From Streptomyces davaonensis JCM 4913 (GTDB taxonomy: Bacteria > Actinomycetota > Actinomycetes > Streptomycetales > Streptomycetaceae), in the NCBI RefSeq assembly GCF_000349325.1, contig NC_020504.1, positions 7,730,326-7,794,325 on the forward strand: 64,000 bases of DNA, in the 5' to 3' direction. A program made the position numbers and the translations under genes. Of this stretch, positions 1 through 64,000 are shown piece by piece (positions within the stretch are counted from its first letter, which is position 1; each line of letters begins with the position of its first letter). The notes under the pieces were generated by a model. It made no database searches. It was not told where the DNA came from and saw only the letters and a list, made by a program, of their open reading frames with translations.

Positions 1-874
1 GGGCGATCAGCGGGGAGCCGACGACGTCGAAGACGCGCTGCGTGGTGTTCTCGGGGTCGTCGATGATGATGTCGACGAGCGCCTTGGAGAGCATCAGCAC
101 GACCGGCAGCAGGATCGTGGCCAGCGTGGCGCCGAAGCTGGGACGCCGCTCCAGCGTCTCGGAGGCGCGTTGCGGGATCATCTTGTCCGGCGCCTGGACG
201 TCCACCCAGCGGGCGGCGTACCGGGAGAACAGCGGACCGGCGATGATCACCGTCGGGATGGCGACCAGGACACCGAGCGCCAGCGTGACACCCAGGTTGG
301 CCTGCACCGCGTCGATCGCGACCAGCGGACCGGGGTGCGGCGGGACCAGACCGTGCATGACCGACAGACCGGCCAGCGCCGGGATGCCGATGCGCATCAG
401 GGAGTAGTTGCCGCGCTTGGCGACCATCAGCACGACCGGGATCAGCAGCACCACGCCGACCTCGAAGAACAGCGGCAGACCGATCACCGAGGCGATCAGC
501 ACCATCGCCCACGGCATCGAGCGGCCGCTCGCCTTGGCGAGGATCGTGTCGACGACCTCGTCCGCGCCGCCGGAGTCGGCGAGCATCTTGCCGAGGATCG
601 CGCCGAGGGCGATCAGCACGCCGACACCGGCCACGGTGGCGCCGAGCCCGGTGGTGAAGCTGGCGATGGCCTTGTCCAGCGGCGCCCCGGCGAACGCGCC
701 CAGCGCCAGCGAACCGATGGTCAGCGACAGGAAGGCGTGGAGCTTGAACTTGGTGATCAGCAGGACGATGACGGCGATGCCCAACAGGACGGCGATGCCC
801 AGCTGGGCATGACCGGCCGAGGTGATGGGCTCGACGGGGTCCGCTGCCAGCAGCTCGACGTTGAGTCTGGTCAC
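1..874 (-). CDS. gntP: Gluconate:H+ symporter, GntP family (C-terminus outside window)
   Basis: Inner-membrane permease that imports gluconate with protons. The visible 291 residues start at a GTG (872-874) preceded by AAGGA and contain several long hydrophobic helices (about residues 25-45, 48-68, 80-98 and 120-150) typical of GntP. The segment reading GLVPPHPGP near residue 175 is a GntP-family signature. The gene runs off the left edge, so the C-terminal third is not seen. It starts 47 nt after the gluconokinase stop on the same strand, so the two form an operon. A FadR/GntR-type regulator is divergent on the other side. Gluconate specificity rests on this partnership; the family also takes related sugar acids. 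Confidence 0.9.
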   Translation of the reverse strand, partial: MTRLNVELLAADPVEPITSAGHAQLGIAVLLGIAVIVLLITKFKLHAFLSLTIGSLALGAFAGAPLDKAIASFTTGLGATVAGVGVLIALGAILGKMLADSGGADEVVDTILAKASGRSMPWAMVLIASVIGLPLFFEVGVVLLIPVVLMVAKRGNYSLMRIGIPALAGLSVMHGLVPPHPGPLVAIDAVQANLGVTLALGVLVAIPTVIIAGPLFSRYAARWVDVQAPDKMIPQRASETLERRPSFGATLATILLPVVLMLSKALVDIIIDDPENTTQRVFDVVGSPLIA

Positions 875-921
875 GGGATTTCCTTGCGGTTACAGGGGTG
901 GGGAGGGGAGTGCGTGGGGGG

Positions 922-1449
922 CTACGGCGTCGGGGCCGACGGCGTGTCGAGGGCCTCCAGCGCGGCCGCGGCGCGCGCGGTGATCTCCTCGGGCGTGCCC
1001 GAGACGTCCACCGCGACGCCCGCCTCGTCCGCCTGAAGCGGCTGGAGCGTGGCGAACTGGGAGTCCAGCAGGGCCGTAGGCATGAAGTGACCCTGCCGCT
1101 GCCGCATCCGGTTCTCGATCAGCTCGCGGTCGCCCGCGAGATGCACGAAGACCACTCCGGGAGCGGCGGCCCGGAGCCGGTCGCGGTACGACCGCTTCAG
1201 CGCGGAGCTGCTGACCACCCCACCCAGCCCGGTCCGCTCGTGAGCCCAGGCGCCGATGGCATCGAGCCAGGGCCACCTGTCCTCGTCGTCGAGCGGGATG
1301 CCGGCCGACATCTTGGCGATGTTGGCCTGCGGGTGGAAGTCGTCGCCTTCGGCGTACGGGACGCCGAGCCGGGCGGCGAGCAGGGGACCGATGGTGGTCT
1401 TGCCCGTTCCGGCGACGCCCATGACGACGATGACGTGGGGGGTACGCAT
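922..1449 (-). CDS. gntK: Gluconokinase
   Basis: Cytosolic ATP-dependent kinase that makes 6-phosphogluconate for the pentose-phosphate pathway. 175 residues, the normal length for the GntK/IdnK family. The P-loop GVAGTGKT lies near residue 12, followed by EGDDFHP, the substrate-binding motif of bacterial gluconokinases, and SSSALKRSYRDRLR, also family-typical. The reading frame stays open 52 codons upstream, but the ATG at 1449 has GAGG 5 nt ahead and gives the family-standard N-terminus (MRTPHVIVVMG). First gene of a kinase-permease operon, divergent from the regulator at 1596. Confidence 0.95.
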   Translation of the reverse strand: MRTPHVIVVMGVAGTGKTTIGPLLAARLGVPYAEGDDFHPQANIAKMSAGIPLDDEDRWPWLDAIGAWAHERTGLGGVVSSSALKRSYRDRLRAAAPGVVFVHLAGDRELIENRMRQRQGHFMPTALLDSQFATLQPLQADEAGVAVDVSGTPEEITARAAAALEALDTPSAPTP

Positions 1450-1536
1450 CACTGCCTCGCTGTCTTCCTCGACATACGACGTCGACTTCTGACGTCGGCC
1501 GGGACACTGAAACTCATTAGGTACGACGAATTCAAG

Positions 1537-1589
1537 AGTCTGTGACAAATAAGTCTGACTTTTTGTTCCCGTGGGCTCCCCCGTAGGCT
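1537..1589. promoter_or_regulatory. Divergent control region of the gluconate genes
   Basis: Between gluconokinase and its regulator, the hexamer AGTCTG occurs twice, 15 bp apart (1537 and 1552). The second copy is part of the palindrome AGTCTGACT. On the plus strand TAGGCT (1584-1589) lies exactly 6 nt before the regulator ATG, which fits a leaderless transcript. A FadR/GntR-type repressor acting here on both directions is an inference from position. Confidence 0.4.
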
Positions 1590-1595
1590 GTGGGG

Positions 1596-2303
1596 ATGAG
1601 CACAACGGGCCGGGGGCTGCACGGCCATGTACTGGAAACCCTCGGCCCCGCGATCACCGCGGGCGAGTATCCGCCCGGCAGCGTGTTGCGCACCGACGAG
1701 CTGGCCCAGCAGTTCGACGTCTCACGCTCCGTGATGCGCGAGGCGGTGCGCGTTCTGGAGTCCATGTATCTGGTGCAGTCCCGCCGCCGCGTGGGTGTGA
1801 CGGTCCGCCCCAAGTCCGAGTGGAACGTCTACGACCCCCAGGTCATCCGCTGGCGTCTGGCCGGCGCCGACCGCCCCCACCAGCTGCGCTCCCTGACCGT
1901 GCTGCGCTCGGCGATCGAGCCGGTCGCCGCGGGCCTCACCGCGAAGAACGCCACCGCCGAGCAGTGCGCCGAGCTCACCGAGTGCGCCCTTGGCATGGTG
2001 TCCAACTCCCGGGGCCACCAGCTGGAGGGCTACCTCTTCCACGACATCGCCTTCCACCGGGTCATCCTCAACGCCTCCGGCAACGAGATGTTCGCCCGGC
2101 TCGGCGATGTCGTCGCCGAGGTCCTCGCGGGCCGCACCCATCACGAGGTCATGTTCGAGGACCCCGACCCCGCCGCGGTCACCCTGCACGTCCAGGTCGC
2201 CGAGGCGGTCCGGGCCCGCGACGCCGTCCGCGCCGAGCACCTGGTCCGCGAGATCACCGTCGGCGCCCTCCACGAGCTGGACATCCTCGCGCCCGGAAAA
2301 TAG
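1596..2303 (+). CDS. gntR: FadR-subfamily GntR transcriptional regulator (gluconate regulator)
   Basis: DNA-binding regulator, 235 residues. The N-terminal winged helix-turn-helix (about residues 8-75) carries LAQQFDVSRSVMREAVRVLES, the GntR recognition helix, and is followed by an all-helical FCD effector domain (about 95-225) with the metal/ligand histidines of FHDIAFHR. Divergent from gluconokinase/permease, so it most likely represses them and is relieved by gluconate or 6-phosphogluconate (inference). The ATG at 1596 is preferred over the in-frame GTG at 1590 because a TAGGCT box ends 6 nt before it, the spacing of leaderless Streptomyces genes. Confidence 0.88.
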   Translation: MSTTGRGLHGHVLETLGPAITAGEYPPGSVLRTDELAQQFDVSRSVMREAVRVLESMYLVQSRRRVGVTVRPKSEWNVYDPQVIRWRLAGADRPHQLRSLTVLRSAIEPVAAGLTAKNATAEQCAELTECALGMVSNSRGHQLEGYLFHDIAFHRVILNASGNEMFARLGDVVAEVLAGRTHHEVMFEDPDPAAVTLHVQVAEAVRARDAVRAEHLVREITVGALHELDILAPGK

Positions 2304-2341
2304 CCGCGCCCGGGCCCGGCCCAAGGCGGTACGGTCCCGAA

Positions 2342-3082
2342 GTGCTTGATGAAGACGGGTACTTCGGAGAGAAGATCGCGGCCGCCTACGACGATGACGA
2401 GGCGGAGATGTTCCGCCCGGAGGCGGTGACCCCGGCCGTCGACCTGCTGGCCGGCCTCGCCGCTGACGGCAGCGCACTGGAACTCGGCATCGGCACCGGA
2501 CGGATCGCCCTGCCCCTGGCCGCCCGCGGCGTTCCGGTGCACGGCATCGACATGTCCCGCGCCATGGTCGCCCGACTGCGGGCCAAACCCGGCGGGGACA
2601 CCGTCGGCGTCACCATCGGCGACTTCGCGACGACCAAGGTCGACGGCCGCTTCACCGTCGCCTACCTGGTGTTCAACACCATCAACAACCTCACGACCCA
2701 GGACGCCCAGGTCGACTGCTTCCTCAACGCCGCCGCCCATCTGGCCCCCGGCGGCTGCTTCGTGGTCGAGGTCGGCGTGCCTGAGCTGCGCCGACTGCCG
2801 CCGGGCCAGAGCGCCGTACCCTTCCGGATCACCCCGACCGCGTGGGCTTTCGACACCTACGACCCCGCCACCCAGGCCATGAGCTCGAACTACGTCACGA
2901 TCGTCGACGGCCGCGCGGAGCACTCGTGGCTGCCGTTCCGCTACGTGTGGCCCGCCGAGCTGGACCTGATGGCCCGGATCGCCGGACTGCGCCTGCGCGA
3001 CCGCTGGGAGGACTGGAACGGGGCGCCCTTCACCGGCGAGAGCACCCGCCACGTGTCGGTCTGGGAGAAGCCGCTCTCCTAG
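2342..3082 (+). CDS. Class I SAM-dependent methyltransferase
   Basis: 246 residues. The SAM-binding motif I is LELGIGTGRIALPLA near residue 48, followed by the acidic end of strand 2 (HGIDMS) and a motif IV region (VFNTINNLTTQ). The fold therefore looks complete, but the substrate cannot be told. The GTG start is chosen because TACGGT (2330-2335) precedes it by 6 nt and because the long upstream extension of the frame is only the shadow of the regulator gene. Its stop codon overlaps the stop codon of the convergent SEC-C gene (2-bp shared, 3080-3081), so there is no room for a terminator between them. Confidence 0.85.
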   Translation: MLDEDGYFGEKIAAAYDDDEAEMFRPEAVTPAVDLLAGLAADGSALELGIGTGRIALPLAARGVPVHGIDMSRAMVARLRAKPGGDTVGVTIGDFATTKVDGRFTVAYLVFNTINNLTTQDAQVDCFLNAAAHLAPGGCFVVEVGVPELRRLPPGQSAVPFRITPTAWAFDTYDPATQAMSSNYVTIVDGRAEHSWLPFRYVWPAELDLMARIAGLRLRDRWEDWNGAPFTGESTRHVSVWEKPLS

Positions 3083-3444
3083 TCCAGGAACTCCCCGTCC
3101 ACGTACACCCACGCCCCGTCCACCCGCTCGAACCGGCTCCGCTCATGCAGCGAGCCGCCCCGGAAGGACGCCCGGAACGTCACGGTCCCGGTGGAGTGGA
3201 ACGCGCTCCCGGCCTCGGTGCCGAGGATGTCCAGCCCGGTCCACCGCATCCCGGGGTCGAGATCGAGCCGGTCGGGCCTGGTCCGCGGATGCCAGGTCCG
3301 CAGCAGATACGGGACGTCGCCCTTCACGAAGGCGCTGTACCGGGACCGCATCAGCGCCTCGGCGGTGGGTGCCGCCGTACCGGAGTGGTAGCGGCCGCAG
3401 CACTTCTCGTACGGCTCGGACAGGCCGCAGGGGCAGGCGCTCAT
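3079..3444 (-). CDS. YchJ/UPF0225 family SEC-C motif protein
   Basis: 121 residues. The N-terminal SEC-C zinc motif has four metal ligands in CPCGLSEPYEKCCGRYH. The rest is the NTF2-like YchJ domain with LMRSRYSAF and the WH...P pattern. Function is unknown; the SEC-C motif is a metal and protein-binding element shared with SecA. The ATG overlaps the stop of the upstream aminopeptidase by 4 nt, indicating translational coupling, so it is the last gene of the NRPS-like/aminopeptidase unit. Confidence 0.88.
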   Translation of the reverse strand: MSACPCGLSEPYEKCCGRYHSGTAAPTAEALMRSRYSAFVKGDVPYLLRTWHPRTRPDRLDLDPGMRWTGLDILGTEAGSAFHSTGTVTFRASFRGGSLHERSRFERVDGAWVYVDGEFLD

Positions 3445-4901
3445 GCCGACGCTCCCGCGCTCGGCGGGTACGGCGGCTTCACCGGCAACGCCGTCACCTG
3501 GCTCGGCAGCGGCGGCAACGGCGTGCGGTACACCCAGGCGTCGAACAGCTCGTCCAGCGGCTCGCTCGCGAACCGGGCCGCGTGCGCCGCGAACGTCGCG
3601 GTGCTCACCGCCCCGCCCCGGTGCAGCGCCGCCCAGCCGCGCAGCATCCGGAAGAAGGCGTCGTCGCCCAGCGCGCAGCGCAACGCATGCACGGTCAGCC
3701 CGCCGCGCTCGTAGAGGCGATCGTCGAACATCAGCTTGCGGCCCGGGTCCGCCAGCTTCAGCACCTGCGGCTGAGCGGCGATCAACCGGTGTGCGGCGGC
3801 GGCGAGTTGCTGCGCCGTCCGGCCGCCGGACCGCTCCGACCAGAGCCACTCCGCGTACTTGGCGAGCCCCTCGTTCAGCCAGATGTGCCGCCAGTCGGCG
3901 ATCGAGACGCTGTTGCCGAACCACTGATGCGCCAGCTCGTGCGCGACCAGCCGCTCCGAACCCCGCGCCCCGTCCACGTGGTTGGCACCGAACAGTGACA
4001 ACCCCTGTGCCTCGACGGGCACATCGAGCTCCTCCTCGGTCACCACGACCGCGTACTCCTCGAACGGGTACGGCCCGAACAGCTCCTGGAACAGCTCCAT
4101 CATCTGCGGCTGGCGCGCGAAGTCCCGCGAGAACTGCGGCAGCAGATGCGCCGGGATGTGCCCGTGCTGCGGCACCCCGCCAGGACCGGGATCGCCCAGC
4201 AGCACGGTCTGGTACTTGCCGATCGACAGACCGACCAGATAGCTCGACGTCGGCGCGGACTGCTCGTACACCCAGGTCGTCGTCGACGCCTTCGTCGTAC
4301 GGGTGAGCAGCCGGCCGCCCGCGACCACCGAGTACGCCGACGGCGTGGTGACCGAGATCTGGTACGACGCCTTGTCCGCCGGGCGGTCGTTGCACGGGTA
4401 CCAGGACGGCGCCCCGACCGGCTGGCTCGCCACCAGCGCACCGTCCTCCAGCTCCTCCCAGCCGAGCCCGCCCCAGGGGCTGTTCACCGGCTTGGGGTTG
4501 CCCGACCAGTGCACCTCGACCGTGAACGCGGCCCCCGGCCGGACGGCCTTGGCGGGCTTCACCCGCAGCCGCCCACCACGATGCGTGTAATGCGGCTGCC
4601 GCCCGTCCACCCGCACCCGGCCGATCCTGAAGTCGGCGAGGTTCAACTGGAACTCGGCGAGCGGCGAACGGCCCGCTATGGCGTTGATCCGCGCCGTCCC
4701 CGACAGCCGGTTCGGCCCCGGCCGGTAGTCCAGCGCGAGCTCGTACCGGTGCACCCGGTAACGGGAATCACCGTGATCGGGAAAGTACGGATCCGCACCC
4801 ACGGACTGCTGAACGGCCACTGCTGTGTCTGCTCCCTGCGCTGTGCTCGTACGACGTGCCTCGCCCTCCCCCGACGTCGTACGGCCGCTCAGCGCCGCCA
4901 T
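3441..4901 (-). CDS. M1 family zinc aminopeptidase
   Basis: 486 residues, metallopeptidase expected to remove N-terminal residues from peptides. Zinc site HELAHQWFG at 321-329 with the third ligand in NEG (Glu344), 18 residues on, as in aminopeptidase N. The exopeptidase GAMEN-type motif is replaced by VEAQG near 296-300, keeping the glutamate. It lacks the C-terminal ERAP-like domain of full-length PepN, so it is a short form. No signal peptide is seen. The start overlaps the end of the NRPS-like gene by 13 nt and its stop overlaps the SEC-C gene by 4 nt, so the three are translated as one unit. Confidence 0.9.
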   Translation of the reverse strand: MAALSGRTTSGEGEARRTSTAQGADTAVAVQQSVGADPYFPDHGDSRYRVHRYELALDYRPGPNRLSGTARINAIAGRSPLAEFQLNLADFRIGRVRVDGRQPHYTHRGGRLRVKPAKAVRPGAAFTVEVHWSGNPKPVNSPWGGLGWEELEDGALVASQPVGAPSWYPCNDRPADKASYQISVTTPSAYSVVAGGRLLTRTTKASTTTWVYEQSAPTSSYLVGLSIGKYQTVLLGDPGPGGVPQHGHIPAHLLPQFSRDFARQPQMMELFQELFGPYPFEEYAVVVTEEELDVPVEAQGLSLFGANHVDGARGSERLVAHELAHQWFGNSVSIADWRHIWLNEGLAKYAEWLWSERSGGRTAQQLAAAAHRLIAAQPQVLKLADPGRKLMFDDRLYERGGLTVHALRCALGDDAFFRMLRGWAALHRGGAVSTATFAAHAARFASEPLDELFDAWVYRTPLPPLPSQVTALPVKPPYPPSAGASA

Positions 4902-7900
4902 GCCTCGATCGGGTTGCCCAGCCAGCGCGTGTCGTCGGGGACCGACTCCGCGGCCATCACCAGCGACGCGGGACCCAGCGTGGTGCGGGCCCCGACCGTG
5001 CTGCCGGGCAGGACGATTCCGCCAGGACCCAGCGTCGCGCCCTCACGGAGGACCACAGTATCCGTCCGCAAGATCCGGTCGTGGAAGAGGTGCGTCTGGA
5101 GCACACAGCCACGGTTCACCGTCGCCGCGTCCTCCAGGCTCACCAGATCCGTCTCCGGAAGCCAGTAGCTCTCCACCCACACGCCCTTGCCGATCCGCGC
5201 GCCGAGCCCGCGCAGCCACGCCGTCATCAGCGGCGTGCCCGGCACGGATCCGGCCAGCCACGGCACGGCCAGCACCTCCACGAAGGTGTCGGCCAGCTCG
5301 TTGCGCCACACGAACCCGCTCCACAGCGGATGCTCCCCGCTGCGGTGCCGACCCACGAGTGCCCACTTGGCGAGGATCGAGACCAGCCCCGCGACCACGC
5401 CCGCCGCGAGCAGTACCGCCCCGCCCAGCAGCCAGGCCCAGCCGCCCAGCACGCACAGCGCCGCCACCGTCAGCACGGCCAGCGCCGCCGAGCAGAACAC
5501 CGGCACGATCCGGCACAGCTCCACCAGACCCCGCGCCCACAACAGCCGCGCCGGCGGGTCGTACGTCCGGCTCCGGTCGCCGTCGCTCGCGCTGCGCGGC
5601 AGCTTCACCGGCGGCAGACCCAGATACGAGGTGCCCTTCTTGGCCTTCTTCGGCGTAGCCGACAGCACCCCCACCAGGCCGTCGTCCGGCACGCTCCGTC
5701 CCGGCGCGGTCATCCCCGAGTTGCCGAGGAACGCCCGCCGCCCGATCTCCGCGCGCCCGATCCGCACCCAGCCGCCACCCAGCTCGTACGGCGCGGTCAG
5801 CGTGTCGTCGGCCAGGAAGGCGCCGTCACCGACCGTGGTCAGGCTCGGCAGCGCCAGCACCGTGGACACCTCGGCGCCCTTGCCGATCCGCATCCCGAGC
5901 AGCCGCAGCCACACCGGCGTGGCAAGCCCGGCGTACAGCGGGAACAGCGTCTCCCGGGCGTTGTCCATCAGCTGCGTGACCGTCCAGGCCTGCCAGCCGA
6001 CCCGGCTGTGCGTGGCATACGTGCCCTCGGCCAGACCCAGGCTGAACAGCCGTACGGCGACCAGGACCAGCAGCGCGTACGCCAGACCGAAGGCCAGCGT
6101 CGCCGGGACCAGCGCCAGTGCGGCGCCCTTCAGGGGAGCGTCGGCGTCGACGAGCGGGTACGCCACGGCGAGCGCCGCCGCCCCGGCCAGCACCGGAAGC
6201 GCGTTGAGCGCGAGACCGCTCACGCCGTACATGCCCCGCCAGAACCTGCCCCGCACCGGCCGCTCCTTCGGCCAGTTCCGCTTCGCCTTGCCCAGCTTCA
6301 CCGCGGGAGCGCCCGCCCAGCGCTGACCGGTGGGAATCTGCCCGGTCACCGCCGAGCCCGGTGCCACCTCGGCCCGCTTGCCGACCCGGGCGCCCGGGAA
6401 GAGCATGCTGCGGGTGCCGACGACGGCGTGCGCGCCCACCTTGACCGGCCCGATCTCCAGCCGGTCACCGTCCAGCCAGTACCCGGACAGATCCACCTCG
6501 GACTCGACGGCCGCGCCCCGGCCGAGCCGCAGCATGCCGGTGACCGGCGGCAGCGAGTGCAGATCGACGTCCTGCCCCACCTTCGCGCCCAGCGCCCGCG
6601 CGTACCGCTCGAGCCAGGACCCGGTCAGCGAGGTCGCCCCGCTGAACTCCGCGAGCCGCTCGGCCGTCCACAGCCGCAGATGGACGCTCCCACCGCGCGG
6701 GTACCGGCCCGGCTCGACACCGCGCAGCAGCAGCCTGGCGCCTCCCGCTGCGATCCCGAGCCGGCCGGGCGGGCTGAACAGCACCAGCGCCCCGGCGACG
6801 ACCAGCCACCAAGGCGCGGTCGGCAGCCAGGAGTACGCGGGCAGCACATTGCCCACCGCCGCCAACGGCACCATCCAGCGCAGCCCGAGCAGCGTGAACA
6901 GCGGCAGCAGCGCCAGCACCTGGACCGCCTGCGCGCGCCTCGGCACCGGCGCGACCGTCCGCCGCGCGCCGTCGTCCTGCGCGGACTCCTCCAGGTGCCG
7001 GGCCAGCTTCCGCAGCGTCGGCTGCTGGTAGATGTCCAGGACGGCCGCGCTCGGGTAGCGGGTGCGCAGCTTCGTGGTGAGCTGGGCGGCGGCCAGACTG
7101 CTGCCGCCGATCGCGAAGAAGTCGTCGCGGGCGCCGGTCACCGGGATGCCCAGGACCTCCGTCCACTGCTCGGCGAGCCACGCCTCGGTGCCGTAGAGCT
7201 GCTCGGCCTTGGCGCCGGTCTCCAGGCCCTCCAGCGGCCACGGCAGGGCGTTGCGGTCCACCTTGCCGCTGGTCCGCGTCGGCAGGTCCTCGACCGGCGC
7301 CAGCAGCGGCACCAGCGCCGCGGGCAGCTCGGCGCGCAGCTTCTCCACGGCCACCGCCTGGTCCCAGCCGTCCTGGGTGACCACGTACCCGACGAGGAGC
7401 TGGTTGCCGCTGCGGGCGGTGCGCACGGCGGACGCGGCGCCCGCGACCCCGGGCAGCGCCTGGAGCGCCGCGTCCACCTCGCCCAGCTCGATCCGACGCC
7501 CGCCGAGCTTGATCTGCTCATCGGCCCGCCCGAGGAAGATCAGCCCCTCCGGCTCCGCCTTGACCAGGTCACCACTGCGGTACGCCCGCTCCCAGCCCAG
7601 GGAGTCCAGCGGCGCGTACTTCTCCGCGTCCTTCTCGGCGTCCAGGTACCGGGCGAGCCCGACCCCGCCGATCACCAGCTGGCCGCCGGCGCCCATCGCC
7701 ACCGGCTCCCCGGCCTCGTCGACGACGGCCAGCTCCCAGCCGTTCAGCGGCAGCCCGATCCGGATCGGCTCCGCGCCGCTCAGCAGCGAGGCGCAGGCCA
7801 CCACGGTCGCCTCGGTCGGCCCGTAGGTGTTCCACACCTCACGGCCCTCGGTCACCAGCCGCTGCGCCAGCTCCGGAGGGCAGGCCTCACCGCCGAAGAT

Positions 7901-8743
7901 CAGCAGCCGTACGTCGTTCAGGGTGTCCGGCTCCCACAGCGCGGCCAGCGTGGGCACCGTCGAGACGACCGTGATCTCCTGCTCCACCAGCCACGGCCCG
8001 AGATCGGCGCCGCTCCTGACCTGGGACCGGGGCACCGGCACCAGACAGGCGCCGTACCGCCAGGCCAGCCACATCTCCTCGCAGGACGCGTCGAAGGCGA
8101 CCGACAGACCCGCCATGACCCGGTCACCGGGCCCGATCGGGTCCTCGGTGAGGAACAGCGCGGCCTCGGCGTCCACGAACGCGGCGGCGCTCTCGTGACT
8201 GACGGCGACACCCTTGGGCTTCCCGGTCGAACCGGAGGTGAAGATGATCCAGGCGTCGTGCTCGACCCCGGGCCGCCCGGCGGGCGCCTCGGAGCGGCTG
8301 TGCGCGGTGATCTCGTGCCCGGCCCCGATGACGGCCCGCACGTCCGCCTCCCCGAACACCAGCTCGGCCCGCTCGTCCGGGTCCTCCGCGTCGACCGGCA
8401 CATAGGCGGCACCGGCCGCGAGCACCGCCAGGATGGCCACGTAGAGGTCATTGGTCCCGGACGGCACCCGCACGCCCACCCGGTCCCCGAGCCCGACTCC
8501 GGCCTCGGCGAGCAGCCGCCGCACCCGCGCCACCTCGACGGCCAGCGCCCGATAGGTCAGCCGGGTCGTCCCGTCGTCCAGGGCGAGCTCGTCCGGGTAC
8601 TGCCGTACGGACGCGTCGAGAATGTCGACGAGGGTGCGGGGAGAGGCCGCCGGACCTCCGGAGAAACGTGCCGTATCACCGAATCGCTCGCGGATCTCTT
8701 CGTCGAGCAGACCGAGAGCACTGCTCTCGTGTATGGCTGCCAT
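4889..8743 (-). CDS. Pls/PosA-type single-module NRPS-like protein (adenylation, carrier, membrane/left-handed helix C-terminus)
   Basis: 1284 residues. Adenylation domain about 35-505: TSGSTGKPKG at 169-178, NTYGPTE at 305-311, YRSGD near 390 and TSGKVDR near 491. Carrier domain 515-585 with DDFFAIGGSSL, where Ser549 would carry phosphopantetheine. The remaining ~700 residues contain several hydrophobic helices and left-handed beta-helix (hexapeptide-like) stretches, as in the Pls/PosA/Ta1 C-terminal family. There is no condensation or thioesterase domain. Epsilon-poly-lysine synthetase has related layout, but product and substrate are unknown here. ATG at 8743 has GAGG 5 nt upstream; 30 further in-frame codons upstream look non-coding. 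Coupled to the aminopeptidase. Confidence 0.88.
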   Translation of the reverse strand: MAAIHESSALGLLDEEIRERFGDTARFSGGPAASPRTLVDILDASVRQYPDELALDDGTTRLTYRALAVEVARVRRLLAEAGVGLGDRVGVRVPSGTNDLYVAILAVLAAGAAYVPVDAEDPDERAELVFGEADVRAVIGAGHEITAHSRSEAPAGRPGVEHDAWIIFTSGSTGKPKGVAVSHESAAAFVDAEAALFLTEDPIGPGDRVMAGLSVAFDASCEEMWLAWRYGACLVPVPRSQVRSGADLGPWLVEQEITVVSTVPTLAALWEPDTLNDVRLLIFGGEACPPELAQRLVTEGREVWNTYGPTEATVVACASLLSGAEPIRIGLPLNGWELAVVDEAGEPVAMGAGGQLVIGGVGLARYLDAEKDAEKYAPLDSLGWERAYRSGDLVKAEPEGLIFLGRADEQIKLGGRRIELGEVDAALQALPGVAGAASAVRTARSGNQLLVGYVVTQDGWDQAVAVEKLRAELPAALVPLLAPVEDLPTRTSGKVDRNALPWPLEGLETGAKAEQLYGTEAWLAEQWTEVLGIPVTGARDDFFAIGGSSLAAAQLTTKLRTRYPSAAVLDIYQQPTLRKLARHLEESAQDDGARRTVAPVPRRAQAVQVLALLPLFTLLGLRWMVPLAAVGNVLPAYSWLPTAPWWLVVAGALVLFSPPGRLGIAAGGARLLLRGVEPGRYPRGGSVHLRLWTAERLAEFSGATSLTGSWLERYARALGAKVGQDVDLHSLPPVTGMLRLGRGAAVESEVDLSGYWLDGDRLEIGPVKVGAHAVVGTRSMLFPGARVGKRAEVAPGSAVTGQIPTGQRWAGAPAVKLGKAKRNWPKERPVRGRFWRGMYGVSGLALNALPVLAGAAALAVAYPLVDADAPLKGAALALVPATLAFGLAYALLVLVAVRLFSLGLAEGTYATHSRVGWQAWTVTQLMDNARETLFPLYAGLATPVWLRLLGMRIGKGAEVSTVLALPSLTTVGDGAFLADDTLTAPYELGGGWVRIGRAEIGRRAFLGNSGMTAPGRSVPDDGLVGVLSATPKKAKKGTSYLGLPPVKLPRSASDGDRSRTYDPPARLLWARGLVELCRIVPVFCSAALAVLTVAALCVLGGWAWLLGGAVLLAAGVVAGLVSILAKWALVGRHRSGEHPLWSGFVWRNELADTFVEVLAVPWLAGSVPGTPLMTAWLRGLGARIGKGVWVESYWLPETDLVSLEDAATVNRGCVLQTHLFHDRILRTDTVVLREGATLGPGGIVLPGSTVGARTTLGPASLVMAAESVPDDTRWLGNPIEAWRR

Positions 8744-8845
8744 CAGGTCCTCGCGTCTCGATCCCGGAAGCCTCCGGGGCGCTGGCGGGCCCGCAGGTCT
8801 GCCTGGGGTTGTCCGGCTCCAGCTCCGTAACAAGCCGGAAATTTT

Positions 8846-8876
8846 AGTACGACGCTAGGTGCGACCCCTTCGTACT
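8846..8876. promoter_or_regulatory. Inverted repeat in NRPS-like gene promoter
   Basis: AGTACGA (8846-8852) and TCGTACT (8870-8876) form perfect 7-bp arms 17 bp apart, about 105-135 bp before the NRPS-like start. The A+T-rich ATTTTAGTA beside it could hold the minus-strand -10 box (TAAAAT). An operator is plausible; the regulator is unknown. Confidence 0.35.
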
Positions 8877-8927
8877 GCCACTCGGGATGGATCTTCCGGG
8901 CCGTCCGGGTGTCGTGGGCACGCCGAT

Positions 8928-8979
8928 GACCTGGCGTTTTGTGCGGGCGCGAGAGATGCCCCACACAGAGCGCCAGGTC
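8928..8979 (-). terminator. Terminator-like hairpin after the alpha/beta hydrolase
   Basis: Nine-bp perfect arms (GACCTGGCG at 8928, CGCCAGGTC at 8971) enclose a second, imperfect stem. It lies just past the hydrolase stop at 8994 on the minus strand. Confidence 0.5.
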
Positions 8980-8993
8980 GACTCCGGAGCGTG

Positions 8994-9857
8994 TCAGCGG
9001 GCGAATCGCCTGATGAACGTCAGCGCCGTGTCCGCGACGTCACGCCAGCCGTGGTCGATCGTCAGCGCGTGCCCCCGGCCGGGCATCTCGACGATCTCCG
9101 TCACCGCGTGCTCGTTGTGCAACTGCTTCTTGTACGAGGCGTTCGCGATGGCCCACGGCACGGTGTGGTCCTTCTCGCCCGAGATGATCAGCAGCGGGCC
9201 CCGGCCCTCCGCGGTGGTGTCGACCTTCACCTCGGTCCACGGGTTGAGGTTGGCCGCGGCCGCCTGGAACAGCGGCTCGCCCGGCGCTGGCACCGCGAAG
9301 GTGTCGTACAGCTCGCGCGCCTCCTCCTCGCTCACCGCGTTGGCGAAGGAGTAGCGGAACTGCTCGAAGGTCAGCGGCACCGCCCGGTGGAAGTTGGCCG
9401 GGTTGCCCAGCACCGGACGCGCCGCCCGCAGCGAGGACAGGGGCAGCGGCAGCACCCCGCGGAACGGCGCCGGGTCGATCGCCACCGACGCCCGGGACAG
9501 CTCGCGCCCGGCGACGATCTGGGTGATCAGACCGCCGAAGGAGTGCCCGACGACGACCGGCTTGCGCTCCAGCTTCCCGATCAGATCGCAGAAGTGGTCC
9601 GCGACCTGCCCGACGCTCTTCCCGGCGAACACCTCGGGATGCGCCTGCGCCTCCTCGACGGTCTCCGGGTCGTCCGGCCAGCCGGGGGTGACCGGCGCGA
9701 ACCCGGCCTCCTCGAAGACGGCCGCCCACCGGTCCCAGCTGGTCGGCAGCAGCCACAGACCGTGCACGAACACGGCGGGGGTGCGGCCGGTGGCGTTGGC
9801 CCGCTCGACCTGGGCGAGATCGCGGGCGTAGGAGGCTGCGGAGTCGGGCGAGGACAT
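8994..9857 (-). CDS. Alpha/beta hydrolase
   Basis: 287 residues. The oxyanion strand is VFVHGLWLLPTSW near residue 28 and the nucleophile elbow is GHSFGG near residue 105 (Ser as nucleophile). The acid is probably in EKDHT near 228 and the His in GRGHAL near 262, so the catalytic triad looks complete. The W/P-rich segment after HG recalls haloperoxidase/esterase-type hydrolases, but the substrate is unknown. ATG at 9857 gives a typical start; the reading frame upstream runs into the tRNA and is not coding. No signal peptide, so cytosolic. Confidence 0.85.
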   Translation of the reverse strand: MSSPDSAASYARDLAQVERANATGRTPAVFVHGLWLLPTSWDRWAAVFEEAGFAPVTPGWPDDPETVEEAQAHPEVFAGKSVGQVADHFCDLIGKLERKPVVVGHSFGGLITQIVAGRELSRASVAIDPAPFRGVLPLPLSSLRAARPVLGNPANFHRAVPLTFEQFRYSFANAVSEEEARELYDTFAVPAPGEPLFQAAAANLNPWTEVKVDTTAEGRGPLLIISGEKDHTVPWAIANASYKKQLHNEHAVTEIVEMPGRGHALTIDHGWRDVADTALTFIRRFAR

Positions 9858-10048
9858 GGTCGTACTCCTGCTCGTGGAGGGGTCTGCTCCCGGGGACCGT
9901 AGGCCCGGCCGCCGGGCCCGAGTTGACCCGCTGTGCACACCCGCCTGCCCCCGAGCGCCAGACCGGGGGAGTGGGTCGGGGGAGTACGCCGTGAAACGCG
10001 AAGTGCCGGTCGGGATCGCTCCCGGCCGGCACTCGATGGTGTAACCAC

Positions 10049-10136
10049 TGGTGTCCGAGGGGGGACTTGAACCCCCACGCCCGATAAAGGGCACTAGCAC
10101 CTCAAGCTAGCGCGTCTGCCATTCCGCCACCCGGAC
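10049..10136 (-). tRNA. tRNA-Leu (anticodon GAG)
   Basis: Class II tRNA on the minus strand. The 7-bp acceptor stem starts GTCCGGG at 10136 and closes with one G-U pair. Anticodon stem CTAGC/GCTAG encloses the loop TTGAGGT, giving anticodon GAG (reads CUC and CUU). A long variable arm follows, as expected for Leu, then the T arm GGGGGTTCAAGTCCCCC, discriminator A and an encoded CCA at 10049-10051. Confidence 0.97.
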
Positions 10137-10323
10137 AAGGTGTCTGTCGTGCGGGGTTTCCCCCGCGGCGACAGAGGAAACATTACCAGGCTTTCGGGGG
10201 TGGCCGATCACCCCCTGTTCCGGCGTGAACGGCGTGTGACGGGGCAGGGGCGGTCTTGGGCGCGGGCCGGTCGCAGGAGGAGGATGAGGGGGACCACCAG
10301 CAGTGACAGTGGGAGGAAGCAGC

Positions 10324-11649
10324 GTGAGCGGGACCGACACGGCCAAGGGCGTCACCGGCGAGGACGAGGTCGTGGACCTCTGCCGCGAGCTGATCCGGAT
10401 CGATACGAGCAACTACGGCGACCACTCCGGTCCCGGGGAGCGCAAGGCCGCCGAGTACGTGGCCGAGAAGCTCGCCGAAGTGGGCCTGGAACCGCGGATC
10501 ATCGAGTCGCACCAGGGGCGTGCCTCCACCGTGGCCCGGATCGAGGGCGAGGACCCCTCCCGGCCCGCGCTCCTCATCCACGGTCACACCGATGTCGTCC
10601 CGGCCAACGCCGCCGACTGGACCCACCACCCCTTCTCCGGCGAGATCGCGGACGGCTGTGTGTGGGGGCGCGGGGCCGTCGACATGAAGGACATGGACGC
10701 GATGACGCTGGCCGTCGTGCGCGACCGGCTGCGCAGCGGCCGCAAGCCGCCGCGCGACATCGTCCTCGCGTTCCTCGCCGACGAGGAGGCGGGCGGCACC
10801 TACGGCGCCAAGTACCTGGTGCAGAAGCACCCGGACCTCTTCGAGGGCGTCACCGAGGCGATCGGCGAGGTCGGCGGGTTCTCCTTCACCGTCAACGAGA
10901 AGCTGCGGCTGTATCTGGTGGAGACCGCCCAGAAGGGCATGCACTGGATGCGGCTGACCGTCGACGGCACCGCGGGCCACGGCTCGATGACCAACGACGA
11001 CAACGCCATCACCGAGCTGTGCGATGCCGTCGGGCGGCTCGGGCGGCACAAGTGGCCGGTCCGGGTCACCAAGACCGTACGGTCCTTCCTCGACGAGCTC
11101 TCCGACGCGCTCGGCACCGAACTCGACCCCGAGAACATGGACGAGACGCTCGCCAAGCTCGGCGGTATCGCCAAGATGGTCGGCGCGACCCTGAAGAACT
11201 CGGCGGCGCCCACCATGCTCGGCGCCGGCTACAAGGTCAACGTCATCCCCGGCCAGGCCACCGCGCACGTCGACGGCCGGTTTCTGCCCGGCTACGAGGA
11301 GGAGTTCCTCGCCGACCTCGACCGCCTGCTCGGCCCGCGCGTGCGACGCGAGGACGTGCACGCCGACAAGGCGCTGGAGACCGACTTCGACGGCAGGCTC
11401 GTCGACGCCATGCAGAGCGCGCTGAGCGCCGAGGACCCGATCGCGCGGGCCGTGCCGTACATGCTCTCCGGCGGCACCGACGCCAAGTCCTTCGACGACC
11501 TCGGCATCCGCTGCTTCGGCTTCGCGCCGCTCCAGCTGCCGCCCGAGCTGGACTTCGCGGGGATGTTCCACGGGGTCGACGAGCGGGTGCCGGTGGACGG
11601 GCTCAAGTTCGGTGTACGGGTGCTCGACCGGTTCATCGACGCGTCCTGA
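10324..11649 (+). CDS. M20/M25/M40 family metallopeptidase
   Basis: 441 residues, dinuclear zinc hydrolase of the ArgE/DapE/CPG2 group. Zinc ligands are visible in LLIHGHTDVVP (His-x-Asp, near residue 80) and GRGAVDMK, with the catalytic EE in LADEEAGG near 150 and a late ligand in LSGGTDAKSF near 383. The dimerisation (lid) domain occupies about 190-320. It probably cleaves a dipeptide or deacylates an amino acid; the exact substrate cannot be read. GTG at 10324 is chosen because GGAGG lies 7 nt ahead; an in-frame ATG seven codons upstream has a weaker site. Three 11-bp tandem repeats span its stop codon. Confidence 0.9.
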   Translation: MSGTDTAKGVTGEDEVVDLCRELIRIDTSNYGDHSGPGERKAAEYVAEKLAEVGLEPRIIESHQGRASTVARIEGEDPSRPALLIHGHTDVVPANAADWTHHPFSGEIADGCVWGRGAVDMKDMDAMTLAVVRDRLRSGRKPPRDIVLAFLADEEAGGTYGAKYLVQKHPDLFEGVTEAIGEVGGFSFTVNEKLRLYLVETAQKGMHWMRLTVDGTAGHGSMTNDDNAITELCDAVGRLGRHKWPVRVTKTVRSFLDELSDALGTELDPENMDETLAKLGGIAKMVGATLKNSAAPTMLGAGYKVNVIPGQATAHVDGRFLPGYEEEFLADLDRLLGPRVRREDVHADKALETDFDGRLVDAMQSALSAEDPIARAVPYMLSGGTDAKSFDDLGIRCFGFAPLQLPPELDFAGMFHGVDERVPVDGLKFGVRVLDRFIDAS

Positions 11650-11674
11650 AGTCGTCCTGAAGCCGTCCTGAATT
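11643..11674 (+). repeat. 11-bp tandem repeat, three copies, over the M20 peptidase stop codon
   Basis: Units beginning GTCCTGAA start at 11643, 11654 and 11665. The first unit contains the TGA stop (11647-11649). Because 11 is not a multiple of 3, the repeats place TGA in all three reading frames. Confidence 0.85.
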
Positions 11675-11718
11675 GGCCCACTGAAACGAAACTTCACTAT
11701 TCGGCCGCCCGTGCGGAA

Positions 11719-11748
11719 TTGACTGAGAAGAGTGAATGCGACGATAAG
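11719..11748 (+). promoter_or_regulatory. Candidate promoter of chpH
   Basis: TTGACT (11719-11724), an 18-bp spacer and GATAAG (11743-11748) resemble a vegetative-sigma promoter about 80 nt before chpH. In Streptomyces chaplin genes are known to depend on the developmental sigma factor BldN; I do not see a clear BldN box. Confidence 0.45.
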
Positions 11749-11783
11749 CTCGTAGCTCCATTACTCCCTCCTCGTTACTGCTG

Positions 11784-11809
11784 ATGCGATCCGCTACTTG
11801 GGATCGCAT
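11784..11809 (+). promoter_or_regulatory. Stem-loop in the chpH 5' leader
   Basis: ATGCGATCC (11784) pairs perfectly with GGATCGCAT (11801-11809) around an 8-nt loop. It ends 7 nt before the strong AAGGAGG ribosome site, so it leaves that site open; an RNA-stability or binding role is inference. Confidence 0.55.
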
Positions 11810-11827
11810 TGCCAACAAGGAGGAATA

Positions 11828-12061
11828 ATGATCAAGAAGATCGTCGCCGCTGCGGCTGCCACCGGTGGTCTGGTTCTCGCGGGTGCCGGCCTGGCCGTCG
11901 CCGACTCCGGCGCCCAGGGTGCCGCGGTGCACTCCCCGGGTGTCCTGTCCGGCAACGTGGTCCAGGTTCCCGTGCACGTCCCGGTGAACGTGTGCGGCAA
12001 CACGATCTCCGTGATCGGGCTGCTGAACCCCGCCTTCGGCAACACCTGCGTGAACAAGTGA
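11828..12061 (+). CDS. chpH: Short chaplin ChpH
   Basis: 77-residue secreted amyloid-forming surfactant that coats aerial hyphae and lowers surface tension. Sec signal peptide at residues 1-26 (KK, hydrophobic core, cleavage after AVA), then one chaplin domain with the two conserved cysteines in VNVCGNTISVIG and FGNTCVNK, and the SPGVLSGN start of the domain. Very strong AAGGAGG ribosome site 4 nt before ATG. A neighbouring long chaplin gene follows, the arrangement known for chpH-chpC in S. coelicolor. A strong hairpin separates the two. Confidence 0.95.
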   Translation: MIKKIVAAAAATGGLVLAGAGLAVADSGAQGAAVHSPGVLSGNVVQVPVHVPVNVCGNTISVIGLLNPAFGNTCVNK

Positions 12062-12108
12062 CGCTGCCTTTTCGAGGTTTCGGCCTTTAGAGGGTTCGTT
12101 CGACACCG

Positions 12109-12150
12109 TCGGTCCCGGAGTGCGTGCCATGCGCTCCGGGACCGACCGGT
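12109..12150 (+). terminator. Intrinsic terminator between chpH and the long chaplin
   Basis: TCGGTCCCGGAG (12109-12120) pairs with CTCCGGGACCGA (12134-12145), extended by three more pairs, and is followed by a CTTTT run. It should favour the abundant short chpH transcript over the longer one. Confidence 0.8.
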
Positions 12151-12194
12151 CTTTTCGCGTGGGTCATCTGTGGGGGAAGGCAGGGAATTCAGCA

Positions 12195-13016
12195 ATGCGA
12201 CAGGTCACCCGCAAGGGTCTGATGACCGTGGCGGCCGCGACCGGCGTGATCGCCGCCGCGGGCGGGACCGCCCAGGCCCACTCGGGCGCGAGCGGGTCCA
12301 GCTCGAACTCGCCCGGCGTGCTGTCGGGCAACACGGTCCAGGCGCCGGTGCACGCACCGGTCAACGCCTGCGGCAACACGGTCAACGTGGTCGGGGTGCT
12401 CAACCCGGCGGTCGGGAACACGTGCGTCAATCAGTCGGTGCGGTCCGGGGGCTCTGGGGGCTCCGGGGGCTCCGGGGGAGCGCACTCCGGTGGGTACGCC
12501 TCGGATTCGCCCGGTGTGGCATCCGGCAACCATGTCGAGGTGCCGGTCCATGCGCCGGTCAACGTCTGCGGCAACAGCGTCAATGTCGTGGGAGTCGGCA
12601 ATGGGGCCACGGGCAACGACTGTGGGAACGGGGGTGGATCCGGTGACGGTGGAGGCGAGTACGGGAACCCTCCGGGGGTGCCGGAGCAGCCCGGCAATCC
12701 GGGAGGGCCGGAGAACCCGGGCAATCCTGGGAGCCCTGAGCACCCGGGCAATCCGAACAACCCGAGTGATCGCGGCAATCCGGACGGGCCTCCTCGCCCC
12801 GAAACCCCGGGCACCCCGTCCACCTCGGGCGATGTGACACCCGACGGCACCCCGCAGGCCGACCTGCCGGGAGCCGGGTCCGTCACCGAGCCCGACGGCC
12901 TCGCCCAGCTCGCCGCGACCGGCAGTGAGCTGCCGCTCGGCCTCGTTCTCCCCATGGGCGCGGGTGTGATGCTGGCGGGCGCCGTGCTCTACCGCAAGGC
13001 GCGGGCCTCGGCCTGA
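12195..13016 (+). CDS. chpC: Long chaplin with two chaplin domains and sortase signal
   Basis: 273 residues. Signal peptide to about residue 33 (TAQA-HS), chaplin domain 1 (about 42-80) and domain 2 (about 100-140), each with two cysteines and the CGN-VNVVG core, separated by a Gly/Ser linker. A Pro/Asn/Gly/Glu-rich linker (about 145-240) with repeated PGNP units follows, then the sortase motif LAATG, a membrane helix and a short basic tail. Domain order fits a ChpA/B/C-class chaplin anchored to the wall by class E sortase. The chpC name rests on adjacency to chpH. The ribosome site is weak (GGGAA) compared with chpH. Confidence 0.92.
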   Translation: MRQVTRKGLMTVAAATGVIAAAGGTAQAHSGASGSSSNSPGVLSGNTVQAPVHAPVNACGNTVNVVGVLNPAVGNTCVNQSVRSGGSGGSGGSGGAHSGGYASDSPGVASGNHVEVPVHAPVNVCGNSVNVVGVGNGATGNDCGNGGGSGDGGGEYGNPPGVPEQPGNPGGPENPGNPGSPEHPGNPNNPSDRGNPDGPPRPETPGTPSTSGDVTPDGTPQADLPGAGSVTEPDGLAQLAATGSELPLGLVLPMGAGVMLAGAVLYRKARASA

Positions 13017-13028
13017 GACACCGCGTAC

Positions 13029-13074
13029 GACGGAGCGGGCCCCGCCGTGTCGGCGGGGCCCGCTCCGTCTTTGT
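13029..13074. terminator. Bidirectional terminator between the chaplin and DUF5703 genes
   Basis: A perfect 19-bp stem (13029-13047 with 13051-13069) and 3-nt loop, followed by TTTGTCT. It serves both convergent genes. Confidence 0.9.
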
Positions 13075-13080
13075 CTGCTC

Positions 13081-13269
13081 TCACCACGTGGCGCGCACCT
13101 GGCGGATGATCCTGCGGCGCAGCCGCACCCTGCGGCTTCCGTCGCGCAGCAGGCTCAGTCGGTCCAACTCCCAGTGTCCGTACTCGGCATGGTCCGTCAG
13201 CAGGCGTGTGGCGTCCTTGCGGGAAACCCCGCGCGGTACGTACACGTCGACAAATTCGTATTCCGGCAT
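13081..13269 (-). CDS. DUF5703 family small protein
   Basis: 62 residues, conserved in actinomycetes, function unknown. Begins MPEYEFVDVYVPRGVSRKDA, has an acidic/aromatic N-half and a strongly basic C-terminal third (RVRLRRRIIRQVR). No membrane helix or signal. Convergent with the long chaplin gene across a strong terminator and divergent from the acidic protein at 13317, only 47 nt away. Confidence 0.8.
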   Translation of the reverse strand: MPEYEFVDVYVPRGVSRKDATRLLTDHAEYGHWELDRLSLLRDGSRRVRLRRRIIRQVRATW

Positions 13270-13316
13270 CGCATCTATTGTGCGGGCTGGGGCTCGGTAC
13301 GGATAGCGTCTGCACT

Positions 13317-13997
13317 ATGTCTGATGCTGCGCAGCCCACCGCTGCCGAGGTACGCGCCGCCGCCGAGGCGGTCAAGACCGCGCTCGACCGCCATCTCGCC
13401 GCGGTCGAACGCCGGTCGGGGGAGGACGACCCGGCCGTCTACGAGGCGTTCAACCAGCTGGCCACGGCCGCCGAGGCGTACGACGAGCTGCTCTACGACC
13501 GCTACGACGAGGTCACACCCTTCGAGATCCCCGGCACCGACGACGGCCTGCCGCCGTACGCGGGCCCCGAGGAGCCGAACGCGGTGAGCGTGCTGATCCG
13601 GCGCGACTACGCCGTGGTGGAGCCGCAGCGGCTGCTGGCGCAGGCGGAGCGGGTCGAGGCCGCGGACTACGACGTGGACGGGGAGGCGTCGGGCACGGTC
13701 CATGGCGCGCTGGGGATTCTGTTCGGCGAGTTCGAACCGGACGAGATCGCCTCCCGGCACAAGGAGTTCGGCCTGGAGGAGGGCGACTCCACGCTGTGGG
13801 TGACCGCCGCCGACGAGCCGGCCGACCCCGGCGAGTGGCTGGAGGCCCCGTTCGAGCAGATCGATCCCCAGCAGGTGGTCTGCCGCTTCGACGTCAGCGC
13901 GGTCTTCGACGACGAGCTGGACGTGGAGGACGTGGAGGACTCCGAGGACGCCGACGAGGACGACGAGGACCTGGAGCCGCTGGACGCGGAACGCTAG
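13317..13997 (+). CDS. Conserved acidic actinobacterial protein, function unknown
   Basis: 226 residues. The N-terminal helical part (1-60) is followed by a mixed domain containing VSVLIRRDYAVVEP and a strongly acidic tail (about 195-226, mostly Asp/Glu). No catalytic motif recognised. TAGCGT (13304-13309) lies 7 nt before the ATG, suggesting a leaderless mRNA. Ends in front of a strong hairpin that it shares with the convergent RecD-like gene. Confidence 0.75.
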   Translation: MSDAAQPTAAEVRAAAEAVKTALDRHLAAVERRSGEDDPAVYEAFNQLATAAEAYDELLYDRYDEVTPFEIPGTDDGLPPYAGPEEPNAVSVLIRRDYAVVEPQRLLAQAERVEAADYDVDGEASGTVHGALGILFGEFEPDEIASRHKEFGLEEGDSTLWVTAADEPADPGEWLEAPFEQIDPQQVVCRFDVSAVFDDELDVEDVEDSEDADEDDEDLEPLDAER

Positions 13998-14009
13998 CGC
14001 TGGGCTTGG

Positions 14010-14050
14010 GCGACGGCGCCACGGAGTCTTCCGTGGCGCCGTCGCCTTTC
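14010..14050. terminator. Bidirectional terminator
   Basis: A perfect 16-bp stem (14010-14025 with 14030-14045), 4-nt loop and CTTTC tail between the acidic protein and the convergent RecD-like gene. Confidence 0.88.
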
Positions 14051-14062
14051 TGCGCCGCGCCC

Positions 14063-16171
14063 CTAGGTGGGTTGACCGGGCTGTGGGACGAGCAGTGCAG
14101 GGAGCCGGGTCGTCCGGGGCTTCGCCGGGACCTCGGCCACGGCCCGGGGCAGGGCCTGCTCCACGCCGTGCACCACGGACAGGTGCCGCTCCGCCCGGCC
14201 GAACGCCGTGTACACCCACGGGCGGCTGAGCGCCCCCGCCGCGTCACCGGGCAGCACGACCACGACGGCGGGCCAGCGTCCGCCCACGGCCTGATGCGCG
14301 GTGAGCGCCCACCCGTGCCGCACGGACTGCTCCACCCGCTCCTTCGGTACGACGACGGCCTCGCCCGCGCAGGACAGGTGCAGCCCGTCGGCGTCGGCCT
14401 TCACGACGTGGCCCGGCAGCGTACGGCCCGGCGCGGGGGAGTAGGCGATCCGGTCCCCGGGGTCGAAGCCGCCGAAGCGGCCGGGGCCGGGATTGAGCCG
14501 TTCCTTGAGCGCCGCGTTGAGCGCACGGGTACCGGCGGCACCCCCGTGCCCCGGCGTGATGACCTGGGTGTCCTCGGGCCGCACCCCGAACGCCCGCGGC
14601 ACGGAGTCGGCGACGAGCTGCACGGTCCGGTGCACGGCCTCGCCCGCGTCCCGCACCGGCACGATCACGACCTCCTTGCCGGGCGCTTCGACCTGGTTCA
14701 GCTCACCGATGCCGATGCCCGAGACCAGCTCGCCGAGCGGCCCGGGATCCGGCAGCCGAGAGGCAACCTGCGGACAGACCCGAGCGGCCAGCAGATCCCC
14801 GAACACCCGCCCGGGCCCAGCCGACCCCAACACCCCCGGATCCCCGGCCAGCACCAGCCGGGCCCCGTCCGCCAAGGACTCCGCGACCAGAGCGGCCGCC
14901 TCGACGTCCAACTGCGGCGCGTCAAGCACCACCAGCAGATCGAGATCCAACGCCCCGTCCACGTCCCGCCCCGGCCCTTCGACACCGGAGAGCAGCCCGG
15001 CGAGGGTGACGACATGGGAACCCGGGCCGACCTGTCGAGCGAACCCCTCCCGGCCCAGCGGGCTGTGGGTGGCGGCCCACACGCGCAGGCCCATGCCGTG
15101 CGCCGCGCGCAGCAGCGCCGCGGGCTCGGCGAGCGAGGCCGCTCCGCCGGTGTGCAGCACCAGGGCGTGCCCGGCGACCGCGCGGATCAGCTCGCCCGCG
15201 GAGCCCCCGGCCGAGGCGGCGGCCTCGTCCCAGGCCCCGGCCGAACCGTCCTGCTTGGGCACGGAGTTGATCAGTCGGCCCAGACCGTCGGCGAGGCTCT
15301 CCTCCGCGAGGGCGTACCGCTCAAGCCCGACGAGCACCCGGACGGGCCGCTCCTCGCCCTCGTCGCCCTCCTCGCCACCCGTGTCGCCCGTCGCCGGAGC
15401 GTCGTCCAGGGCGTCCTGGAAAGCCAGCGCCTCGCCCTCGGCGAGCGTGTTCTGCACGGCGGTGTCCGCATCAGGCACGCCCTGGCGGGCCAGCGCCGCG
15501 GTGAGCGTCGGCAGCTCCAGGGCCGTATGCCCCGCCACGGCCGCCTGTTCCAGCAGCCAGACGGTCGTCGCCCGGCCCCGCCGCTCGTCGTCCGGACCGC
15601 ACTCGGCGCCCAGCAGCGCCCGCGCGAACCCGTCGGCCTGCTCCGGCCGTACTCCGCCGACCCGCAGCAACTGCCAGGGATCCGCCCGCAACTCGTCACC
15701 CGCGCCCTCACCGAGCGCTGCGGCGACCTGAGGCGCGAGCGTGCCGGGGGCGCCGCCCTCGGCCAACACCTGCGCCACATCCGCAACGGCCTCGGCCGCG
15801 GGCGCCACCGGTGCCTCGGCCACGACGGGCTGCGCCCGCCGCACCGGCTCCGGAGCGGGCCGCCGGGGCTCGGGCTCGGCGAACACGGTGGCCGCAGGCT
15901 TGGCACCACCCTCCACGGCCCGGACGGCGGCCAGCAGATCCGCGGCGGTCCCGCTGAGCTTCCCCCCGGCCTCGACGGGCCCCGCCTTCTCGGCCTTCCG
16001 CCGAGCGATCCGCTCCCGCTCGACCCGCTGCGCCGCCAACTCGGCCTCGGCCTCCGACAGCTGAGCCTTCTCGCCGCCCTCTGCGGCGCCGTCGGTGCCC
16101 CCCGCTTCAGGCTCGGCGCCCTCCGCAGCGCCCTCCACCGCGGACTCCGTGTCCTCGGGCTCCGTGCTCAC
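14063..16171 (-). CDS. RecD-like superfamily 1 helicase-fold protein with degenerate catalytic motifs
   Basis: 702 residues. After a charged, low-complexity N-terminus (1-130) comes a region resembling the RecD2 helix-hairpin-helix and winged-helix parts, then a RecA-like core. There the Walker A position reads HTGGAASLAE instead of GGPGTGKT, the motif II position reads LDAPQLD instead of DEASM, and motif III reads GDPGVLGSAGPG without its glutamine. The C-terminal end keeps a recognisable motif V/VI (LTAHQAVGG ... WVYTAFGRAERHL). So the fold is retained but ATP hydrolysis looks unlikely. The GTG start overlaps the stop of the aldo/keto reductase gene in GTGA. Confidence 0.8.
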   Translation of the reverse strand: MSTEPEDTESAVEGAAEGAEPEAGGTDGAAEGGEKAQLSEAEAELAAQRVERERIARRKAEKAGPVEAGGKLSGTAADLLAAVRAVEGGAKPAATVFAEPEPRRPAPEPVRRAQPVVAEAPVAPAAEAVADVAQVLAEGGAPGTLAPQVAAALGEGAGDELRADPWQLLRVGGVRPEQADGFARALLGAECGPDDERRGRATTVWLLEQAAVAGHTALELPTLTAALARQGVPDADTAVQNTLAEGEALAFQDALDDAPATGDTGGEEGDEGEERPVRVLVGLERYALAEESLADGLGRLINSVPKQDGSAGAWDEAAASAGGSAGELIRAVAGHALVLHTGGAASLAEPAALLRAAHGMGLRVWAATHSPLGREGFARQVGPGSHVVTLAGLLSGVEGPGRDVDGALDLDLLVVLDAPQLDVEAAALVAESLADGARLVLAGDPGVLGSAGPGRVFGDLLAARVCPQVASRLPDPGPLGELVSGIGIGELNQVEAPGKEVVIVPVRDAGEAVHRTVQLVADSVPRAFGVRPEDTQVITPGHGGAAGTRALNAALKERLNPGPGRFGGFDPGDRIAYSPAPGRTLPGHVVKADADGLHLSCAGEAVVVPKERVEQSVRHGWALTAHQAVGGRWPAVVVVLPGDAAGALSRPWVYTAFGRAERHLSVVHGVEQALPRAVAEVPAKPRTTRLPALLVPQPGQPT

Positions 16172-17154
16172 AGCGTGCTCCAGTCGTGATCGGGGTAGCG
16201 GTGCACGGGTGCCGACACATCGTCGAGCGCCCGGCAGATCTCGTCAGGAAGACTAAGCGCCTCCACTGACAATGCCGCCGTGAGCTGCTGCGCGTTGCGC
16301 GCGCCGATGATGGGCGCGGTGACGCCCGGCCGGTCGCGGACCCAGGCGAGGGCCACCTGGAGCGGGGTCACGGCGAGCCCGTCCGCCGCGGTCTGCACCG
16401 CGTCCACGATCCGGCTCGCCGTGTCGTCGAGATACGGCGCGACGAAGGGCGCCAAGTGCTCGGAGGCGCCCCGGGAGTCGGGCGGGGGCGTGGCGCCCCG
16501 GTACTTGCCCGTGAGCACGCCTCGGCCGAGCGGTGAGGAGGGCAGCATCCCGATGCCCAGGTCCAGCGCGGCCGGCAGCACCTCGCGCTCCACGCCCCGC
16601 TGGAGCAGCGAGTACTCCAGCTGCGTACTGGCCAGCCGGGTCCGTGTCCCCGGTGCCGCCAGCTGCCACGTCGCCGCCTTGGCGAGCTGCCAGCCGCAGA
16701 AGTTGGAGACGCCCGCGTACCGCGCCCGGCCGCTGCTGACCGCGATGTCGAGGGCCTGGAGGGTCTCCTCCAGCGGGGTGTCCGGGTCGAAGGCGTGGAT
16801 GTGCCACACGTCGACGTAGTCCGTGCCGAGCCGGGCCAGCGAGGCGTCCAGGGCGGCGAGCAGATGCCCCCGGGAGCCGTCGAACCGGCGGTCCGGGTCG
16901 GGCACGCTGCCCGCCTTGGTCGAGATGACCAGGTCCCGGCGCGGCACAAGACCTTCTATGAGCTGCCCGAGCAGATACTCGGCCTCCCCGTCGCCGTACA
17001 CGTCCGCCGTGTCGATGAGCGACCCGCCCGCCTCCCAGAACGTCTTCAAGAGGTCCGCGGCGTCGTGCTCGTCGGTGTCCCTGCCCCAGGTGAGGGTGCC
17101 GAGTCCGATACGGGACACACGAAGGCCGGTCCGGCCGAGATGCCTCTGCTCCAT
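16168..17154 (-). CDS. Aldo/keto reductase
   Basis: 328-residue NADPH-dependent TIM-barrel oxidoreductase. Begins MEQRHLGRTGLRVSRIGLGT, the standard AKR N-terminus. The catalytic Asp and Tyr are in IDTADVYGDGEAE near residue 52; the Lys (STKAG near 80) and His (DVWHIH near 122) complete the tetrad. The cofactor-binding end is IIGARNAQQL near 290. Physiological substrate unknown. ATG at 17154 is chosen; the frame upstream is open but has no family similarity. Coupled to the RecD-like gene by a 4-nt overlap. Confidence 0.92.
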   Translation of the reverse strand: MEQRHLGRTGLRVSRIGLGTLTWGRDTDEHDAADLLKTFWEAGGSLIDTADVYGDGEAEYLLGQLIEGLVPRRDLVISTKAGSVPDPDRRFDGSRGHLLAALDASLARLGTDYVDVWHIHAFDPDTPLEETLQALDIAVSSGRARYAGVSNFCGWQLAKAATWQLAAPGTRTRLASTQLEYSLLQRGVEREVLPAALDLGIGMLPSSPLGRGVLTGKYRGATPPPDSRGASEHLAPFVAPYLDDTASRIVDAVQTAADGLAVTPLQVALAWVRDRPGVTAPIIGARNAQQLTAALSVEALSLPDEICRALDDVSAPVHRYPDHDWSTL

Positions 17155-17312
17155 GGACGCCGAGATTACTGGCCAGAACCTTCCGCGTGGGTGCCTGTGG
17201 ATAACCAGTTTCCCCGTCAACGAAATCGGCGCCCACGCCGCACCCCGCCAGGGCCGTCACCGCGCTAAGGTCTCGGCAACAAGGACGTTACTGATGAGTA
17301 AGGGGATCGGCC

Positions 17313-18368
17313 ATGCAGCTCGGGATCAACCTCGGCTACTGGGGTGCCGGAATGGACGGCGACAACCTCGCCGTCGCCCAGGAGGCCGACCGCCTCGGCT
17401 ACGCCGTCTGCTGGGCCGCCGAGGCCTACGGCTCGGACGCCGCCACCGTGCTCAGCTGGGTCGCCGCCAAGACCGAGCGCATCGACGTCGGTTCGGCCAT
17501 CTTCCAGATCCCGGCCCGCCAGCCGGCGATGACCGCGATGACCGCCGCCACCCTCGACTCGCTCTCCGGCGGCCGCTTCCGCCTCGGCCTCGGCGTCTCC
17601 GGACCGCAGGTCTCCGAGGGCTGGTACGGCGTCAAGTTCGACAAGCCGCTCTCCCGCACCCGCGAGTACGTCGAGATCGTCCGCAAGGCGATGAGCCGCG
17701 AGCGCCTCAGCCACGAGGGCGAGCACTGGACGCTGCCGCTGCCCGGCGGCCCCGGCAAGCCCATCAAGCTCACCGTGCACCCCACCCGCGAGCACATCCC
17801 GCTGTACATCGCCGCGATCGGCCCGAAGAACCTGGAGCAGACCGGCGAGATCGCCGACGGCGCGCTGCTGATCTTCCCCTCCGCCGAGCACCTGGAGGAC
17901 ACGGCGATCAAGTACCTGCGCGCGGGCCGCGAGAAGGCCGGCAAGACCCTCGACGGCTTCGACGTCTGCCCCACCGTCCCGCTCGCCGTCGGCGACGACA
18001 AGGACGTGACGGCCCTCGCCGACACCTTCCGTCCCTACACCGCCCTGTACGTCGGCGGCATGGGCAGCCGCAAGCAGAACTTCTACAACCAGCTCGCCCA
18101 GCGCATGGGGTACGAGAAGGAAGCCGCCGAGATCCAGGACAAGTACCTCTCCGGCGACAAGCAGGGCGCCGCGGCCGCCGTACCGCACGACCTGATCGAC
18201 TCCACGACCCTGCTCGGTTCCGTGGACCGGATCGCGGACCGGATGAAGGCCTACGCGGCGGCCGGGGTCACCACCCTCACGCTCGCCCCCGCGGGCTTCA
18301 CCCTCGACGAGCGCCTCGCCTCGCTGCGGGCCGGCACCGAGGCCCTGGAGCGGGCCGGACTCGCGTAA
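17313..18368 (+). CDS. LLM-class F420-dependent oxidoreductase
   Basis: 351 residues, luciferase-like TIM barrel. Starts MQLGINLGYWG with early conserved EADRLGY and AEAYGSDAATVL, has the F420/FMN-class segment RFRLGLGVSGPQVSEGWYG near residue 90 and a C-terminal GSVDRIADRMKAYAAAGVTTL. Members with this pattern in actinomycetes use coenzyme F420. Substrate unknown. AAGGGG lies 7 nt before the ATG. Stands alone, followed by a strong terminator. Confidence 0.9.
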   Translation: MQLGINLGYWGAGMDGDNLAVAQEADRLGYAVCWAAEAYGSDAATVLSWVAAKTERIDVGSAIFQIPARQPAMTAMTAATLDSLSGGRFRLGLGVSGPQVSEGWYGVKFDKPLSRTREYVEIVRKAMSRERLSHEGEHWTLPLPGGPGKPIKLTVHPTREHIPLYIAAIGPKNLEQTGEIADGALLIFPSAEHLEDTAIKYLRAGREKAGKTLDGFDVCPTVPLAVGDDKDVTALADTFRPYTALYVGGMGSRKQNFYNQLAQRMGYEKEAAEIQDKYLSGDKQGAAAAVPHDLIDSTTLLGSVDRIADRMKAYAAAGVTTLTLAPAGFTLDERLASLRAGTEALERAGLA

Positions 18369-18387
18369 CCCTGCGGGGGAAGTTTCC

Positions 18388-18430
18388 ACGGCCGTGGTGG
18401 GGGCTCGGGGGTCTTCCCCGCCACGGCCGT
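18388..18430 (+). terminator. Terminator after the LLM oxidoreductase gene
   Basis: Fifteen base pairs (one G-T) between 18388-18402 and 18416-18430 with a 13-nt loop, 20 nt past the stop. Confidence 0.65.
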
Positions 18431-18594
18431 CACGCAGAACAACGCGCCCACGCCCGTGCGGTTACGCCCCCGTCGTGACCCCGCCGGTCCTCCTTTTGGC
18501 GGAGTTGTCCGACACAACTGTTGCAGCACCCCTCACGCCGCATTTGACTCGTTCTTTGCGGAGTCCCGCGGAGGCCCGCAGAGAGGTGCTCACG

Positions 18595-19383
18595 ATGCTT
18601 TCGGCAAAGAGTCTGTTCACCGAGATCCTCGACAACGACGAATCCTTCGCCCTGTTCTGCTCCATCGCCGCGAGCGGGGAGTCCCAGGGCGGCTGGGAGA
18701 ACGCCCGCATCGCCGTGCTCGTCCCGGACGGCGAGCGCGCACTCGCCCCCAAGATCACCCGCCATGGCGCCGACGAGGACAAGCACGGGCGGATCTTCAA
18801 CGCCCTGCTGAAGAAGCGCGGTCTGGAGCCCGTCCCCGTCCCGCACGAGACCGACTACACGATGCTCCTGGAGAAGCACGGCATCGGCCTCGCCCACGAG
18901 AAGCTCAAGGGCGAGGAGCGGCTCACCGTGCAGGACATCGTCACCTACCTCGCCCACAGCAGGGTCACCGAACAGCGCGCCTCGGAGGAGATGGAGCTGC
19001 TGCGCAAGCACTTCGCCGACCATCCCGACATCGGCCGCGCGGTCAAAATGATCTCCAACGACGAGGACAACCACCTCGCCTACTGCCATGAGGAACTGCT
19101 GCGCTTCGCCTACGCCGGACACGGCCGCGCGATCCAGCAGACCCTCCGCGAGTGCGCGCTCGCGGAGATCCGGATCTACCGGGACGTCAGCCTCGCCGTC
19201 ATGGCCCACATGGGCCGCATCCTCGGCTGGCCGCGCCCCAAGTCGGCGGTGCTCGCCGCCGGCATCCACGCGGTGTACGCCTGGGAACGGGCCGCGGGCT
19301 GGCGGCGCATGGTGTCCCTGAAGATGCCCGAACGCCGCGACGCCCTGGGCGGCCCGGCGACCTCCGCCCCCGAATTCGCCTAG
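18595..19383 (+). CDS. Ferritin-like domain protein
   Basis: 262 residues, four-helix-bundle ferritin-like protein. Candidate di-iron ligands are in HGADEDKHGRIF near residue 60, VTEQRASEEME near 127 and NDEDNHLAYCHEE near 152, with the spacing of ExxH-type helices. The C-terminal part (210-262) is basic and lacks metal ligands. Function unknown; it could be an iron-storage-like or oxidase protein. The ATG at 18595 has AGAGG 9 nt ahead. Convergent with the CorA-type gene, with a palindrome spanning both stop codons. Confidence 0.8.
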   Translation: MLSAKSLFTEILDNDESFALFCSIAASGESQGGWENARIAVLVPDGERALAPKITRHGADEDKHGRIFNALLKKRGLEPVPVPHETDYTMLLEKHGIGLAHEKLKGEERLTVQDIVTYLAHSRVTEQRASEEMELLRKHFADHPDIGRAVKMISNDEDNHLAYCHEELLRFAYAGHGRAIQQTLRECALAEIRIYRDVSLAVMAHMGRILGWPRPKSAVLAAGIHAVYAWERAAGWRRMVSLKMPERRDALGGPATSAPEFA

Positions 19384-19398
19384 CCACCGACGTGGCTA
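19381..19398. terminator. Palindrome spanning two convergent stop codons
   Basis: TAGCCAC and GTGGCTA form a perfect 7-bp stem with a 4-nt loop. The outer triplets are the TAG stops of the ferritin-like gene (plus) and the CorA-type gene (minus). A weak terminator at best. Confidence 0.4.
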
Positions 19399-20394
19399 CA
19401 ACCACCCCCGGCTCTTGAAGAGCCGGTACAGCATGACCTCCAGGGCGGCCATGCCCGCGATCAAGGCCGGATACGACCACAGCCAGTGCAGCTCGGGCAT
19501 GTGGTCGAAGTTCATGCCGTAGATCCCCGCGATCATCGTGGGGACCGCGGCCATGGCCGCCCACGCGGAGATCTTCCGCATGTCGTCGTTCTGCCGGACG
19601 CTCATCTGCGCCAGATGAGCCGAGAGGATGTCCGACACCAGCCGGTCCAGGGCCTCCACCGACTCGTTCACCCGCGTGAGATGGTCGTTCACGTCACGGA
19701 AGAACGGCTGCGCCTTCGCGTGCACGAAGGGCACCCGGACACCGAACACACCACCGCCCGCGAGCCGGTCCAGCGGCTGCGCCAACGGGCCCGTGGCGCG
19801 GCGGAACTCCAGGATCTGCCGCTTGAAGTTGTAGATCCGGGACGCCGTGTGCCGCGAGCCACCGCCGGTCGGCGAGAACACCTCGGCCTCCAGCCCCTCC
19901 AGATCGGTGCTCAGTTCGCCCGCCACGTCCACGTAGTGGTCGACGACGGCGTCGGCGATCGAGTACAGCACCGCCGTGGGACCGTGCCGGAGCATCTCGG
20001 GCTCGGCCTCGAGCCGGCGGCGCACGGCGGCGAGCGGCGCCTCCTCGCCGTGCCGCACGGTCACCACGAACGAGTCGCCGATGAAGACCATGACCTCACC
20101 GGCCGAGACGATGTCGTGCCTGGGTTCGTAGCCGACCGGCTTGAGGACCATGAACAGCGAGTCGTCGTAGATCTCCAGCTTGGGGCGCTGGTGGGCGCTG
20201 AGGGCGTCCTCGACGGCCAGCGGATGCAGCCCGAACTCCTGCGTGACCCGGTCGAACTCGGCCTCGGTGGGCTCGTAGAGCCCGATCCAGACGAACGCGT
20301 CCCCGCCCCCGCGGCACTGCGCCAGCGCGACGGAGAAGTCCTTGGGCCCCTCGGTCCGCGTCCCGTCACGGTAGATGGCACAGTCGACGATCAC
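19396..20394 (-). CDS. CorA-type magnesium/cobalt transporter
   Basis: 332-residue membrane channel subunit. The long N-terminal cytoplasmic domain (1-265) is followed by two C-terminal helices: the first ends in the family signature YGMNF (about residue 297) with the following MPEL loop, the second is LWSYPALIAGMAALEVMLY. CorA pentamers admit Mg2+ or Co2+; some relatives carry Zn2+. GTG at 20394 chosen as the family-typical start (IVDCAIYRDG). The last codons also form a CCGGCTCTT/AAGAGCCGG hairpin in the DNA. Confidence 0.92.
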   Translation of the reverse strand: MIVDCAIYRDGTRTEGPKDFSVALAQCRGGGDAFVWIGLYEPTEAEFDRVTQEFGLHPLAVEDALSAHQRPKLEIYDDSLFMVLKPVGYEPRHDIVSAGEVMVFIGDSFVVTVRHGEEAPLAAVRRRLEAEPEMLRHGPTAVLYSIADAVVDHYVDVAGELSTDLEGLEAEVFSPTGGGSRHTASRIYNFKRQILEFRRATGPLAQPLDRLAGGGVFGVRVPFVHAKAQPFFRDVNDHLTRVNESVEALDRLVSDILSAHLAQMSVRQNDDMRKISAWAAMAAVPTMIAGIYGMNFDHMPELHWLWSYPALIAGMAALEVMLYRLFKSRGWL

Positions 20395-20456
20395 GGAGCG
20401 TATTCTCCCGCCTGCTCCCGGCCGACGCACCCCGAGGTGCGCCTACCCTGGGCCGC

Positions 20457-21143
20457 ATGCCCACCCTCATCCTGGTCCGGCACGGACGTTCCACCGCCAA
20501 CACCGAGGGACTGCTCGCCGGATGGACGCCCGGCGTCGCCCTCGACGAACGCGGCGCCGCGCAGGCCGCCGCCCTGCCCGCACGCCTCGCCGGGCTGCCG
20601 ATCTCCGAGGTCGTCACCAGCCCCCTTCAGCGCTGCGAGGAGACCGTACGGCCGCTCCTCGACGCCCGGCCCGGACTGCGGGCGCACACCGAGGAGCGGA
20701 TCGGGGAGTGCGACTACGGCGACTGGTCGGGCCGCAAGCTCGCCGAGCTCAAGGACGAACCGCTGATGGAGATCGTCCAGGCACACCCCTCGGCGGCCGC
20801 GTTCCCCGGCGGCGAATCGATGCGGGCGATGCAGACCCGCGCCGCCGAGGCCGTACGCGAGTGGAACGCGCGCGTGGAGCGCGAGCACGGCGCCGACGCC
20901 GTGTATCTGATGTGCTCGCACGGCGACATCATCAAGTCCCTGGTCGCGGAGGCACTCGGACTTCATCTGGACCTCTTCCAGCGGATCGCTGTCGAACCGT
21001 GTTCCATCACCGCGATCCGCTACACACGACTGCGGCCGTTTCTCCTCCGCCTCGGTGACACCGGGGACTTCGCCTCCCTGGCGCCCCGTGCGGAACCGCC
21101 GGCCGGCGACGCCCCGGTCGGGGGCGGTGCGGGCGCACCGTGA
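20457..21143 (+). CDS. Histidine phosphatase family protein
   Basis: 228 residues. Phosphoglycerate-mutase-like fold with the phospho-acceptor motif LVRHGRS at residues 6-12, the general acid in ERIGECDYGDW near 84 and the second catalytic His in CSHGDIIKS near 150. Belongs to the actinobacterial subgroup found next to DUF3090 and mshC; the substrate is unknown. TACCCT (20444-20449) is 7 nt before the ATG, as for a leaderless mRNA. Followed, same strand, by DUF3090, the SCO1664-family gene and mshC. Confidence 0.9.
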   Translation: MPTLILVRHGRSTANTEGLLAGWTPGVALDERGAAQAAALPARLAGLPISEVVTSPLQRCEETVRPLLDARPGLRAHTEERIGECDYGDWSGRKLAELKDEPLMEIVQAHPSAAAFPGGESMRAMQTRAAEAVREWNARVEREHGADAVYLMCSHGDIIKSLVAEALGLHLDLFQRIAVEPCSITAIRYTRLRPFLLRLGDTGDFASLAPRAEPPAGDAPVGGGAGAP

Positions 21144-21222
21144 TCGCCGGGCGCAGTAGGGTGAAGCGGTCGCGGTAGCGGCCCGATCCCGAGTCCGTTC
21201 ACGATTCCCATGGAGACAGGAC

Positions 21223-21813
21223 GTGTCCCGTCAGGTGTTCCTCTACGACCCGCCGGAGCGTTTCGTGGCCGGCACGGTCGGACTGCCCGGACGCCGTACG
21301 TTCTTCCTCCAGGCGTCCGCCGGCTCCCGGGTGACCAGCGTGGCCCTGGAGAAGACGCAGGTGGCCGCGCTCGCCGAGCGCATGGACGAACTCCTCGACG
21401 AGGTCGTCCGACGCAGTGGCGGCAGCGCCTCGGTGCCCGCCATGGCACCCAACGAGGTCTCCGACACCGCCCCCCTCGACACCCCGATCGAGGAGGAGTT
21501 CCGGGTCGGCACCATGGCGCTGGCCTGGGACGGCGAGGAACAGCGCATGATCGTCGAGGCGCAGGCGCTGGTCGAGCTGGAGGCGGAGTCCGACGAGGAC
21601 CTCGCCGAGGCCGAGGAGCGGCTGCTCCAGGACGAGGAGAACGGCCCCCCGATGCTGCGGGTCAGACTCACCGGCGCGCAGGCCCGCGCCTTCGCCAAGC
21701 GCGCCCTGGACGTCGTCAACGCCGGGCGGCCGCCGTGCCCGCTGTGCAGCCTGCCCCTGGACCCGGAGGGACACGTATGTCCGCGCCAGAACGGATACCG
21801 CCGCGGAGCGTGA
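21223..21813 (+). CDS. DUF3090 family protein
   Basis: 196 residues, actinobacteria-specific. Starts SRQVFLYDPPERFVAGTVG and ends in a zinc-ribbon-like stretch [16 protein letters not shown] with three cysteines. No enzymatic motif recognised. GTG at 21223 with GGAG 9 nt upstream. Its last 37 nt overlap the start of the next gene in another frame, implying tight coupling with the SCO1664-family protein. Confidence 0.88.
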   Translation: MSRQVFLYDPPERFVAGTVGLPGRRTFFLQASAGSRVTSVALEKTQVAALAERMDELLDEVVRRSGGSASVPAMAPNEVSDTAPLDTPIEEEFRVGTMALAWDGEEQRMIVEAQALVELEAESDEDLAEAEERLLQDEENGPPMLRVRLTGAQARAFAKRALDVVNAGRPPCPLCSLPLDPEGHVCPRQNGYRRGA

Positions 21814-22595
21814 CCCCGCTGAATCTGCTCACCGAGGGCGAGCTCACCGTCCGCGGCCGGATCCGCGAGGCCTCCAACGCGGCCCTGTTCTGCACGGTGT
21901 CCCGTGCGGACCAGGAGGCGTCCTGCGTCTACAAGCCGATCGCCGGCGAGCGCCCGCTGTGGGACTTCCCCGACGGCAATCTCGCCCAGCGGGAGGTCGC
22001 CGCGTTCGCGGTCTCCGAGGCGACCGGCTGGGGGCTCGTACCGCCCACCGTGCTGCGGAACGGTCCGTACGGCGAGGGCATGTGCCAGCTGTGGATCGAC
22101 CTCGTGCCCGGCGGTGAGCTGCTCGCGCTGGTGGACTCGGAGGAGCCCGGGCCGGGCTGGAAGGCCGTCGGGTTCGCCGAGGTCGGCGAGGGGCGCACCG
22201 CCCTGCTGGTGCACGCCGACGACGAGCGGCTGCGCCGGCTCGCCGTCCTGGACGCCGTGATCAACAACGCCGACCGCAAGGGCGGTCATCTGCTGCCCGC
22301 CGCCGAGGAGCGGCTCTACGGCATCGATCACGGGGTCACCTTCAACGTCGAGAACAAGCTGCGCACCCTGCTGTGGGGCTGGGCGGGCGAGGCCCTCACC
22401 GGGGAGGCGGTCGACGTCCTCAAGGGCCTGAAGGCGGCACTGGAGCCCCGCGGGGCGCTCACGGCCACTCTCACCCCGCTGATCACCGAGGCCGAGATCG
22501 ACGCCACACGCGCGCGTGTCGAGGCGATGCTCGCCTCCGGCGTCCACCCCGAGCCGAGCGGGGAGTGGCCCGCGATCCCCTGGCCGCCGGTGTAG
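21777..22595 (+). CDS. SCO1664 family protein (kinase-like fold)
   Basis: 272 residues. Recognised as the family named after S. coelicolor SCO1664. Motifs recall a PI3/PI4-kinase-like or HipA-like core: [16 protein letters not shown] with a candidate ATP-binding Lys near 50, [17 protein letters not shown] near 155 as catalytic loop (NNADR), and [10 protein letters not shown] as the metal-binding D. Activity unproven. ATG at 21777 has GGAGGG 5 nt ahead, inside the DUF3090 gene. The conserved block of phosphatase, DUF3090, this gene and mshC hints at a link to mycothiol, which is inference. Confidence 0.85.
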
Positions 22596-22641
22596 CCGTA
22601 CCGCATACGAGCCGCACCGCATACGAGCCGTACTGCATACG
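22594..22641 (+). repeat. 16-bp tandem repeat, three copies, starting in a stop codon
   Basis: Units AGCCGTACCGCATACG at 22594, 22610 (one mismatch) and 22626 (one mismatch). The first two bases are the last two of the TAG stop at 22593-22595. Confidence 0.9.
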
Positions 22642-22673
22642 GGCCGGTGGGGCGCAAGAGCGCCTTACCGGCC
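22642..22673 (+). terminator. Hairpin after the SCO1664-family gene
   Basis: GGCCGGTGGGGCGC (22642-22655) pairs with GCGCCTTACCGGCC (22660-22673), two G-T pairs, AAGA loop, no T run. It lies directly after the tandem repeat and before the mshC promoter. Confidence 0.6.
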
Positions 22674-22714
22674 ATCCGGCCCGATCCGGTTCGTATATGG
22701 AACGCCGGTCCGGT

Positions 22715-22720
22715 TACGCT
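22715..22720 (+). promoter_or_regulatory. -10 box of a leaderless mshC transcript
   Basis: TACGCT ends 6 nt before the mshC ATG (22727), so transcription would begin at or next to the start codon. No ribosome site is visible. Confidence 0.55.
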
Positions 22721-22726
22721 CATGAC

Positions 22727-23956
22727 ATGTATGCCTGGCCCGCTTCTGAGGTCCCCGCCCTGCCCGGCAAGGGCCGCGACCTCCGGATCCACGACACCGC
22801 GACCGGTGGACTCGTCACCCTCGAGCCCGGTCCCGTCGCCCGTATCTACGTCTGCGGCATCACCCCGTACGACGCGACCCACATGGGTCACGCGGCGACC
22901 TACAACGCGTTCGACCTCGTGCAGCGCGTGTGGCTCGACACCAAGCGGCAGGTTCACTACGTCCAGAACGTCACCGACGTCGACGATCCGCTGCTGGAGC
23001 GGGCCGAGCGCGACGGCGTCGACTGGGTGGCCCTCGCCGAGAAGGAGACCGCCCTCTTCCGCGAGGACATGACCGCCCTGCGCATGCTGCCCCCGCAGCA
23101 CTACATCGGCGCCGTCGAGGCGATACCCGGCATCGTGCCGCTCGTCGAACGCCTGCGTGAGGCGGGCGCCGCCTACGAACTCGACGGCGACATCTACTTC
23201 TCCGTCGAGGCCGACCCCGACTTCGGCAAGGTCTCCGGCCTCGACGCCGCCGCGATGCGGCTGCTGTCCGCCGAGCGCGGCGGCGACCCGGACCGTCCGG
23301 GCAAGAAGAACCCGCTCGACCCGATGCTGTGGATGGCCGCCCGCGAGGGCGAGCCGAGCTGGGACGGCGCCTCGCTCGGCCGGGGCCGCCCCGGCTGGCA
23401 CATCGAGTGCGTGGCCATCGCCCTGGACCACCTCGGCATGACCTTCGACGTCCAGGGCGGCGGCTCCGACCTCGCCTTCCCGCACCACGAGATGGGCGCC
23501 TCGCACGCCCAGGTGCTCACCGGCGAGTTCCCCATGGCCAAGGCCTACGTCCACGCGGGCATGGTCGCCCTGCACGGCGAGAAGATGTCCAAGTCCAAGG
23601 GCAACCTCGTCTTCGTCTCCGCGCTGCGCCGGGACGGCGTCGACCCGGCCGCCATCCGGCTCGCGCTCCTCGCCCACCACTACCGGGCCGACTGGGAGTG
23701 GACCGACCAGGTGCTCCGGGACGCCGAGGCGCGCCTGGCCCGCTGGCGCGCGGCCGTCTCCCGGCCCGACGGCCCGGGAGCGGAGGCGCTGGTCGAGGAG
23801 ATCCGCGAGGCCCTCGCCAACGACCTCGACGCCCCGGCCGCGCTCGCCGCGGTCGACCGCTGGGCGGCGCTCCAGCAGGAGCGCGGCGGCACCGACGAGA
23901 GCGCCCCCGGCGTCGTGTCGCGCGCGGTGGACGCGCTGCTGGGCGTGGCTCTGTAG
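22727..23956 (+). CDS. mshC: Cysteine--1-D-myo-inosityl 2-amino-2-deoxy-alpha-D-glucopyranoside ligase
   Basis: 409 residues. ATP-dependent ligase joining cysteine to GlcN-inositol, the third dedicated step of mycothiol synthesis. Related to cysteinyl-tRNA synthetase: HIGH-like motif ATHMGHA near residue 47, zinc-site residues including the Cys of [14 protein letters not shown] and FPHHE, and the KMSKSKG loop near 286. It lacks the anticodon-binding domain of CysS, the size difference that separates MshC from CysS. The start is set by TACGCT 6 nt upstream and the family N-terminus [14 protein letters not shown]. Confidence 0.96.
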
Positions 23957-23966
23957 GACACGGAAA

Positions 23967-24001
23967 GAGGCGCTTCCCCCCGAGCGCGGGGGAAGCGCCT
24001 C
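23967..24001. terminator. Bidirectional terminator after mshC
   Basis: GAGGCGCTTCCCCC (23967-23980) pairs perfectly with 23988-24001, 7-nt loop. It serves mshC and the convergent glutamine-rich gene. Confidence 0.8.
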
Positions 24002-24019
24002 CGTCATTTCAGGTGCCCG

Positions 24020-24487
24020 TCACAGGCGTTGGATCCGCACGCTCCGCAGGACGTTCGGCGACTGGGTGTCCCAGACGCCGACGACCTGGTGGCCGAAGGC
24101 GAACGCCTGCTGGATCTGCTGCTGGATCTGCGGCGTCGGGCTGTTCAGGACCCGGAACTGGCCGTTGATGCGCAGGAAGATCTGGTGCGGCTGCCCCTGC
24201 ACCGGGTGGACGAAGTCGATGAAGCCGTTCGCCACACCGGCGGCGAGCGCCTGTGCCTGCACCTGCTGGACGAGCTGCTGCACGGCGGCCAGCGAGATCT
24301 GCTGGAGCTGCTGCTCGGCCTGCTGCGCCTGCTGGTCCTGTTGGGGTGTCATCTGCTGCAACAGCTGCTGGTACGGCTGCTGCTGGCCGAGCTGCTGGAG
24401 CTGTTCCAGCGAGCCGAACTGCTGCTGGTACGGCGAGGTGCTCGGGTACTGCTGTGCCATCTGACCCATTTGCGGGGTGGTGCTCAT
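24020..24487 (-). CDS. Glutamine-rich protein with C-terminal module shared with the adjacent subtilase
   Basis: 155 residues, not a recognised family. Residues 1-80 are extraordinarily Gln-rich and likely helical or disordered. Residues 85-155 form a small ordered domain: FIDFVHPVQGQPHQIFLRING, then FRVLNSPTPQ and AFAFG. That last part aligns with the C-terminal 50 residues of the subtilase encoded just upstream. No signal peptide or membrane helix. ATG at 24487 preferred; an in-frame ATG nine codons earlier is possible, and neither has a strong ribosome site. Lies 53 nt after the subtilase stop, so probably the same transcript. Confidence 0.75.
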   Translation of the reverse strand: MSTTPQMGQMAQQYPSTSPYQQQFGSLEQLQQLGQQQPYQQLLQQMTPQQDQQAQQAEQQLQQISLAAVQQLVQQVQAQALAAGVANGFIDFVHPVQGQPHQIFLRINGQFRVLNSPTPQIQQQIQQAFAFGHQVVGVWDTQSPNVLRSVRIQRL

Positions 24488-24540
24488 ACGGGTGTCACCT
24501 TCCCTTGCTGTCATGGGTTTGCGCTGTCATGGAACGGTTG

Positions 24541-26256
24541 TCAGCCGGTGATCACCAGGCCGACGATCTCGTCGTCCGAGAACCACACCCGGACGTCGGG
24601 CCGTCCCCCCGCAAACGCGGTGTGCACCGCCTGGCGGAGCTCGGGGGACGGACGGTTCAGGTTCCGCCAGGCACCGGCCACGTACAGCCGGAGCCTCGGC
24701 GGGAGTTCACGCGGGTACGGCAGGAGTTCGTCCCAGTACCGTTCGGCCCGGCCCGAGCCGACCGCGTGCGGCAGCAGTTGGGGCACCGCCGCCCTGATGT
24801 CGGGCCGGGAGCCGATCCGCTGCGAGGCGGGCCGGCCCGGCGCGTCCTGTTGCGGGGAACCGCTCGCCCGCAGCACCGCGCGGGCGCGTTCGGCGGCCAT
24901 CGGGGCCTGACCGGCCGCCCTGAGCATGCCCTGGAGCGCGGCCAGCGCGCCGACCACCACCGGTGCGGCGGCGGAGGTCCCCGAGAACGTGTCGGTGTAC
25001 CAGGCGATCTCCTCGGGCCCGCCCTGGAGATCCCCGGGCCGGTCCCAGAAGCCGCCGGTGGTCGTGACCTCGTGCCCCCAGCCCTGCGCGTCCACGCGCG
25101 AGCCGTAGTTGGAGAACGCCAGCCTCGACCGGTCCGGGCCGTGGTCCCGGCCGTGCGTGCCGGGCGGCGGGGCGCCCGCGCCGACCAGGACGGCACCGGA
25201 GGACGGGTTGGACGGGTTGAACGGGTTGCGCCACCCGCGCGGGAACTCGTCCGGGCGGCGCTCGTAGACCGCATCGTCCAGCGACTCGGCGCCGTTGCCC
25301 GCGGCCGCCACCACCAACACGCCCTTGGCGGTGGCGTGCCGCACGGCCGCGAAGTCGTCCGGCCACCACTCCAGGGGGAGGTAGCCACGCTGGTCGTCGC
25401 GCTCGGCGTACTCGAACCGCGGTCCCGGCCGGTGGAGTTCGACCAGCACGATGTCGCCGGGCGCGAGCCGCTCCGCCGCCGCGTGGATCGCGGCCGCGGT
25501 GCCGACGCCCTGGAAGGACGCGGCCGCGGTCACCGCGTCCGGCGCGGCGCCCTGGACGCCGTACTGATTGCGCTCGCCGCCGATCACGCCGATCACGGCG
25601 GTGCCGTGGTTGCGCCAGGCGAGATCGTCGACCGGGGTGCCGACGACGACCCCGGCCAGCCGGGCGGCCAGATCCTCGTGGCCGAGCTGCCAGGCGCCCT
25701 CGACGTCGATCACCGTCACACCCTGACCGGTCCCGCCGGGCCGCTGCCAGGCCCAGTGGGCGTCGATGCCCTCGGGCGCGGGCCGCAGATAGCCCTGGCG
25801 GCTGCCGAAGTCGGGGGTGACGGCCGCGCCTTCCTTCAGCCTGCGGTCCTCCTCGCTGTGCAGGGTCGCGGGCACGGCGCCAGGTTTCACATACGCCGTG
25901 TCCACGCCCGGCAGCGCGGCGATGCGCGAGCGCAGTTCCGCCGCGCGGCCCTCCCCGCCACGCACCCGGTAGAAGACCGCGAGGTCGTTCTCCGGATCCG
26001 CGGACGGGGACTGCTGCACGCGCTCCTCACTGCCGAACAGCGGCTCCAGGGCCAGCTGTTCGTCGTCGAGGAACATGTTCAGCGCCGAGACATCGGCGCC
26101 CGCCGCCGACCGTACGCCCTTTGCCCCGGCCCGCAGCCTGGCCTCCGGGCGGGCGACGACGATCAGTTCCCGCTCCGCTCCTCGATAGGTGAATCCCGCT
26201 CCGTCGGGACCCGGTCCGGACGCTCCCGGGCCCTGCGGCTGTACCTGATCGGTCAT
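24541..26256 (-). CDS. S8 family serine peptidase (subtilase) without signal peptide
   Basis: 571 residues. An N-terminal region (25-130) resembles a propeptide (FYRVRGGEGRAAELRSRIAA...). The catalytic domain (about 165-465) has Asp184 in VTVIDVEG, His217 in RNHGTA, oxyanion Asn321 in AAAGNG and Ser428 in SGTSAAAP, so the triad is complete. The last ~60 residues form an extra module with the pattern G-x-W-R-x-L-N-x-P-S-P and AFAGG, shared with the glutamine-rich neighbour. There is no signal peptide or membrane helix, unusual for the family and pointing to a cytosolic job. ATG at 26256 chosen by AGGGAG about 10 nt upstream. Confidence 0.88.
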   Translation of the reverse strand: MTDQVQPQGPGASGPGPDGAGFTYRGAERELIVVARPEARLRAGAKGVRSAAGADVSALNMFLDDEQLALEPLFGSEERVQQSPSADPENDLAVFYRVRGGEGRAAELRSRIAALPGVDTAYVKPGAVPATLHSEEDRRLKEGAAVTPDFGSRQGYLRPAPEGIDAHWAWQRPGGTGQGVTVIDVEGAWQLGHEDLAARLAGVVVGTPVDDLAWRNHGTAVIGVIGGERNQYGVQGAAPDAVTAAASFQGVGTAAAIHAAAERLAPGDIVLVELHRPGPRFEYAERDDQRGYLPLEWWPDDFAAVRHATAKGVLVVAAAGNGAESLDDAVYERRPDEFPRGWRNPFNPSNPSSGAVLVGAGAPPPGTHGRDHGPDRSRLAFSNYGSRVDAQGWGHEVTTTGGFWDRPGDLQGGPEEIAWYTDTFSGTSAAAPVVVGALAALQGMLRAAGQAPMAAERARAVLRASGSPQQDAPGRPASQRIGSRPDIRAAVPQLLPHAVGSGRAERYWDELLPYPRELPPRLRLYVAGAWRNLNRPSPELRQAVHTAFAGGRPDVRVWFSDDEIVGLVITG

Positions 26257-26384
26257 CGGGTACCGCTCCCTTCGGTCAGCGCGGGTGTCGCCTTCAGGGG
26301 ACAACCAAGCACTCCGGCGGCGACCCGTAAAGGCTGTTTTCGTCAACTCGGTTTGAAAACAAGTTGAATTGGGCAACGTGTGCA

Positions 26385-26424
26385 ATCCGGCCGGAAACAG
26401 ATGTCACGCCATAATCCGGCCGGA
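26385..26424. promoter_or_regulatory. Paired TCCGGCCGGA palindromes in a divergent promoter region
   Basis: The 11-mer ATCCGGCCGGA occurs at 26385 and 26414, 29 bp apart, each holding a perfect 10-bp palindrome. The second overlaps CATAAT (26410-26415), a possible -10 box for the plus-strand gene at 26551. Further left, TCAACT (26343) and AGTTGA (26362) form another inverted repeat. The regulator is unknown. Confidence 0.4.
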
Positions 26425-26550
26425 TGCTGTCGAGGCGCTGTCAAACGACTGTCGCGTGCTGTGGTGGGCGCGGCCCATGTGATGGGGTGGAGCGGTCAGT
26501 TGACCGCTGGACCGGTTCAACTGCCGGTCCCTTTCGTGGAAGGGCTCCCC

Positions 26551-27510
26551 GTGGCTCCCACACACGGTTCCTTCGCACATCCCCTCAGCCGCCGCGGACT
26601 GCTCACCGTCGGCGCCGCGGCCACCGGTGCCGCGCTCGTCGGCGCGCCCGCACACGCTGCCGCCGGCCCGGCCGTGATCCCACTGCCGAACGGCTTCCGC
26701 CCGGAGGGCATCACGATCGGCGGCGGCCCGTACGCCTACCTCGGCTCGCTGGGCGACGGCTCCCTCTACCGCGTCGACCTGCGCACCGGCACCGGCAAGA
26801 TCGTCTCGGCCGGACCCGGCACGCCCTCGGTCGGCCTCAAACTCGACGACCGGGGACGGCTGTTCGTGGCCGGCCGCGGCGAGGGCGCCCGCGTGGTGGA
26901 CGCCCGCAGCGGCGAGATCCTCGCCTCCTACGTCCTTTCCACCACCACGCCCACCTTCGCCAACGACGTCTTCCTGACCCCGCGCGCGGCCTGGTTCACC
27001 GACTCCTACCAGCCGGTCCTGTACGCCCTCCCGCTCGGCCGGCACGGCCAGTTGCCGGACCCGGACGACGTCGTACGGATCACCCTCGGCGGCGACTGGA
27101 GCCAGGCGCCCGGCGAAGTCGTGAACGCCAACGGCATCACCCGCACCCCCGACGGCTCGGCCCTGCTCGTGGTGCAGTCCGGGGTCGGCACCCTGCACCG
27201 GGTCGACCCGCGCACCGGCGTCACCGCCCGCGTCGACCTCGGCGACGCGGCCCCCCTCACCAACGGCGACGGTCTGCTGGTGACCGGGCGGACGCTGTAC
27301 GTCGTGCAGAACCGGCAGAACGCCGTCGACGTCTTCACCCTGGCCGCCGACGGCCGCAGCGGGGTCTTCCGGCGCCGGATCACCGACCCTGCCTTCGACG
27401 TGCCGACGACGGTGGCCGCGTTCCGGGGGCGGCTGTATCTGCCCAACGCGCGGTTCACGACGACTCCGACGCCCGAGACGACGTACGCGATCGTCTCCGT
27501 GCCCAAGTGA
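26551..27510 (+). CDS. Tat-exported SMP-30/NHL-like beta-propeller protein
   Basis: 319 residues. Twin-arginine signal LSRRGLLTVGAAATGAALV with cleavage near AHA-AA (about residue 40), so exported folded. The mature part has repeated beta-propeller blades of the SMP-30/gluconolactonase type (GFRPEGITIGGGPYAYLGSLGDG; GLLVTGRTLYVVQN). Relatives in Streptomyces databases are often labelled superoxide dismutase, for which I see no metal site. Function unknown, perhaps a lactonase or binding protein. GTG at 26551 with GGAAGG 7 nt ahead. Divergent from the subtilase. Confidence 0.8.
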   Translation: MAPTHGSFAHPLSRRGLLTVGAAATGAALVGAPAHAAAGPAVIPLPNGFRPEGITIGGGPYAYLGSLGDGSLYRVDLRTGTGKIVSAGPGTPSVGLKLDDRGRLFVAGRGEGARVVDARSGEILASYVLSTTTPTFANDVFLTPRAAWFTDSYQPVLYALPLGRHGQLPDPDDVVRITLGGDWSQAPGEVVNANGITRTPDGSALLVVQSGVGTLHRVDPRTGVTARVDLGDAAPLTNGDGLLVTGRTLYVVQNRQNAVDVFTLAADGRSGVFRRRITDPAFDVPTTVAAFRGRLYLPNARFTTTPTPETTYAIVSVPK

Positions 27511-27513
27511 CGG

Positions 27514-27548
27514 CGAAGGGCGGTGCGCACCCGGCGCACCGCCCTTCG
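27514..27548. terminator. Bidirectional hairpin
   Basis: A 15-bp stem (27514-27528 with 27534-27548) just past the propeller gene stop and before the convergent PAC2 gene. Confidence 0.7.
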
Positions 27549-27567
27549 GCCGATCGATCCCGGAGCC

Positions 27568-28542
27568 TCAGTCCTCCGACGACTCGTCGTCCTCGGGGTT
27601 CGGCTTCGGAGGCTTCGGCGGGCGCGCCCGACCGCTCGGGTTGTCCCGCAGATAGGTGCCCTCACCGCCGTCCGCCGTGGCGTGTCCGCCCGCCGACGGG
27701 CCGCCGTCCCGGCGCCGCAGATACCGCTCGAACTCCCGGGCGATGGCCTCGCCGGACGCCTCCGGCAGCTCGGCGGTGTCGCGGGCTTCCTCCAGCGTCT
27801 GCACGTATTCGGCGACCTCGGTGTCCTCGGCGGCCAGTTGATCCACGCCGACCTGCCAGGCGCGCGCGTCCTCGGGCAGCTCGCCCAGCGGGATGCGCAC
27901 GTCGATCAGGTCCTCGAGACGGTTCAGCAGCGCCAGCGTCGCCTTCGGGTTCGGCGGCTGCGACACGTAGTGCGGCACCGCGGCCCAGAGGCTGACGGCC
28001 GGCACGCCCGCGTGCGTGCACGCCTCCTGAAGGACACCGACGATGCCCGTGGGGCCCTCGTACTTGGTCTCCTCCAGGTCCATCCGGCGGGCCAGATCGG
28101 GGTCCGAGGTGGTCCCGGAGATCGGGACCGGACGCGTGTGCGGAGTGTCGCCGAGCAGGGCGCCCAGGATGACCACCAGCTCCACGCCCAGTTCGTGCGC
28201 GAAGCCGAGCAGCTCGTTGCAGAACGAGCGCCAGCGCATGGACGGCTCGATACCCCGGACCAGCACGAGATCGCGCGGCTTCTCGCCGCCGACCCGGACC
28301 ACGGACAGCCGGGTCGTGGGCCACGTGATCTTCCGCACTCCCGCGTCCATCCACACCGTGGGGCGGTTGACCTGGAAGTCGTAGTAGTCCTCGGCGTCCA
28401 GCGCCGCGAACACCTCGCCCTTCCACTCCCGGTCCAGATGAGCGACCGCGGTGGAGGCGGCGTCGCCGGCATCGTTCCAGCCCTCGAACGCGGCCACCAT
28501 GACTGGGTCGATCAGCTCGGGAACTCCCTCCAGCTCGATCAC
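27568..28542 (-). CDS. parJ: PAC2 family protein, probable ParJ orthologue
   Basis: 324 residues. PAC2 (proteasome-assembly-chaperone-like) fold: starts MIELEGVPELIDPVMVAAFEGWNDAGDAAS, with the family strands LVLVRGIEPSMRW and VVILGALLGDTPHTRPVPISGTTSDP. The tail (270-324) is disordered, Gly/Pro rich and ends acidic. The bacterial role of the fold is not proteasome assembly. The gene sits where S. coelicolor has SCO1662, described as ParJ, which binds ParA and affects ParA assembly during sporulation; the name rests on that position and on my memory of the report. GTG start at 28542; TAAGGT upstream is a candidate -10. Confidence 0.72.
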   Translation of the reverse strand: MIELEGVPELIDPVMVAAFEGWNDAGDAASTAVAHLDREWKGEVFAALDAEDYYDFQVNRPTVWMDAGVRKITWPTTRLSVVRVGGEKPRDLVLVRGIEPSMRWRSFCNELLGFAHELGVELVVILGALLGDTPHTRPVPISGTTSDPDLARRMDLEETKYEGPTGIVGVLQEACTHAGVPAVSLWAAVPHYVSQPPNPKATLALLNRLEDLIDVRIPLGELPEDARAWQVGVDQLAAEDTEVAEYVQTLEEARDTAELPEASGEAIAREFERYLRRRDGGPSAGGHATADGGEGTYLRDNPSGRARPPKPPKPNPEDDESSED

Positions 28543-28684
28543 CCAGCGCCTCCTTCCGACGTGCCCTCGCCTGACGACCCAACCTTACGGCGTGCGACGG
28601 GGGCGCCCGCAGCCCCCTTGCACGGGGGAGTGAACGGATCACTGCCCCGATCGCCACCCCCGAACACCCCCCGTCGGGTGGTCC

Positions 28685-29356
28685 TCACAACGTGGCGCGC
28701 AACCACTGTTCGACGCTCGCGATGTGCACGGTCGCCCAGGCGCGCGCCGCCTCGGCGTCCCCCTCGCGCAGGGCGGCGAGGATCGCGCGGTGCTCGTGCA
28801 GGGTGCGGCTGACCGCGTCCTCCTGGGTCAACCCGCGCCAGATCCGGGCCCGCGTGGTGGGCCCCGACAGACCGTCCAGCAGCGAGCACAGCACCGAGTT
28901 GCCCGAGGCCCGCACGATGGTCCGGTGGAACCGGAGATCGGCGGCGACGAGCTCCTCCACCGAGGGCGCCGCGCCGAGCCGGTCCAACTGCTCGGACAGC
29001 TCGTCCAGTTGCCGCTCGTCGAGGTTCGCTGCCGCCATGGCGGTGGCGGCCGGCTCCAGGATGCGCCGTACCGCGAGGAACTCCAGCACGGTGTCGTCGC
29101 GGTGGAAGTCCACGACGAAACTCATGGCCTCCAGCAGCAGTTGCGGATCGAGGCTGGTCACATAGGTGCCGTCGCCCTGGCGCACGTCCAGGATCCGGAT
29201 CAGCGACAGCGCGCGCACCGCCTCGCGCAGGGAGTTGCGGGACAGGCCCAGTTCGGCGGCGAGTTCGCTCTCCTTGGGGAGCCGGTCGCCGGGGCCCAGC
29301 GCACCGGAGACGATCATGCCCTTGATCTTCTCGATCGCCTCGTCGGTGACTGCCAT
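28685..29356 (-). CDS. FadR-subfamily GntR transcriptional regulator
   Basis: 223 residues. Winged helix-turn-helix at 8-72 (LAAELGLSRNSLREAVRALS), then an FCD domain with metal/ligand histidines in DLRFHRTIVRASGN near 142 and HEHRAIL near 190. Ligand unknown; relatives respond to sugar acids, lactate or acyl-CoA. ATG at 29356 chosen: AGGAGG lies 4 nt ahead. A 19-bp near-palindrome overlaps its likely promoter, suggesting autoregulation. Reads on the same strand after the glycerol genes but is separated from glpD by a 12-bp hairpin. Confidence 0.88.
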   Translation of the reverse strand: MAVTDEAIEKIKGMIVSGALGPGDRLPKESELAAELGLSRNSLREAVRALSLIRILDVRQGDGTYVTSLDPQLLLEAMSFVVDFHRDDTVLEFLAVRRILEPAATAMAAANLDERQLDELSEQLDRLGAAPSVEELVAADLRFHRTIVRASGNSVLCSLLDGLSGPTTRARIWRGLTQEDAVSRTLHEHRAILAALREGDAEAARAWATVHIASVEQWLRATL

Positions 29357-29372
29357 AGGGCCTCCTGCGCGT

Positions 29373-29391
29373 TCAGACATCCGAGGTCTGA
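29373..29391 (-). promoter_or_regulatory. Candidate operator of the FadR-type regulator
   Basis: TCAGACATCCGAGGTCTGA matches its own complement at 8 of 9 positions. On the minus strand a TAATGT box is just upstream, so the palindrome would cover the transcription start, the place for autorepression. Confidence 0.5.
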
Positions 29392-29413
29392 GCACATTAT
29401 GCGGGCAGCCGAA

Positions 29414-29445
29414 CGGGGCGGCTCCGTCGGCAGGGAGCCGCCCCG
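29414..29445 (-). terminator. Terminator after glpD
   Basis: CGGGGCGGCTCC (29414-29425) pairs perfectly with 29434-29445; 8-nt loop, no T run. It separates the glycerol genes from the FadR-type regulator. Confidence 0.65.
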
Positions 29446-29520
29446 ATCGCGTGCCGGCCCCAGGGGAGAGGGCCGTCCCGGTCCACCGGCCCCGCCAGGT
29501 GTCGGGGCCGGGACCGAGGT

Positions 29521-31137
29521 CTACTTCTTGTCGAGCAGGTCCTGGACCTTGGCGCGGACGTCGTCCGTGGCCAGGCCGCGGATCGTCAGCGTCGTACGGC
29601 GGCGCAGCACGTCGTCCGCCGTCTCGGCCCACTCGTTGTCGCGGGCGTAGACGACCTGGGCCCAGATCTCCGGGGCGTCGGGGTGGACGCGCTCGGCGAG
29701 CTCGGGGTTGTCGTTGGCCAGGCGGGCGATGTCGAAGGCCAGCGAGCCGTAGTGGGTGGCCAGGTGCTTGGCGGTGTCGGCGCCCATGCGGGGGCCGGGC
29801 GCCGGACGGTCCACCAGGAGGCGGTGCGCGACCGCGCGCGGGTTGGCGACACCCGGCAGCGGGAGCTTCTTCGGCAGCGACTTGATCGGCTCGAAGTCGT
29901 CGCCCAGCGGGTGGCCCGGCAGCGACTCCAGCTTCTGCATGACCGTACGGCCGATGTGCCGGAAGGTGGTCCACTTGCCGCCCGCGACCGACAGCATGCC
30001 GCCGCGGCCCTCGGTGACGACCGTCTCGCGCTTGGCCTTCGCGGTGTCGCCGGGACCGCCAGGGAGCACCCGAAGGCCCGCGAAGGAGTAGGTGATCAGA
30101 TCCCGGGACAGCTGCTGGTCGCGGATGGAGAACGCGGCCTCGTCCAGGATCTGGGTTATGTCCTTGTCGTTGACGGACACGTCCGCCGGGTCACCCTCGA
30201 ACTCCTCGTCGGTGGTGCCGAGCAGCAGCATGTCCTCCCACGGCAGGGCGAAGGTGATGCGGTACTTGTCGATCGGCGTGGCCAGCGCGGCCTTCCAGGG
30301 CGCGGTCCGCTTCAGGACCAGATGCGCGCCCTTCGACAGCCGGATCGACGGCGCGGCATTGGGGTCCTCCATCTTGCGCAGGTGGTCCACCCACGGCCCG
30401 GTCGCGTTGAGCACCAGGCGGGCGGTGACGCCGAACTCGTCGCCGGTGACCCGGTCGCGCAGCTCGGCGCCGGTCACCCGGCCCTTGGTGAAGCGCAGGC
30501 CGGTGACCTCGGCGTGGTTCAGTACGGCCGCACCCGCCTCGACGGCCGCGCGGACCGTCATCAGCGCCATCCGGGCGTCGTTCATCTGGTCGTCGCCGTA
30601 CACGGCCACGGCCTTGAGGTTGTCGGTACGCAGCTCGGGTACGTCCTGCGCCGCCTTGGCGGGGGACAGGAGGTGGCCGACGCCGTCACCGAACGCGGAG
30701 AGCGCGGAGTAGGCGAAGACGCCCGCGCCGAGCTTCGCCGCGCCGTGCGGTCCGCCCTTGTACACCGGCAGGTAGAAGGTGAGCGGGTTCGCCAGGTGGG
30801 GGGCCACCTGGCGGGAGACCGCACGGCGCTCGAAGTGGTTCTCCGCCACCAGCTTCACCGCGCCGGTCTGCAGGTAGCGCAGCCCGCCGTGGAGGAGCTT
30901 GGAGGAGGCGGAGGAGGTGGCGCCGGCGAAGTCGCCGGCGTCGACCAGAGCCACCCTGAGGCCGGACTGCGCGGCGTGCCAGGCGGTGGAGATGCCCAGG
31001 ATGCCGCCGCCGATCACGAGAAGGTCGAACGACGCCTTGGAGAGCTGCTCCCGGGTCTCGGCGCGGCTCGGGTTGGAGCCGGAGGCCGGGCGCGTGCCGA
31101 GGGCAGGCACGGACTTCAGGGTGGTCTGACTGGTCAT
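29521..31137 (-). CDS. glpD: Aerobic glycerol-3-phosphate dehydrogenase
   Basis: 538 residues. Membrane-associated FAD enzyme oxidising glycerol 3-phosphate to dihydroxyacetone phosphate and feeding electrons to menaquinone. The Rossmann motif is LLVIGGGILGISTAWHAA near residue 40, followed by TSSASSKLLHGGLRYLQTG, the GlpD signature, and a FAD-binding end MLSVAGGKWTTFRHIG near 400. Third gene of the glycerol unit, 77 nt after glpK with a stable hairpin between them. AGGAG lies 12 nt upstream of the ATG. Confidence 0.95.
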   Translation of the reverse strand: MTSQTTLKSVPALGTRPASGSNPSRAETREQLSKASFDLLVIGGGILGISTAWHAAQSGLRVALVDAGDFAGATSSASSKLLHGGLRYLQTGAVKLVAENHFERRAVSRQVAPHLANPLTFYLPVYKGGPHGAAKLGAGVFAYSALSAFGDGVGHLLSPAKAAQDVPELRTDNLKAVAVYGDDQMNDARMALMTVRAAVEAGAAVLNHAEVTGLRFTKGRVTGAELRDRVTGDEFGVTARLVLNATGPWVDHLRKMEDPNAAPSIRLSKGAHLVLKRTAPWKAALATPIDKYRITFALPWEDMLLLGTTDEEFEGDPADVSVNDKDITQILDEAAFSIRDQQLSRDLITYSFAGLRVLPGGPGDTAKAKRETVVTEGRGGMLSVAGGKWTTFRHIGRTVMQKLESLPGHPLGDDFEPIKSLPKKLPLPGVANPRAVAHRLLVDRPAPGPRMGADTAKHLATHYGSLAFDIARLANDNPELAERVHPDAPEIWAQVVYARDNEWAETADDVLRRRTTLTIRGLATDDVRAKVQDLLDKK

Positions 31138-31179
31138 TTCGGGTTCTTACTCCTCATCAGAGCGTGTGGCAGAGCACGC

Positions 31180-31205
31180 CGGGGAGCTCGGCGCTGAGCT
31201 CCCCG
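31180..31205 (-). terminator. Intercistronic hairpin between glpK and glpD
   Basis: CGGGGAGCTC and GAGCTCCCCG form a 10-bp stem, 6-nt loop, just past the glpK stop. Without a T run it may act as a partial terminator or RNA-processing barrier lowering glpD relative to glpK. Confidence 0.5.
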
Positions 31206-31214
31206 CGGCTCTCG

Positions 31215-32759
31215 TCAGTGCTCGTCCTCGTCGTCGATCCAGCCCATGGTCCGCTCGACGGCCTTGAGCCAGTTCTTGTACTCGCGGTCGCGGGTCTCCG
31301 CGTCCATGTGGGGGGTCCACTCGGCGGCCCGGCGCCAGTTGGCGCGCAGTTCGTCCGTGCTGGACCAGAAGCCGACGGCGAGGCCGGCGGCGTAGGCGGC
31401 ACCGAGGCAGGTGGTCTCGGCGACCATCGGGCGCACCACGGGTGCATCCAGGACGTCCGAGAGCGTCTGCATCAGGAGGTTGTTGGAGGTCATGCCGCCG
31501 TCGACCTTCAGGGCCACCAGCTCGTCGCCGGAGTCCTTGACCATGGCGTCGGCGATCTCCCGGGTCTGCCAGGCGGTCGCCTCCAGGACGGCGCGCGCCA
31601 GGTGCGCCTTGGTGACGTACCGGGTCAGACCGGCGATCACACCGCGGGCGTCGGAACGCCAGTGCGGGGCGAACAGGCCGGAGAAGGCCGGCACGAAGTA
31701 CGCGCCGCCGTTGTCCTCGACCGAGAGCGCGAGCGTCTCGATCTCGGCCGCGGTGGAGATCAGGCCCATCTGGTCGCGCATCCACTGCACCAGCGAGCCG
31801 GTGACGGCGATCGAGCCCTCCAGCGCGTACACGGTCGGCTGCTCGCCGATCTTGTAGCCGACCGTGGTCAGCAGGCCCGCGTAGGAGTTGATGATCTTGT
31901 CACCGGTGTTCATCACCATGAAGGTGCCGGTGCCGTACGTGGACTTGGTCTCGCCCTCGGAGAAGCAGGTCTGGCCGAACAGGGCCGCCTGCTGGTCGCC
32001 GAGTGCCGAGGCGACCGGAATGCCGCCGAGCAGGTCGCCCAGCTTGCCGCCCGTGACCTCGCCGTAGACCTCGGCGGAGGAGCGGATCTCCGGGAGGATC
32101 GCCAGCGGGACGCCGATGGACTCGGCGATCTTCTCGTCCCACTCCATGGTGTGGAGGTTCATCAGCATGGTGCGGGAGGCGTTGGTGACGTCGGTGACGT
32201 GCTTGCCGCCGTTGACGCCGCCGGTCAGGTTCCAGATGACCCAGGTGTCCATGGTGCCGAAGAGGATGTCGCCGGCCTCGGCGCGCTCCCGCAGGCCCTC
32301 GACGTTGTCGAGCAGCCAGCGGGCCTTCGGACCGGAGAAGTAGGACGCGAGCGGCAGGCCCGTCTCCCGGCGGAAACGGTCCTGGCCGACGTTGCGGCCG
32401 AGCTCCTTGCAGAGCGAGTCGGTACGGGTGTCCTGCCAGACGAGGGCGTTGTGGACGGGCTCACCGGTGTTCTTGTCCCACAGCACGGTGGTCTCGCGCT
32501 GGTTGGTGATGCCGATGGCCTTGATGTCGTCGCGGGTGATGCCCGCCTTCTGGATGGCTCCGGCGACGACTTCCTGGACGTTGGTCCAGATCTCGTTGGC
32601 GTTGTGCTCGACCCAGCCCGGCTTGGGGAAGATCTGCTCGTGCTCCTTCTGGTCGACGGAGACGATCCGGCCGTCGCGGTCGAAGACGATGCAGCGCGAC
32701 GAGGTGGTGCCCTGGTCGATGGCGGCGATGAAGGGGCCGGCGGTGTGGGCGTCGGTCAC
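31215..32759 (-). CDS. glpK: Glycerol kinase
   Basis: 514 residues, FGGY-family kinase making glycerol 3-phosphate. N-terminal phosphate loop [10 protein letters not shown] near residue 16, glycerol-binding residues in QRETT and WQDTR, ATP-binding [10 protein letters not shown] near 265 and the FGGY signature region [11 protein letters not shown] near 405. The GTG at 32759 is preferred to the ATG seven codons earlier because CAGGAG sits 6 nt before the GTG. Middle gene of glpF-glpK-glpD under GylR. Confidence 0.96.
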
Positions 32760-32837
32760 AGTGTGCTCCTGAAGTTCCATGGGTGAGGTGGACTTGTCTA
32801 CTGGTGCTTCGAGCGAAAGCCGGTTGCTCTACCGGGT

Positions 32838-33638
32838 TTAGACGAAAGCGACGTTGTAGATGCCTGCGGCGATCGCCGCGCCGAGCAGCGGGCCGATCAC
32901 CGGGACCCAGGCGTAGCCCCAGTCGGAACCGCCCTTGTTGGGCAGGGGCAGGAGGGCGTGCACGATGCGCGGACCGAGGTCACGGGCCGGGTTGATCGCG
33001 TACCCGGTCGGGCCGCCGAGGGAGAGGCCGATACCGACCACCACGAGCGCGGTGACGAGTCCGCCCAGGATGCCGAGGCCGTCGCCCGCGGCGTTCAGGC
33101 CCTGCGTGAGGACGGCGAGCACCAGCACGATCGTGCCGATGACCTCAGTGGCCACGTTCTGCCAGGCGACGCGGATCTCCGGACCGGTGGAGAAGATGCC
33201 GAGGACCGGGCCCGCGCCCTTCTCCTGGGCCTCCACGGCCTTGACCTTGGTGGCCTGGGCACCCGGGCCGCCCACGATCTCCTTGTCGGTGAGGTGGGCG
33301 TGGAACTGGCCGTAGTAGGCGATCCAGACCAGGGCCGCACCGATCATGGCGCCGAGCAGCTGTCCACCGAAGTAGGTGGGGACGTCGCTCCACTCGATGC
33401 CGTTGTCCTTGATCGCGAGCGCGAGCGTCACGGCCGGGTTCAGGTGGGCGCCGGACAGCGGCGCCGAGGTGTAGACCGCCGTGAGCACTGCGAAGCCCCA
33501 CCCGAAGGTGATGGCGAGCCAGCCGGCGTTGCGGGCCTTGGAGGCCTTCAGCGTGACAGCGGCGCAGACGCCGCCGCCGAGCAGGATGAGTATGGCGGTA
33601 CCGATGGTCTCGCCGAGGAAGATGTCGGAGCTGGACAC
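32838..33638 (-). CDS. glpF: Glycerol uptake facilitator (MIP/aquaporin family)
   Basis: 266-residue inner-membrane channel with six helices and both NPA boxes: [13 protein letters not shown] near residue 72 and [13 protein letters not shown] near 216. The Asp after the second NPAR is typical of glycerol-conducting aquaglyceroporins. An extra charged loop (about 122-155) follows helix 3. GTG at 33638 is chosen because AAAGGAG lies 6 nt upstream; an ATG six codons earlier overlaps that site. First gene of the glycerol operon, preceded by a GylR-type operator. Confidence 0.94.
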
Positions 33639-33765
33639 CCGCGACTCCTTTGTCATTCGTCCAGGGGAAGCCGAACCCCGGGTCCCACCGGTGGTTCGCG
33701 CCCTCGGGGGTGAGAGCAGTGCCGGCCCTTGGCGTTGTCACACTCTAGCGCGTATTGCCGGTAGG

Positions 33766-33784
33766 TGTTCGACAATGCCGACCG
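33766..33784. promoter_or_regulatory. GylR operator candidate in front of glpF
   Basis: Read on the minus strand it matches the gylR-promoter site at 34796-34814 at 16 of 19 positions, and the next 7-8 bases (CTACCGG) also match. It lies just upstream of the -10-like TAGAGT, over the -35 region, as expected for a repressor site. Confidence 0.7.
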
Positions 33785-33830
33785 ATGGACGGGAGTCTTG
33801 CTCCGGCTTGAGGTGTGCGTCAAGGGTTCT

Positions 33831-33876
33831 GTTATCGAAAACGCGATCGTTATTGATCGCCTTGTGTTATGGATCG
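33831..33876. repeat. Three GTTAT-type direct repeats upstream of the glycerol promoter
   Basis: GTTATCGA (33831), GTTATTGATCG (33849) and GTTATGGATCG (33866), 18 and 17 bp apart, about one and a half turns. The middle copy is inside a GCGATC/GATCGC palindrome. Possible activator or secondary GylR sites. Confidence 0.5.
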
Positions 33877-33933
33877 ACGGAGGGGATCTGTGTGTGATCT
33901 TCCGTATTTGTCCGTATCAGGGTATGGCGAAGT

Positions 33934-33957
33934 CCGGAACGCCGTGTGGCGTTCCGG
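33934..33957 (-). terminator. Terminator after gylR
   Basis: CCGGAACGCC and GGCGTTCCGG form a perfect 10-bp stem with GTGT loop, 18 nt past the gylR stop. Confidence 0.7.
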
Positions 33958-33975
33958 TGCTCGTGTGCCCTGTTG

Positions 33976-34740
33976 TCAGAAGCGCCCGGCGCCCAGATCC
34001 CGTGACACCGCGCGGGCGCAGTCCCGTACGGCGGCGATCACCTCGGGGCGTACCTCGCCGTCCTGGCACAGGCGCTCCACGGCGCCCGTGACGCCCACCG
34101 CGCCTACCGGCATCCGGCGCCGGTCGTGGATGGGGGCGGCGACGGAGGCGACGCCCTCCCAGGTCTCCTCGACATCGGCCGCGTAACCACGCGCGCGGGT
34201 GATGTCCAGGATGTGCTCGAAGTCCTCCAGCTCGCACACGGTCCGGTCGGTGAAGGCCTTGCGGTCGGCCTCCAGTACCTCGCTGTGCGCGACCGGGTCG
34301 TACGCCGACAGCACCTTGCCGAGACCGGTGGAGTGCAGCGGCTGCATCGCCCCTATCTCCAGGACTTGACGGCTGTCGTCCGGCCGGAAGACGTGGTGCA
34401 CGATCAGGACGCCCTGCTGGTGCAGGACCCCCAGGTACACGCTCTCCCCGCTGGAGCGGGCCAGGTCGTCGGTCCAGACCAGGGCGCGCGCCCGCAGCTC
34501 GTGCACGTCCAGATAGGTGGTGCCCAGGCGCAGCAGCTCCGCGCCCAGCTGATAGCGCCCGGAGGCCTCGTCCTGTTCGACGAACCCCTCCTGCTGGAGC
34601 GTGCGCAATATGCCGTGGGCCGTGCCCTTGGCGAGCCCCAGCGAGGACGCGATGTCCGACAGGCCGAGCCGACGCTCGCCACCCGCGAGCAGCCGCAGCA
34701 TCGCGGCCGCCCGTTCGAGCGACTGGATGTTCCGTGCCAT
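33976..34740 (-). CDS. gylR: IclR-family glycerol operon regulator GylR
   Basis: 254 residues, the length of S. coelicolor GylR. N-terminal winged helix-turn-helix (LSDIASSLGLAKGTAHGILRTLQ, 28-50) and C-terminal IclR effector domain with LHSTGLGKVLSA near 145 and GVGAVGVTG-type strands near 225. Known GylR represses the glycerol genes and itself, with glycerol 3-phosphate as inducer. ATG at 34740 gives the known MARNIQSLERAA start; an ATG eight codons earlier is possible. Its operator lies 56-74 bp upstream of the chosen start and recurs in front of glpF. Confidence 0.95.
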   Translation of the reverse strand: MARNIQSLERAAAMLRLLAGGERRLGLSDIASSLGLAKGTAHGILRTLQQEGFVEQDEASGRYQLGAELLRLGTTYLDVHELRARALVWTDDLARSSGESVYLGVLHQQGVLIVHHVFRPDDSRQVLEIGAMQPLHSTGLGKVLSAYDPVAHSEVLEADRKAFTDRTVCELEDFEHILDITRARGYAADVEETWEGVASVAAPIHDRRRMPVGAVGVTGAVERLCQDGEVRPEVIAAVRDCARAVSRDLGAGRF

Positions 34741-34795
34741 CGCCGTCCTGCCCTCCGTCCCCATCGACCGTCGACCTCGACGATGTCTCTGCCGT

Positions 34796-34814
34796 TGTTC
34801 GGCAATGTCGAACA
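34796..34814. promoter_or_regulatory. GylR operator candidate in front of gylR
   Basis: TGTTCGGCAATGTCGAACA is a 19-bp palindrome matching at 8 of 9 positions. It lies 56-74 bp upstream of gylR and recurs, slightly weaker, in front of glpF. Confidence 0.75.
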
Positions 34815-35026
34815 CTACCGGTCCATGCCGACCAATCGCCAATGCCCGGCCGGGATCTGTTGCGTCACTCGTATCCCGCAGGCGACCCGCCCGTCATCCT
34901 CGTCCGTCCCGTGGACGCCCTGACCATCAGGTCCCGGTCCCGGCTACGCTGGCGGCGTGCGCCCACCGCGGAACCGAATCGCAAGGGCGCAAAGCCGACA
35001 GCCGTCGCACCTCAGGGAGCCCTTAC

Positions 35027-38542
<3,516 letters not shown>

Positions 38543-38561
38543 GGCGGCGGGCCGGTCGTGA

Positions 38562-38607
38562 GCCTTTGACGCAGGTCAAGCCCAGGCTTTGACGCAGGTC
38601 AAAGCGG
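38562..38607 (+). repeat. Two 23-bp direct repeats, each a TTTGAC/GTCAAA palindrome
   Basis: CTTTGACGCAGGTCAA occurs at 38564 and 38587. The second is a perfect 8-bp-arm palindrome (GCTTTGAC, GCAG, GTCAAAGC). The TTGAC-N4-GTCAA form recalls CRP/FNR-family operators. About 150-190 bp before the HAD gene and 20 bp after metH. Confidence 0.7.
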
Positions 38608-38697
38608 CCCCTCGACCAGGTCTCCGGTGTTCCCCGGGCCACATCGGTTAAACAGGGCATCGCAGCGCCGCACGACGTACACTGGTCGGTCCACTGC

Positions 38698-38726
38698 AGG
38701 CCGGTTCCCCATGTGGGAACCGGCCT
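38698..38726 (+). terminator. Hairpin in front of the HAD gene
   Basis: AGGCCGGTTCCC pairs perfectly with GGGAACCGGCCT (12 bp, 5-nt loop), ending 13 nt before the AAGGAGG ribosome site. Terminator for metH or leader structure of the HAD gene; no T run. Confidence 0.55.
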
Positions 38727-38753
38727 GATCGTCCCTCAAGGAGGTGCGCCCGG

Positions 38754-39458
38754 ATGACCAGCACGGTCCCCGCGCCCGTAACCCGTACGGCAGAAGGCTC
38801 AGCCCTCCAGGCCGTACTCCTCGACATGGACGGAACCCTGGTGGACACCGAGGGGTTCTGGTGGGACGTCGAGGTCGAGATCTTCGCCGGCCTCGGCCAC
38901 GCCCTCGACGACTCCTGGCGCCATGTCGTGGTCGGCGGTCCCATGAGCCGCAGCGCGGGGTTCCTGATCGAGGCCACCGGCGCCGACGTCACCCTCGCCG
39001 AACTCAGCGTGCTCCTCAACCAGGGGTTCGAGGAGCGCATCGGGCAGGCCCTGCCGCTGATGCCGGGCGCCGCCCGGCTGCTGGCGGAGCTCGCCGAGTA
39101 CGAGATCCCCACCGCCCTCGTCTCCGCCTCGCACCGGCGCATCATCGACCGCGTCCTGACCTCGCTGGGCCCGCAGCACTTCGCGCTGACGGTGGCCGGT
39201 GACGAGGTGCCGCGCACCAAGCCGTACCCCGACCCGTATCTGACCGCCGCGGCCGGACTCGGCGTGGATCCGGCCAGGTGCGCGGTGGTCGAGGACACCG
39301 CGACCGGTGTGGCGGCGGCCGAGGCGGCCGGCTGCCATGTGGTCGCCGTGCCCTCGGTGGCCACCATCGCCCCGGCCCACCGGCGGACCGTGGTCGGCTC
39401 GCTGGAAGAGGTGGACCTGACATTTCTGCGCGGTCTGATGACGGACGCGGTCCGATGA
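38754..39458 (+). CDS. HAD-superfamily phosphatase/phosphomutase
   Basis: 234 residues. HAD motif I DMDGTLVDTE at 23-32 (nucleophile Asp23, acid Asp25), motif II in ALVSASH near 122, motif III Lys in RTKPYPDPY near 160 and motif IV EDTATGVAAAEAAG near 181. Cap type C1, beta-phosphoglucomutase/sugar-phosphatase-like. Substrate unknown. Strong AAGGAGG 9 nt before the ATG. Preceded by FNR-like boxes and a hairpin. Confidence 0.9.
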   Translation: MTSTVPAPVTRTAEGSALQAVLLDMDGTLVDTEGFWWDVEVEIFAGLGHALDDSWRHVVVGGPMSRSAGFLIEATGADVTLAELSVLLNQGFEERIGQALPLMPGAARLLAELAEYEIPTALVSASHRRIIDRVLTSLGPQHFALTVAGDEVPRTKPYPDPYLTAAAGLGVDPARCAVVEDTATGVAAAEAAGCHVVAVPSVATIAPAHRRTVVGSLEEVDLTFLRGLMTDAVR

Positions 39459-39916
39459 CGGAAATGCGCTAGCCGTTCACCGAGCGTGCAACCGCGATAC
39501 AGGGGAATTCCAACAGGGCGCGCCGGACACAAGAACAGGGTGCGCGCCCGGGAATTCGGGCCCGGCGGACGGCTGAATTCCGCCGACCGTCGGGCCTCGA
39601 TTCATATGTGACGTTCGCCACCTTGGGCGGTCTCGACAGGCTGCGCGCCATGTGCTGTTCACCCCGTTTCGGACGCCAACTGCGTGCCCTTGTGTCCCGA
39701 TTGGGGAGACGCTGCACTAATCCTTCCCGTGTCGGTTTTTCGGTGTGTCCACGCCCGGTTTCGCTGCGTGATGGGGGCTCAACTCCGGTGGCCGCGAAGC
39801 GCCCTGCGGACGCCGACTAATCTCATCGCGAGAACATCAACCCCTACCCCCGTGATCCGCTGCGACACCCATGCATGCCGGATACACGGACGTGACAGCT
39901 CTGGAGAAACTCGCCC
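39459..39916. other. 458-bp region without a confident gene
   Basis: No frame here gives a recognisable protein. It holds three GAATTC palindromes (39505, 39552, 39575; 47 and 23 bp apart) and a TAATCT (39818-39823) that could be a -10 box for the binding-protein gene at 39917. A 56-codon plus-strand frame beginning MCCSPRFGRQ near 39650 is open, but nothing supports translation. Confidence 0.5.
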
Positions 39917-41521
39917 ATGAACCGCAAGACTTTGGTGCTGCCGGCCGTCATCGGTCTGCTCGCCCCGGTTCTCGCCGCTTGTGGCAGTGCCGACGGCGGC
40001 AGTGACGGTGGGGACGCGATCGTCGTCGGTACCACGGACGAGTTCACGACCACCAAGGACGATCCGGCCCCGCTGGACCCGGCGTCGGCCTACGACGTCG
40101 GCACCTGGAACATCCTGCGCCAGACCGTGCAGACCCTGATGGTCCAGCCGCGCGGGCAGGGCGAGCCGGTCCCCGAGGCCGCCGAGAGCTGTGGATTCAC
40201 CGACACCGGCAACGAGCGCTACTCCTGCACTCTGCGCGAGGGCCTGAAGTTCGCCAACGGCGACGCCGTCACCGCGGCCGATGTGAAGTACTCCATCGAC
40301 CGCGCCCTCAAGATCAAGGCCGCCAGCGGCGTGTTCGGCCTGCTGTCCACCGTCGACACCGTCGAGACCAAGGGCGAGCGCGAGGTCATCTTCCATCTGA
40401 AGACCGCCGACGCCACCTTCCCGTACAAGCTGTCCACGCCGGTCGCCGGCATCGTCGACCCGGACGCCTACGCCAAGGACGAGCTGCGCGACGGCTTCGA
40501 GATCAACGGCTCGGGCCCGTACACCTTCCAGGCCGAGGCATCGGACAACAAGCTGGTCAAGGCCGTGTTCACCAAGAACCCCAACTACCAGGGCGCTCTT
40601 GAGGTGAACAACAGCAAGGTCGAGCTGCGCTCCTTCGCCGACGCCGACGCCATGAGCAGCGCCATCGACGACGGTGACATCGACCTGATGACCCGCACCA
40701 TGACGCCCGAGCAGATCCAGCGGCTGTCCACCGCCTCCGACAGCGCGGTCGACCTCGTCGAGATGTCCGGCCTGGAGATCCGCTACCTGGCCTTCAACAC
40801 CGACGCCCCCGCCGTGAAGAGCAAGGCCGTCCGCCAGGCGATGGCCCAGGTCATCAACCGCGGTGAACTCGTCTCCAAGGTCTACGGCACCCAGGCCGAG
40901 CCGCTGTACTCGCTGGTCCCGGCCAGCCTGACCGGCCACTCCAACGCGTTCTTCAACAAGTACGGCGAGCCCAGCGTCGGCAAGGCCAGGTCGGTGCTGG
41001 AGAAGGCGGGCATCACCACCCCGGTGACCCTGACCCTGCACTACACCACCGACCACTACGGTGCGGCCACCGAGAAGGAGTTCGAGCTGCTCAAGGAGCA
41101 GCTCAACGCCAGCGGCCTGTTCAAGGTCACCACCAAGGGCACCGCCTGGGACGAGTTCCGCCCCGCCGAGCAGAAGGGCGAGTACGAGGTCTACGGCATG
41201 GGCTGGTTCCCCGACTTCCCGGACGCCGACAACTACCTCGCGCCCTTCCTCGACAAGGACAACTTCCTCGGCTCGCCGTACGCGAACAGCGAGATCCGCA
41301 ACTCCCTGATCCCGGAGTCCCGGCGCGAGGCCGACCGGCAGTCCGCCGTCGGCAGCCTGACCGACATCCAGGACATCGTCGCCGAGGACGTCCCCGTGAT
41401 CCCGCTGTGGCAGGGCAAGCAGTACGTCGCCGCGCGTGACGACGTCACGGGCACCGCGTACGCGCTCAACTCGTCCTCCACCCTTCAGCTGTGGGAGCTC
41501 GGCCGTGGCGTGAGCGGCTGA
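39917..41521 (+). CDS. ABC transporter substrate-binding lipoprotein, family 5 (DppA/OppA-like)
   Basis: 534 residues. Lipoprotein signal with lipobox LAAC (Cys22), so anchored outside the membrane. SBP_bac_5 fold: LREGLKFANGDAVTAADVKYSIDRAL near 110, NGSGPYTF near 195 and the C-terminal DIVAEDVPVIPLWQGKQYVA near 490. Ligand probably oligopeptides or related. No permease or ATPase gene is adjacent, and the next gene encodes a paralogue, so transport partners must be elsewhere. Confidence 0.9.
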   Translation: MNRKTLVLPAVIGLLAPVLAACGSADGGSDGGDAIVVGTTDEFTTTKDDPAPLDPASAYDVGTWNILRQTVQTLMVQPRGQGEPVPEAAESCGFTDTGNERYSCTLREGLKFANGDAVTAADVKYSIDRALKIKAASGVFGLLSTVDTVETKGEREVIFHLKTADATFPYKLSTPVAGIVDPDAYAKDELRDGFEINGSGPYTFQAEASDNKLVKAVFTKNPNYQGALEVNNSKVELRSFADADAMSSAIDDGDIDLMTRTMTPEQIQRLSTASDSAVDLVEMSGLEIRYLAFNTDAPAVKSKAVRQAMAQVINRGELVSKVYGTQAEPLYSLVPASLTGHSNAFFNKYGEPSVGKARSVLEKAGITTPVTLTLHYTTDHYGAATEKEFELLKEQLNASGLFKVTTKGTAWDEFRPAEQKGEYEVYGMGWFPDFPDADNYLAPFLDKDNFLGSPYANSEIRNSLIPESRREADRQSAVGSLTDIQDIVAEDVPVIPLWQGKQYVAARDDVTGTAYALNSSSTLQLWELGRGVSG

Positions 41522-41594
41522 CGTCTCCCGTGCCCGGGGCGCCGGGGACGGCGTCCCGCGACGACAACCGAAACCGACGACAAGGCACCTGCAC

Positions 41595-43181
41595 GTGAAC
41601 ATGCGCAACCAGTGGCCGGTCCTGCCCGTAGTGGCGGGGCTGGCCTCCGGCCTGCTGACCGGCTGCGGCACGGAGACCGGCGGCTCCGCGAACGACGGAT
41701 CCGCCGTCGTGGTGGGGATGTCCGACGACGTCCTCGCCACCGACCCGGCGTCCGGCTACGACCCGGGCTCTTGGCTGTTGTTCAACAACGTCTTCCAGTC
41801 CCTGCTCAGCTTCCCCAAGGGCGGCACCGACCCCGAGCCGGACGCCGCCGAGTCCTGCGCGTTCACCGACACCCGGACCACGGTGTACAAGTGCACGCTG
41901 AAGGACGGCCTCAAGTTCAGCAACGGTGACTCGCTCACCTCGCAGGACGTGAAGTTCTCCTTCGACCGCATGCTGAAGATCAACGACGACGCCGGTCCCG
42001 CGATCATGTTCCCCATGCTGGACAAGGTCGAGGCCCCGGACGAGAAGACGGTCGTCTTCCGGCTGAACACCGCGGACGCCACCTTCCCGAGCAAGATCGC
42101 CTCGGGCGCCGGCTCCATCGTCGACCACACCCAGTACGACGCGAACGGTCTGCGCAAGGACGGCAAAGCGGTCGGCTCCGGCCCCTACAAGCTGGACTCC
42201 TTCGGCGACGACGAGGCCGTCTTCTCCGTCAACGAGCACTACAAGGGCACCGCCGATGTCCAGAACTCCGGCGTGACCATGAAGTTCTTCAGCGGCGACC
42301 GCGCCGCCCTGAAGACCGCGCTGCTCGAGGGCGAGGTGGACATCGCCTACCGAGGTCTGAGCGCCGCCGACATCGCCGAGACCGAGCGGGCCGACGACAG
42401 CTCCAGCTCCGGCATCGAGATCGTCGACGGCACCGGCGCCGAGGTGCAGCACCTGGTCTTCAACATGGACGACCCGGTGGCCGGACAGCTCGGCGTCCGC
42501 AAGGCCATCGCCTACCTCGTCGACCGCGAAGCCCTGATCGAGGACGTCTACAAGGGCACCGCGACCCCCCTGTACTCGATCATCCCGGCGGGCATCGGCG
42601 GCCACAACACCGCCTTCTTCGACACCTACGGCGCCCGCCCCTCCAAGGCCAAGGCCGAGGCGGCGCTTCAGGCCGACGGCATCACCGACAAGGTGAAGCT
42701 GACCCTCTGGTCCACCCCGTCGCGCTACGGCCCGGCCACCGACCAGGAGCTGAAGGCCATCGCCGGCCAGCTCAACGACAGCGGCCTGTTCGACGCCGAC
42801 GTCAAGTCGGTCGACTACGAGCAGTACGAGCAGGACATCGCCGAGGGCAAGTACGGCGTGTACGTGAAGGGCTGGATTCCGGACTACCCGGACGCCGACA
42901 ACTTCACCTCGCCCTTCTTCGGCGAGGGCAACGTGCTGGGCAACAACTACAGCAACGACTCCATCACCGGCACGCTGATCCCGCGCACGGGCGCCCAGAG
43001 CGACCGCACCGCGACGGACGACGACTACGGCCGGCTCCAGGACATCGTGGCCGAGGAGCTGCCCGTCCTGCCGATCTGGCAGGCCAAGCAGTACGCGGTC
43101 GTCCGGGACGACGTCTACGGCCTGGAGTACTGCCTCGACGCCTCGACGGTGTTCCGCTTCTGGGAGCTCAGCAAGGGCTGA
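41595..43181 (+). CDS. Second family 5 substrate-binding lipoprotein
   Basis: 528 residues from the GTG at 41595 (or 526 from ATG 41601). Lipobox LTGC (Cys22 counted from the ATG). Same domain pattern as its upstream paralogue: LKDGLKFSNGDSLTSQDVKFSFDRML, VGSGPYKLDSF, and the end DIVAEELPVLPIWQAKQYAVV. It shares the PDYPDADN/PDFPDADN loop. Tandem duplication 73 nt downstream of the first, probably one transcript, closed by a strong terminator. Orphan binding protein. Confidence 0.9.
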   Translation: MNMRNQWPVLPVVAGLASGLLTGCGTETGGSANDGSAVVVGMSDDVLATDPASGYDPGSWLLFNNVFQSLLSFPKGGTDPEPDAAESCAFTDTRTTVYKCTLKDGLKFSNGDSLTSQDVKFSFDRMLKINDDAGPAIMFPMLDKVEAPDEKTVVFRLNTADATFPSKIASGAGSIVDHTQYDANGLRKDGKAVGSGPYKLDSFGDDEAVFSVNEHYKGTADVQNSGVTMKFFSGDRAALKTALLEGEVDIAYRGLSAADIAETERADDSSSSGIEIVDGTGAEVQHLVFNMDDPVAGQLGVRKAIAYLVDREALIEDVYKGTATPLYSIIPAGIGGHNTAFFDTYGARPSKAKAEAALQADGITDKVKLTLWSTPSRYGPATDQELKAIAGQLNDSGLFDADVKSVDYEQYEQDIAEGKYGVYVKGWIPDYPDADNFTSPFFGEGNVLGNNYSNDSITGTLIPRTGAQSDRTATDDDYGRLQDIVAEELPVLPIWQAKQYAVVRDDVYGLEYCLDASTVFRFWELSKG

Positions 43182-43196
43182 GCCGACGCAGACGAA

Positions 43197-43232
43197 AGGG
43201 CGCCCGCCTCCCTCCGGGGAAGCGGGCGCCCT
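43197..43232. terminator. Bidirectional terminator
   Basis: AGGGCGCCCGC (43197-43207) pairs perfectly with GCGGGCGCCCT (43222-43232), with an inner TCCC/GGGA stem in the loop. Confidence 0.85.
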
Positions 43233-43241
43233 CGTACGTCC

Positions 43242-43913
43242 CTACTGCGCGCCGGGGCGCACCAGCCCGCTCTCGTACGCGTACACCGCGGCCTGCACCC
43301 GGTCGCGCAGCCCCAGCTTGGTCAGCACATGGCCCACATGCGTCTTGACGGTGGTCTCGCTGACGAACAGGTCGGCGGCGATCTCCGCGTTGGACAGGCC
43401 GCGCGCCACCAGCTTCAGCACCTCCACCTCGCGGTCGGTGAGGGTGTGCAGGGTGTCCGGGACCGGCTCGTCGCCGGACGGCAGATGCGTGGCGTACTTG
43501 TCGAGCAGCCTGCGGGTGATGCTGGGCGCGAGCATCGCCTCGCCACCGGCCACCACACGGATGGCCTGAACCAGTTCATTGGCTGGGGCGTCCTTCAGCA
43601 GGAAGCCACTGGCACCCGCCTTCAGCGCCTCCACCACGTACTCGTCGAGGTCGAAGGTGGTCAGCACCAGCACCTTCGCCGGGCCGTCCCGGCCGGGCCC
43701 GGTGATCTGCCGGGTCGCCTCCACACCGTCCATCCGCGGCATGCGGATGTCCATCAGAACCACATCGGGCTGGAGGGCCCGCACCTGGTCGAGAGCCTGG
43801 AGGCCGTCTCCGGCCTCGCCCACTACCGCGATGTCCTGCTCCGCCTCCAGGATCATCCGGAAGCCGGTACGCAGCAGCGGCTGGTCGTCGACCAGTAGGA
43901 CGCGGATGGCCAC
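43242..43913 (-). CDS. NarL/FixJ-type response regulator
   Basis: 223 residues. Receiver domain 1-120 with the acidic pair in LLVDDQ, phospho-acceptor Asp in VLMDIRMPRMDG near 54, Thr in VLTTFD and Lys in LLKDAP near 107. LuxR-type helix-turn-helix about 155-215: LTDREVEVLKLVARGLSNAEIA and VSETTVKTHVGHVLTKLGLRDR. No histidine kinase gene is adjacent, so it is an orphan here. GTG at 43913 chosen for GGAG 6 nt ahead. Signal and targets unknown. Confidence 0.93.
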   Translation of the reverse strand: MAIRVLLVDDQPLLRTGFRMILEAEQDIAVVGEAGDGLQALDQVRALQPDVVLMDIRMPRMDGVEATRQITGPGRDGPAKVLVLTTFDLDEYVVEALKAGASGFLLKDAPANELVQAIRVVAGGEAMLAPSITRRLLDKYATHLPSGDEPVPDTLHTLTDREVEVLKLVARGLSNAEIAADLFVSETTVKTHVGHVLTKLGLRDRVQAAVYAYESGLVRPGAQ

Positions 43914-43927
43914 GTAAGTCTCCTTCG

Positions 43928-44878
43928 CTAGTCCGGCCCCATTCTGCCCTGCGCACCTTCGGCCGACTCCGGCGCCCTGACCGGCAGCGGATAGGGCGGG
44001 GGAGTGCCGCCGAATTCCGGGCAGTGGGCCTGGTGGTCGCACCAGCCGCACAGCTTGGTCGGGCGGGGCCGCCAGTCGCCCGTCTCGGTTGCCGTGCGGA
44101 TCGCCTCCCACAGCGCCAGCAGCTTGCGCTCGACCCGCTCCAGGTCCGCCAGGACGGGGTCGTAGGTCAGGACGTCACCGCTGCCGAGGTAGACGAGCTG
44201 GAGGCGGCGCGGCACCACCTGCTTCAGCCGCCAGACCACCAGGGCGTAGAACTTCATCTGGAACAGCGCGCCCTCGGCGTACTCGGGCCGGGGCGCCTTG
44301 CCCGTCTTGTAGTCGACGATCCGCACCTCACCCGTGGGCGCCACGTCGACCCGGTCGATGATCCCGCGCAGCCGCAGCCCGGAGTCCAGCTCGGCCTCGA
44401 CGAACAGCTCGCGCTCGGCCGGTTCCAGCCGGGTCGGGTCCTCCAGCGTGAACCACCGCTCCACCAACTGCTCGGCCTGGGTGAGCCACCCCGCGAGCCG
44501 TTCGCCCTCGGGATCGTCGGCGAACAGCTCCTGGATCTCAGGCCGGGACTCGCGCAGCCGGTCCCACTGGCCCGGAATCAGGGACTTGGCGCGGGGCGCG
44601 GTCCGCTCTGCGGCCGGGGCGTCGAAGAGCCGCTCCAGCACGGCATGCACCAGCGTGCCCCGGGTCGCCGCCTCGCTGGGTTTCTCCGGCAGCCGGTCGA
44701 TCACCCGGAACCGGTACAGCAGCGGGCACTGCATGAAGTCACCGGCACGCGAGGGGGACAGCGAGGCGGGCGGTATGGCGGTGGGCACGACAGGGGTCGC
44801 CGCCGCCCCGTCCGCCGCCTGTGCCGTCACGCCCTCGGCCGCCACCGACGGCTCCACGTCCTCCGTGCTCGTCTCCAT
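43928..44878 (-). CDS. RecB-family PD-(D/E)XK nuclease
   Basis: 316 residues. Cas4/RecB/AddB-type nuclease: GTLVHAVLERLF near 78 (motif with His), RGIIDRVDV near 185 (catalytic Asp), VRIVDYKTGK near 199 (D-x-K core). Cysteines in FMQCPLLY near 50 and in LCGWCDHQAHC near 286 could ligate a 4Fe-4S cluster as in AddB and Cas4. Probably DNA repair. It ends 15 nt before the response-regulator start on the same strand, so they may be co-transcribed. Confidence 0.9.
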   Translation of the reverse strand: METSTEDVEPSVAAEGVTAQAADGAAATPVVPTAIPPASLSPSRAGDFMQCPLLYRFRVIDRLPEKPSEAATRGTLVHAVLERLFDAPAAERTAPRAKSLIPGQWDRLRESRPEIQELFADDPEGERLAGWLTQAEQLVERWFTLEDPTRLEPAERELFVEAELDSGLRLRGIIDRVDVAPTGEVRIVDYKTGKAPRPEYAEGALFQMKFYALVVWRLKQVVPRRLQLVYLGSGDVLTYDPVLADLERVERKLLALWEAIRTATETGDWRPRPTKLCGWCDHQAHCPEFGGTPPPYPLPVRAPESAEGAQGRMGPD

Positions 44879-45033
44879 GCCCAAGACCTTACGGCCCGCC
44901 ACTGACAGTCACCCCGCCGACAGCGGGCGAACACAGGGGGTGCCGGGGCGGAACGCATCGCGACGGCCGCATACCATCGACCCGAGACCCTTCGCCCGGC
45001 AGGCGCGGAGGACGCTTCGAACGAGGGGACACC

Positions 45034-46596
45034 GTGGACGAGAGCGGCGGGAGCGGGAAGCCGCGGTCCGGCACCGAGGAGCCGACCCAGCACCACGCAC
45101 CAGCAACGACCCCGCCCACTGAATCGACTTCCCCCGAGGCCCGGACCGAAGAGCCGACCCCGGAGGCCCGGCCCGAGCCTGCGCACTCCGGGACCGAAAC
45201 CTCCGAGACCGAAAACTCCGAAAACCGGACCGAGCCCGCGCCGTCCGCGCCCGCATCCTCCGACGGCCCGGCCGTGAAGGCGTCCCCCGAGCCCAGGCCC
45301 GAGCCCGCTCCCAAGCCTGCCGACACCCACACCCCCACCCCCACCCACAGCGACGAGCCCACCACCCAGCCCCTGCCCGCCCAGCCCGGCGACCGCACCC
45401 TCGCCCACTCCGGCACCGGCAAGGGCCGCCCGCCGAAGGCCCCGGAGCCGCGCGGTGGGCTGCTCATGGGGCGGCCGTTCGGTGTGCCGGTGTACGTCGC
45501 GCCCAGCTGGTTCCTGGTCGCAGCCCTGATCACCTGGGTGTTCGGCGGCCAGCTCGACCGCGTACTGCCCGAACTCGGCGCCGCCCGCTACCTCGTCTCC
45601 CTCTTCTTCGCGGTCGTCTTCTACGCCTCCGTGCTGGTGCACGAGCTGGCCCACACCGTCGCCGCCCTGCGCTTCAAGCTCCCGGTCCGCCGCATCCAGC
45701 TCCAGTTCTTCGGCGGTGTCTCCGAGATCGAGAAGGAGTCCGACACCCCCGGCCGCGAGTTCGTCCTGGCCTTCGTCGGCCCCCTGCTCTCCCTGGTCCT
45801 CGCAGGCGTCTTCTACGCCGCCATGCAGACCGTGGAGCCCGGCACCGTACCCGGCGTCCTGCTGGCCGGCCTGATGATCTCCAACCTGATCGTCGCCGTC
45901 TTCAACCTCCTGCCCGGTCTGCCCCTCGACGGCGGCCGGATGCTCCGCGCCGTCGTCTGGAAGATCACCGGCAAGCCCATGACCGGCACCGTCGCCGCCG
46001 CCTGGGTCGGCCGCGCGCTCGCGGTCTCCGTGCTCATCGGCCTGCCGCTGCTCACCCAGTCCGGCGCCCTCGGTGCCAACGCCGAGGACAACGTCGGCAT
46101 GGACACCGTCATGGACGCCCTGCTGGCCGCGATCCTCGCCGCGATCATCTGGACCGGCGCCGGCAACAGCCTGCGTATGGCCCGGCTGCGCGAGCACCTC
46201 CCCGAACTGCGCGCCCGCACCCTGACCCGGCGCGCGGTCCCCGTGGAGACGGACACCCCGCTCTCCGAGGCCCTGCGCCGCGCCAACGCCGCCGGAGCCC
46301 GCGCCCTGGTCGTCGTCGACGCCGACGGCGCCCCCCTCTCCCTGGTCCGCGAGGCCGCCATCGTCGGCGTACCGGAACACCGCCGCCCCTGGGTCGCCGT
46401 CAGCGGCCTCGCCCAGGAACTCACCGACGGCATGCGCGTCTCCGCGGAACTGGCCGGCGAGGACCTCCTGGACGCCCTGCGCGCCAGCCCCGCCACCGAA
46501 TACCTAGTGGTTGAGGACACCGGCGAGATCTACGGCGTCCTGTCCGCCGCGGACGTGGAGCGCGCCTTCGTGAAGGCCATGGCCCGCCCCTCCTAG
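45034..46596 (+). CDS. M50 site-2 protease family metalloprotease with C-terminal CBS domains
   Basis: 520 residues. A disordered Pro/Glu/Thr-rich N-terminus (1-135) precedes the membrane protease domain: zinc site HELAH near 204, second motif NLLPGLPLDGGR near 293, six predicted helices. The C-terminal soluble part (about 385-515) carries a CBS pair (VETDTPLSEALRRANAAGARALVVVD; EYLVVEDTGEIYGVLSAADV). This matches the cytoplasmic-CBS S2P group; CBS domains often bind nucleotides. Substrate unknown, perhaps a membrane anti-sigma or signal-peptide remnant. GTG at 45034 with GAGGGG ahead. Confidence 0.88.
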   Translation: MDESGGSGKPRSGTEEPTQHHAPATTPPTESTSPEARTEEPTPEARPEPAHSGTETSETENSENRTEPAPSAPASSDGPAVKASPEPRPEPAPKPADTHTPTPTHSDEPTTQPLPAQPGDRTLAHSGTGKGRPPKAPEPRGGLLMGRPFGVPVYVAPSWFLVAALITWVFGGQLDRVLPELGAARYLVSLFFAVVFYASVLVHELAHTVAALRFKLPVRRIQLQFFGGVSEIEKESDTPGREFVLAFVGPLLSLVLAGVFYAAMQTVEPGTVPGVLLAGLMISNLIVAVFNLLPGLPLDGGRMLRAVVWKITGKPMTGTVAAAWVGRALAVSVLIGLPLLTQSGALGANAEDNVGMDTVMDALLAAILAAIIWTGAGNSLRMARLREHLPELRARTLTRRAVPVETDTPLSEALRRANAAGARALVVVDADGAPLSLVREAAIVGVPEHRRPWVAVSGLAQELTDGMRVSAELAGEDLLDALRASPATEYLVVEDTGEIYGVLSAADVERAFVKAMARPS

Positions 46597-46635
46597 AGGC
46601 AGGCGGCCGTGGTCGGCGGCCTCCCCAAACCCCGG

Positions 46636-46641
46636 TAGTCT
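46636..46641 (+). promoter_or_regulatory. -10 box of a leaderless trmI transcript
   Basis: TAGTCT ends 6 nt before the ATG at 46648; no ribosome site is present. Confidence 0.55.
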
Positions 46642-46647
46642 GTTCAC

Positions 46648-47550
46648 ATGTCCGAACCGACCGGTGCCGCCCGCAGGCGCGGGCCCTTCAAGGTCGGGGA
46701 CCAGGTTCAGCTGACCGACCCCAAGGGCCGCCACTACACGTTCACGCTCGAAGCCGGGAAGAACTTCCACACCCACAAGGGTTCCTTCCCGCACGACGAG
46801 TTGATCGGCGCTCCCGAGGGCAGCGTTGTCCGCACCACCGGGAACGTCGCCTATCTCGCGCTGCGCCCCCTGCTCCCCGACTACGTCCTGTCCATGCCCC
46901 GCGGGGCAGCCGTCGTGTACCCGAAGGACGCGGGGCAGATCATCGCCTTCGCCGACATCTTCCCCGGCGCGCGCGTCGTCGAAGCCGGCGTCGGCTCCGG
47001 CTCGCTCAGCAGCTTCCTGCTGCGCGCCATCGGCGACCAGGGCATGCTGCACTCCTACGAGCGCCGCGAGGACTTCGCCGAGATCGCCCAGCAGAACGTG
47101 GAGCGCTACTTCGGCGGCCCGCACCCCGCCTGGCAGCTCACCGTCGGCGACCTCCAGGACAACCTGTCCGACACCGACGTCGACCGCGTCATCCTCGACA
47201 TGCTCGCCCCCTGGGAGTGCCTGGAGGCCGTCTCCAAGGCGCTCGTGCCGGGCGGCATCCTGTGCTGCTACGTCGCCACCACCACCCAGCTCGCCCGGAC
47301 CGTGGAGTCCATCCGCGAGATCGGCTGCTTCAACGAGCCGACCGCCTGGGAGACGATGATCCGCAACTGGCACATCGAGGGCCTGGCGGTCCGCCCGGAC
47401 CACCGGATGATCGGCCACACCGGCTTTCTGCTCACCGCCCGCCGCCTCGCGGACGGAGTGGAGCCGCCCATGCGCCGCCGCCGCCCCGCCAAGGGCGCCT
47501 ACGGCGAGGACTACGCCGGCCCTAACGCCGACGGCGGCTCCGGCCGCTGA
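46648..47550 (+). CDS. trmI: tRNA (adenine-58-N1)-methyltransferase TrmI
   Basis: 300 residues. Makes m1A58 in the tRNA T loop. N-terminal beta domain (10-75) then Rossmann methyltransferase: VVEAGVGSGSLSSFLLRAIG (SAM motif I) near 112, and VDRVILDMLAPWECLEAV near 180, the TrmI catalytic Asp region. Family-specific YPKDAGQIIAFADI near 91. In actinobacteria this gene often lies beside the proteasome locus, as here. Leaderless start (TAGTCT 6 nt upstream). Confidence 0.95.
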   Translation: MSEPTGAARRRGPFKVGDQVQLTDPKGRHYTFTLEAGKNFHTHKGSFPHDELIGAPEGSVVRTTGNVAYLALRPLLPDYVLSMPRGAAVVYPKDAGQIIAFADIFPGARVVEAGVGSGSLSSFLLRAIGDQGMLHSYERREDFAEIAQQNVERYFGGPHPAWQLTVGDLQDNLSDTDVDRVILDMLAPWECLEAVSKALVPGGILCCYVATTTQLARTVESIREIGCFNEPTAWETMIRNWHIEGLAVRPDHRMIGHTGFLLTARRLADGVEPPMRRRRPAKGAYGEDYAGPNADGGSGR

Positions 47551-47580
47551 GGCGGCCTCCTGCCGCGTACAACGCAACGA

Positions 47581-47633
47581 CGCTGTGGCCGAGTTCCCGG
47601 ATCTCCCCGGGAACTCGGCCACAGCGCCTTTTT
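47581..47633 (+). terminator. Strong intrinsic terminator after trmI
   Basis: A 20-bp perfect stem (47581-47600 with 47607-47626), 6-nt loop and CCTTTTT tail. Confidence 0.93.
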
Positions 47634-47764
47634 GCTGACGGCGTGCCACCCGCCGCGTCCACTTCGGCACCGGAACTGCACACCCCCGCCGTTCCCCCCG
47701 GGTGTGACGTGTGGCACGATGCCTGGCACCCCCACCGGCACAGCCCTCACAGGAGACACTCCTA

Positions 47765-48340
47765 GTGCAGCAATCCGCCGTCCCGGAACTGGCACACACG
47801 CACACCCGCCCCATCCACTGGGTCGCGACCGCCACCGCGGTGGCCGGCGTCGTGGCGCTCTCCTCGGTCCTGCAACCGCACTCCGCCACCGCGGCCCAGG
47901 CGGCCGGTCCGGAGTCGAAGACCGCTCCGGGCGCCCTCGCGCCCGACCCGAAGGGTGTCGACTTCCCGCTCGAGTGCGGCCCCGTGAAGGCGATCGTGGT
48001 GAAGAAGGCGTCGGGGGACCTCGACGGCGACGGCCGCCCCGAGACGGTGGCCGTCGTGCACTGCGACGCCCCCATGGGCACCCCGCCGGACGGCGTGTAC
48101 GTCCTCACGCGCGGGACGGACAGCGAGCGCCCTCGCGTCGTGGCGACCCTCGTCGACCCCAAGGACCGGCAGACCGTCAGCGAGTTCGCGCTACGCGACG
48201 GCGCGGTGGCGGCGACCCTGCTCGGCTACTCGTCGTCCGACGTGCCCAGTTGCTGCCCCGATGTCACCGACAGCGCGAAGTGGACGTGGGACAACGGCGC
48301 GTTCGTCCGCTCCACGCCCGCCGGGGCGCAGAGCGTCTGA
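47765..48340 (+). CDS. Secreted or membrane-anchored hypothetical protein
   Basis: 191 residues. Hydrophobic helix at about 18-42 (HWVATATAVAGVVALSSVL) ending near ATAA, a signal peptide or anchor. The extracytoplasmic part contains DLDGDGRPETVAVVHCDA, which resembles an FG-GAP/VCBS calcium-loop repeat, and four cysteines including a CC pair (VPSCCPDV). Function unknown. GTG at 47765 chosen for CAGGAG about 10 nt upstream. Convergent with the ferredoxin gene. Confidence 0.75.
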   Translation: MQQSAVPELAHTHTRPIHWVATATAVAGVVALSSVLQPHSATAAQAAGPESKTAPGALAPDPKGVDFPLECGPVKAIVVKKASGDLDGDGRPETVAVVHCDAPMGTPPDGVYVLTRGTDSERPRVVATLVDPKDRQTVSEFALRDGAVAATLLGYSSSDVPSCCPDVTDSAKWTWDNGAFVRSTPAGAQSV

Positions 48341-48361
48341 CGACCCTCCGCGCGCGGCGCG

Positions 48362-48664
48362 TCACTGCGCGTCGGGTCCGTACACCTCGACCCGGTCCGC
48401 GACCCGGCGCACATGAATGCAGTCGCCGGGACACTCCTTCGCCGAGTCCACGACATCGGTGAGCAGCGGCAGCGGTACGGGGGTCGTGGCGCCCTTGTCC
48501 TGAAGCAACTCGTCGTCCGCGCTCTTGACGTAGGCGAGCCCGTCGATGTCCAGCTCGAACACCTCGGGGGCGTACTGGACACAGATGCCGTCGCCGGTAC
48601 AGAGATCCTGATCGATCCAGACCTCCAGCGCCTCGCCGACCGCGGCCTCCTCCTGCACGCTCAT
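48362..48664 (-). CDS. Small ferredoxin (3Fe-4S or 4Fe-4S)
   Basis: 100 residues. Cluster motif DLCTGDGICVQYAPEVF near 22-35 and ECPGDCIHV near 78: Cys-x5-Cys ... Cys-Pro, with Asp/Gly in place of the second cysteine of a bacterial 4Fe-4S site, the pattern of actinobacterial 3Fe-4S-type ferredoxins that serve P450s. A ~25-residue insert (SADDELLQDKGATTPVPLPL) between the halves is longer than usual. ATG at 48664 has AGGAG only 2 nt ahead; GTG at 48658 may be the true start. Partner unknown. Confidence 0.85.
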   Translation of the reverse strand: MSVQEEAAVGEALEVWIDQDLCTGDGICVQYAPEVFELDIDGLAYVKSADDELLQDKGATTPVPLPLLTDVVDSAKECPGDCIHVRRVADRVEVYGPDAQ

Positions 48665-49091
48665 CTCTCCTGCCGTCCTCCCGTGCCGAGCGATCTTTCC
48701 TCGACCCTACCTCCGCCCATGTTCCACCCGAGGCCGACGGGGGCTCCTCCCGGCCGCGAGCAAGGCTCCACCGCGAGAACGCACAGTGTGTGACCGGAGC
48801 CTCAGCGTCATGACACCGGAGTCCGGATGCACGGGTTCCGATGCCTTCTCCTGACTGGCCAAAGCCCTCCCGTCAGCTGCAACTCCGGCCAAAAGTGACG
48901 GTGTTTGACCAGTCCGGCCAGGAACAGCCCGCTTCTGAAACGCGTTGAGTGGGTATCCACACGGCGTACGGAAGGATGCGAGGTGTGGCTGACGACACAC
49001 CTTGACAGTCTTTGTGATCTAGGGGTTTCAATCGACACCCACCCAGGTAGGGTCTGGAAGCGTCCAGCTCCCCTTGGAGGAGGTGAGGACC
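48665..49091. other. Non-coding interval between ferredoxin and arc
   Basis: 427 bp between divergent genes. I see no convincing ORF. It contains the inverted repeat and TTGACA box listed separately and a TAGGGT (49048-49053) near arc. Confidence 0.5.
48981..49007 (+). promoter_or_regulatory. Inverted repeat abutting a TTGACA box upstream of arc
   Basis: AGGTGTG (48981) and CACACCT (48996-49002) are perfect 7-bp arms 8 bp apart. The last T begins TTGACA (49002-49007), a consensus -35. A good -10 at normal spacing is not obvious (TTCAAT at 49027 needs a 19-bp spacer). Candidate controlled promoter of the proteasome cluster. Confidence 0.4.
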
Positions 49092-50858
49092 GTGGCAGCC
49101 CACGACGACGACATGAACCGCGGCATCCGCCCGGGACGAGGGTCCGAAGACCCCGCCGGACAGATCGCCTACCTTGAGCAGGAGATCGCCGTCCTGCGAC
49201 GTAAGCTCGCCGACTCTCCGCGACACACGAGGATTCTCGAAGAGCGGATCGTCGAGCTCCAGACGAACCTGGCCGGCGTGTCCGCCCAGAACGAGCGACT
49301 CGCCAACACGCTCCGTGAGGCCCGCGACCAGATCGTGGCCCTCAAGGAAGAGGTCGACCGGCTCGCACAGCCACCGGCCGGCTTCGGTGTCTTCCTTCAG
49401 GCGAACGAGGACGGCACCGCCGACATCTTCACCGGAGGACGCAAACTCCGGGTGAATGTCAGCCCAAGCGTCGAACTCGACGACCTGCGCCGCGGCCAGG
49501 AAGTCATGCTCAACGAAGCGCTCAACGTGGTCGAGGCCATGGAGTTCGAGCGCGCCGGGGACATCGTCACCCTCAAGGAGATCCTCGAGGACGGCGAGCG
49601 CGCCCTGGTGCTCGGGCACACCGACGAGGAGCGGGTGGTGCGGCTCGCCGAGCCGCTGCTGGACGTGACCATCCGCCCCGGCGACGCCCTCCTGCTCGAA
49701 CCCCGCTCCGGCTACGTCTACGAGATCGTGCCCAAGAGCGAGGTCGAGGAACTCGTCCTCGAAGAGGTCCCGGACATCGGCTACGAGCAGATCGGCGGCC
49801 TGGGCAACCAGATCGAGATGATCCGCGACGCAGTCGAGCTCCCCTACCTCTACCCGGACCTGTTCAAGGAGCACGAACTCCGCCCGCCCAAGGGCGTCCT
49901 GCTCTACGGACCGCCCGGATGCGGCAAGACGCTCATCGCCAAGGCCGTCGCCAACTCGCTGGCCAAGAAGGTCGCCGAGGTCACCGGCGTGGCCGCCGGC
50001 AAGAGCTTCTTCCTCAACATCAAGGGCCCCGAGCTCCTCAACAAGTACGTCGGCGAGACCGAGCGGCAGATCCGCCTGGTCTTCCAGCGTGCGCGTGAGA
50101 AGGCATCCGAGGGCACCCCCGTCATCGTCTTCTTCGACGAGATGGAGTCCCTCTTCCGCACCCGTGGCTCCGGTGTCAGCTCGGACGTGGAGAACACCAT
50201 CGTCCCCCAGCTGCTCGCCGAGATCGACGGCGTCGAGGGCCTCCAGAACGTGGTCGTGATCGGTGCCTCCAACCGCGAGGACATGATCGACCCAGCCATC
50301 CTGCGCCCCGGCCGCCTGGACGTGAAGATCAAGATCGAACGTCCCGACGCCGAGGCCGCCAAGGACATCTTCGGCAAGTACCTCACCGAACGCCTCCCGC
50401 TGCACCCCGAGGACGTCGGCGAGCACGGCGGCGACAAGGGCTCCACGGTCCAGGGCATGATCCAGACCGCCGTGGAGCAGATGTACGCCGAATCCGAGGA
50501 GAACCGCTTCCTGGAAGTCACCTACGCCAACGGAGACAAGGAAGTCCTCTACTTCAAGGACTTCAACTCCGGCGCCATGATCGAGAACATCGTCGGGCGC
50601 GCCAAGAAAATGGCGATCAAGGACTTCCTGGAGCACAACCAGAAGGGCCTGCGCGTCTCCCACCTCCTCCAGGCTTGCGTGGACGAGTTCAAGGAGAACG
50701 AGGACCTGCCGAACACCACCAACCCGGACGACTGGGCCCGGATCTCCGGAAAGAAGGGCGAGCGGATCGTCTACATCCGCACCCTGATCACCGGAAAGCA
50801 GGGCGCCGACACCGGACGCTCCATCGACACGGTGGCGAACACCGGTCAGTACCTGTAA
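49092..50858 (+). CDS. arc: Proteasomal ATPase ARC (Mpa orthologue)
   Basis: 588 residues. Hexameric unfoldase that feeds pupylated proteins to the 20S core. N-terminal coiled coil (about 22-90, binds Pup), OB domains (about 95-235), AAA module with Walker A GPPGCGKT near 276, Walker [11 protein letters not shown] near 350 and sensor/arginine-finger region [17 protein letters not shown] near 395. Ends in Gln-Tyr-Leu, the penultimate-tyrosine tail that docks into and opens the proteasome. GTG at 49092 with GGAGGAGG ahead. A strong terminator follows. Confidence 0.97.
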
Positions 50859-50867
50859 AAGCCAGGG

Positions 50868-50909
50868 CGGCTGCGGGTGCCCTCAGCGGGTACCCGCAGC
50901 CGACTGTTT
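50868..50909 (+). terminator. Intrinsic terminator after arc
   Basis: A 15-bp stem with one G-T pair (50868-50882 with 50888-50902) and ACTGTTTTT tail. Confidence 0.9.
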
Positions 50910-51092
50910 TTGCGGCGACAACCGGAGCAATGCAATGACGCAAATGATCTCCCCACCAGCGCAAAGGCGTTCTAGGCTCTTCCGTACCGCCGAGTCGCGC
51001 AGTGCGGGGACGGGCACCGCACACGCACCGGAGCGCCAGCGGTACTTGAGCGCCGCCCCCGACCGAGGGCGCCGCCGGGCAAGGAGGGCCGC

Positions 51093-52604
51093 ATGACCGT
51101 ACGGCGAGTAATGGGCATCGAGACGGAGTACGGGATCTCCGTCCCCGGTCACCCCAACGCCAATGCCATGCTCACCTCATCCCAGATCGTCAACGCCTAC
51201 GCGGCGGCGATGCACCGGGCCCGGCGGGCCCGCTGGGACTTCGAGGAGGAGAACCCGCTGCGGGACGCGCGAGGCTTCGACCTCGCCCGCGAGGCCGCCG
51301 ACTCCAGCCAGCTCACCGACGAGGACATCGGCCTCGCCAACGTCATCCTCACCAACGGCGCGCGGCTCTACGTCGACCACGCCCACCCCGAGTACAGCGC
51401 ACCCGAGGTCACCAACCCGCGCGACGCCGTCCTGTGGGACAAGGCCGGCGAACGGATCATGGCCGAGGCGGCGGAACGCGCCGCCCAGCTCCCCGGCGCC
51501 CAGCCGATCCACCTCTACAAGAACAACACCGACAACAAGGGCGCCTCCTACGGCACGCACGAGAACTACCTGATGAAGCGGGAGACCCCCTTCTCGGACA
51601 TCGTGCGCCACCTCACGCCCTTCTTCGTCTCCCGCCAGGTCTTCGCCGGAGCGGGCCGCGTCGGCATCGGCCAGGACGGCCACGAGCACGGCTTCCAGCT
51701 CAGCCAGCGGGCGGACTACTTCGAGGTCGAGGTCGGCCTGGAGACCACCCTCAAGCGCCCCATCATCAACACCCGTGACGAGCCGCACGCCGACGCGGAG
51801 AAGTACCGCCGACTGCACGTGATCATCGGCGACGCGAACCTCTCCGAGATCTCGACCTACCTCAAGCTCGGCACGACAGCCCTCGTCCTCTCCATGATCG
51901 AGGACGGCTTCATCGCCGTCGACCTGGCCGTCGACCAACCCGTCCGCACCCTCCACCAGGTCTCCCACGACCCGACCCTCAAGCGCCTGGTCACGCTCCG
52001 CAGCGGCCGGACACTCACCGCGGTCCAGCTCCAGATGGAGTACTTCGAGCTCTCCCGCAAGTACGTCGAGGAGCGCTTCGGAGTCGACGCCGACGAACAG
52101 ACCAAAGACGTCCTGACCAGGTGGGAAGACACCCTCAACCGCCTGGAGAACGACCCCATGAGCCTGGCCGGCGAACTGGACTGGGTCGCCAAGCGTGAGC
52201 TGATGGAGGGCTACCGGCGCCGCGACGGCCTCGACTGGGACGCCGCCCGACTCCACCTGGTGGACCTCCAGTACGCCGACGTACGCGCCGAGAAGGGCCT
52301 GTACAACCGTCTCGTGGCCCGCGGACGGATGAAGCGGCTCCTGGAGGAGTCCGACGTCGACCGGGCCCGTACGAAGCCGCCGGAGGACACGCGCGCGTAC
52401 TTCCGCGGCCGCTGCCTGGAGCAGTACGCCGACGATGTCGCGGCCGCCTCCTGGGACTCGGTGATCTTCGATCTGCCGGGCCGGGACTCCCTCCAGCGCG
52501 TTCCAACCCTCGAACCGCTTCGCGGAACGCGAAATCATGTCAAGGAGCTCCTGGACCGCTGCCGAACCGCGGAAGACCTGGTCAGGGTCCTGTCCGGCGG
52601 CTGA
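51093..52604 (+). CDS. dop: Pup deamidase/depupylase Dop
   Basis: 503 residues, carboxylate-amine-ligase fold shared with PafA. ATP-site motif [13 protein letters not shown] at 7-19, [20 protein letters not shown] near 150 and the [22 protein letters not shown] block near 222. It has the extra Dop loop (about residues 40-85, rich in acidic residues and including [16 protein letters not shown]) that PafA lacks, which identifies it as Dop rather than a second ligase. Because Pup here ends in Glu, its main job would be depupylation. RBS AAGGAGG 5 nt before ATG. Followed at 190 bp by pup. Confidence 0.95.
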
Positions 52605-52793
52605 GCGCGGGCTCGGGGGCATGAGCCCCGGCAGGGTGGAAAATCCCCCGTCCGGGAATCATCGAGGTGGCCCCCGCACGTTGAGGAAAGTGCGGGGCCG
52701 ATGTCAGACCCGGCTTGTAGGGTCTGATCATCACCGATCGGCAGGAATGTCGACCTGGCGACCATGTCGGGCGAACTGAGCGGGGTGAGGGTT

Positions 52794-53012
52794 ATGGCAA
52801 CCAAGGACACCGGCGGTGGACAGCAGAAGGCCACACGCTCCACCGAGGAGGTCGAGGAGCAGACGGCAGAGGCCCAGGCTTCCGAGGACCTCAAGGAGCG
52901 CCACGAGAAGCTGAGCGATGACGTGGACTCGGTTCTGGATGAAATTGACGATGTCCTCGAGGAGAACGCAGAGGACTTCGTTCGAAGTTTCGTTCAGAAA
53001 GGCGGCGAGTAG
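52794..53012 (+). CDS. pup: Prokaryotic ubiquitin-like protein Pup
   Basis: 72 residues, intrinsically disordered modifier. Gln/Lys/Glu-rich N-half and the helical ARC-binding segment KLSDDVDSVLDEIDDVLEEN, ending FVRSFVQKGGE. The C-terminal residue is encoded Glu (GAG before TAG), so it can be ligated to lysines by PafA without deamidation. ATG at 52794 follows GGGGTGAGGG. Next genes are the endonuclease VII-like protein and prcB/prcA. Confidence 0.97.
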   Translation: MATKDTGGGQQKATRSTEEVEEQTAEAQASEDLKERHEKLSDDVDSVLDEIDDVLEENAEDFVRSFVQKGGE

Positions 53013-53063
53013 CCTTCGAATCAAAGGCTTCGGGGGTTTTCGACCTTGGTAATCGGAGACGGT

Positions 53064-53591
53064 GTGAAGCGCTGCTCGCGGTGCGAGGAAGTGAGGCCGC
53101 GAGCAGCTTTCGCCAAGAACAAGTCCGCCCGTGATGGCTTGCTGGCGAAGGGTAAGAACGTCCGGCCGAAGGTGGAGACGCCTGAAGGGCACAAGTTCTG
53201 TCGTAGCTGTGGGGAGATCAAGCCGCACAGGGAATGGCATCGCAACGCGACAGCATCGGATGGCCTCGCCACGTGCTGCAAGGCATGCAAAGCCGCACGG
53301 GGCAGGCAGGGGCACCTCAAGCGCCAGTACGGCCTCACCGTAGCCGAACGCGACGCGATGATTGCCTCCCAGATGGGGCTCTGTGTGATCTGTCTGAAGG
53401 CTCCGGCCGTACATGTGGATCACTGCCACAAGACGGGTAGGGTCCGTGGCGTACTGTGCTTCAACTGCAATTCGGCCATCGGCAAGTTGGGAGACGACCC
53501 TGACGCCGCCCGCCGGGCCGCCGCTTACTTGGAAGGAATCGCGTGGAAGCCAACACTCGTAGCACCGGGCGTCTACCAGCTGCCTTCCTGA
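53064..53591 (+). CDS. Endonuclease VII-like HNH nuclease
   Basis: 175 residues. The C-terminal domain (about 108-165) matches recombination endonuclease VII: zinc cysteines CVIC and CFNC with the HNH core [21 protein letters not shown]. The N-half holds two zinc-finger-like repeats ([23 protein letters not shown] and [23 protein letters not shown] ... CCKAC); the first has lost its distal Cys pair. Base composition by eye is less G+C-rich than its neighbours. It sits between pup and prcB and its last 49 nt overlap the prcB start in another frame. GTG at 53064 has GGAG 5 nt ahead. Role unknown. Confidence 0.85.
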
Positions 53592-54388
53592 CGCCTGGGT
53601 CGTCCTCGTTCATGGACTTTCTGTCCGAGCATCAGCCCGAGCTGCTGCCCGGGAAGCGTCAACTGCCGCCCACGCAGGGCGTGATCGAGGCCCCGCATGG
53701 GACCACGATCGTCGCTGTGACGTTTCCCGGAGGTGTCGTGCTGGCCGGTGACCGGCGAGCCACCATGGGGAATGTCATTGCGCAGCGTGACATCGAGAAG
53801 GTGTTCCCTGCGGATGAGTACTCGGCCGTCGGTATCGCCGGTACCGCCGGGCTCGCCGTAGAGATGGTGAAGCTCTTTCAGCTGGAGCTGGAGCACTTCG
53901 AGAAGGTCGAGGGTGCTCAGCTGTCGCTGGAGGGCAAGGCGAATCGGCTGTCGACCATGATCCGGTCGAATCTGGGCATGGCGATGCAGGGTCTTGCCGT
54001 GGTGCCGCTGTTCGCGGGGTACGACGTCGACCGCGACAAGGGGCGCATCTTCTCCTACGACGTCACCGGCGGCCGTTCCGAGGAGCAGGGCTACGCCGCC
54101 ACCGGCTCGGGCTCGATCTTCGCGCGCGGTGCCATGAAGAAGCTGTTCCGTAACGACCTGAACGAGGACGAGGCCACCACCCTCGTGGTGCAGGCCCTGT
54201 ACGACGCGGCAGACGACGACTCGGCGACCGGCGGTCCCGATGTCGCCCGCCGGATCTACCCGATCGTCACCGTGATCACCGACGACGGCTTCCGCCGGCT
54301 GACCGACGAGGAGTCTTCCGAGATCGCCCGCTCGATCCTGGAGCGGCGTCTGGAGCAGCCGGACGGGCCGAGGGCCGCGCTGCTGTAG
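53543..54388 (+). CDS. prcB: Proteasome subunit beta, precursor
   Basis: 281 residues, catalytic subunit of the 20S core. A propeptide of 53 residues (ends EAPHG) is removed to expose Thr54 of [11 protein letters not shown] as nucleophile; supporting residues are in GDRRAT near 69 (Asp) and the Lys near 86 (KVFPAD). GTG at 53543 has AAGGA 5 nt ahead, inside the preceding nuclease gene. Followed 61 nt later by prcA. Confidence 0.96.
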
Positions 54389-54449
54389 CGGCCGGCGCGG
54401 TTCTTGCTAGGTGATCGCAGTGACTTCCACAGAAAGGGACGGATAACCG

Positions 54450-55205
54450 GTGTCGACGCCGTTCTATGTCTCCCCCCAGCAGGCCATGGCCGACCGGGCG
54501 GAGTACGCCCGCAAGGGCATCGCCCGTGGTCGCAGCCTGGTCGTGCTCCAGTACGCCGACGGCATCGTCTTCGTCGGCGAGAACCCGTCCCGCGCGCTGC
54601 ACAAGTTCAGTGAGATCTACGACCGGATCGGCTTCGCGGCCGCCGGCAAGTACAACGAGTACGAGAATCTGCGGATCGGCGGTGTCCGGTATGCCGATCT
54701 TCGTGGGTACACCTACGACCGTGACGATGTGACCGCCCGCGGTCTGGCCAATGTCTATGCCCAGACGCTGGGCACGATCTTCTCTTCCGCGGCCGAGAAG
54801 CCGTACGAGGTGGAGCTGGTCGTCGCCGAGGTCGGGGAGACGCCGGAGGGTGATCAGATCTACCGGCTGCCGCACGACGGTTCGATCGTGGACGAGCACG
54901 GCTCGGTGGCGGTCGGCGGCAATGCCGAGTTGATCAGCAACTATCTGGATCAGCGTCACCAGGACGGCATGACGCTGGCCGAGGCGTTGAAGCTGGCCGT
55001 GCAGGCGCTGTCCCGTGAGTCCAACGGCAGTCAGCGGGAGATCCCGGCCGAGCGCCTGGAGGTCGCGGTGCTGGACCGGACGCGTCCGCAGCAGCGCAAG
55101 TTCAAGCGGATCGTCGGCCGTCAGCTGGGCCGGCTGCTGGAGGCCGACGGCGCTGCCACGGAGGCCGAGAGCGCCGAGGACGCCGAAGGCACCGACGAGG
55201 AGTAG
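54450..55205 (+). CDS. prcA: Proteasome subunit alpha
   Basis: 251 residues, outer-ring gating subunit. N-terminal gate sequence [26 protein letters not shown], then the alpha/beta sandwich core ([40 protein letters not shown]). The acidic tail from about 232 is poorly conserved. GTG start at 54450 after AAAGGGACGG. Partner of PrcB; closes the pup-nuclease-prcB-prcA run, ended by a 14-bp hairpin. Confidence 0.96.
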
Positions 55206-55225
55206 TCCCGCACCACCCCACCCTG

Positions 55226-55259
55226 CTGTGCCCCGGCCGACCTCGCGGCCGGGGCACAG
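55226..55259. terminator. Bidirectional hairpin after prcA
   Basis: CTGTGCCCCGGCCG (55226-55239) pairs perfectly with 55246-55259; 6-nt loop. Shared with the convergent LacI-family gene. Confidence 0.75.
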
Positions 55260-55264
55260 GGCGT

Positions 55265-56281
55265 TCAGGAGGCGCTTGGGGGCGCTGTGGAGCCCCGTAC
55301 GACCAGTTCGACGGGAATGTCCCCCGCGTCGGGCGTACGGCCCTCCAGGACGGCCAGCAGGGCCCGCATGCCGCGCTCCCCGAACAGCTCCGCGTCCAGG
55401 CGTACGGTCGTCAGCTCCGGGTCGATGGCGGTGGCGAGGGCGAGGTCGTCCAAGCCGGTGACGGAGAGGTCCTCGGGGACGGCCAGGCCCAGGCGGCGGG
55501 CGGCTTTGTAGGCGCCGGCCGCGAGTTTGTCGTCGTCGCAGATGAGGGCCGTGGGGCGGGGTCCTGGTGTAGCGAGGGCGGCTTCGGCGGCGCGCTGGGC
55601 GCCTTCGATGGAGATCGGGGCGCGTGCCGTGGCCAGTGTGGTGCCGGGGACGGCGGCCAGGCGTGTGTGCAGCTCGCGGGCGCGTACCTCGAAGGTCCAG
55701 GAGGCCACGTCGGCCGCCAGGTGCAGGAAGCGGCGGTGGCCGAGGCTCAGCAGGTGCTCGGCGATCTGGCGTACACCGTCGGCGATGTCCAGGTTGACGG
55801 TGGCGGCGCCCAGGCTGCCGGTCGGGTCGCTGTCGAGCATCACCAGGGGCAGTTGGTCGCCGCGGATGGCGGTGAGGGCGTCGGCGGCCATGGAGGAGGC
55901 GATCACGCCGTCGAGGGCGGCCTGGGCGGAGGCGAAGGGGTCCCGCGCGGGGCCGATGCCTTCGGGGGAGGGGTACAGGACGACGCCGAAGCCGTGGGCG
56001 GCGGCCACGCGGGCGGCGCCGGTGTAGACGCCGGCGAAGAACTCCGTGGTGAGCGCGGGGACGACGAGGAGGACGGTGCGGGTGCGGCCGAGCCGTAGGT
56101 TGCGGGCGGCGAGGTTGGGCCGGTAGCCGAGTTCGCGGGCGGCCTGCCGGACTCGTTCGGCGGTGGCCTCGGAGACGCGGCCGCGCCATTTGTCGCCGAG
56201 CACCAGGGAGACCGCGGCCTGGGAGACGCCTGCGGCCTGTGCGACGTCCCGGCTGGTGGGGCGGGTGCTGCCTCGGGCCAC
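55265..56281 (-). CDS. LacI-family transcriptional regulator
   Basis: 338 residues. N-terminal helix-turn-helix and hinge (SRDVAQAAGVSQAAVSLVLGDKWRGRVSEATAERV, 9-43; RPNLAARNLRLGRT) and a periplasmic-binding-protein-like effector domain (60-335). The ligand is unknown. Divergent from an MFS transporter with a TACGTAT inverted repeat between them, so it probably controls the transporter and itself. GTG start at 56281. Confidence 0.92.
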   Translation of the reverse strand: MARGSTRPTSRDVAQAAGVSQAAVSLVLGDKWRGRVSEATAERVRQAARELGYRPNLAARNLRLGRTRTVLLVVPALTTEFFAGVYTGAARVAAAHGFGVVLYPSPEGIGPARDPFASAQAALDGVIASSMAADALTAIRGDQLPLVMLDSDPTGSLGAATVNLDIADGVRQIAEHLLSLGHRRFLHLAADVASWTFEVRARELHTRLAAVPGTTLATARAPISIEGAQRAAEAALATPGPRPTALICDDDKLAAGAYKAARRLGLAVPEDLSVTGLDDLALATAIDPELTTVRLDAELFGERGMRALLAVLEGRTPDAGDIPVELVVRGSTAPPSAS

Positions 56282-56326
56282 CGTGGTGCCTGCGCTTTCG
56301 TCTGGACGTCCGAACAGCGCACATGG

Positions 56327-56353
56327 TACGTATGACGGAGGGAGTTATACGTA
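56327..56353. promoter_or_regulatory. Candidate operator between the LacI-type regulator and the MFS gene
   Basis: TACGTAT (56327) and ATACGTA (56347-56353) are perfect arms, with an inner AC/GT match. The TACGTA cores are 21 bp apart, two helical turns. The right arm overlaps TTATAC, a possible -10 for the MFS gene. Confidence 0.6.
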
Positions 56354-56360
56354 AAACCTC

Positions 56361-57650
56361 ATGGGTCACGGCGAGGAGTGGGGACGGGACATGGCCGCGG
56401 GATACCTGGAGATCCTCAGGGCGAGGCACGCCACGCGGCTGCTCGTCGGCACGCTGGTGGGCCGGCTGCCGAATGCCACCGCCGCCATCGCGATCGTGCT
56501 CTTCGTCCGCGCCGAGGGCGGCACGTACAGCCTCGCGGGGGCGCTGGCGGCCGTCTACGGCGTCGCCAACGCCGTGGGGCAGCCGGTGCTGGGGCGGCTG
56601 GTGGATCTGCACGGGCAGCCGCGGGTGCAGTTGCCCTCCGCCGTGGTGTCGGCGCTCGGTATGGCCGTCTTCGCCTTCACCGGTATCGGGCCGCTCGCGC
56701 TCGCCTACGCGGCCGTGGCGGTCGCCGGACTGTTCACGCCGCCCTTGGAGGGCGGTCTGCGGGCGTTGTGGCCGTCTGTGCTCGGCAAGGAGGGCCAGGT
56801 GCACACGGCGTACGCGATGGATGCCGTGGCGCAGGAAGTCATGTTCACCGTCGGGCCGTTGCTGGTGACGCTGTGCACCTCGCTGTGGTCGGCGCAGGCG
56901 GCGCTGCTCGTGCTGAACGTCATAGGCGTTCTGGGTGCGCTGTCCGTGGTGGTGTCGGCGCCCTCGCGCGCGTGGCGCTCGGCGCCGCGTGAGGCGCACT
57001 GGCTGGGCGCGCTGCGCTCGCCCGGACTGCTGGCGCTGCTCGGTGCGTTCATCTTCGTTGGCATCGCGCTCGGCTCCATCACGGTCGCCTCGGTGCCGTA
57101 TGCGGACGAGCACGGCGGTGACGCGGTCTACGGCTGGCTGATGGCGGCCCTGGGGCTCGGCGCGCTCGTCGGGGGCACGGTGTACGGGGCGCGGCAGTGG
57201 TCGGGGGAGCCGGGGCGGCGACTGACGGTGCTGGTGGCCCTTCTGGCGGTGTGTTACCTGCCGCTGATGCTGATGCCGGGCGCGGTTCCCATGGTGCTGC
57301 TGACCGTGCTGTCGGGTGTGTTCCTCGCTCCGTGCATCGCTTGTGCCTTTGTGCTCGTCGACCGGCACGCCCCGCGCGGGACGGTCACCGAGGCTTTCTC
57401 CTGGCTTGTGACGACGTTCACCGTCGGCGCGTCGGTCGGAACAGGGCTCGCGGGCCCGGTCGTCGAGGCCGGTGGCGCCCTGTGGGGCTTCGCCGTTCCG
57501 GGTGTCGCGGGAGCCGTGTCGCTGCTGGTCCTGCTGGCCACGGGGCGGGTCCTCGCAGCGTCCGGGCAGGGAGCGGTCGTTGCGGCTTCATCGGAAAATG
57601 ATCCAAACCGTGCCGTCGAACCCCGTTTCAGCACCGGGGATCGGGCGTAA
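56361..57650 (+). CDS. MFS transporter
   Basis: 429 residues from ATG 56361 (or 419 from ATG 56391, which gives the more usual MAAGYLEILRARHATRLL start). Twelve predicted helices in two halves, with the loop-2/3 signature LGRLVDLHGQPRVQLP near 78. The long C-terminal tail is hydrophilic. Probable efflux or sugar-type exporter; substrate unknown. Under the divergent LacI-family regulator. Its TAA stop forms the first three bases of the TAATGT box for pafA. Confidence 0.85.
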   Translation: MGHGEEWGRDMAAGYLEILRARHATRLLVGTLVGRLPNATAAIAIVLFVRAEGGTYSLAGALAAVYGVANAVGQPVLGRLVDLHGQPRVQLPSAVVSALGMAVFAFTGIGPLALAYAAVAVAGLFTPPLEGGLRALWPSVLGKEGQVHTAYAMDAVAQEVMFTVGPLLVTLCTSLWSAQAALLVLNVIGVLGALSVVVSAPSRAWRSAPREAHWLGALRSPGLLALLGAFIFVGIALGSITVASVPYADEHGGDAVYGWLMAALGLGALVGGTVYGARQWSGEPGRRLTVLVALLAVCYLPLMLMPGAVPMVLLTVLSGVFLAPCIACAFVLVDRHAPRGTVTEAFSWLVTTFTVGASVGTGLAGPVVEAGGALWGFAVPGVAGAVSLLVLLATGRVLAASGQGAVVAASSENDPNRAVEPRFSTGDRA

Positions 57651-57653
57651 TGT
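57648..57653 (+). promoter_or_regulatory. -10 box of a leaderless pafA transcript
   Basis: TAATGT ends 6 nt before the pafA ATG (57660). Its first three bases are the stop codon of the MFS gene. Confidence 0.55.
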
Positions 57654-57659
57654 TCAGTC

Positions 57660-59021
57660 ATGGACCGCCGCATTTTCGGGCTGGAGAACGAGTACGGCGT
57701 CACGTGCACGTTCAGGGGACAGCGCCGTCTGTCGCCTGACGAGGTGGCGCGGTACCTCTTCCGCCGTGTCGTGTCATGGGGCCGCAGCAGCAATGTCTTT
57801 CTGCGGAACGGCGCCCGCCTCTATCTCGACGTGGGGTCACATCCGGAATACGCGACACCCGAATGTGACAACGTGACCGAACTGGTCACGCACGACAAGG
57901 CAGGCGAGCGCATTCTGGAAGGGCTACTGGTGGACGCCGAACGACGCCTGCACGAGGAAGGAATCGCGGGCGACGTCTACCTCTTCAAGAACAACACCGA
58001 CTCGGCGGGCAACTCCTACGGTTGCCACGAGAACTATCTGGTGGCGCGGCACGGGGAGTTCTCCCGGCTCGCGGACATCCTCATTCCGTTCCTTGTCACG
58101 CGTCAGCTCCTGTGCGGCGCGGGCAAGGTGCTCCAGACCCCGCGCGGGGCCGTGTACTGCGTGAGTCAGCGGGCGGAGCACATCTGGGAGGGCGTCTCCT
58201 CGGCGACGACCCGTTCCCGGCCCATCATCAACACTCGCGACGAGCCGCACGCGGACGCCGAGCGCTATCGCCGGCTGCATGTCATCGTGGGCGACTCCAA
58301 CATGTCCGAGACGACCATGCTGCTCAAGGTCGGTGCCACCGATCTGGTGCTGCGCATGATCGAGGCGGGCACGGTGATGCGGGACCTCACCCTGGAGAAC
58401 CCGATCCGGGCGATCCGCGAGGTCAGCCATGACATCACCGGCCGGCGCAAGGTGCGCCTGGCCAGCGGCCGCGAGGCTTCCGCGCTGGAGGTGCAGCGGG
58501 AGTACTACGAGAAGGCCGTGGACTTCTGCGAGCGCCGCGGTATCCGCACCGGCACCGTGGAGCAGGTGCTGGAGCTGTGGGGCCGCACGCTGGACTCGAT
58601 CGAGTCGGAGGATCTCGACCGGATCGGCACCGAGATCGACTGGGTCATGAAGTACAAGCTCATCGAGCGCTATCGGGCCAAGCACAACATGACCATGTCG
58701 CATCCGCGGGTGGCGCAGATAGACCTCGCCTACCACGACATCCACCGCCGTCGTGGGCTGTACTACCTGCTGGAGAGGAAGGGTCAAGCAGCGCGGATCT
58801 GCAATGACTTGAAGATCTTCGAAGGCAAGTCCGTTCCGCCGCAGACCACTCGGGCCCGGCTGCGCGGCGACTTCATCCGCAGGGCCCAGGAACAGCGCCG
58901 GGACTTCACCGTCGACTGGGTCCATCTCAAGCTCAACGACCAGGCCCAGCGCACGGTGTTGTGCAAGGACCCGTTCCGTTCCGTGGACGACCGGGTGGAG
59001 AAACTGATCGCCGGTATGTGA
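57660..59021 (+). CDS. pafA: Pup--protein ligase PafA
   Basis: 453 residues. ATP-dependent ligase joining the C-terminal Glu of Pup to substrate lysines. Glutamine-synthetase-like core: [18 protein letters not shown] at the N-terminus, [24 protein letters not shown] near 47, [22 protein letters not shown] near 110 and [22 protein letters not shown] near 182. It lacks the Dop loop, which separates it from Dop at 51093. Start fixed by TAATGT 6 nt upstream. Separated from prcA by the LacI/MFS pair; followed by FKBP genes and pafBC. Confidence 0.96.
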
Positions 59022-59059
59022 GCGACGAGTTCCGGCCCACTGGTGCCGGAACGCAACAC

Positions 59060-59092
59060 GGGCGCCGTACGTTTCTCGTACGGCGCCCTTCT
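59060..59092 (+). terminator. Terminator after pafA
   Basis: GGGCGCCGTACG pairs perfectly with CGTACGGCGCCC (12 bp, TTTCT loop), then TTCT. Confidence 0.82.
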
Positions 59093-59151
59093 CACGCCGT
59101 AGAGTTGCGCGCACGCCATTCACAAGATCGACCGATTACGAGGCCCCCACC

Positions 59152-60153
59152 GTGCGCCGACGCTCACTCCTCATTGCCGTACCCGCCGGACTGGCCACGC
59201 TCGCCGCGTGCGGCGACGACGACGCCGACTCCAGCGAGGCCAGCGACAGCGCGTCGCCCTCGGCCCCCGAGACGTCGGCCGCGCCGTCGCCGAAGATCGT
59301 GGACGGTCCGCTGCCGGCGATCACCGCGGGGACGAAGTTCGGTGAGAAGCCGACGGTCGCCAAGGGCAGCGGTGACCCGTCGAAGGATCTGGCCGTGAAG
59401 ACGGTGATCGCGGGCAACGGCCAGACGGTCGCGGAGAACGACTACATCCAGGCCCACTACCTGGGCCAGATCTGGTCCTCGGCGAAGGTCTTCGACAACT
59501 CCTACGACCGCAAGACGCCGCTGGTCATCCAGCTCGCCCAGGGCAGCATCATCGACGGCTGGCGCTACGCCCTGCCCGGCAAGAAGGTCGGCAGCCGCGT
59601 CCAGATGGCCGTCCCGCCGACCTGGGGCTACGGCACCCAGGGCAACAGCCAGGCGGGCATCAAGGGCACCGACACGCTGGTGTTCGTGGTGGATGTGCAG
59701 GGCACCTTCAACGCCAAGAGCTCCGCCAAGGGCACCGAGGTCGCCCAGGACAATGTGGACCTGCCCAAGGTCGGCACCAACACCGACGGCAAGGCGCCCT
59801 CCATCGAGGTCCCCGAGACCGACGCGCCGACGAAGCTGGTGGCGAACTACATCCTGGAGGGTGACGGCGCGGAGGTCGGCGCCGAGGACAGCGTGCTGGT
59901 GCAGTACAAGGGCGTGCTGTGGGACGGCGGCAAGGAGTTCGATGCCACGTACACCAACAAGCAGCTGGTGTCCTTCTCCCTCCAGCAGGTCGTCAAGGGC
60001 TGGGCACAGGGCCTGACCGGCAAGAAGGTCGGCAGCCGCGTCCTCATCGTCATCCCGCCGGACCTCGGTTACGGCGACAACCCTCCGCAGGGCAGCGGCA
60101 TCAAGAAGGACTCCACGCTGGTCTTCTCGGTCGACATCCTCGCGAAGATGTGA
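59152..60153 (+). CDS. Tandem FKBP-type peptidyl-prolyl isomerase lipoprotein
   Basis: 333 residues. Signal begins MRRRSLLIAVPAGLATLAAC: lipobox LAAC and a twin-arginine start, so possibly a Tat-routed lipoprotein. Two FKBP domains (about 80-185 and 215-333), with YLGQIWSSAKVFDNSYDR and YKGVLWDGGKEFDATYTN as first strands and YGTQGNSQAGIKGTDTLVFVVDV / YGDNPPQGSGIKKDSTLVFSVDI as ends. A folding helper outside the membrane. GTG at 59152 with GAGG 8 nt ahead. Next gene is a cytosolic single-domain FKBP. Confidence 0.92.
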   Translation: MRRRSLLIAVPAGLATLAACGDDDADSSEASDSASPSAPETSAAPSPKIVDGPLPAITAGTKFGEKPTVAKGSGDPSKDLAVKTVIAGNGQTVAENDYIQAHYLGQIWSSAKVFDNSYDRKTPLVIQLAQGSIIDGWRYALPGKKVGSRVQMAVPPTWGYGTQGNSQAGIKGTDTLVFVVDVQGTFNAKSSAKGTEVAQDNVDLPKVGTNTDGKAPSIEVPETDAPTKLVANYILEGDGAEVGAEDSVLVQYKGVLWDGGKEFDATYTNKQLVSFSLQQVVKGWAQGLTGKKVGSRVLIVIPPDLGYGDNPPQGSGIKKDSTLVFSVDILAKM

Positions 60154-60213
60154 CCCCGCGCGGGATGTAAGACTGTGACGTTGCCTGTCCGACACAAGCA
60201 TGGAGCTGAACAC

Positions 60214-60585
60214 GTGAGCATCGACAAGCCCGAGATCGACTTCCCGGGTGGCGAGCCGCCGGCGGACCTGGAGATCAAGGACATCTGGGAGGGCGACGGA
60301 GAGGTGGCCCAGGCGGGCCAGACCGTGACCGTGCACTACGTCGGTGTCGCCTTCAGCACCGGCGAGGAGTTCGACGCCAGCTGGAACCGTGGCACGCCGT
60401 TCCGCTTCCCGCTGGGCGGCGGCCGGGTCATCAAGGGCTGGGACCAGGGCGTGCAGGGCATGAAGGTCGGCGGCCGCCGCCAGCTGACCATCCCGGCCCA
60501 CCTCGCCTACGGCAACCAGAGCCCGACGCCGGCCATCCAGCCGGGCGAGACCCTGATCTTCGTGGTCGACCTCCTCGGGGTCTGA
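60214..60585 (+). CDS. Cytosolic FKBP-type peptidyl-prolyl isomerase
   Basis: 123 residues, one minimal FKBP domain: VHYVGVAFSTGEEFDASWNRGTPF near 40, GGGRVIKGWDQGVQGMKVGGRR near 68 and LAYGNQSPTPAIQPGETLIFVVDLLGV at the end, close to human FKBP12. No signal peptide. GTG at 60214 with GGAG 8 nt ahead. Follows the tandem-FKBP lipoprotein by 60 nt. A 15-bp tandem repeat begins in its stop codon region. Confidence 0.95.
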   Translation: MSIDKPEIDFPGGEPPADLEIKDIWEGDGEVAQAGQTVTVHYVGVAFSTGEEFDASWNRGTPFRFPLGGGRVIKGWDQGVQGMKVGGRRQLTIPAHLAYGNQSPTPAIQPGETLIFVVDLLGV

Positions 60586-60640
60586 TCATTCGACGTCCGA
60601 TCATTCGGCGTCCGATCACTCGAGGTCTGATCGTCTTGCG
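60581..60640 (+). repeat. 15-bp tandem repeat, three good copies plus a decayed fourth, over the FKBP stop
   Basis: Units starting TCTGATCATTCG (60581), TCCGATCATTCG (60596), TCCGATCACTCG (60611) and TCTGATCGTC (60626). The TGA at 60583-60585 of the first unit is the gene's stop. Confidence 0.88.
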
Positions 60641-60658
60641 ACCGGACCCGATCACCTG

Positions 60659-60695
60659 GGGCCCATGCCTGGCCGGGCATGGGCCCTCGGCTTTT
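60659..60695 (+). terminator. Intrinsic terminator after the FKBP gene
   Basis: GGGCCCATGCC pairs perfectly with GGCATGGGCCC (11 bp, 6-nt loop), then TCGGCTTTT. Confidence 0.85.
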
Positions 60696-60758
60696 GCCGC
60701 GCCACCTGAGGGCGGTACGGTCATCGGTCTAAGCACCATAGGGAGGCGAAGGGCGTCG

Positions 60759-61736
60759 ATGGCCATTGCCAAGGCCGAGCGGCTCATGAATCTGGCGCTG
60801 TGTCTGCTCGGGACGCGGCGGCCGCTGAGCAAGCGCGAGCTGCGTGACTCCATCGAGGCGTACGTCGAAGCCTTCGGACCGGGCGGCGGCGCGGCGGGGA
60901 GCGACGACTCCTTCAACCGCATGTTCGAGCGCGACAAGGACGATCTGCGCGAACTCGGCCTGGTCATCGAGACCGTCGAGAGCCTCGACGGCGAGGTCGG
61001 CTATCTCGCCCGCCGCGACAGCAACCGGCTGCCCCCGATCACCCTCGACGCCGAGGAGGCGGCCGCCCTGGGCCTGGCCGCGAAGGTCTGGCAGCAGGCC
61101 CGGCTCGCCGGTGCCGCCAGCGGCGCCCTCCAGAAGCTGCGTGCGGCCGGTCTGCCCGAGGACGTCGACCCCTACGAGGCCCATGGCGCGCTGGAACCGC
61201 GGATCCCCGTCCACGAGGCCGCGTTCGAGCCGCTGATGCTGGCCTGCCGGGACCGCCGGACGGTCGGCTTCGATTACCGTAAGGCCACCGCCGCGCACCC
61301 CGAGCCCCGGCATGTCGAGCCGTGGGCGCTGGAGTGCTGGCGCGGCCACTGGTATCTGGCGGGCTGGGACCGCGACCGGGGTGCCGAGCGGGTCTTCAGG
61401 CTCTCCCGGATCACCGGCAAGGTCCGCTCGCGCGGCGGGAAGTTCACCGCCCCGGTGCCGGACGTCGTCACCGTGCGGGAGACCGTCGCGGGCTGGGCGG
61501 GGGAGACCGCCGACCGCTCCGCGCTGATCCGGCTGCGTTCCGATGCCGGGTACCCCTTGCGGGCGAAAGCCACCCGGGTCCGGGAACTCGGTGACGGCTG
61601 GGACGAGTTGGAGATTCCGTACGGCCATGGCCTGGACGCCTGGCTGGTGGAGTTCGGTCCGGACGTGGTGGTGCTGGAGCCCGCCGAGCTGCGGGCCGAT
61701 GTGATGGACCGGCTGCGTGCCGTGGCCAAGGGCTGA
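60759..61736 (+). CDS. pafB: WYL-domain transcriptional regulator PafB
   Basis: 325 residues. N-terminal winged helix-turn-helix (about 1-90, RERDKDDLRELG type) and WYL domain with the W-Y-L-like run WRGHWYLAGWDRDRGAERVFRLSRI near 190, and a C-terminal WCX domain. With PafC it forms the regulator known in mycobacteria to activate DNA-damage genes (RecA/LexA-independent). ATG at 60759 with GGGAGG ahead. Coupled to pafC by an 18-nt gap. Close to pafA as in other actinobacteria. Confidence 0.92.
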   Translation: MAIAKAERLMNLALCLLGTRRPLSKRELRDSIEAYVEAFGPGGGAAGSDDSFNRMFERDKDDLRELGLVIETVESLDGEVGYLARRDSNRLPPITLDAEEAAALGLAAKVWQQARLAGAASGALQKLRAAGLPEDVDPYEAHGALEPRIPVHEAAFEPLMLACRDRRTVGFDYRKATAAHPEPRHVEPWALECWRGHWYLAGWDRDRGAERVFRLSRITGKVRSRGGKFTAPVPDVVTVRETVAGWAGETADRSALIRLRSDAGYPLRAKATRVRELGDGWDELEIPYGHGLDAWLVEFGPDVVVLEPAELRADVMDRLRAVAKG

Positions 61737-61754
61737 GGGGGAGCGGACGAAGAC

Positions 61755-62750
61755 GTGGCAGGCAAACCGGTCAGGCCCGTGAACGCCATCGACCAGACCC
61801 GGCGGATGCTCTCCCTGGTGACGTATCTCAGGGAGCGCCCCGGCGCCCGCGTCGAGGACGTCGCGCGCGCCTTCGGCATCACCGAGGACGAGCTGGTCTC
61901 GGACCTCGATGTGCTGCCCATGTGCGGCACCAGCTTCCGCGGTGGCGATCTGCTCGACATCGACACCGACGGCGAGCGGATCTGGTGGCACAACCCGGCC
62001 GCCCTCGCGGCGGAAGCCGCCGAGCCGCTGCGGCTGGCCTCCGACGAGGCCACGGCCCTGCTGGTGGCGGCCCGCGCGGTGGCCACGCTGCCCGGACTGC
62101 GCGAGGGCGACCGGCAGGCCCTGCTGCGGGCCACCGCCAAGGTGGAGACCGCGGCCGGCGAGGCGGCGGGCGCCAGCGCCCGGCTCTCGGTGACCTTTGA
62201 GTCCGAGGGCGGCGTCTTCGCCGACGTCGACCGGGCGATCTCCGAGCGCCGCCGGCTGTGGATCCGCTACTACTCCCCGGCCCGCGACGAGGTCACCGAG
62301 CGCGAGATCGACCCGATCCGCCTGGTCAGCGTGGGGCACACCTATGTCGAGGCATGGTGCCGCCGCTCCGAGGCGCGCCGCACCTTCCGGCTCGACCGGG
62401 TCGCCGAGATCAAGATCCTCGACGAGCCCTCGGCGCCGCCCGAGGTCGAGCTGCGGGACCTCTCCGAGGGGCTGGTGCAGCCCGCCGCCGAGGACCCCGA
62501 AGTGATCGTCGAGGTCGGTCCCGGCGGGCGCTGGGTCGCCGAGTACTACCCGCACGACAGTGCGGATGAGCTTCCCGACGGCGGGCTGCGTATCACTCTG
62601 CGGACGCCCGACCCGGCGTCGCTGCGGCGCCTCGCGCTCCGGCTCGGCCCCGACGGCCGTATCGTCGCCCCGCCCGAGCTGGCCGACAGCGCCCGCCGGG
62701 CGGCCCGGGAGGCCCTCGCGGCGTACGACGGCATCGAGGCGCAGGGCTGA
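61755..62750 (+). CDS. pafC: WYL-domain transcriptional regulator PafC
   Basis: 331 residues. N-terminal winged helix-turn-helix (12-75, QTRRMLSLVTYLRERPGARVEDVARAFG) then a WYL domain (about 155-225) with RLVSVGHTYVEAWCRRSEARRTFRLDRV, and a C-terminal WCX domain. Partner of PafB in the PafBC heteromer or fusion. GTG at 61755 with GGGGAG ahead. Confidence 0.92.
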   Translation: MAGKPVRPVNAIDQTRRMLSLVTYLRERPGARVEDVARAFGITEDELVSDLDVLPMCGTSFRGGDLLDIDTDGERIWWHNPAALAAEAAEPLRLASDEATALLVAARAVATLPGLREGDRQALLRATAKVETAAGEAAGASARLSVTFESEGGVFADVDRAISERRRLWIRYYSPARDEVTEREIDPIRLVSVGHTYVEAWCRRSEARRTFRLDRVAEIKILDEPSAPPEVELRDLSEGLVQPAAEDPEVIVEVGPGGRWVAEYYPHDSADELPDGGLRITLRTPDPASLRRLALRLGPDGRIVAPPELADSARRAAREALAAYDGIEAQG

Positions 62751-62819
62751 GCACGGTCGTGCTCCGGACACCGGCACACAGCGCCCGTAGGCGATCGACC
62801 AATGAAAGGGAGCGGTGCT

Positions 62820-63104
62820 TTGAGTGAGTCGGTGATGTCGGGGGTCTCGGTGGCGTCCGCGTTCGCGGGGATGAGAAGTGTGTCCAGCGTGGTGTTCAGG
62901 GCGGGCTGCCCGGACTGCCGGGGCCGGTTCGAACTCGCCGCGAGCGCCCTCAGGCTGGCCATCGGCGCCAGCAGCCGTACCACCTTCTACTCCTTCACCT
63001 GCCCCGACTGCGGTGTCCCGGTGCGCAAGCCGGCCGGGGAGCGGATCGTGGAGCTGCTCACCGGGGGCGGGGTCCGCACGCTGCGGCTGCACTCGACCGT
63101 CTAG
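62820..63104 (+). CDS. Small zinc-ribbon protein of unknown function
   Basis: 94 residues. Two CxxC knuckles, AGCPDCRG near 35 and FTCPDCGV near 66, make a zinc ribbon; no other family features. TTG at 62820 is chosen for AAAGGGAG 7 nt upstream; an ATG at 62871 would give 77 residues and keep both CxxC pairs. Lies 69 nt after pafC. Its TAG stop (63102-63104) forms the first half of the TAGGCT box of the next gene. Confidence 0.7.
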   Translation: MSESVMSGVSVASAFAGMRSVSSVVFRAGCPDCRGRFELAASALRLAIGASSRTTFYSFTCPDCGVPVRKPAGERIVELLTGGGVRTLRLHSTV

Positions 63105-63114
63105 GCTCGGCGTC

Positions 63115-63309
63115 ATGTTCTGGCCGATGTTCGCGGTTGCTGTGGGGTTCCTGGGTCTCGTCGTTCTCGGCGTGCTCGCGGTGCGGGTCTTCGTGGAGGC
63201 GCAGCGTCTCGGCTGGCAGGTCTCGGAGTCCGCGCGGCGCATCAGCAGGGCGGCGGAGGACCTGGAGCGGGCGGCCGTGAGCACGGCGCGGACCGTGGAC
63301 TCGCTGTGA
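63115..63309 (+). CDS. Small single-helix membrane protein
   Basis: 64 residues: N-terminal membrane helix (about 2-27, MFWPMFAVAVGFLGLVVLGVLAVRV) followed by an amphipathic, probably coiled-coil cytoplasmic helix. It resembles bacteriocin-release or DUF948-like small anchors, but I cannot assign it. TAGGCT (63102-63107) lies 7 nt upstream of the ATG; no ribosome site, so leaderless. Between a zinc-ribbon gene and tatA. Confidence 0.7.
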   Translation: MFWPMFAVAVGFLGLVVLGVLAVRVFVEAQRLGWQVSESARRISRAAEDLERAAVSTARTVDSL

Positions 63310-63502
63310 GTCCGGCTGAGAACCAGGTGTGAGTCCTGCGCCGCAAGCGCTTTGGGGCACTTCGCCCTGTCACCCAGGTGCCAGTGCCAGGTACGCTGCT
63401 GGTCGCGGCCCGAGAACGAGGCCCGGACCGCGGACCGGGAGTATGCACGGGGATTGCCGGACGTTTACCCCTGAGCGTTACGATCGCTGTCAGCACGGTC
63501 GT

Positions 63503-63529
63503 TCGGACATTTGTCCGACCGGTCGGACA
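63503..63529. promoter_or_regulatory. Three alternating TCGGACA half-sites upstream of tatA
   Basis: TCGGACA (63503-63509), TGTCCGA (63512-63518) and TCGGACA (63523-63529) form two overlapping perfect palindromes; the right one is the 18-bp TGTCCGACCGGTCGGACA (63512-63529). They lie just after a possible promoter (TTGCCG 63454, TACGAT 63479) and 40-66 bp before tatA. Strong operator candidate; regulator unknown. Confidence 0.65.
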
Positions 63530-63568
63530 GGCACACACCCGCCCGCCTCGGTGAGAAGGTAAAGACTT

Positions 63569-63850
63569 ATGGGACGGCTCGGACCTACCGAGATCATTCT
63601 GATCCTCGTCGTCATCATCCTGCTGTTCGGTGCGAAGAAGCTTCCGGACATGGCTCGTTCGCTCGGCAAGTCCGCGCGCATCCTCAAGAGCGAGGCCAAG
63701 GCGATGAAGGAGGAGGACAAGTCCTCCGCGCCGGCCGACCCGCCGCACCAGGCCGACGAGCAGCCCGCGCAGCGCATCATCCAGGCCGCCCCCGGCGACG
63801 TGACCAGCTCGCGCCCGGTCACCGAGCCGACGGACACGACCAAGCGCTGA
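63569..63850 (+). CDS. tatA: Twin-arginine translocase subunit TatA
   Basis: 93 residues. N-terminal membrane helix [27 protein letters not shown] with the FGxKKLP hinge and amphipathic helix typical of TatA/E, then an acidic, flexible tail. Forms the pore-like component of Tat export of folded proteins with TatC next door. ATG preceded by GAAGGTAAAG. The likely Tat clients in this window are the propeller protein at 26551 and perhaps the FKBP lipoprotein. Confidence 0.95.
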
Positions 63851-63897
63851 CGCAGGGCCGGTGATGACCGGCCCGCCGCACGAGATGGGAACGTGGG

Positions 63898-64000
63898 TTG
63901 CTGAAGCCTGCCCGCAACAAGGAGAAGGATCCCGAGGGGCGGATGCCCCTCGCGGAACACCTTCGTGAGCTCCGCAACCGGCTCGCGAAGGCGCTGCTGG
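63898..64000 (+). CDS. tatC: Sec-independent protein translocase TatC (N-terminus only, runs off the window)
   Basis: First 34 codons: LLKPARNKEKDPEGRMPLAEH followed by LRELRNRLAKALL, the cytoplasmic start of TatC (MPLxEHLxELRxRL signature). TTG start at 63898; the next in-frame ATG is internal to the conserved stretch. 47 nt after tatA, same transcript. The six membrane helices lie beyond the window. Confidence 0.93.
   Translation, partial: MLKPARNKEKDPEGRMPLAEHLRELRNRLAKALL

Follow-up and report, generated by a model that had tools for sequence, protein, structure and literature searches.

A subtilase of Streptomyces and its glutamine-rich neighbour carry copies of one C-terminal module and form a conserved gene pair

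Can a protease within a bacterium be recruited and controlled by a low-complexity protein? The question is posed by two adjacent genes of Streptomyces davaonensis JCM 4913, which lie in a stretch of 64,000 nucleotides (the window) and encode a 571-residue subtilisin-type peptidase and a 155-residue glutamine-rich partner. To our knowledge, cytosolic subtilases with a dedicated partner have been little studied. A preliminary description of the locus, whose coordinates proved right, proposed that the two proteins share a C-terminal module and act as an adaptor/recruitment or a substrate/inhibitor pair. Both genes are on the minus strand, the peptidase gene running from an ATG at 26256 to a stop codon ending at 24541 and the partner gene from an ATG at 24487 to a stop codon ending at 24020, with 53 nt between them (Table 1). 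By reading of translations, the source of all neighbour names given here, the neighbours of the pair are mshC on one side (plus strand, about 22730-23956) and, on the opposite side, a PAC2-type gene and an SMP-30-like gene in divergent orientation; corA, phosphoglycerate mutase, DUF3090, FadR-type and glp genes are further neighbours. The SMP-30-like gene (26554-27510, divergent from the peptidase) was found in 5 of the 13 loci having both mshC and PAC2. GGAAGG stands upstream of 31 of the 37 partner starts inspected, and the six starts that lack it include late or wrong start calls (G310, G125, G147, G313 and G083). The leader ahead of the partner start (24485-24509) reads GGAAGGTG[A/G]CACCCGCATG in many genomes, a conserved stretch longer than a ribosome binding site requires.

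Table 1. Features of the peptidase/partner locus (positions in the window)
Feature	Position	Strand	Basis
S8 (subtilisin-type) peptidase, 571 aa, gene 1 of the pair	24541..26256	-	Pfam PF00082
Peptidase N-terminal region, residues 1-125	25882..26256	-	alignment; without family match
Peptidase catalytic domain, residues 151-490; D184, H217, N321, S428	24787..25806	-	alignment
Peptidase C-terminal module common to both proteins, residues 506-571	24544..24741	-	profiles, alignment
Glutamine-rich partner, 155 aa, gene 2 of the pair	24020..24487	-	relatives and conserved pairing
Partner low-complexity part, residues 1-80, with 41% Gln and hardly any charge	24248..24487	-	composition, pLDDT
Partner Gln-rich conserved core LEQLQQLGQQQPYQQLLQQM, residues 27-46	24350..24409	-	pattern, alignment columns
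Partner C-terminal module common to both proteins, residues 79-155, OB-like	24023..24253	-	predicted structure
Partner ribosome binding site AAGGGAAGG	24498..24506	-	GGAAGG kept before starts

By its Asp/His/Ser triad, its oxyanion asparagine and its match to Pfam PF00082 (48.1 bits, above the curated cut-off of 21.8), the window peptidase is an S8 subtilase. The triad had been described as intact, and D184, H217 and S428 are indeed present, together with N321. In an alignment of 165 sequences, into which some proteins entered twice, H217, N321 and S428 are found in all 165 and D184 in 164; the sole exception, G018, has Ala at 184 and is also without a partner. What the peptidase has in common with the S8 subtilases of PF00082 is the catalytic domain with its D/H/S triad and the oxyanion Asn; it differs from them in its extra C-terminal module, in showing no signal peptide and in scoring far below the NCBIfam cut-offs of named types, among which the mycosin type (39.5 against 278.75) and the PatA type (17.8 against 421.05) were rejected. 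A 'subtilase' match in PADLOC (23.5 bits) was taken as general S8 likeness. Among the best 120 of 3194 relatives, the other 119 listed are 82-93% identical to the window peptidase, and a search of viral contigs, sensitive to close relatives only, returned no relative. Judged from its position and its AYVKP end, the region of residues 1-125 is probably a prodomain. The absence of a signal peptide, part of the preliminary description, is borne out by a Kyte-Doolittle scan, which found no hydrophobic signal-like stretch at either N-terminus; across 38 genomes, no 12-residue stretch within the N-terminal 45 residues exceeds a hydropathy of 1.19 in the peptidase or 0.26 in the partner, by this simple scan rather than a signal-peptide predictor. 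The peptidase thus seems to work inside the cell. Its best conserved part is the C-terminal module (mean identity 0.889 in 38 genomes, against 0.863 for the catalytic domain and 0.814 for the N-terminal region).

The motifs on which the shared module was first recognised align exactly, GAWRNLNRPSP in the peptidase and GQFRVLNSPTP in the partner being followed after an equal spacing of 8 residues by AFAGG and AFAFG, respectively. In a single BLASTP comparison the two proteins are 40% identical over 40 residues (E 0.005). The BLOSUM62 score of the module pair is 81, against 21.6 +/- 4.0 in 5000 shuffles, none of which scored as high, and the same outcome (0/5000) was obtained in each of five module comparisons. 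A profile of the partner modules, built from the best 120 of 218 relatives at E <= 1e-3, matched 120/120 of the best 120 of 3194 peptidases (E 3.5e-8 to 9.3e-6), while reversed peptidases gave two matches, at E 23 and 29. In the other direction, the peptidase-module profile matched 120/120 of the best 120 of 218 partners (E 9.5e-10 to 0.045); here the best reversed partner (E 0.15) comes near the weakest true match, and this direction is less clean. Because shuffles and profile searches in both directions agree, these comparisons show that the two modules are copies of a duplicated unit of ~70 residues, and the similarity that had been claimed is above background.

That the similarity is due to chance or low-complexity bias we consider very improbable. 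This explanation could draw on the closeness of the true and reversed E values in the peptidase-to-partner search, and on two STAS-like proteins (L065 and L069) which reach 22 and 18 bits with the peptidase-module profile; these were rejected as chance matches, and scores of that size thus mean little alone. It is opposed by the shuffles, by the 120 peptidases matched against reversed sequences at E 23 and above, and by a second type of partner, described below, in which the match stretches across the whole module. Five columns (L24, R31, P36, A47 and F48, in the numbering of the first row) are invariant in 37/37 modules of both proteins. Pfam searches of these 37 modules at E <= 1 returned four families with one or two members each and a best E of 0.026, none a convincing match, and a sequence search against solved structures gave four matches, the best at E 0.24.

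How dedicated is the partner to the peptidase? A profile built from 15 modules was used to search genomes, in each of which a limited set of candidates was scored. Within the genus, 28 of 199 genomes yielded the module, and within the order 18 of 147 did so at E <= 1e-3 (28 of 147 at E <= 0.1); combined, these searches give 43 different genomes, all Streptomyces. Searches of the class (345 genomes), phylum (296) and family (200), sets that overlap those of genus and order, returned, at E <= 1e-3, nothing from beyond the genus. Four of the weak matches (E 0.004-0.1) were read, the two best beyond the genus (E 0.008 and 0.004) among them, and all four were rejected, namely L065, L069, L071 (a TIR-like protein by reading) and L189 (which runs antisense to a gene resembling an acetyltransferase). 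Peptidase and partner modules are adjacent and on the same strand in 38 of the 43 module-bearing genomes, with gaps of 34-184 nt in the 36 pairs that could be measured; the longest, in G310, stems from a start called at a later Met. In a collection of named genomes, 29/29 partner loci, all of Streptomyces and at least four of them from genomes already among the 43, have an adjoining peptidase, and mshC was found in 23 of these 29 sequence stretches. The predicted co-occurrence of the two genes therefore holds and, together with a similarity above background, it upholds the proposal of a functional pair.

Of 15 loci compared, 13 have both mshC and PAC2 close by, and in two of the 13 (G236 and G117) several kb separate mshC from the pair. 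Distances between peptidases, computed without the module, follow those of mshC (r 0.81), and the pair thus seems to be vertically inherited. One of the 15 loci, in G192 (6% contamination; L040:1396-1713, L116), holds at the usual site a 105-residue remnant that joins the first residues of the peptidase to the module; prodomain and catalytic part are missing, and no partner gene was found.

Among the 43 genomes and 29 named loci, we found no partner without a peptidase. The reverse occurs in four of the 43: in G011 and G132 the peptidase stands at the usual site and the partner is gone, and in G018 and G325 a peptidase type 64-66% identical occupies a different site. The G018 gene (L008:1429-3213), which has Ala for the catalytic Asp184, is flanked by genes that read as TerB-like and chalcone-synthase-like. 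These facts of distribution and sequence show a dedicated pair, and by their asymmetry the partner is more likely to be an accessory, a scaffold or a substrate than an antidote that the peptidase cannot do without. A partner that restrains a harmful protease would accord with the tight linkage of the genes, and a common domain could yield a competitive blocker; yet three of the four solitary peptidases have intact catalytic residues, and the peptidase carries a prodomain-like region of its own. We therefore consider an inhibitor improbable: this part of the original proposal is disfavoured as far as it meant an obligatory antidote, and a toxin-antitoxin pair was likewise rejected, the effector being kept without its antidote in four genomes.

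The partner is conspicuous by its composition. The first 80 residues had been described as over a third glutamine; the value is 41%, and over the whole protein it is 29.7%, against 1.1-5.0% in the 14 neighbouring genes as drawn, peptidase included. The Gln-rich tail is found in 38/38 partners as called, with 33-48% Gln, 0-6 acidic and 0-3 basic residues, and the pattern QLQQLGQQQP[FY]QQLLQQ, a custom one used with variants, is matched in 34 of the 38. Core columns of this part are nearly invariant in the alignment, and the most conserved stretch reads as a Q/L helix. Matches of the partner to JetC in PADLOC (best E 7.7e-5) and to an HrpE-type NCBIfam model (14.9 of 278 bits) were ascribed to Gln-rich low complexity. 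Among the partner matches listed, all that carry an organism name are from Streptomyces. In a predicted structure, residues 1-80 have low confidence (pLDDT block means 44-63) and residues 81-155 block means of 79-95. The latter comprise strands 81-91, 102-107 and 110-115, a helix at 119-130, and strands 134-140 and 143-153, so that the model shows the order of an OB fold, five strands of which the third and fourth are separated by a helix.

A glutamine-rich protein of this kind could itself be the substrate, the module docking it for a peptidase that trims or releases the low-complexity tail. Its dependence on the peptidase throughout the 43 genomes and 29 named loci would be expected of a substrate, as would its fast evolution, partner modules being on average 0.58 identical to one another against 0.889 for peptidase modules. 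Set against this, no conserved cleavage-like site was noticed by eye in the partner, and the tail is conserved best where it reads as a Q/L helix. We regard this possibility as unlikely, though less so than that of an inhibitor.

The 38 partners fall into two types, that of the window (type 1, 22/38) and type 2 (16/38). The module of a type-2 partner in L057 reads FWDVVTPLPGQPSILYLFIDGAWRQLANP, and its counterpart in the L007 peptidase YWDELLPYPPELPPRLRLFVAGAWRDLNHP; in type-2 partners the match continues further upstream (YWD..P.P..) and spans about 66 residues. Against their own peptidases, type-2 modules score 112 (G274), 98 (G236) and 70 (G310), the window pair scoring 81, and the mean identity to peptidase modules shows a modest gain (0.304; type 1, 0.286). 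Placed on the mshC tree, the types need four changes and thus track lineages mostly, not strictly. Partner modules are 0.301 identical to the module of their own peptidase and 0.294 to those of others, the own value being higher in 25/38, and pair-specific matching is therefore not seen in the sequences. Peptidase positions that track the partner type are not concentrated in the module, which holds 2 of the 25 with mutual information above 0.3. The modules nevertheless diverge jointly beyond what mshC explains (n = 34; partial Mantel r 0.29, a value reached by 2/2000 permutations) and beyond what the rest of the peptidase does (0.27, 6/2000), against a weaker joint divergence of partner module and rest of the peptidase (0.185, 17/2000), in tests that remove effects of shared ancestry in part.

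OB-like domains bind many ligands. It is accordingly conceivable, if less probable than direct coupling of the modules, that both copies recognise the same third molecule, be it a protein, a nucleic acid or a sugar, and make no mutual contact, the partner serving as co-receptor or competitor. The five positions invariant across all 37 modules, one of them an Arg, would suit such a common ligand, as would modules that are not matched pair by pair. A common ligand alone, on the other hand, needs no dependence of the kind seen here, where each partner found was accompanied by the peptidase.

Relatives from other genera of the phylum bear on the origin of the arrangement. Peptidases of G423 and G673 are 57-59% identical over the catalytic part and that of G837 is 40% identical, all three without the module as far as aligned; the module profile gave no match in G423, in whose family a peptidase relative at E <= 1e-30 occurs in 2 of 121 genomes, G423 included. 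The module-less relatives in L088, L089 and L090 have differing C-terminal ends, which fits an exchangeable C-terminal part, and one of them (L089:1195-3777, from G673) bears DUF346 repeats in the place of the module (PF03984, 47.6 bits). This suggests that the catalytic unit received different C-terminal parts over time. Upstream of this gene, a frame ending in AYVKPPAEPP resembles a prodomain that stands on its own, and still further upstream there is a match to penicillin amidase.

Taken together, we favour a cytosolic subtilase with a dedicated accessory, coupled OB-to-OB, whose Gln-rich tail serves as a gathering part, and put its probability at roughly 0.42; a common ligand comes next in our order of preference, followed by a substrate. 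The two-gene operon would produce the accessory together with a subtilase, the latter probably a zymogen that brings its own prodomain. The module would be an OB-like barrel, two copies of which may bind each other or form one mixed ring, and the uncharged tail may self-associate through its conserved Q/L helix. Such an assembly could gather the protease in one place or store it, and the raised local concentration would help intermolecular activation or substrate choice. We count for this reading the homologous modules, the adjacency of the genes, a partner never found without the peptidase, the conservation of the peptidase module and the joint divergence, and further the mshC/PAC2 context, the kept Gln-rich tail and the module-less relatives with different ends. 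Counted against it are the absence of pair-specific matching, type-tracking positions that are not concentrated in the module, the weaker co-divergence of the partner module with the rest of the peptidase, and G011 and G132, where the peptidase persists at the usual site on its own. An adaptor or recruitment role of the partner, with putative binding between the modules, is thus plausible and remains our best guess.

Does the pair belong to a known system? Kaur et al. (2020, eLife, PMC7159879) describe effector-associated domains (EADs), small non-enzymatic domains found in the proteins of two adjacent genes, for which like-with-like coupling is proposed. The present pair resembles these in having a small domain in both products of adjacent genes, one product being a protease, and differs in that its second copy is attached to a Gln-rich tail instead of an effector. 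Adjacent EAD copies are, by that account, mutual closest relatives; this does not hold here, where the module of the partner is 0.301 identical to that of its own peptidase, 0.294 to others and 0.58 among partners. Nor was a MoxR-vWA, GAP1-GTPase, iSTAND or other ternary core of EAD systems seen among the neighbours, as read from translations. As the closest-relative mark fails and core genes were not seen nearby, we do not file the pair under EADs.

The predicted fold is a common one. The partner model has the same order of strands and helix, and the same length, as OB-fold domains in the PDB (AB5-type toxin B subunits, SilF, eIF5A and PriB), and each of its first 13 structure matches is a Shiga-type B subunit (2.2-2.6 Å over 64-67 aligned residues). 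In SubAB and other subtilase-type AB5 toxins both proteins are secreted and B is a sugar-binding pentamer. The likeness is that of a subtilase encoded beside a protein with an OB fold, a predicted one in the present pair; here, by contrast, no export signal is seen, a copy of the module belongs to the peptidase itself, and the partner bears a Gln-rich tail. A secreted AB5-type toxin was rejected, the hydropathy scan of 38 genomes giving no export signal, and we read the likeness to SubAB as a coincidence of common fold. A literature search, with subscription journals mostly outside its scope, found no description of such a protease/partner pair.

A small conserved pair in easily handled soil bacteria, with an obvious active-site mutant, offers a direct test of protease control by a low-complexity protein. 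More specific, and rather doubtful, is the idea that the Gln-rich, nearly uncharged protein forms a cytosolic condensate or filament which collects the subtilase zymogen through the duplicated OB-like module, so that assembly sets when and where the protease acts. If true, this would be an undescribed form of regulated proteolysis in bacteria, set by assembly and not by a chaperone ring or a membrane.
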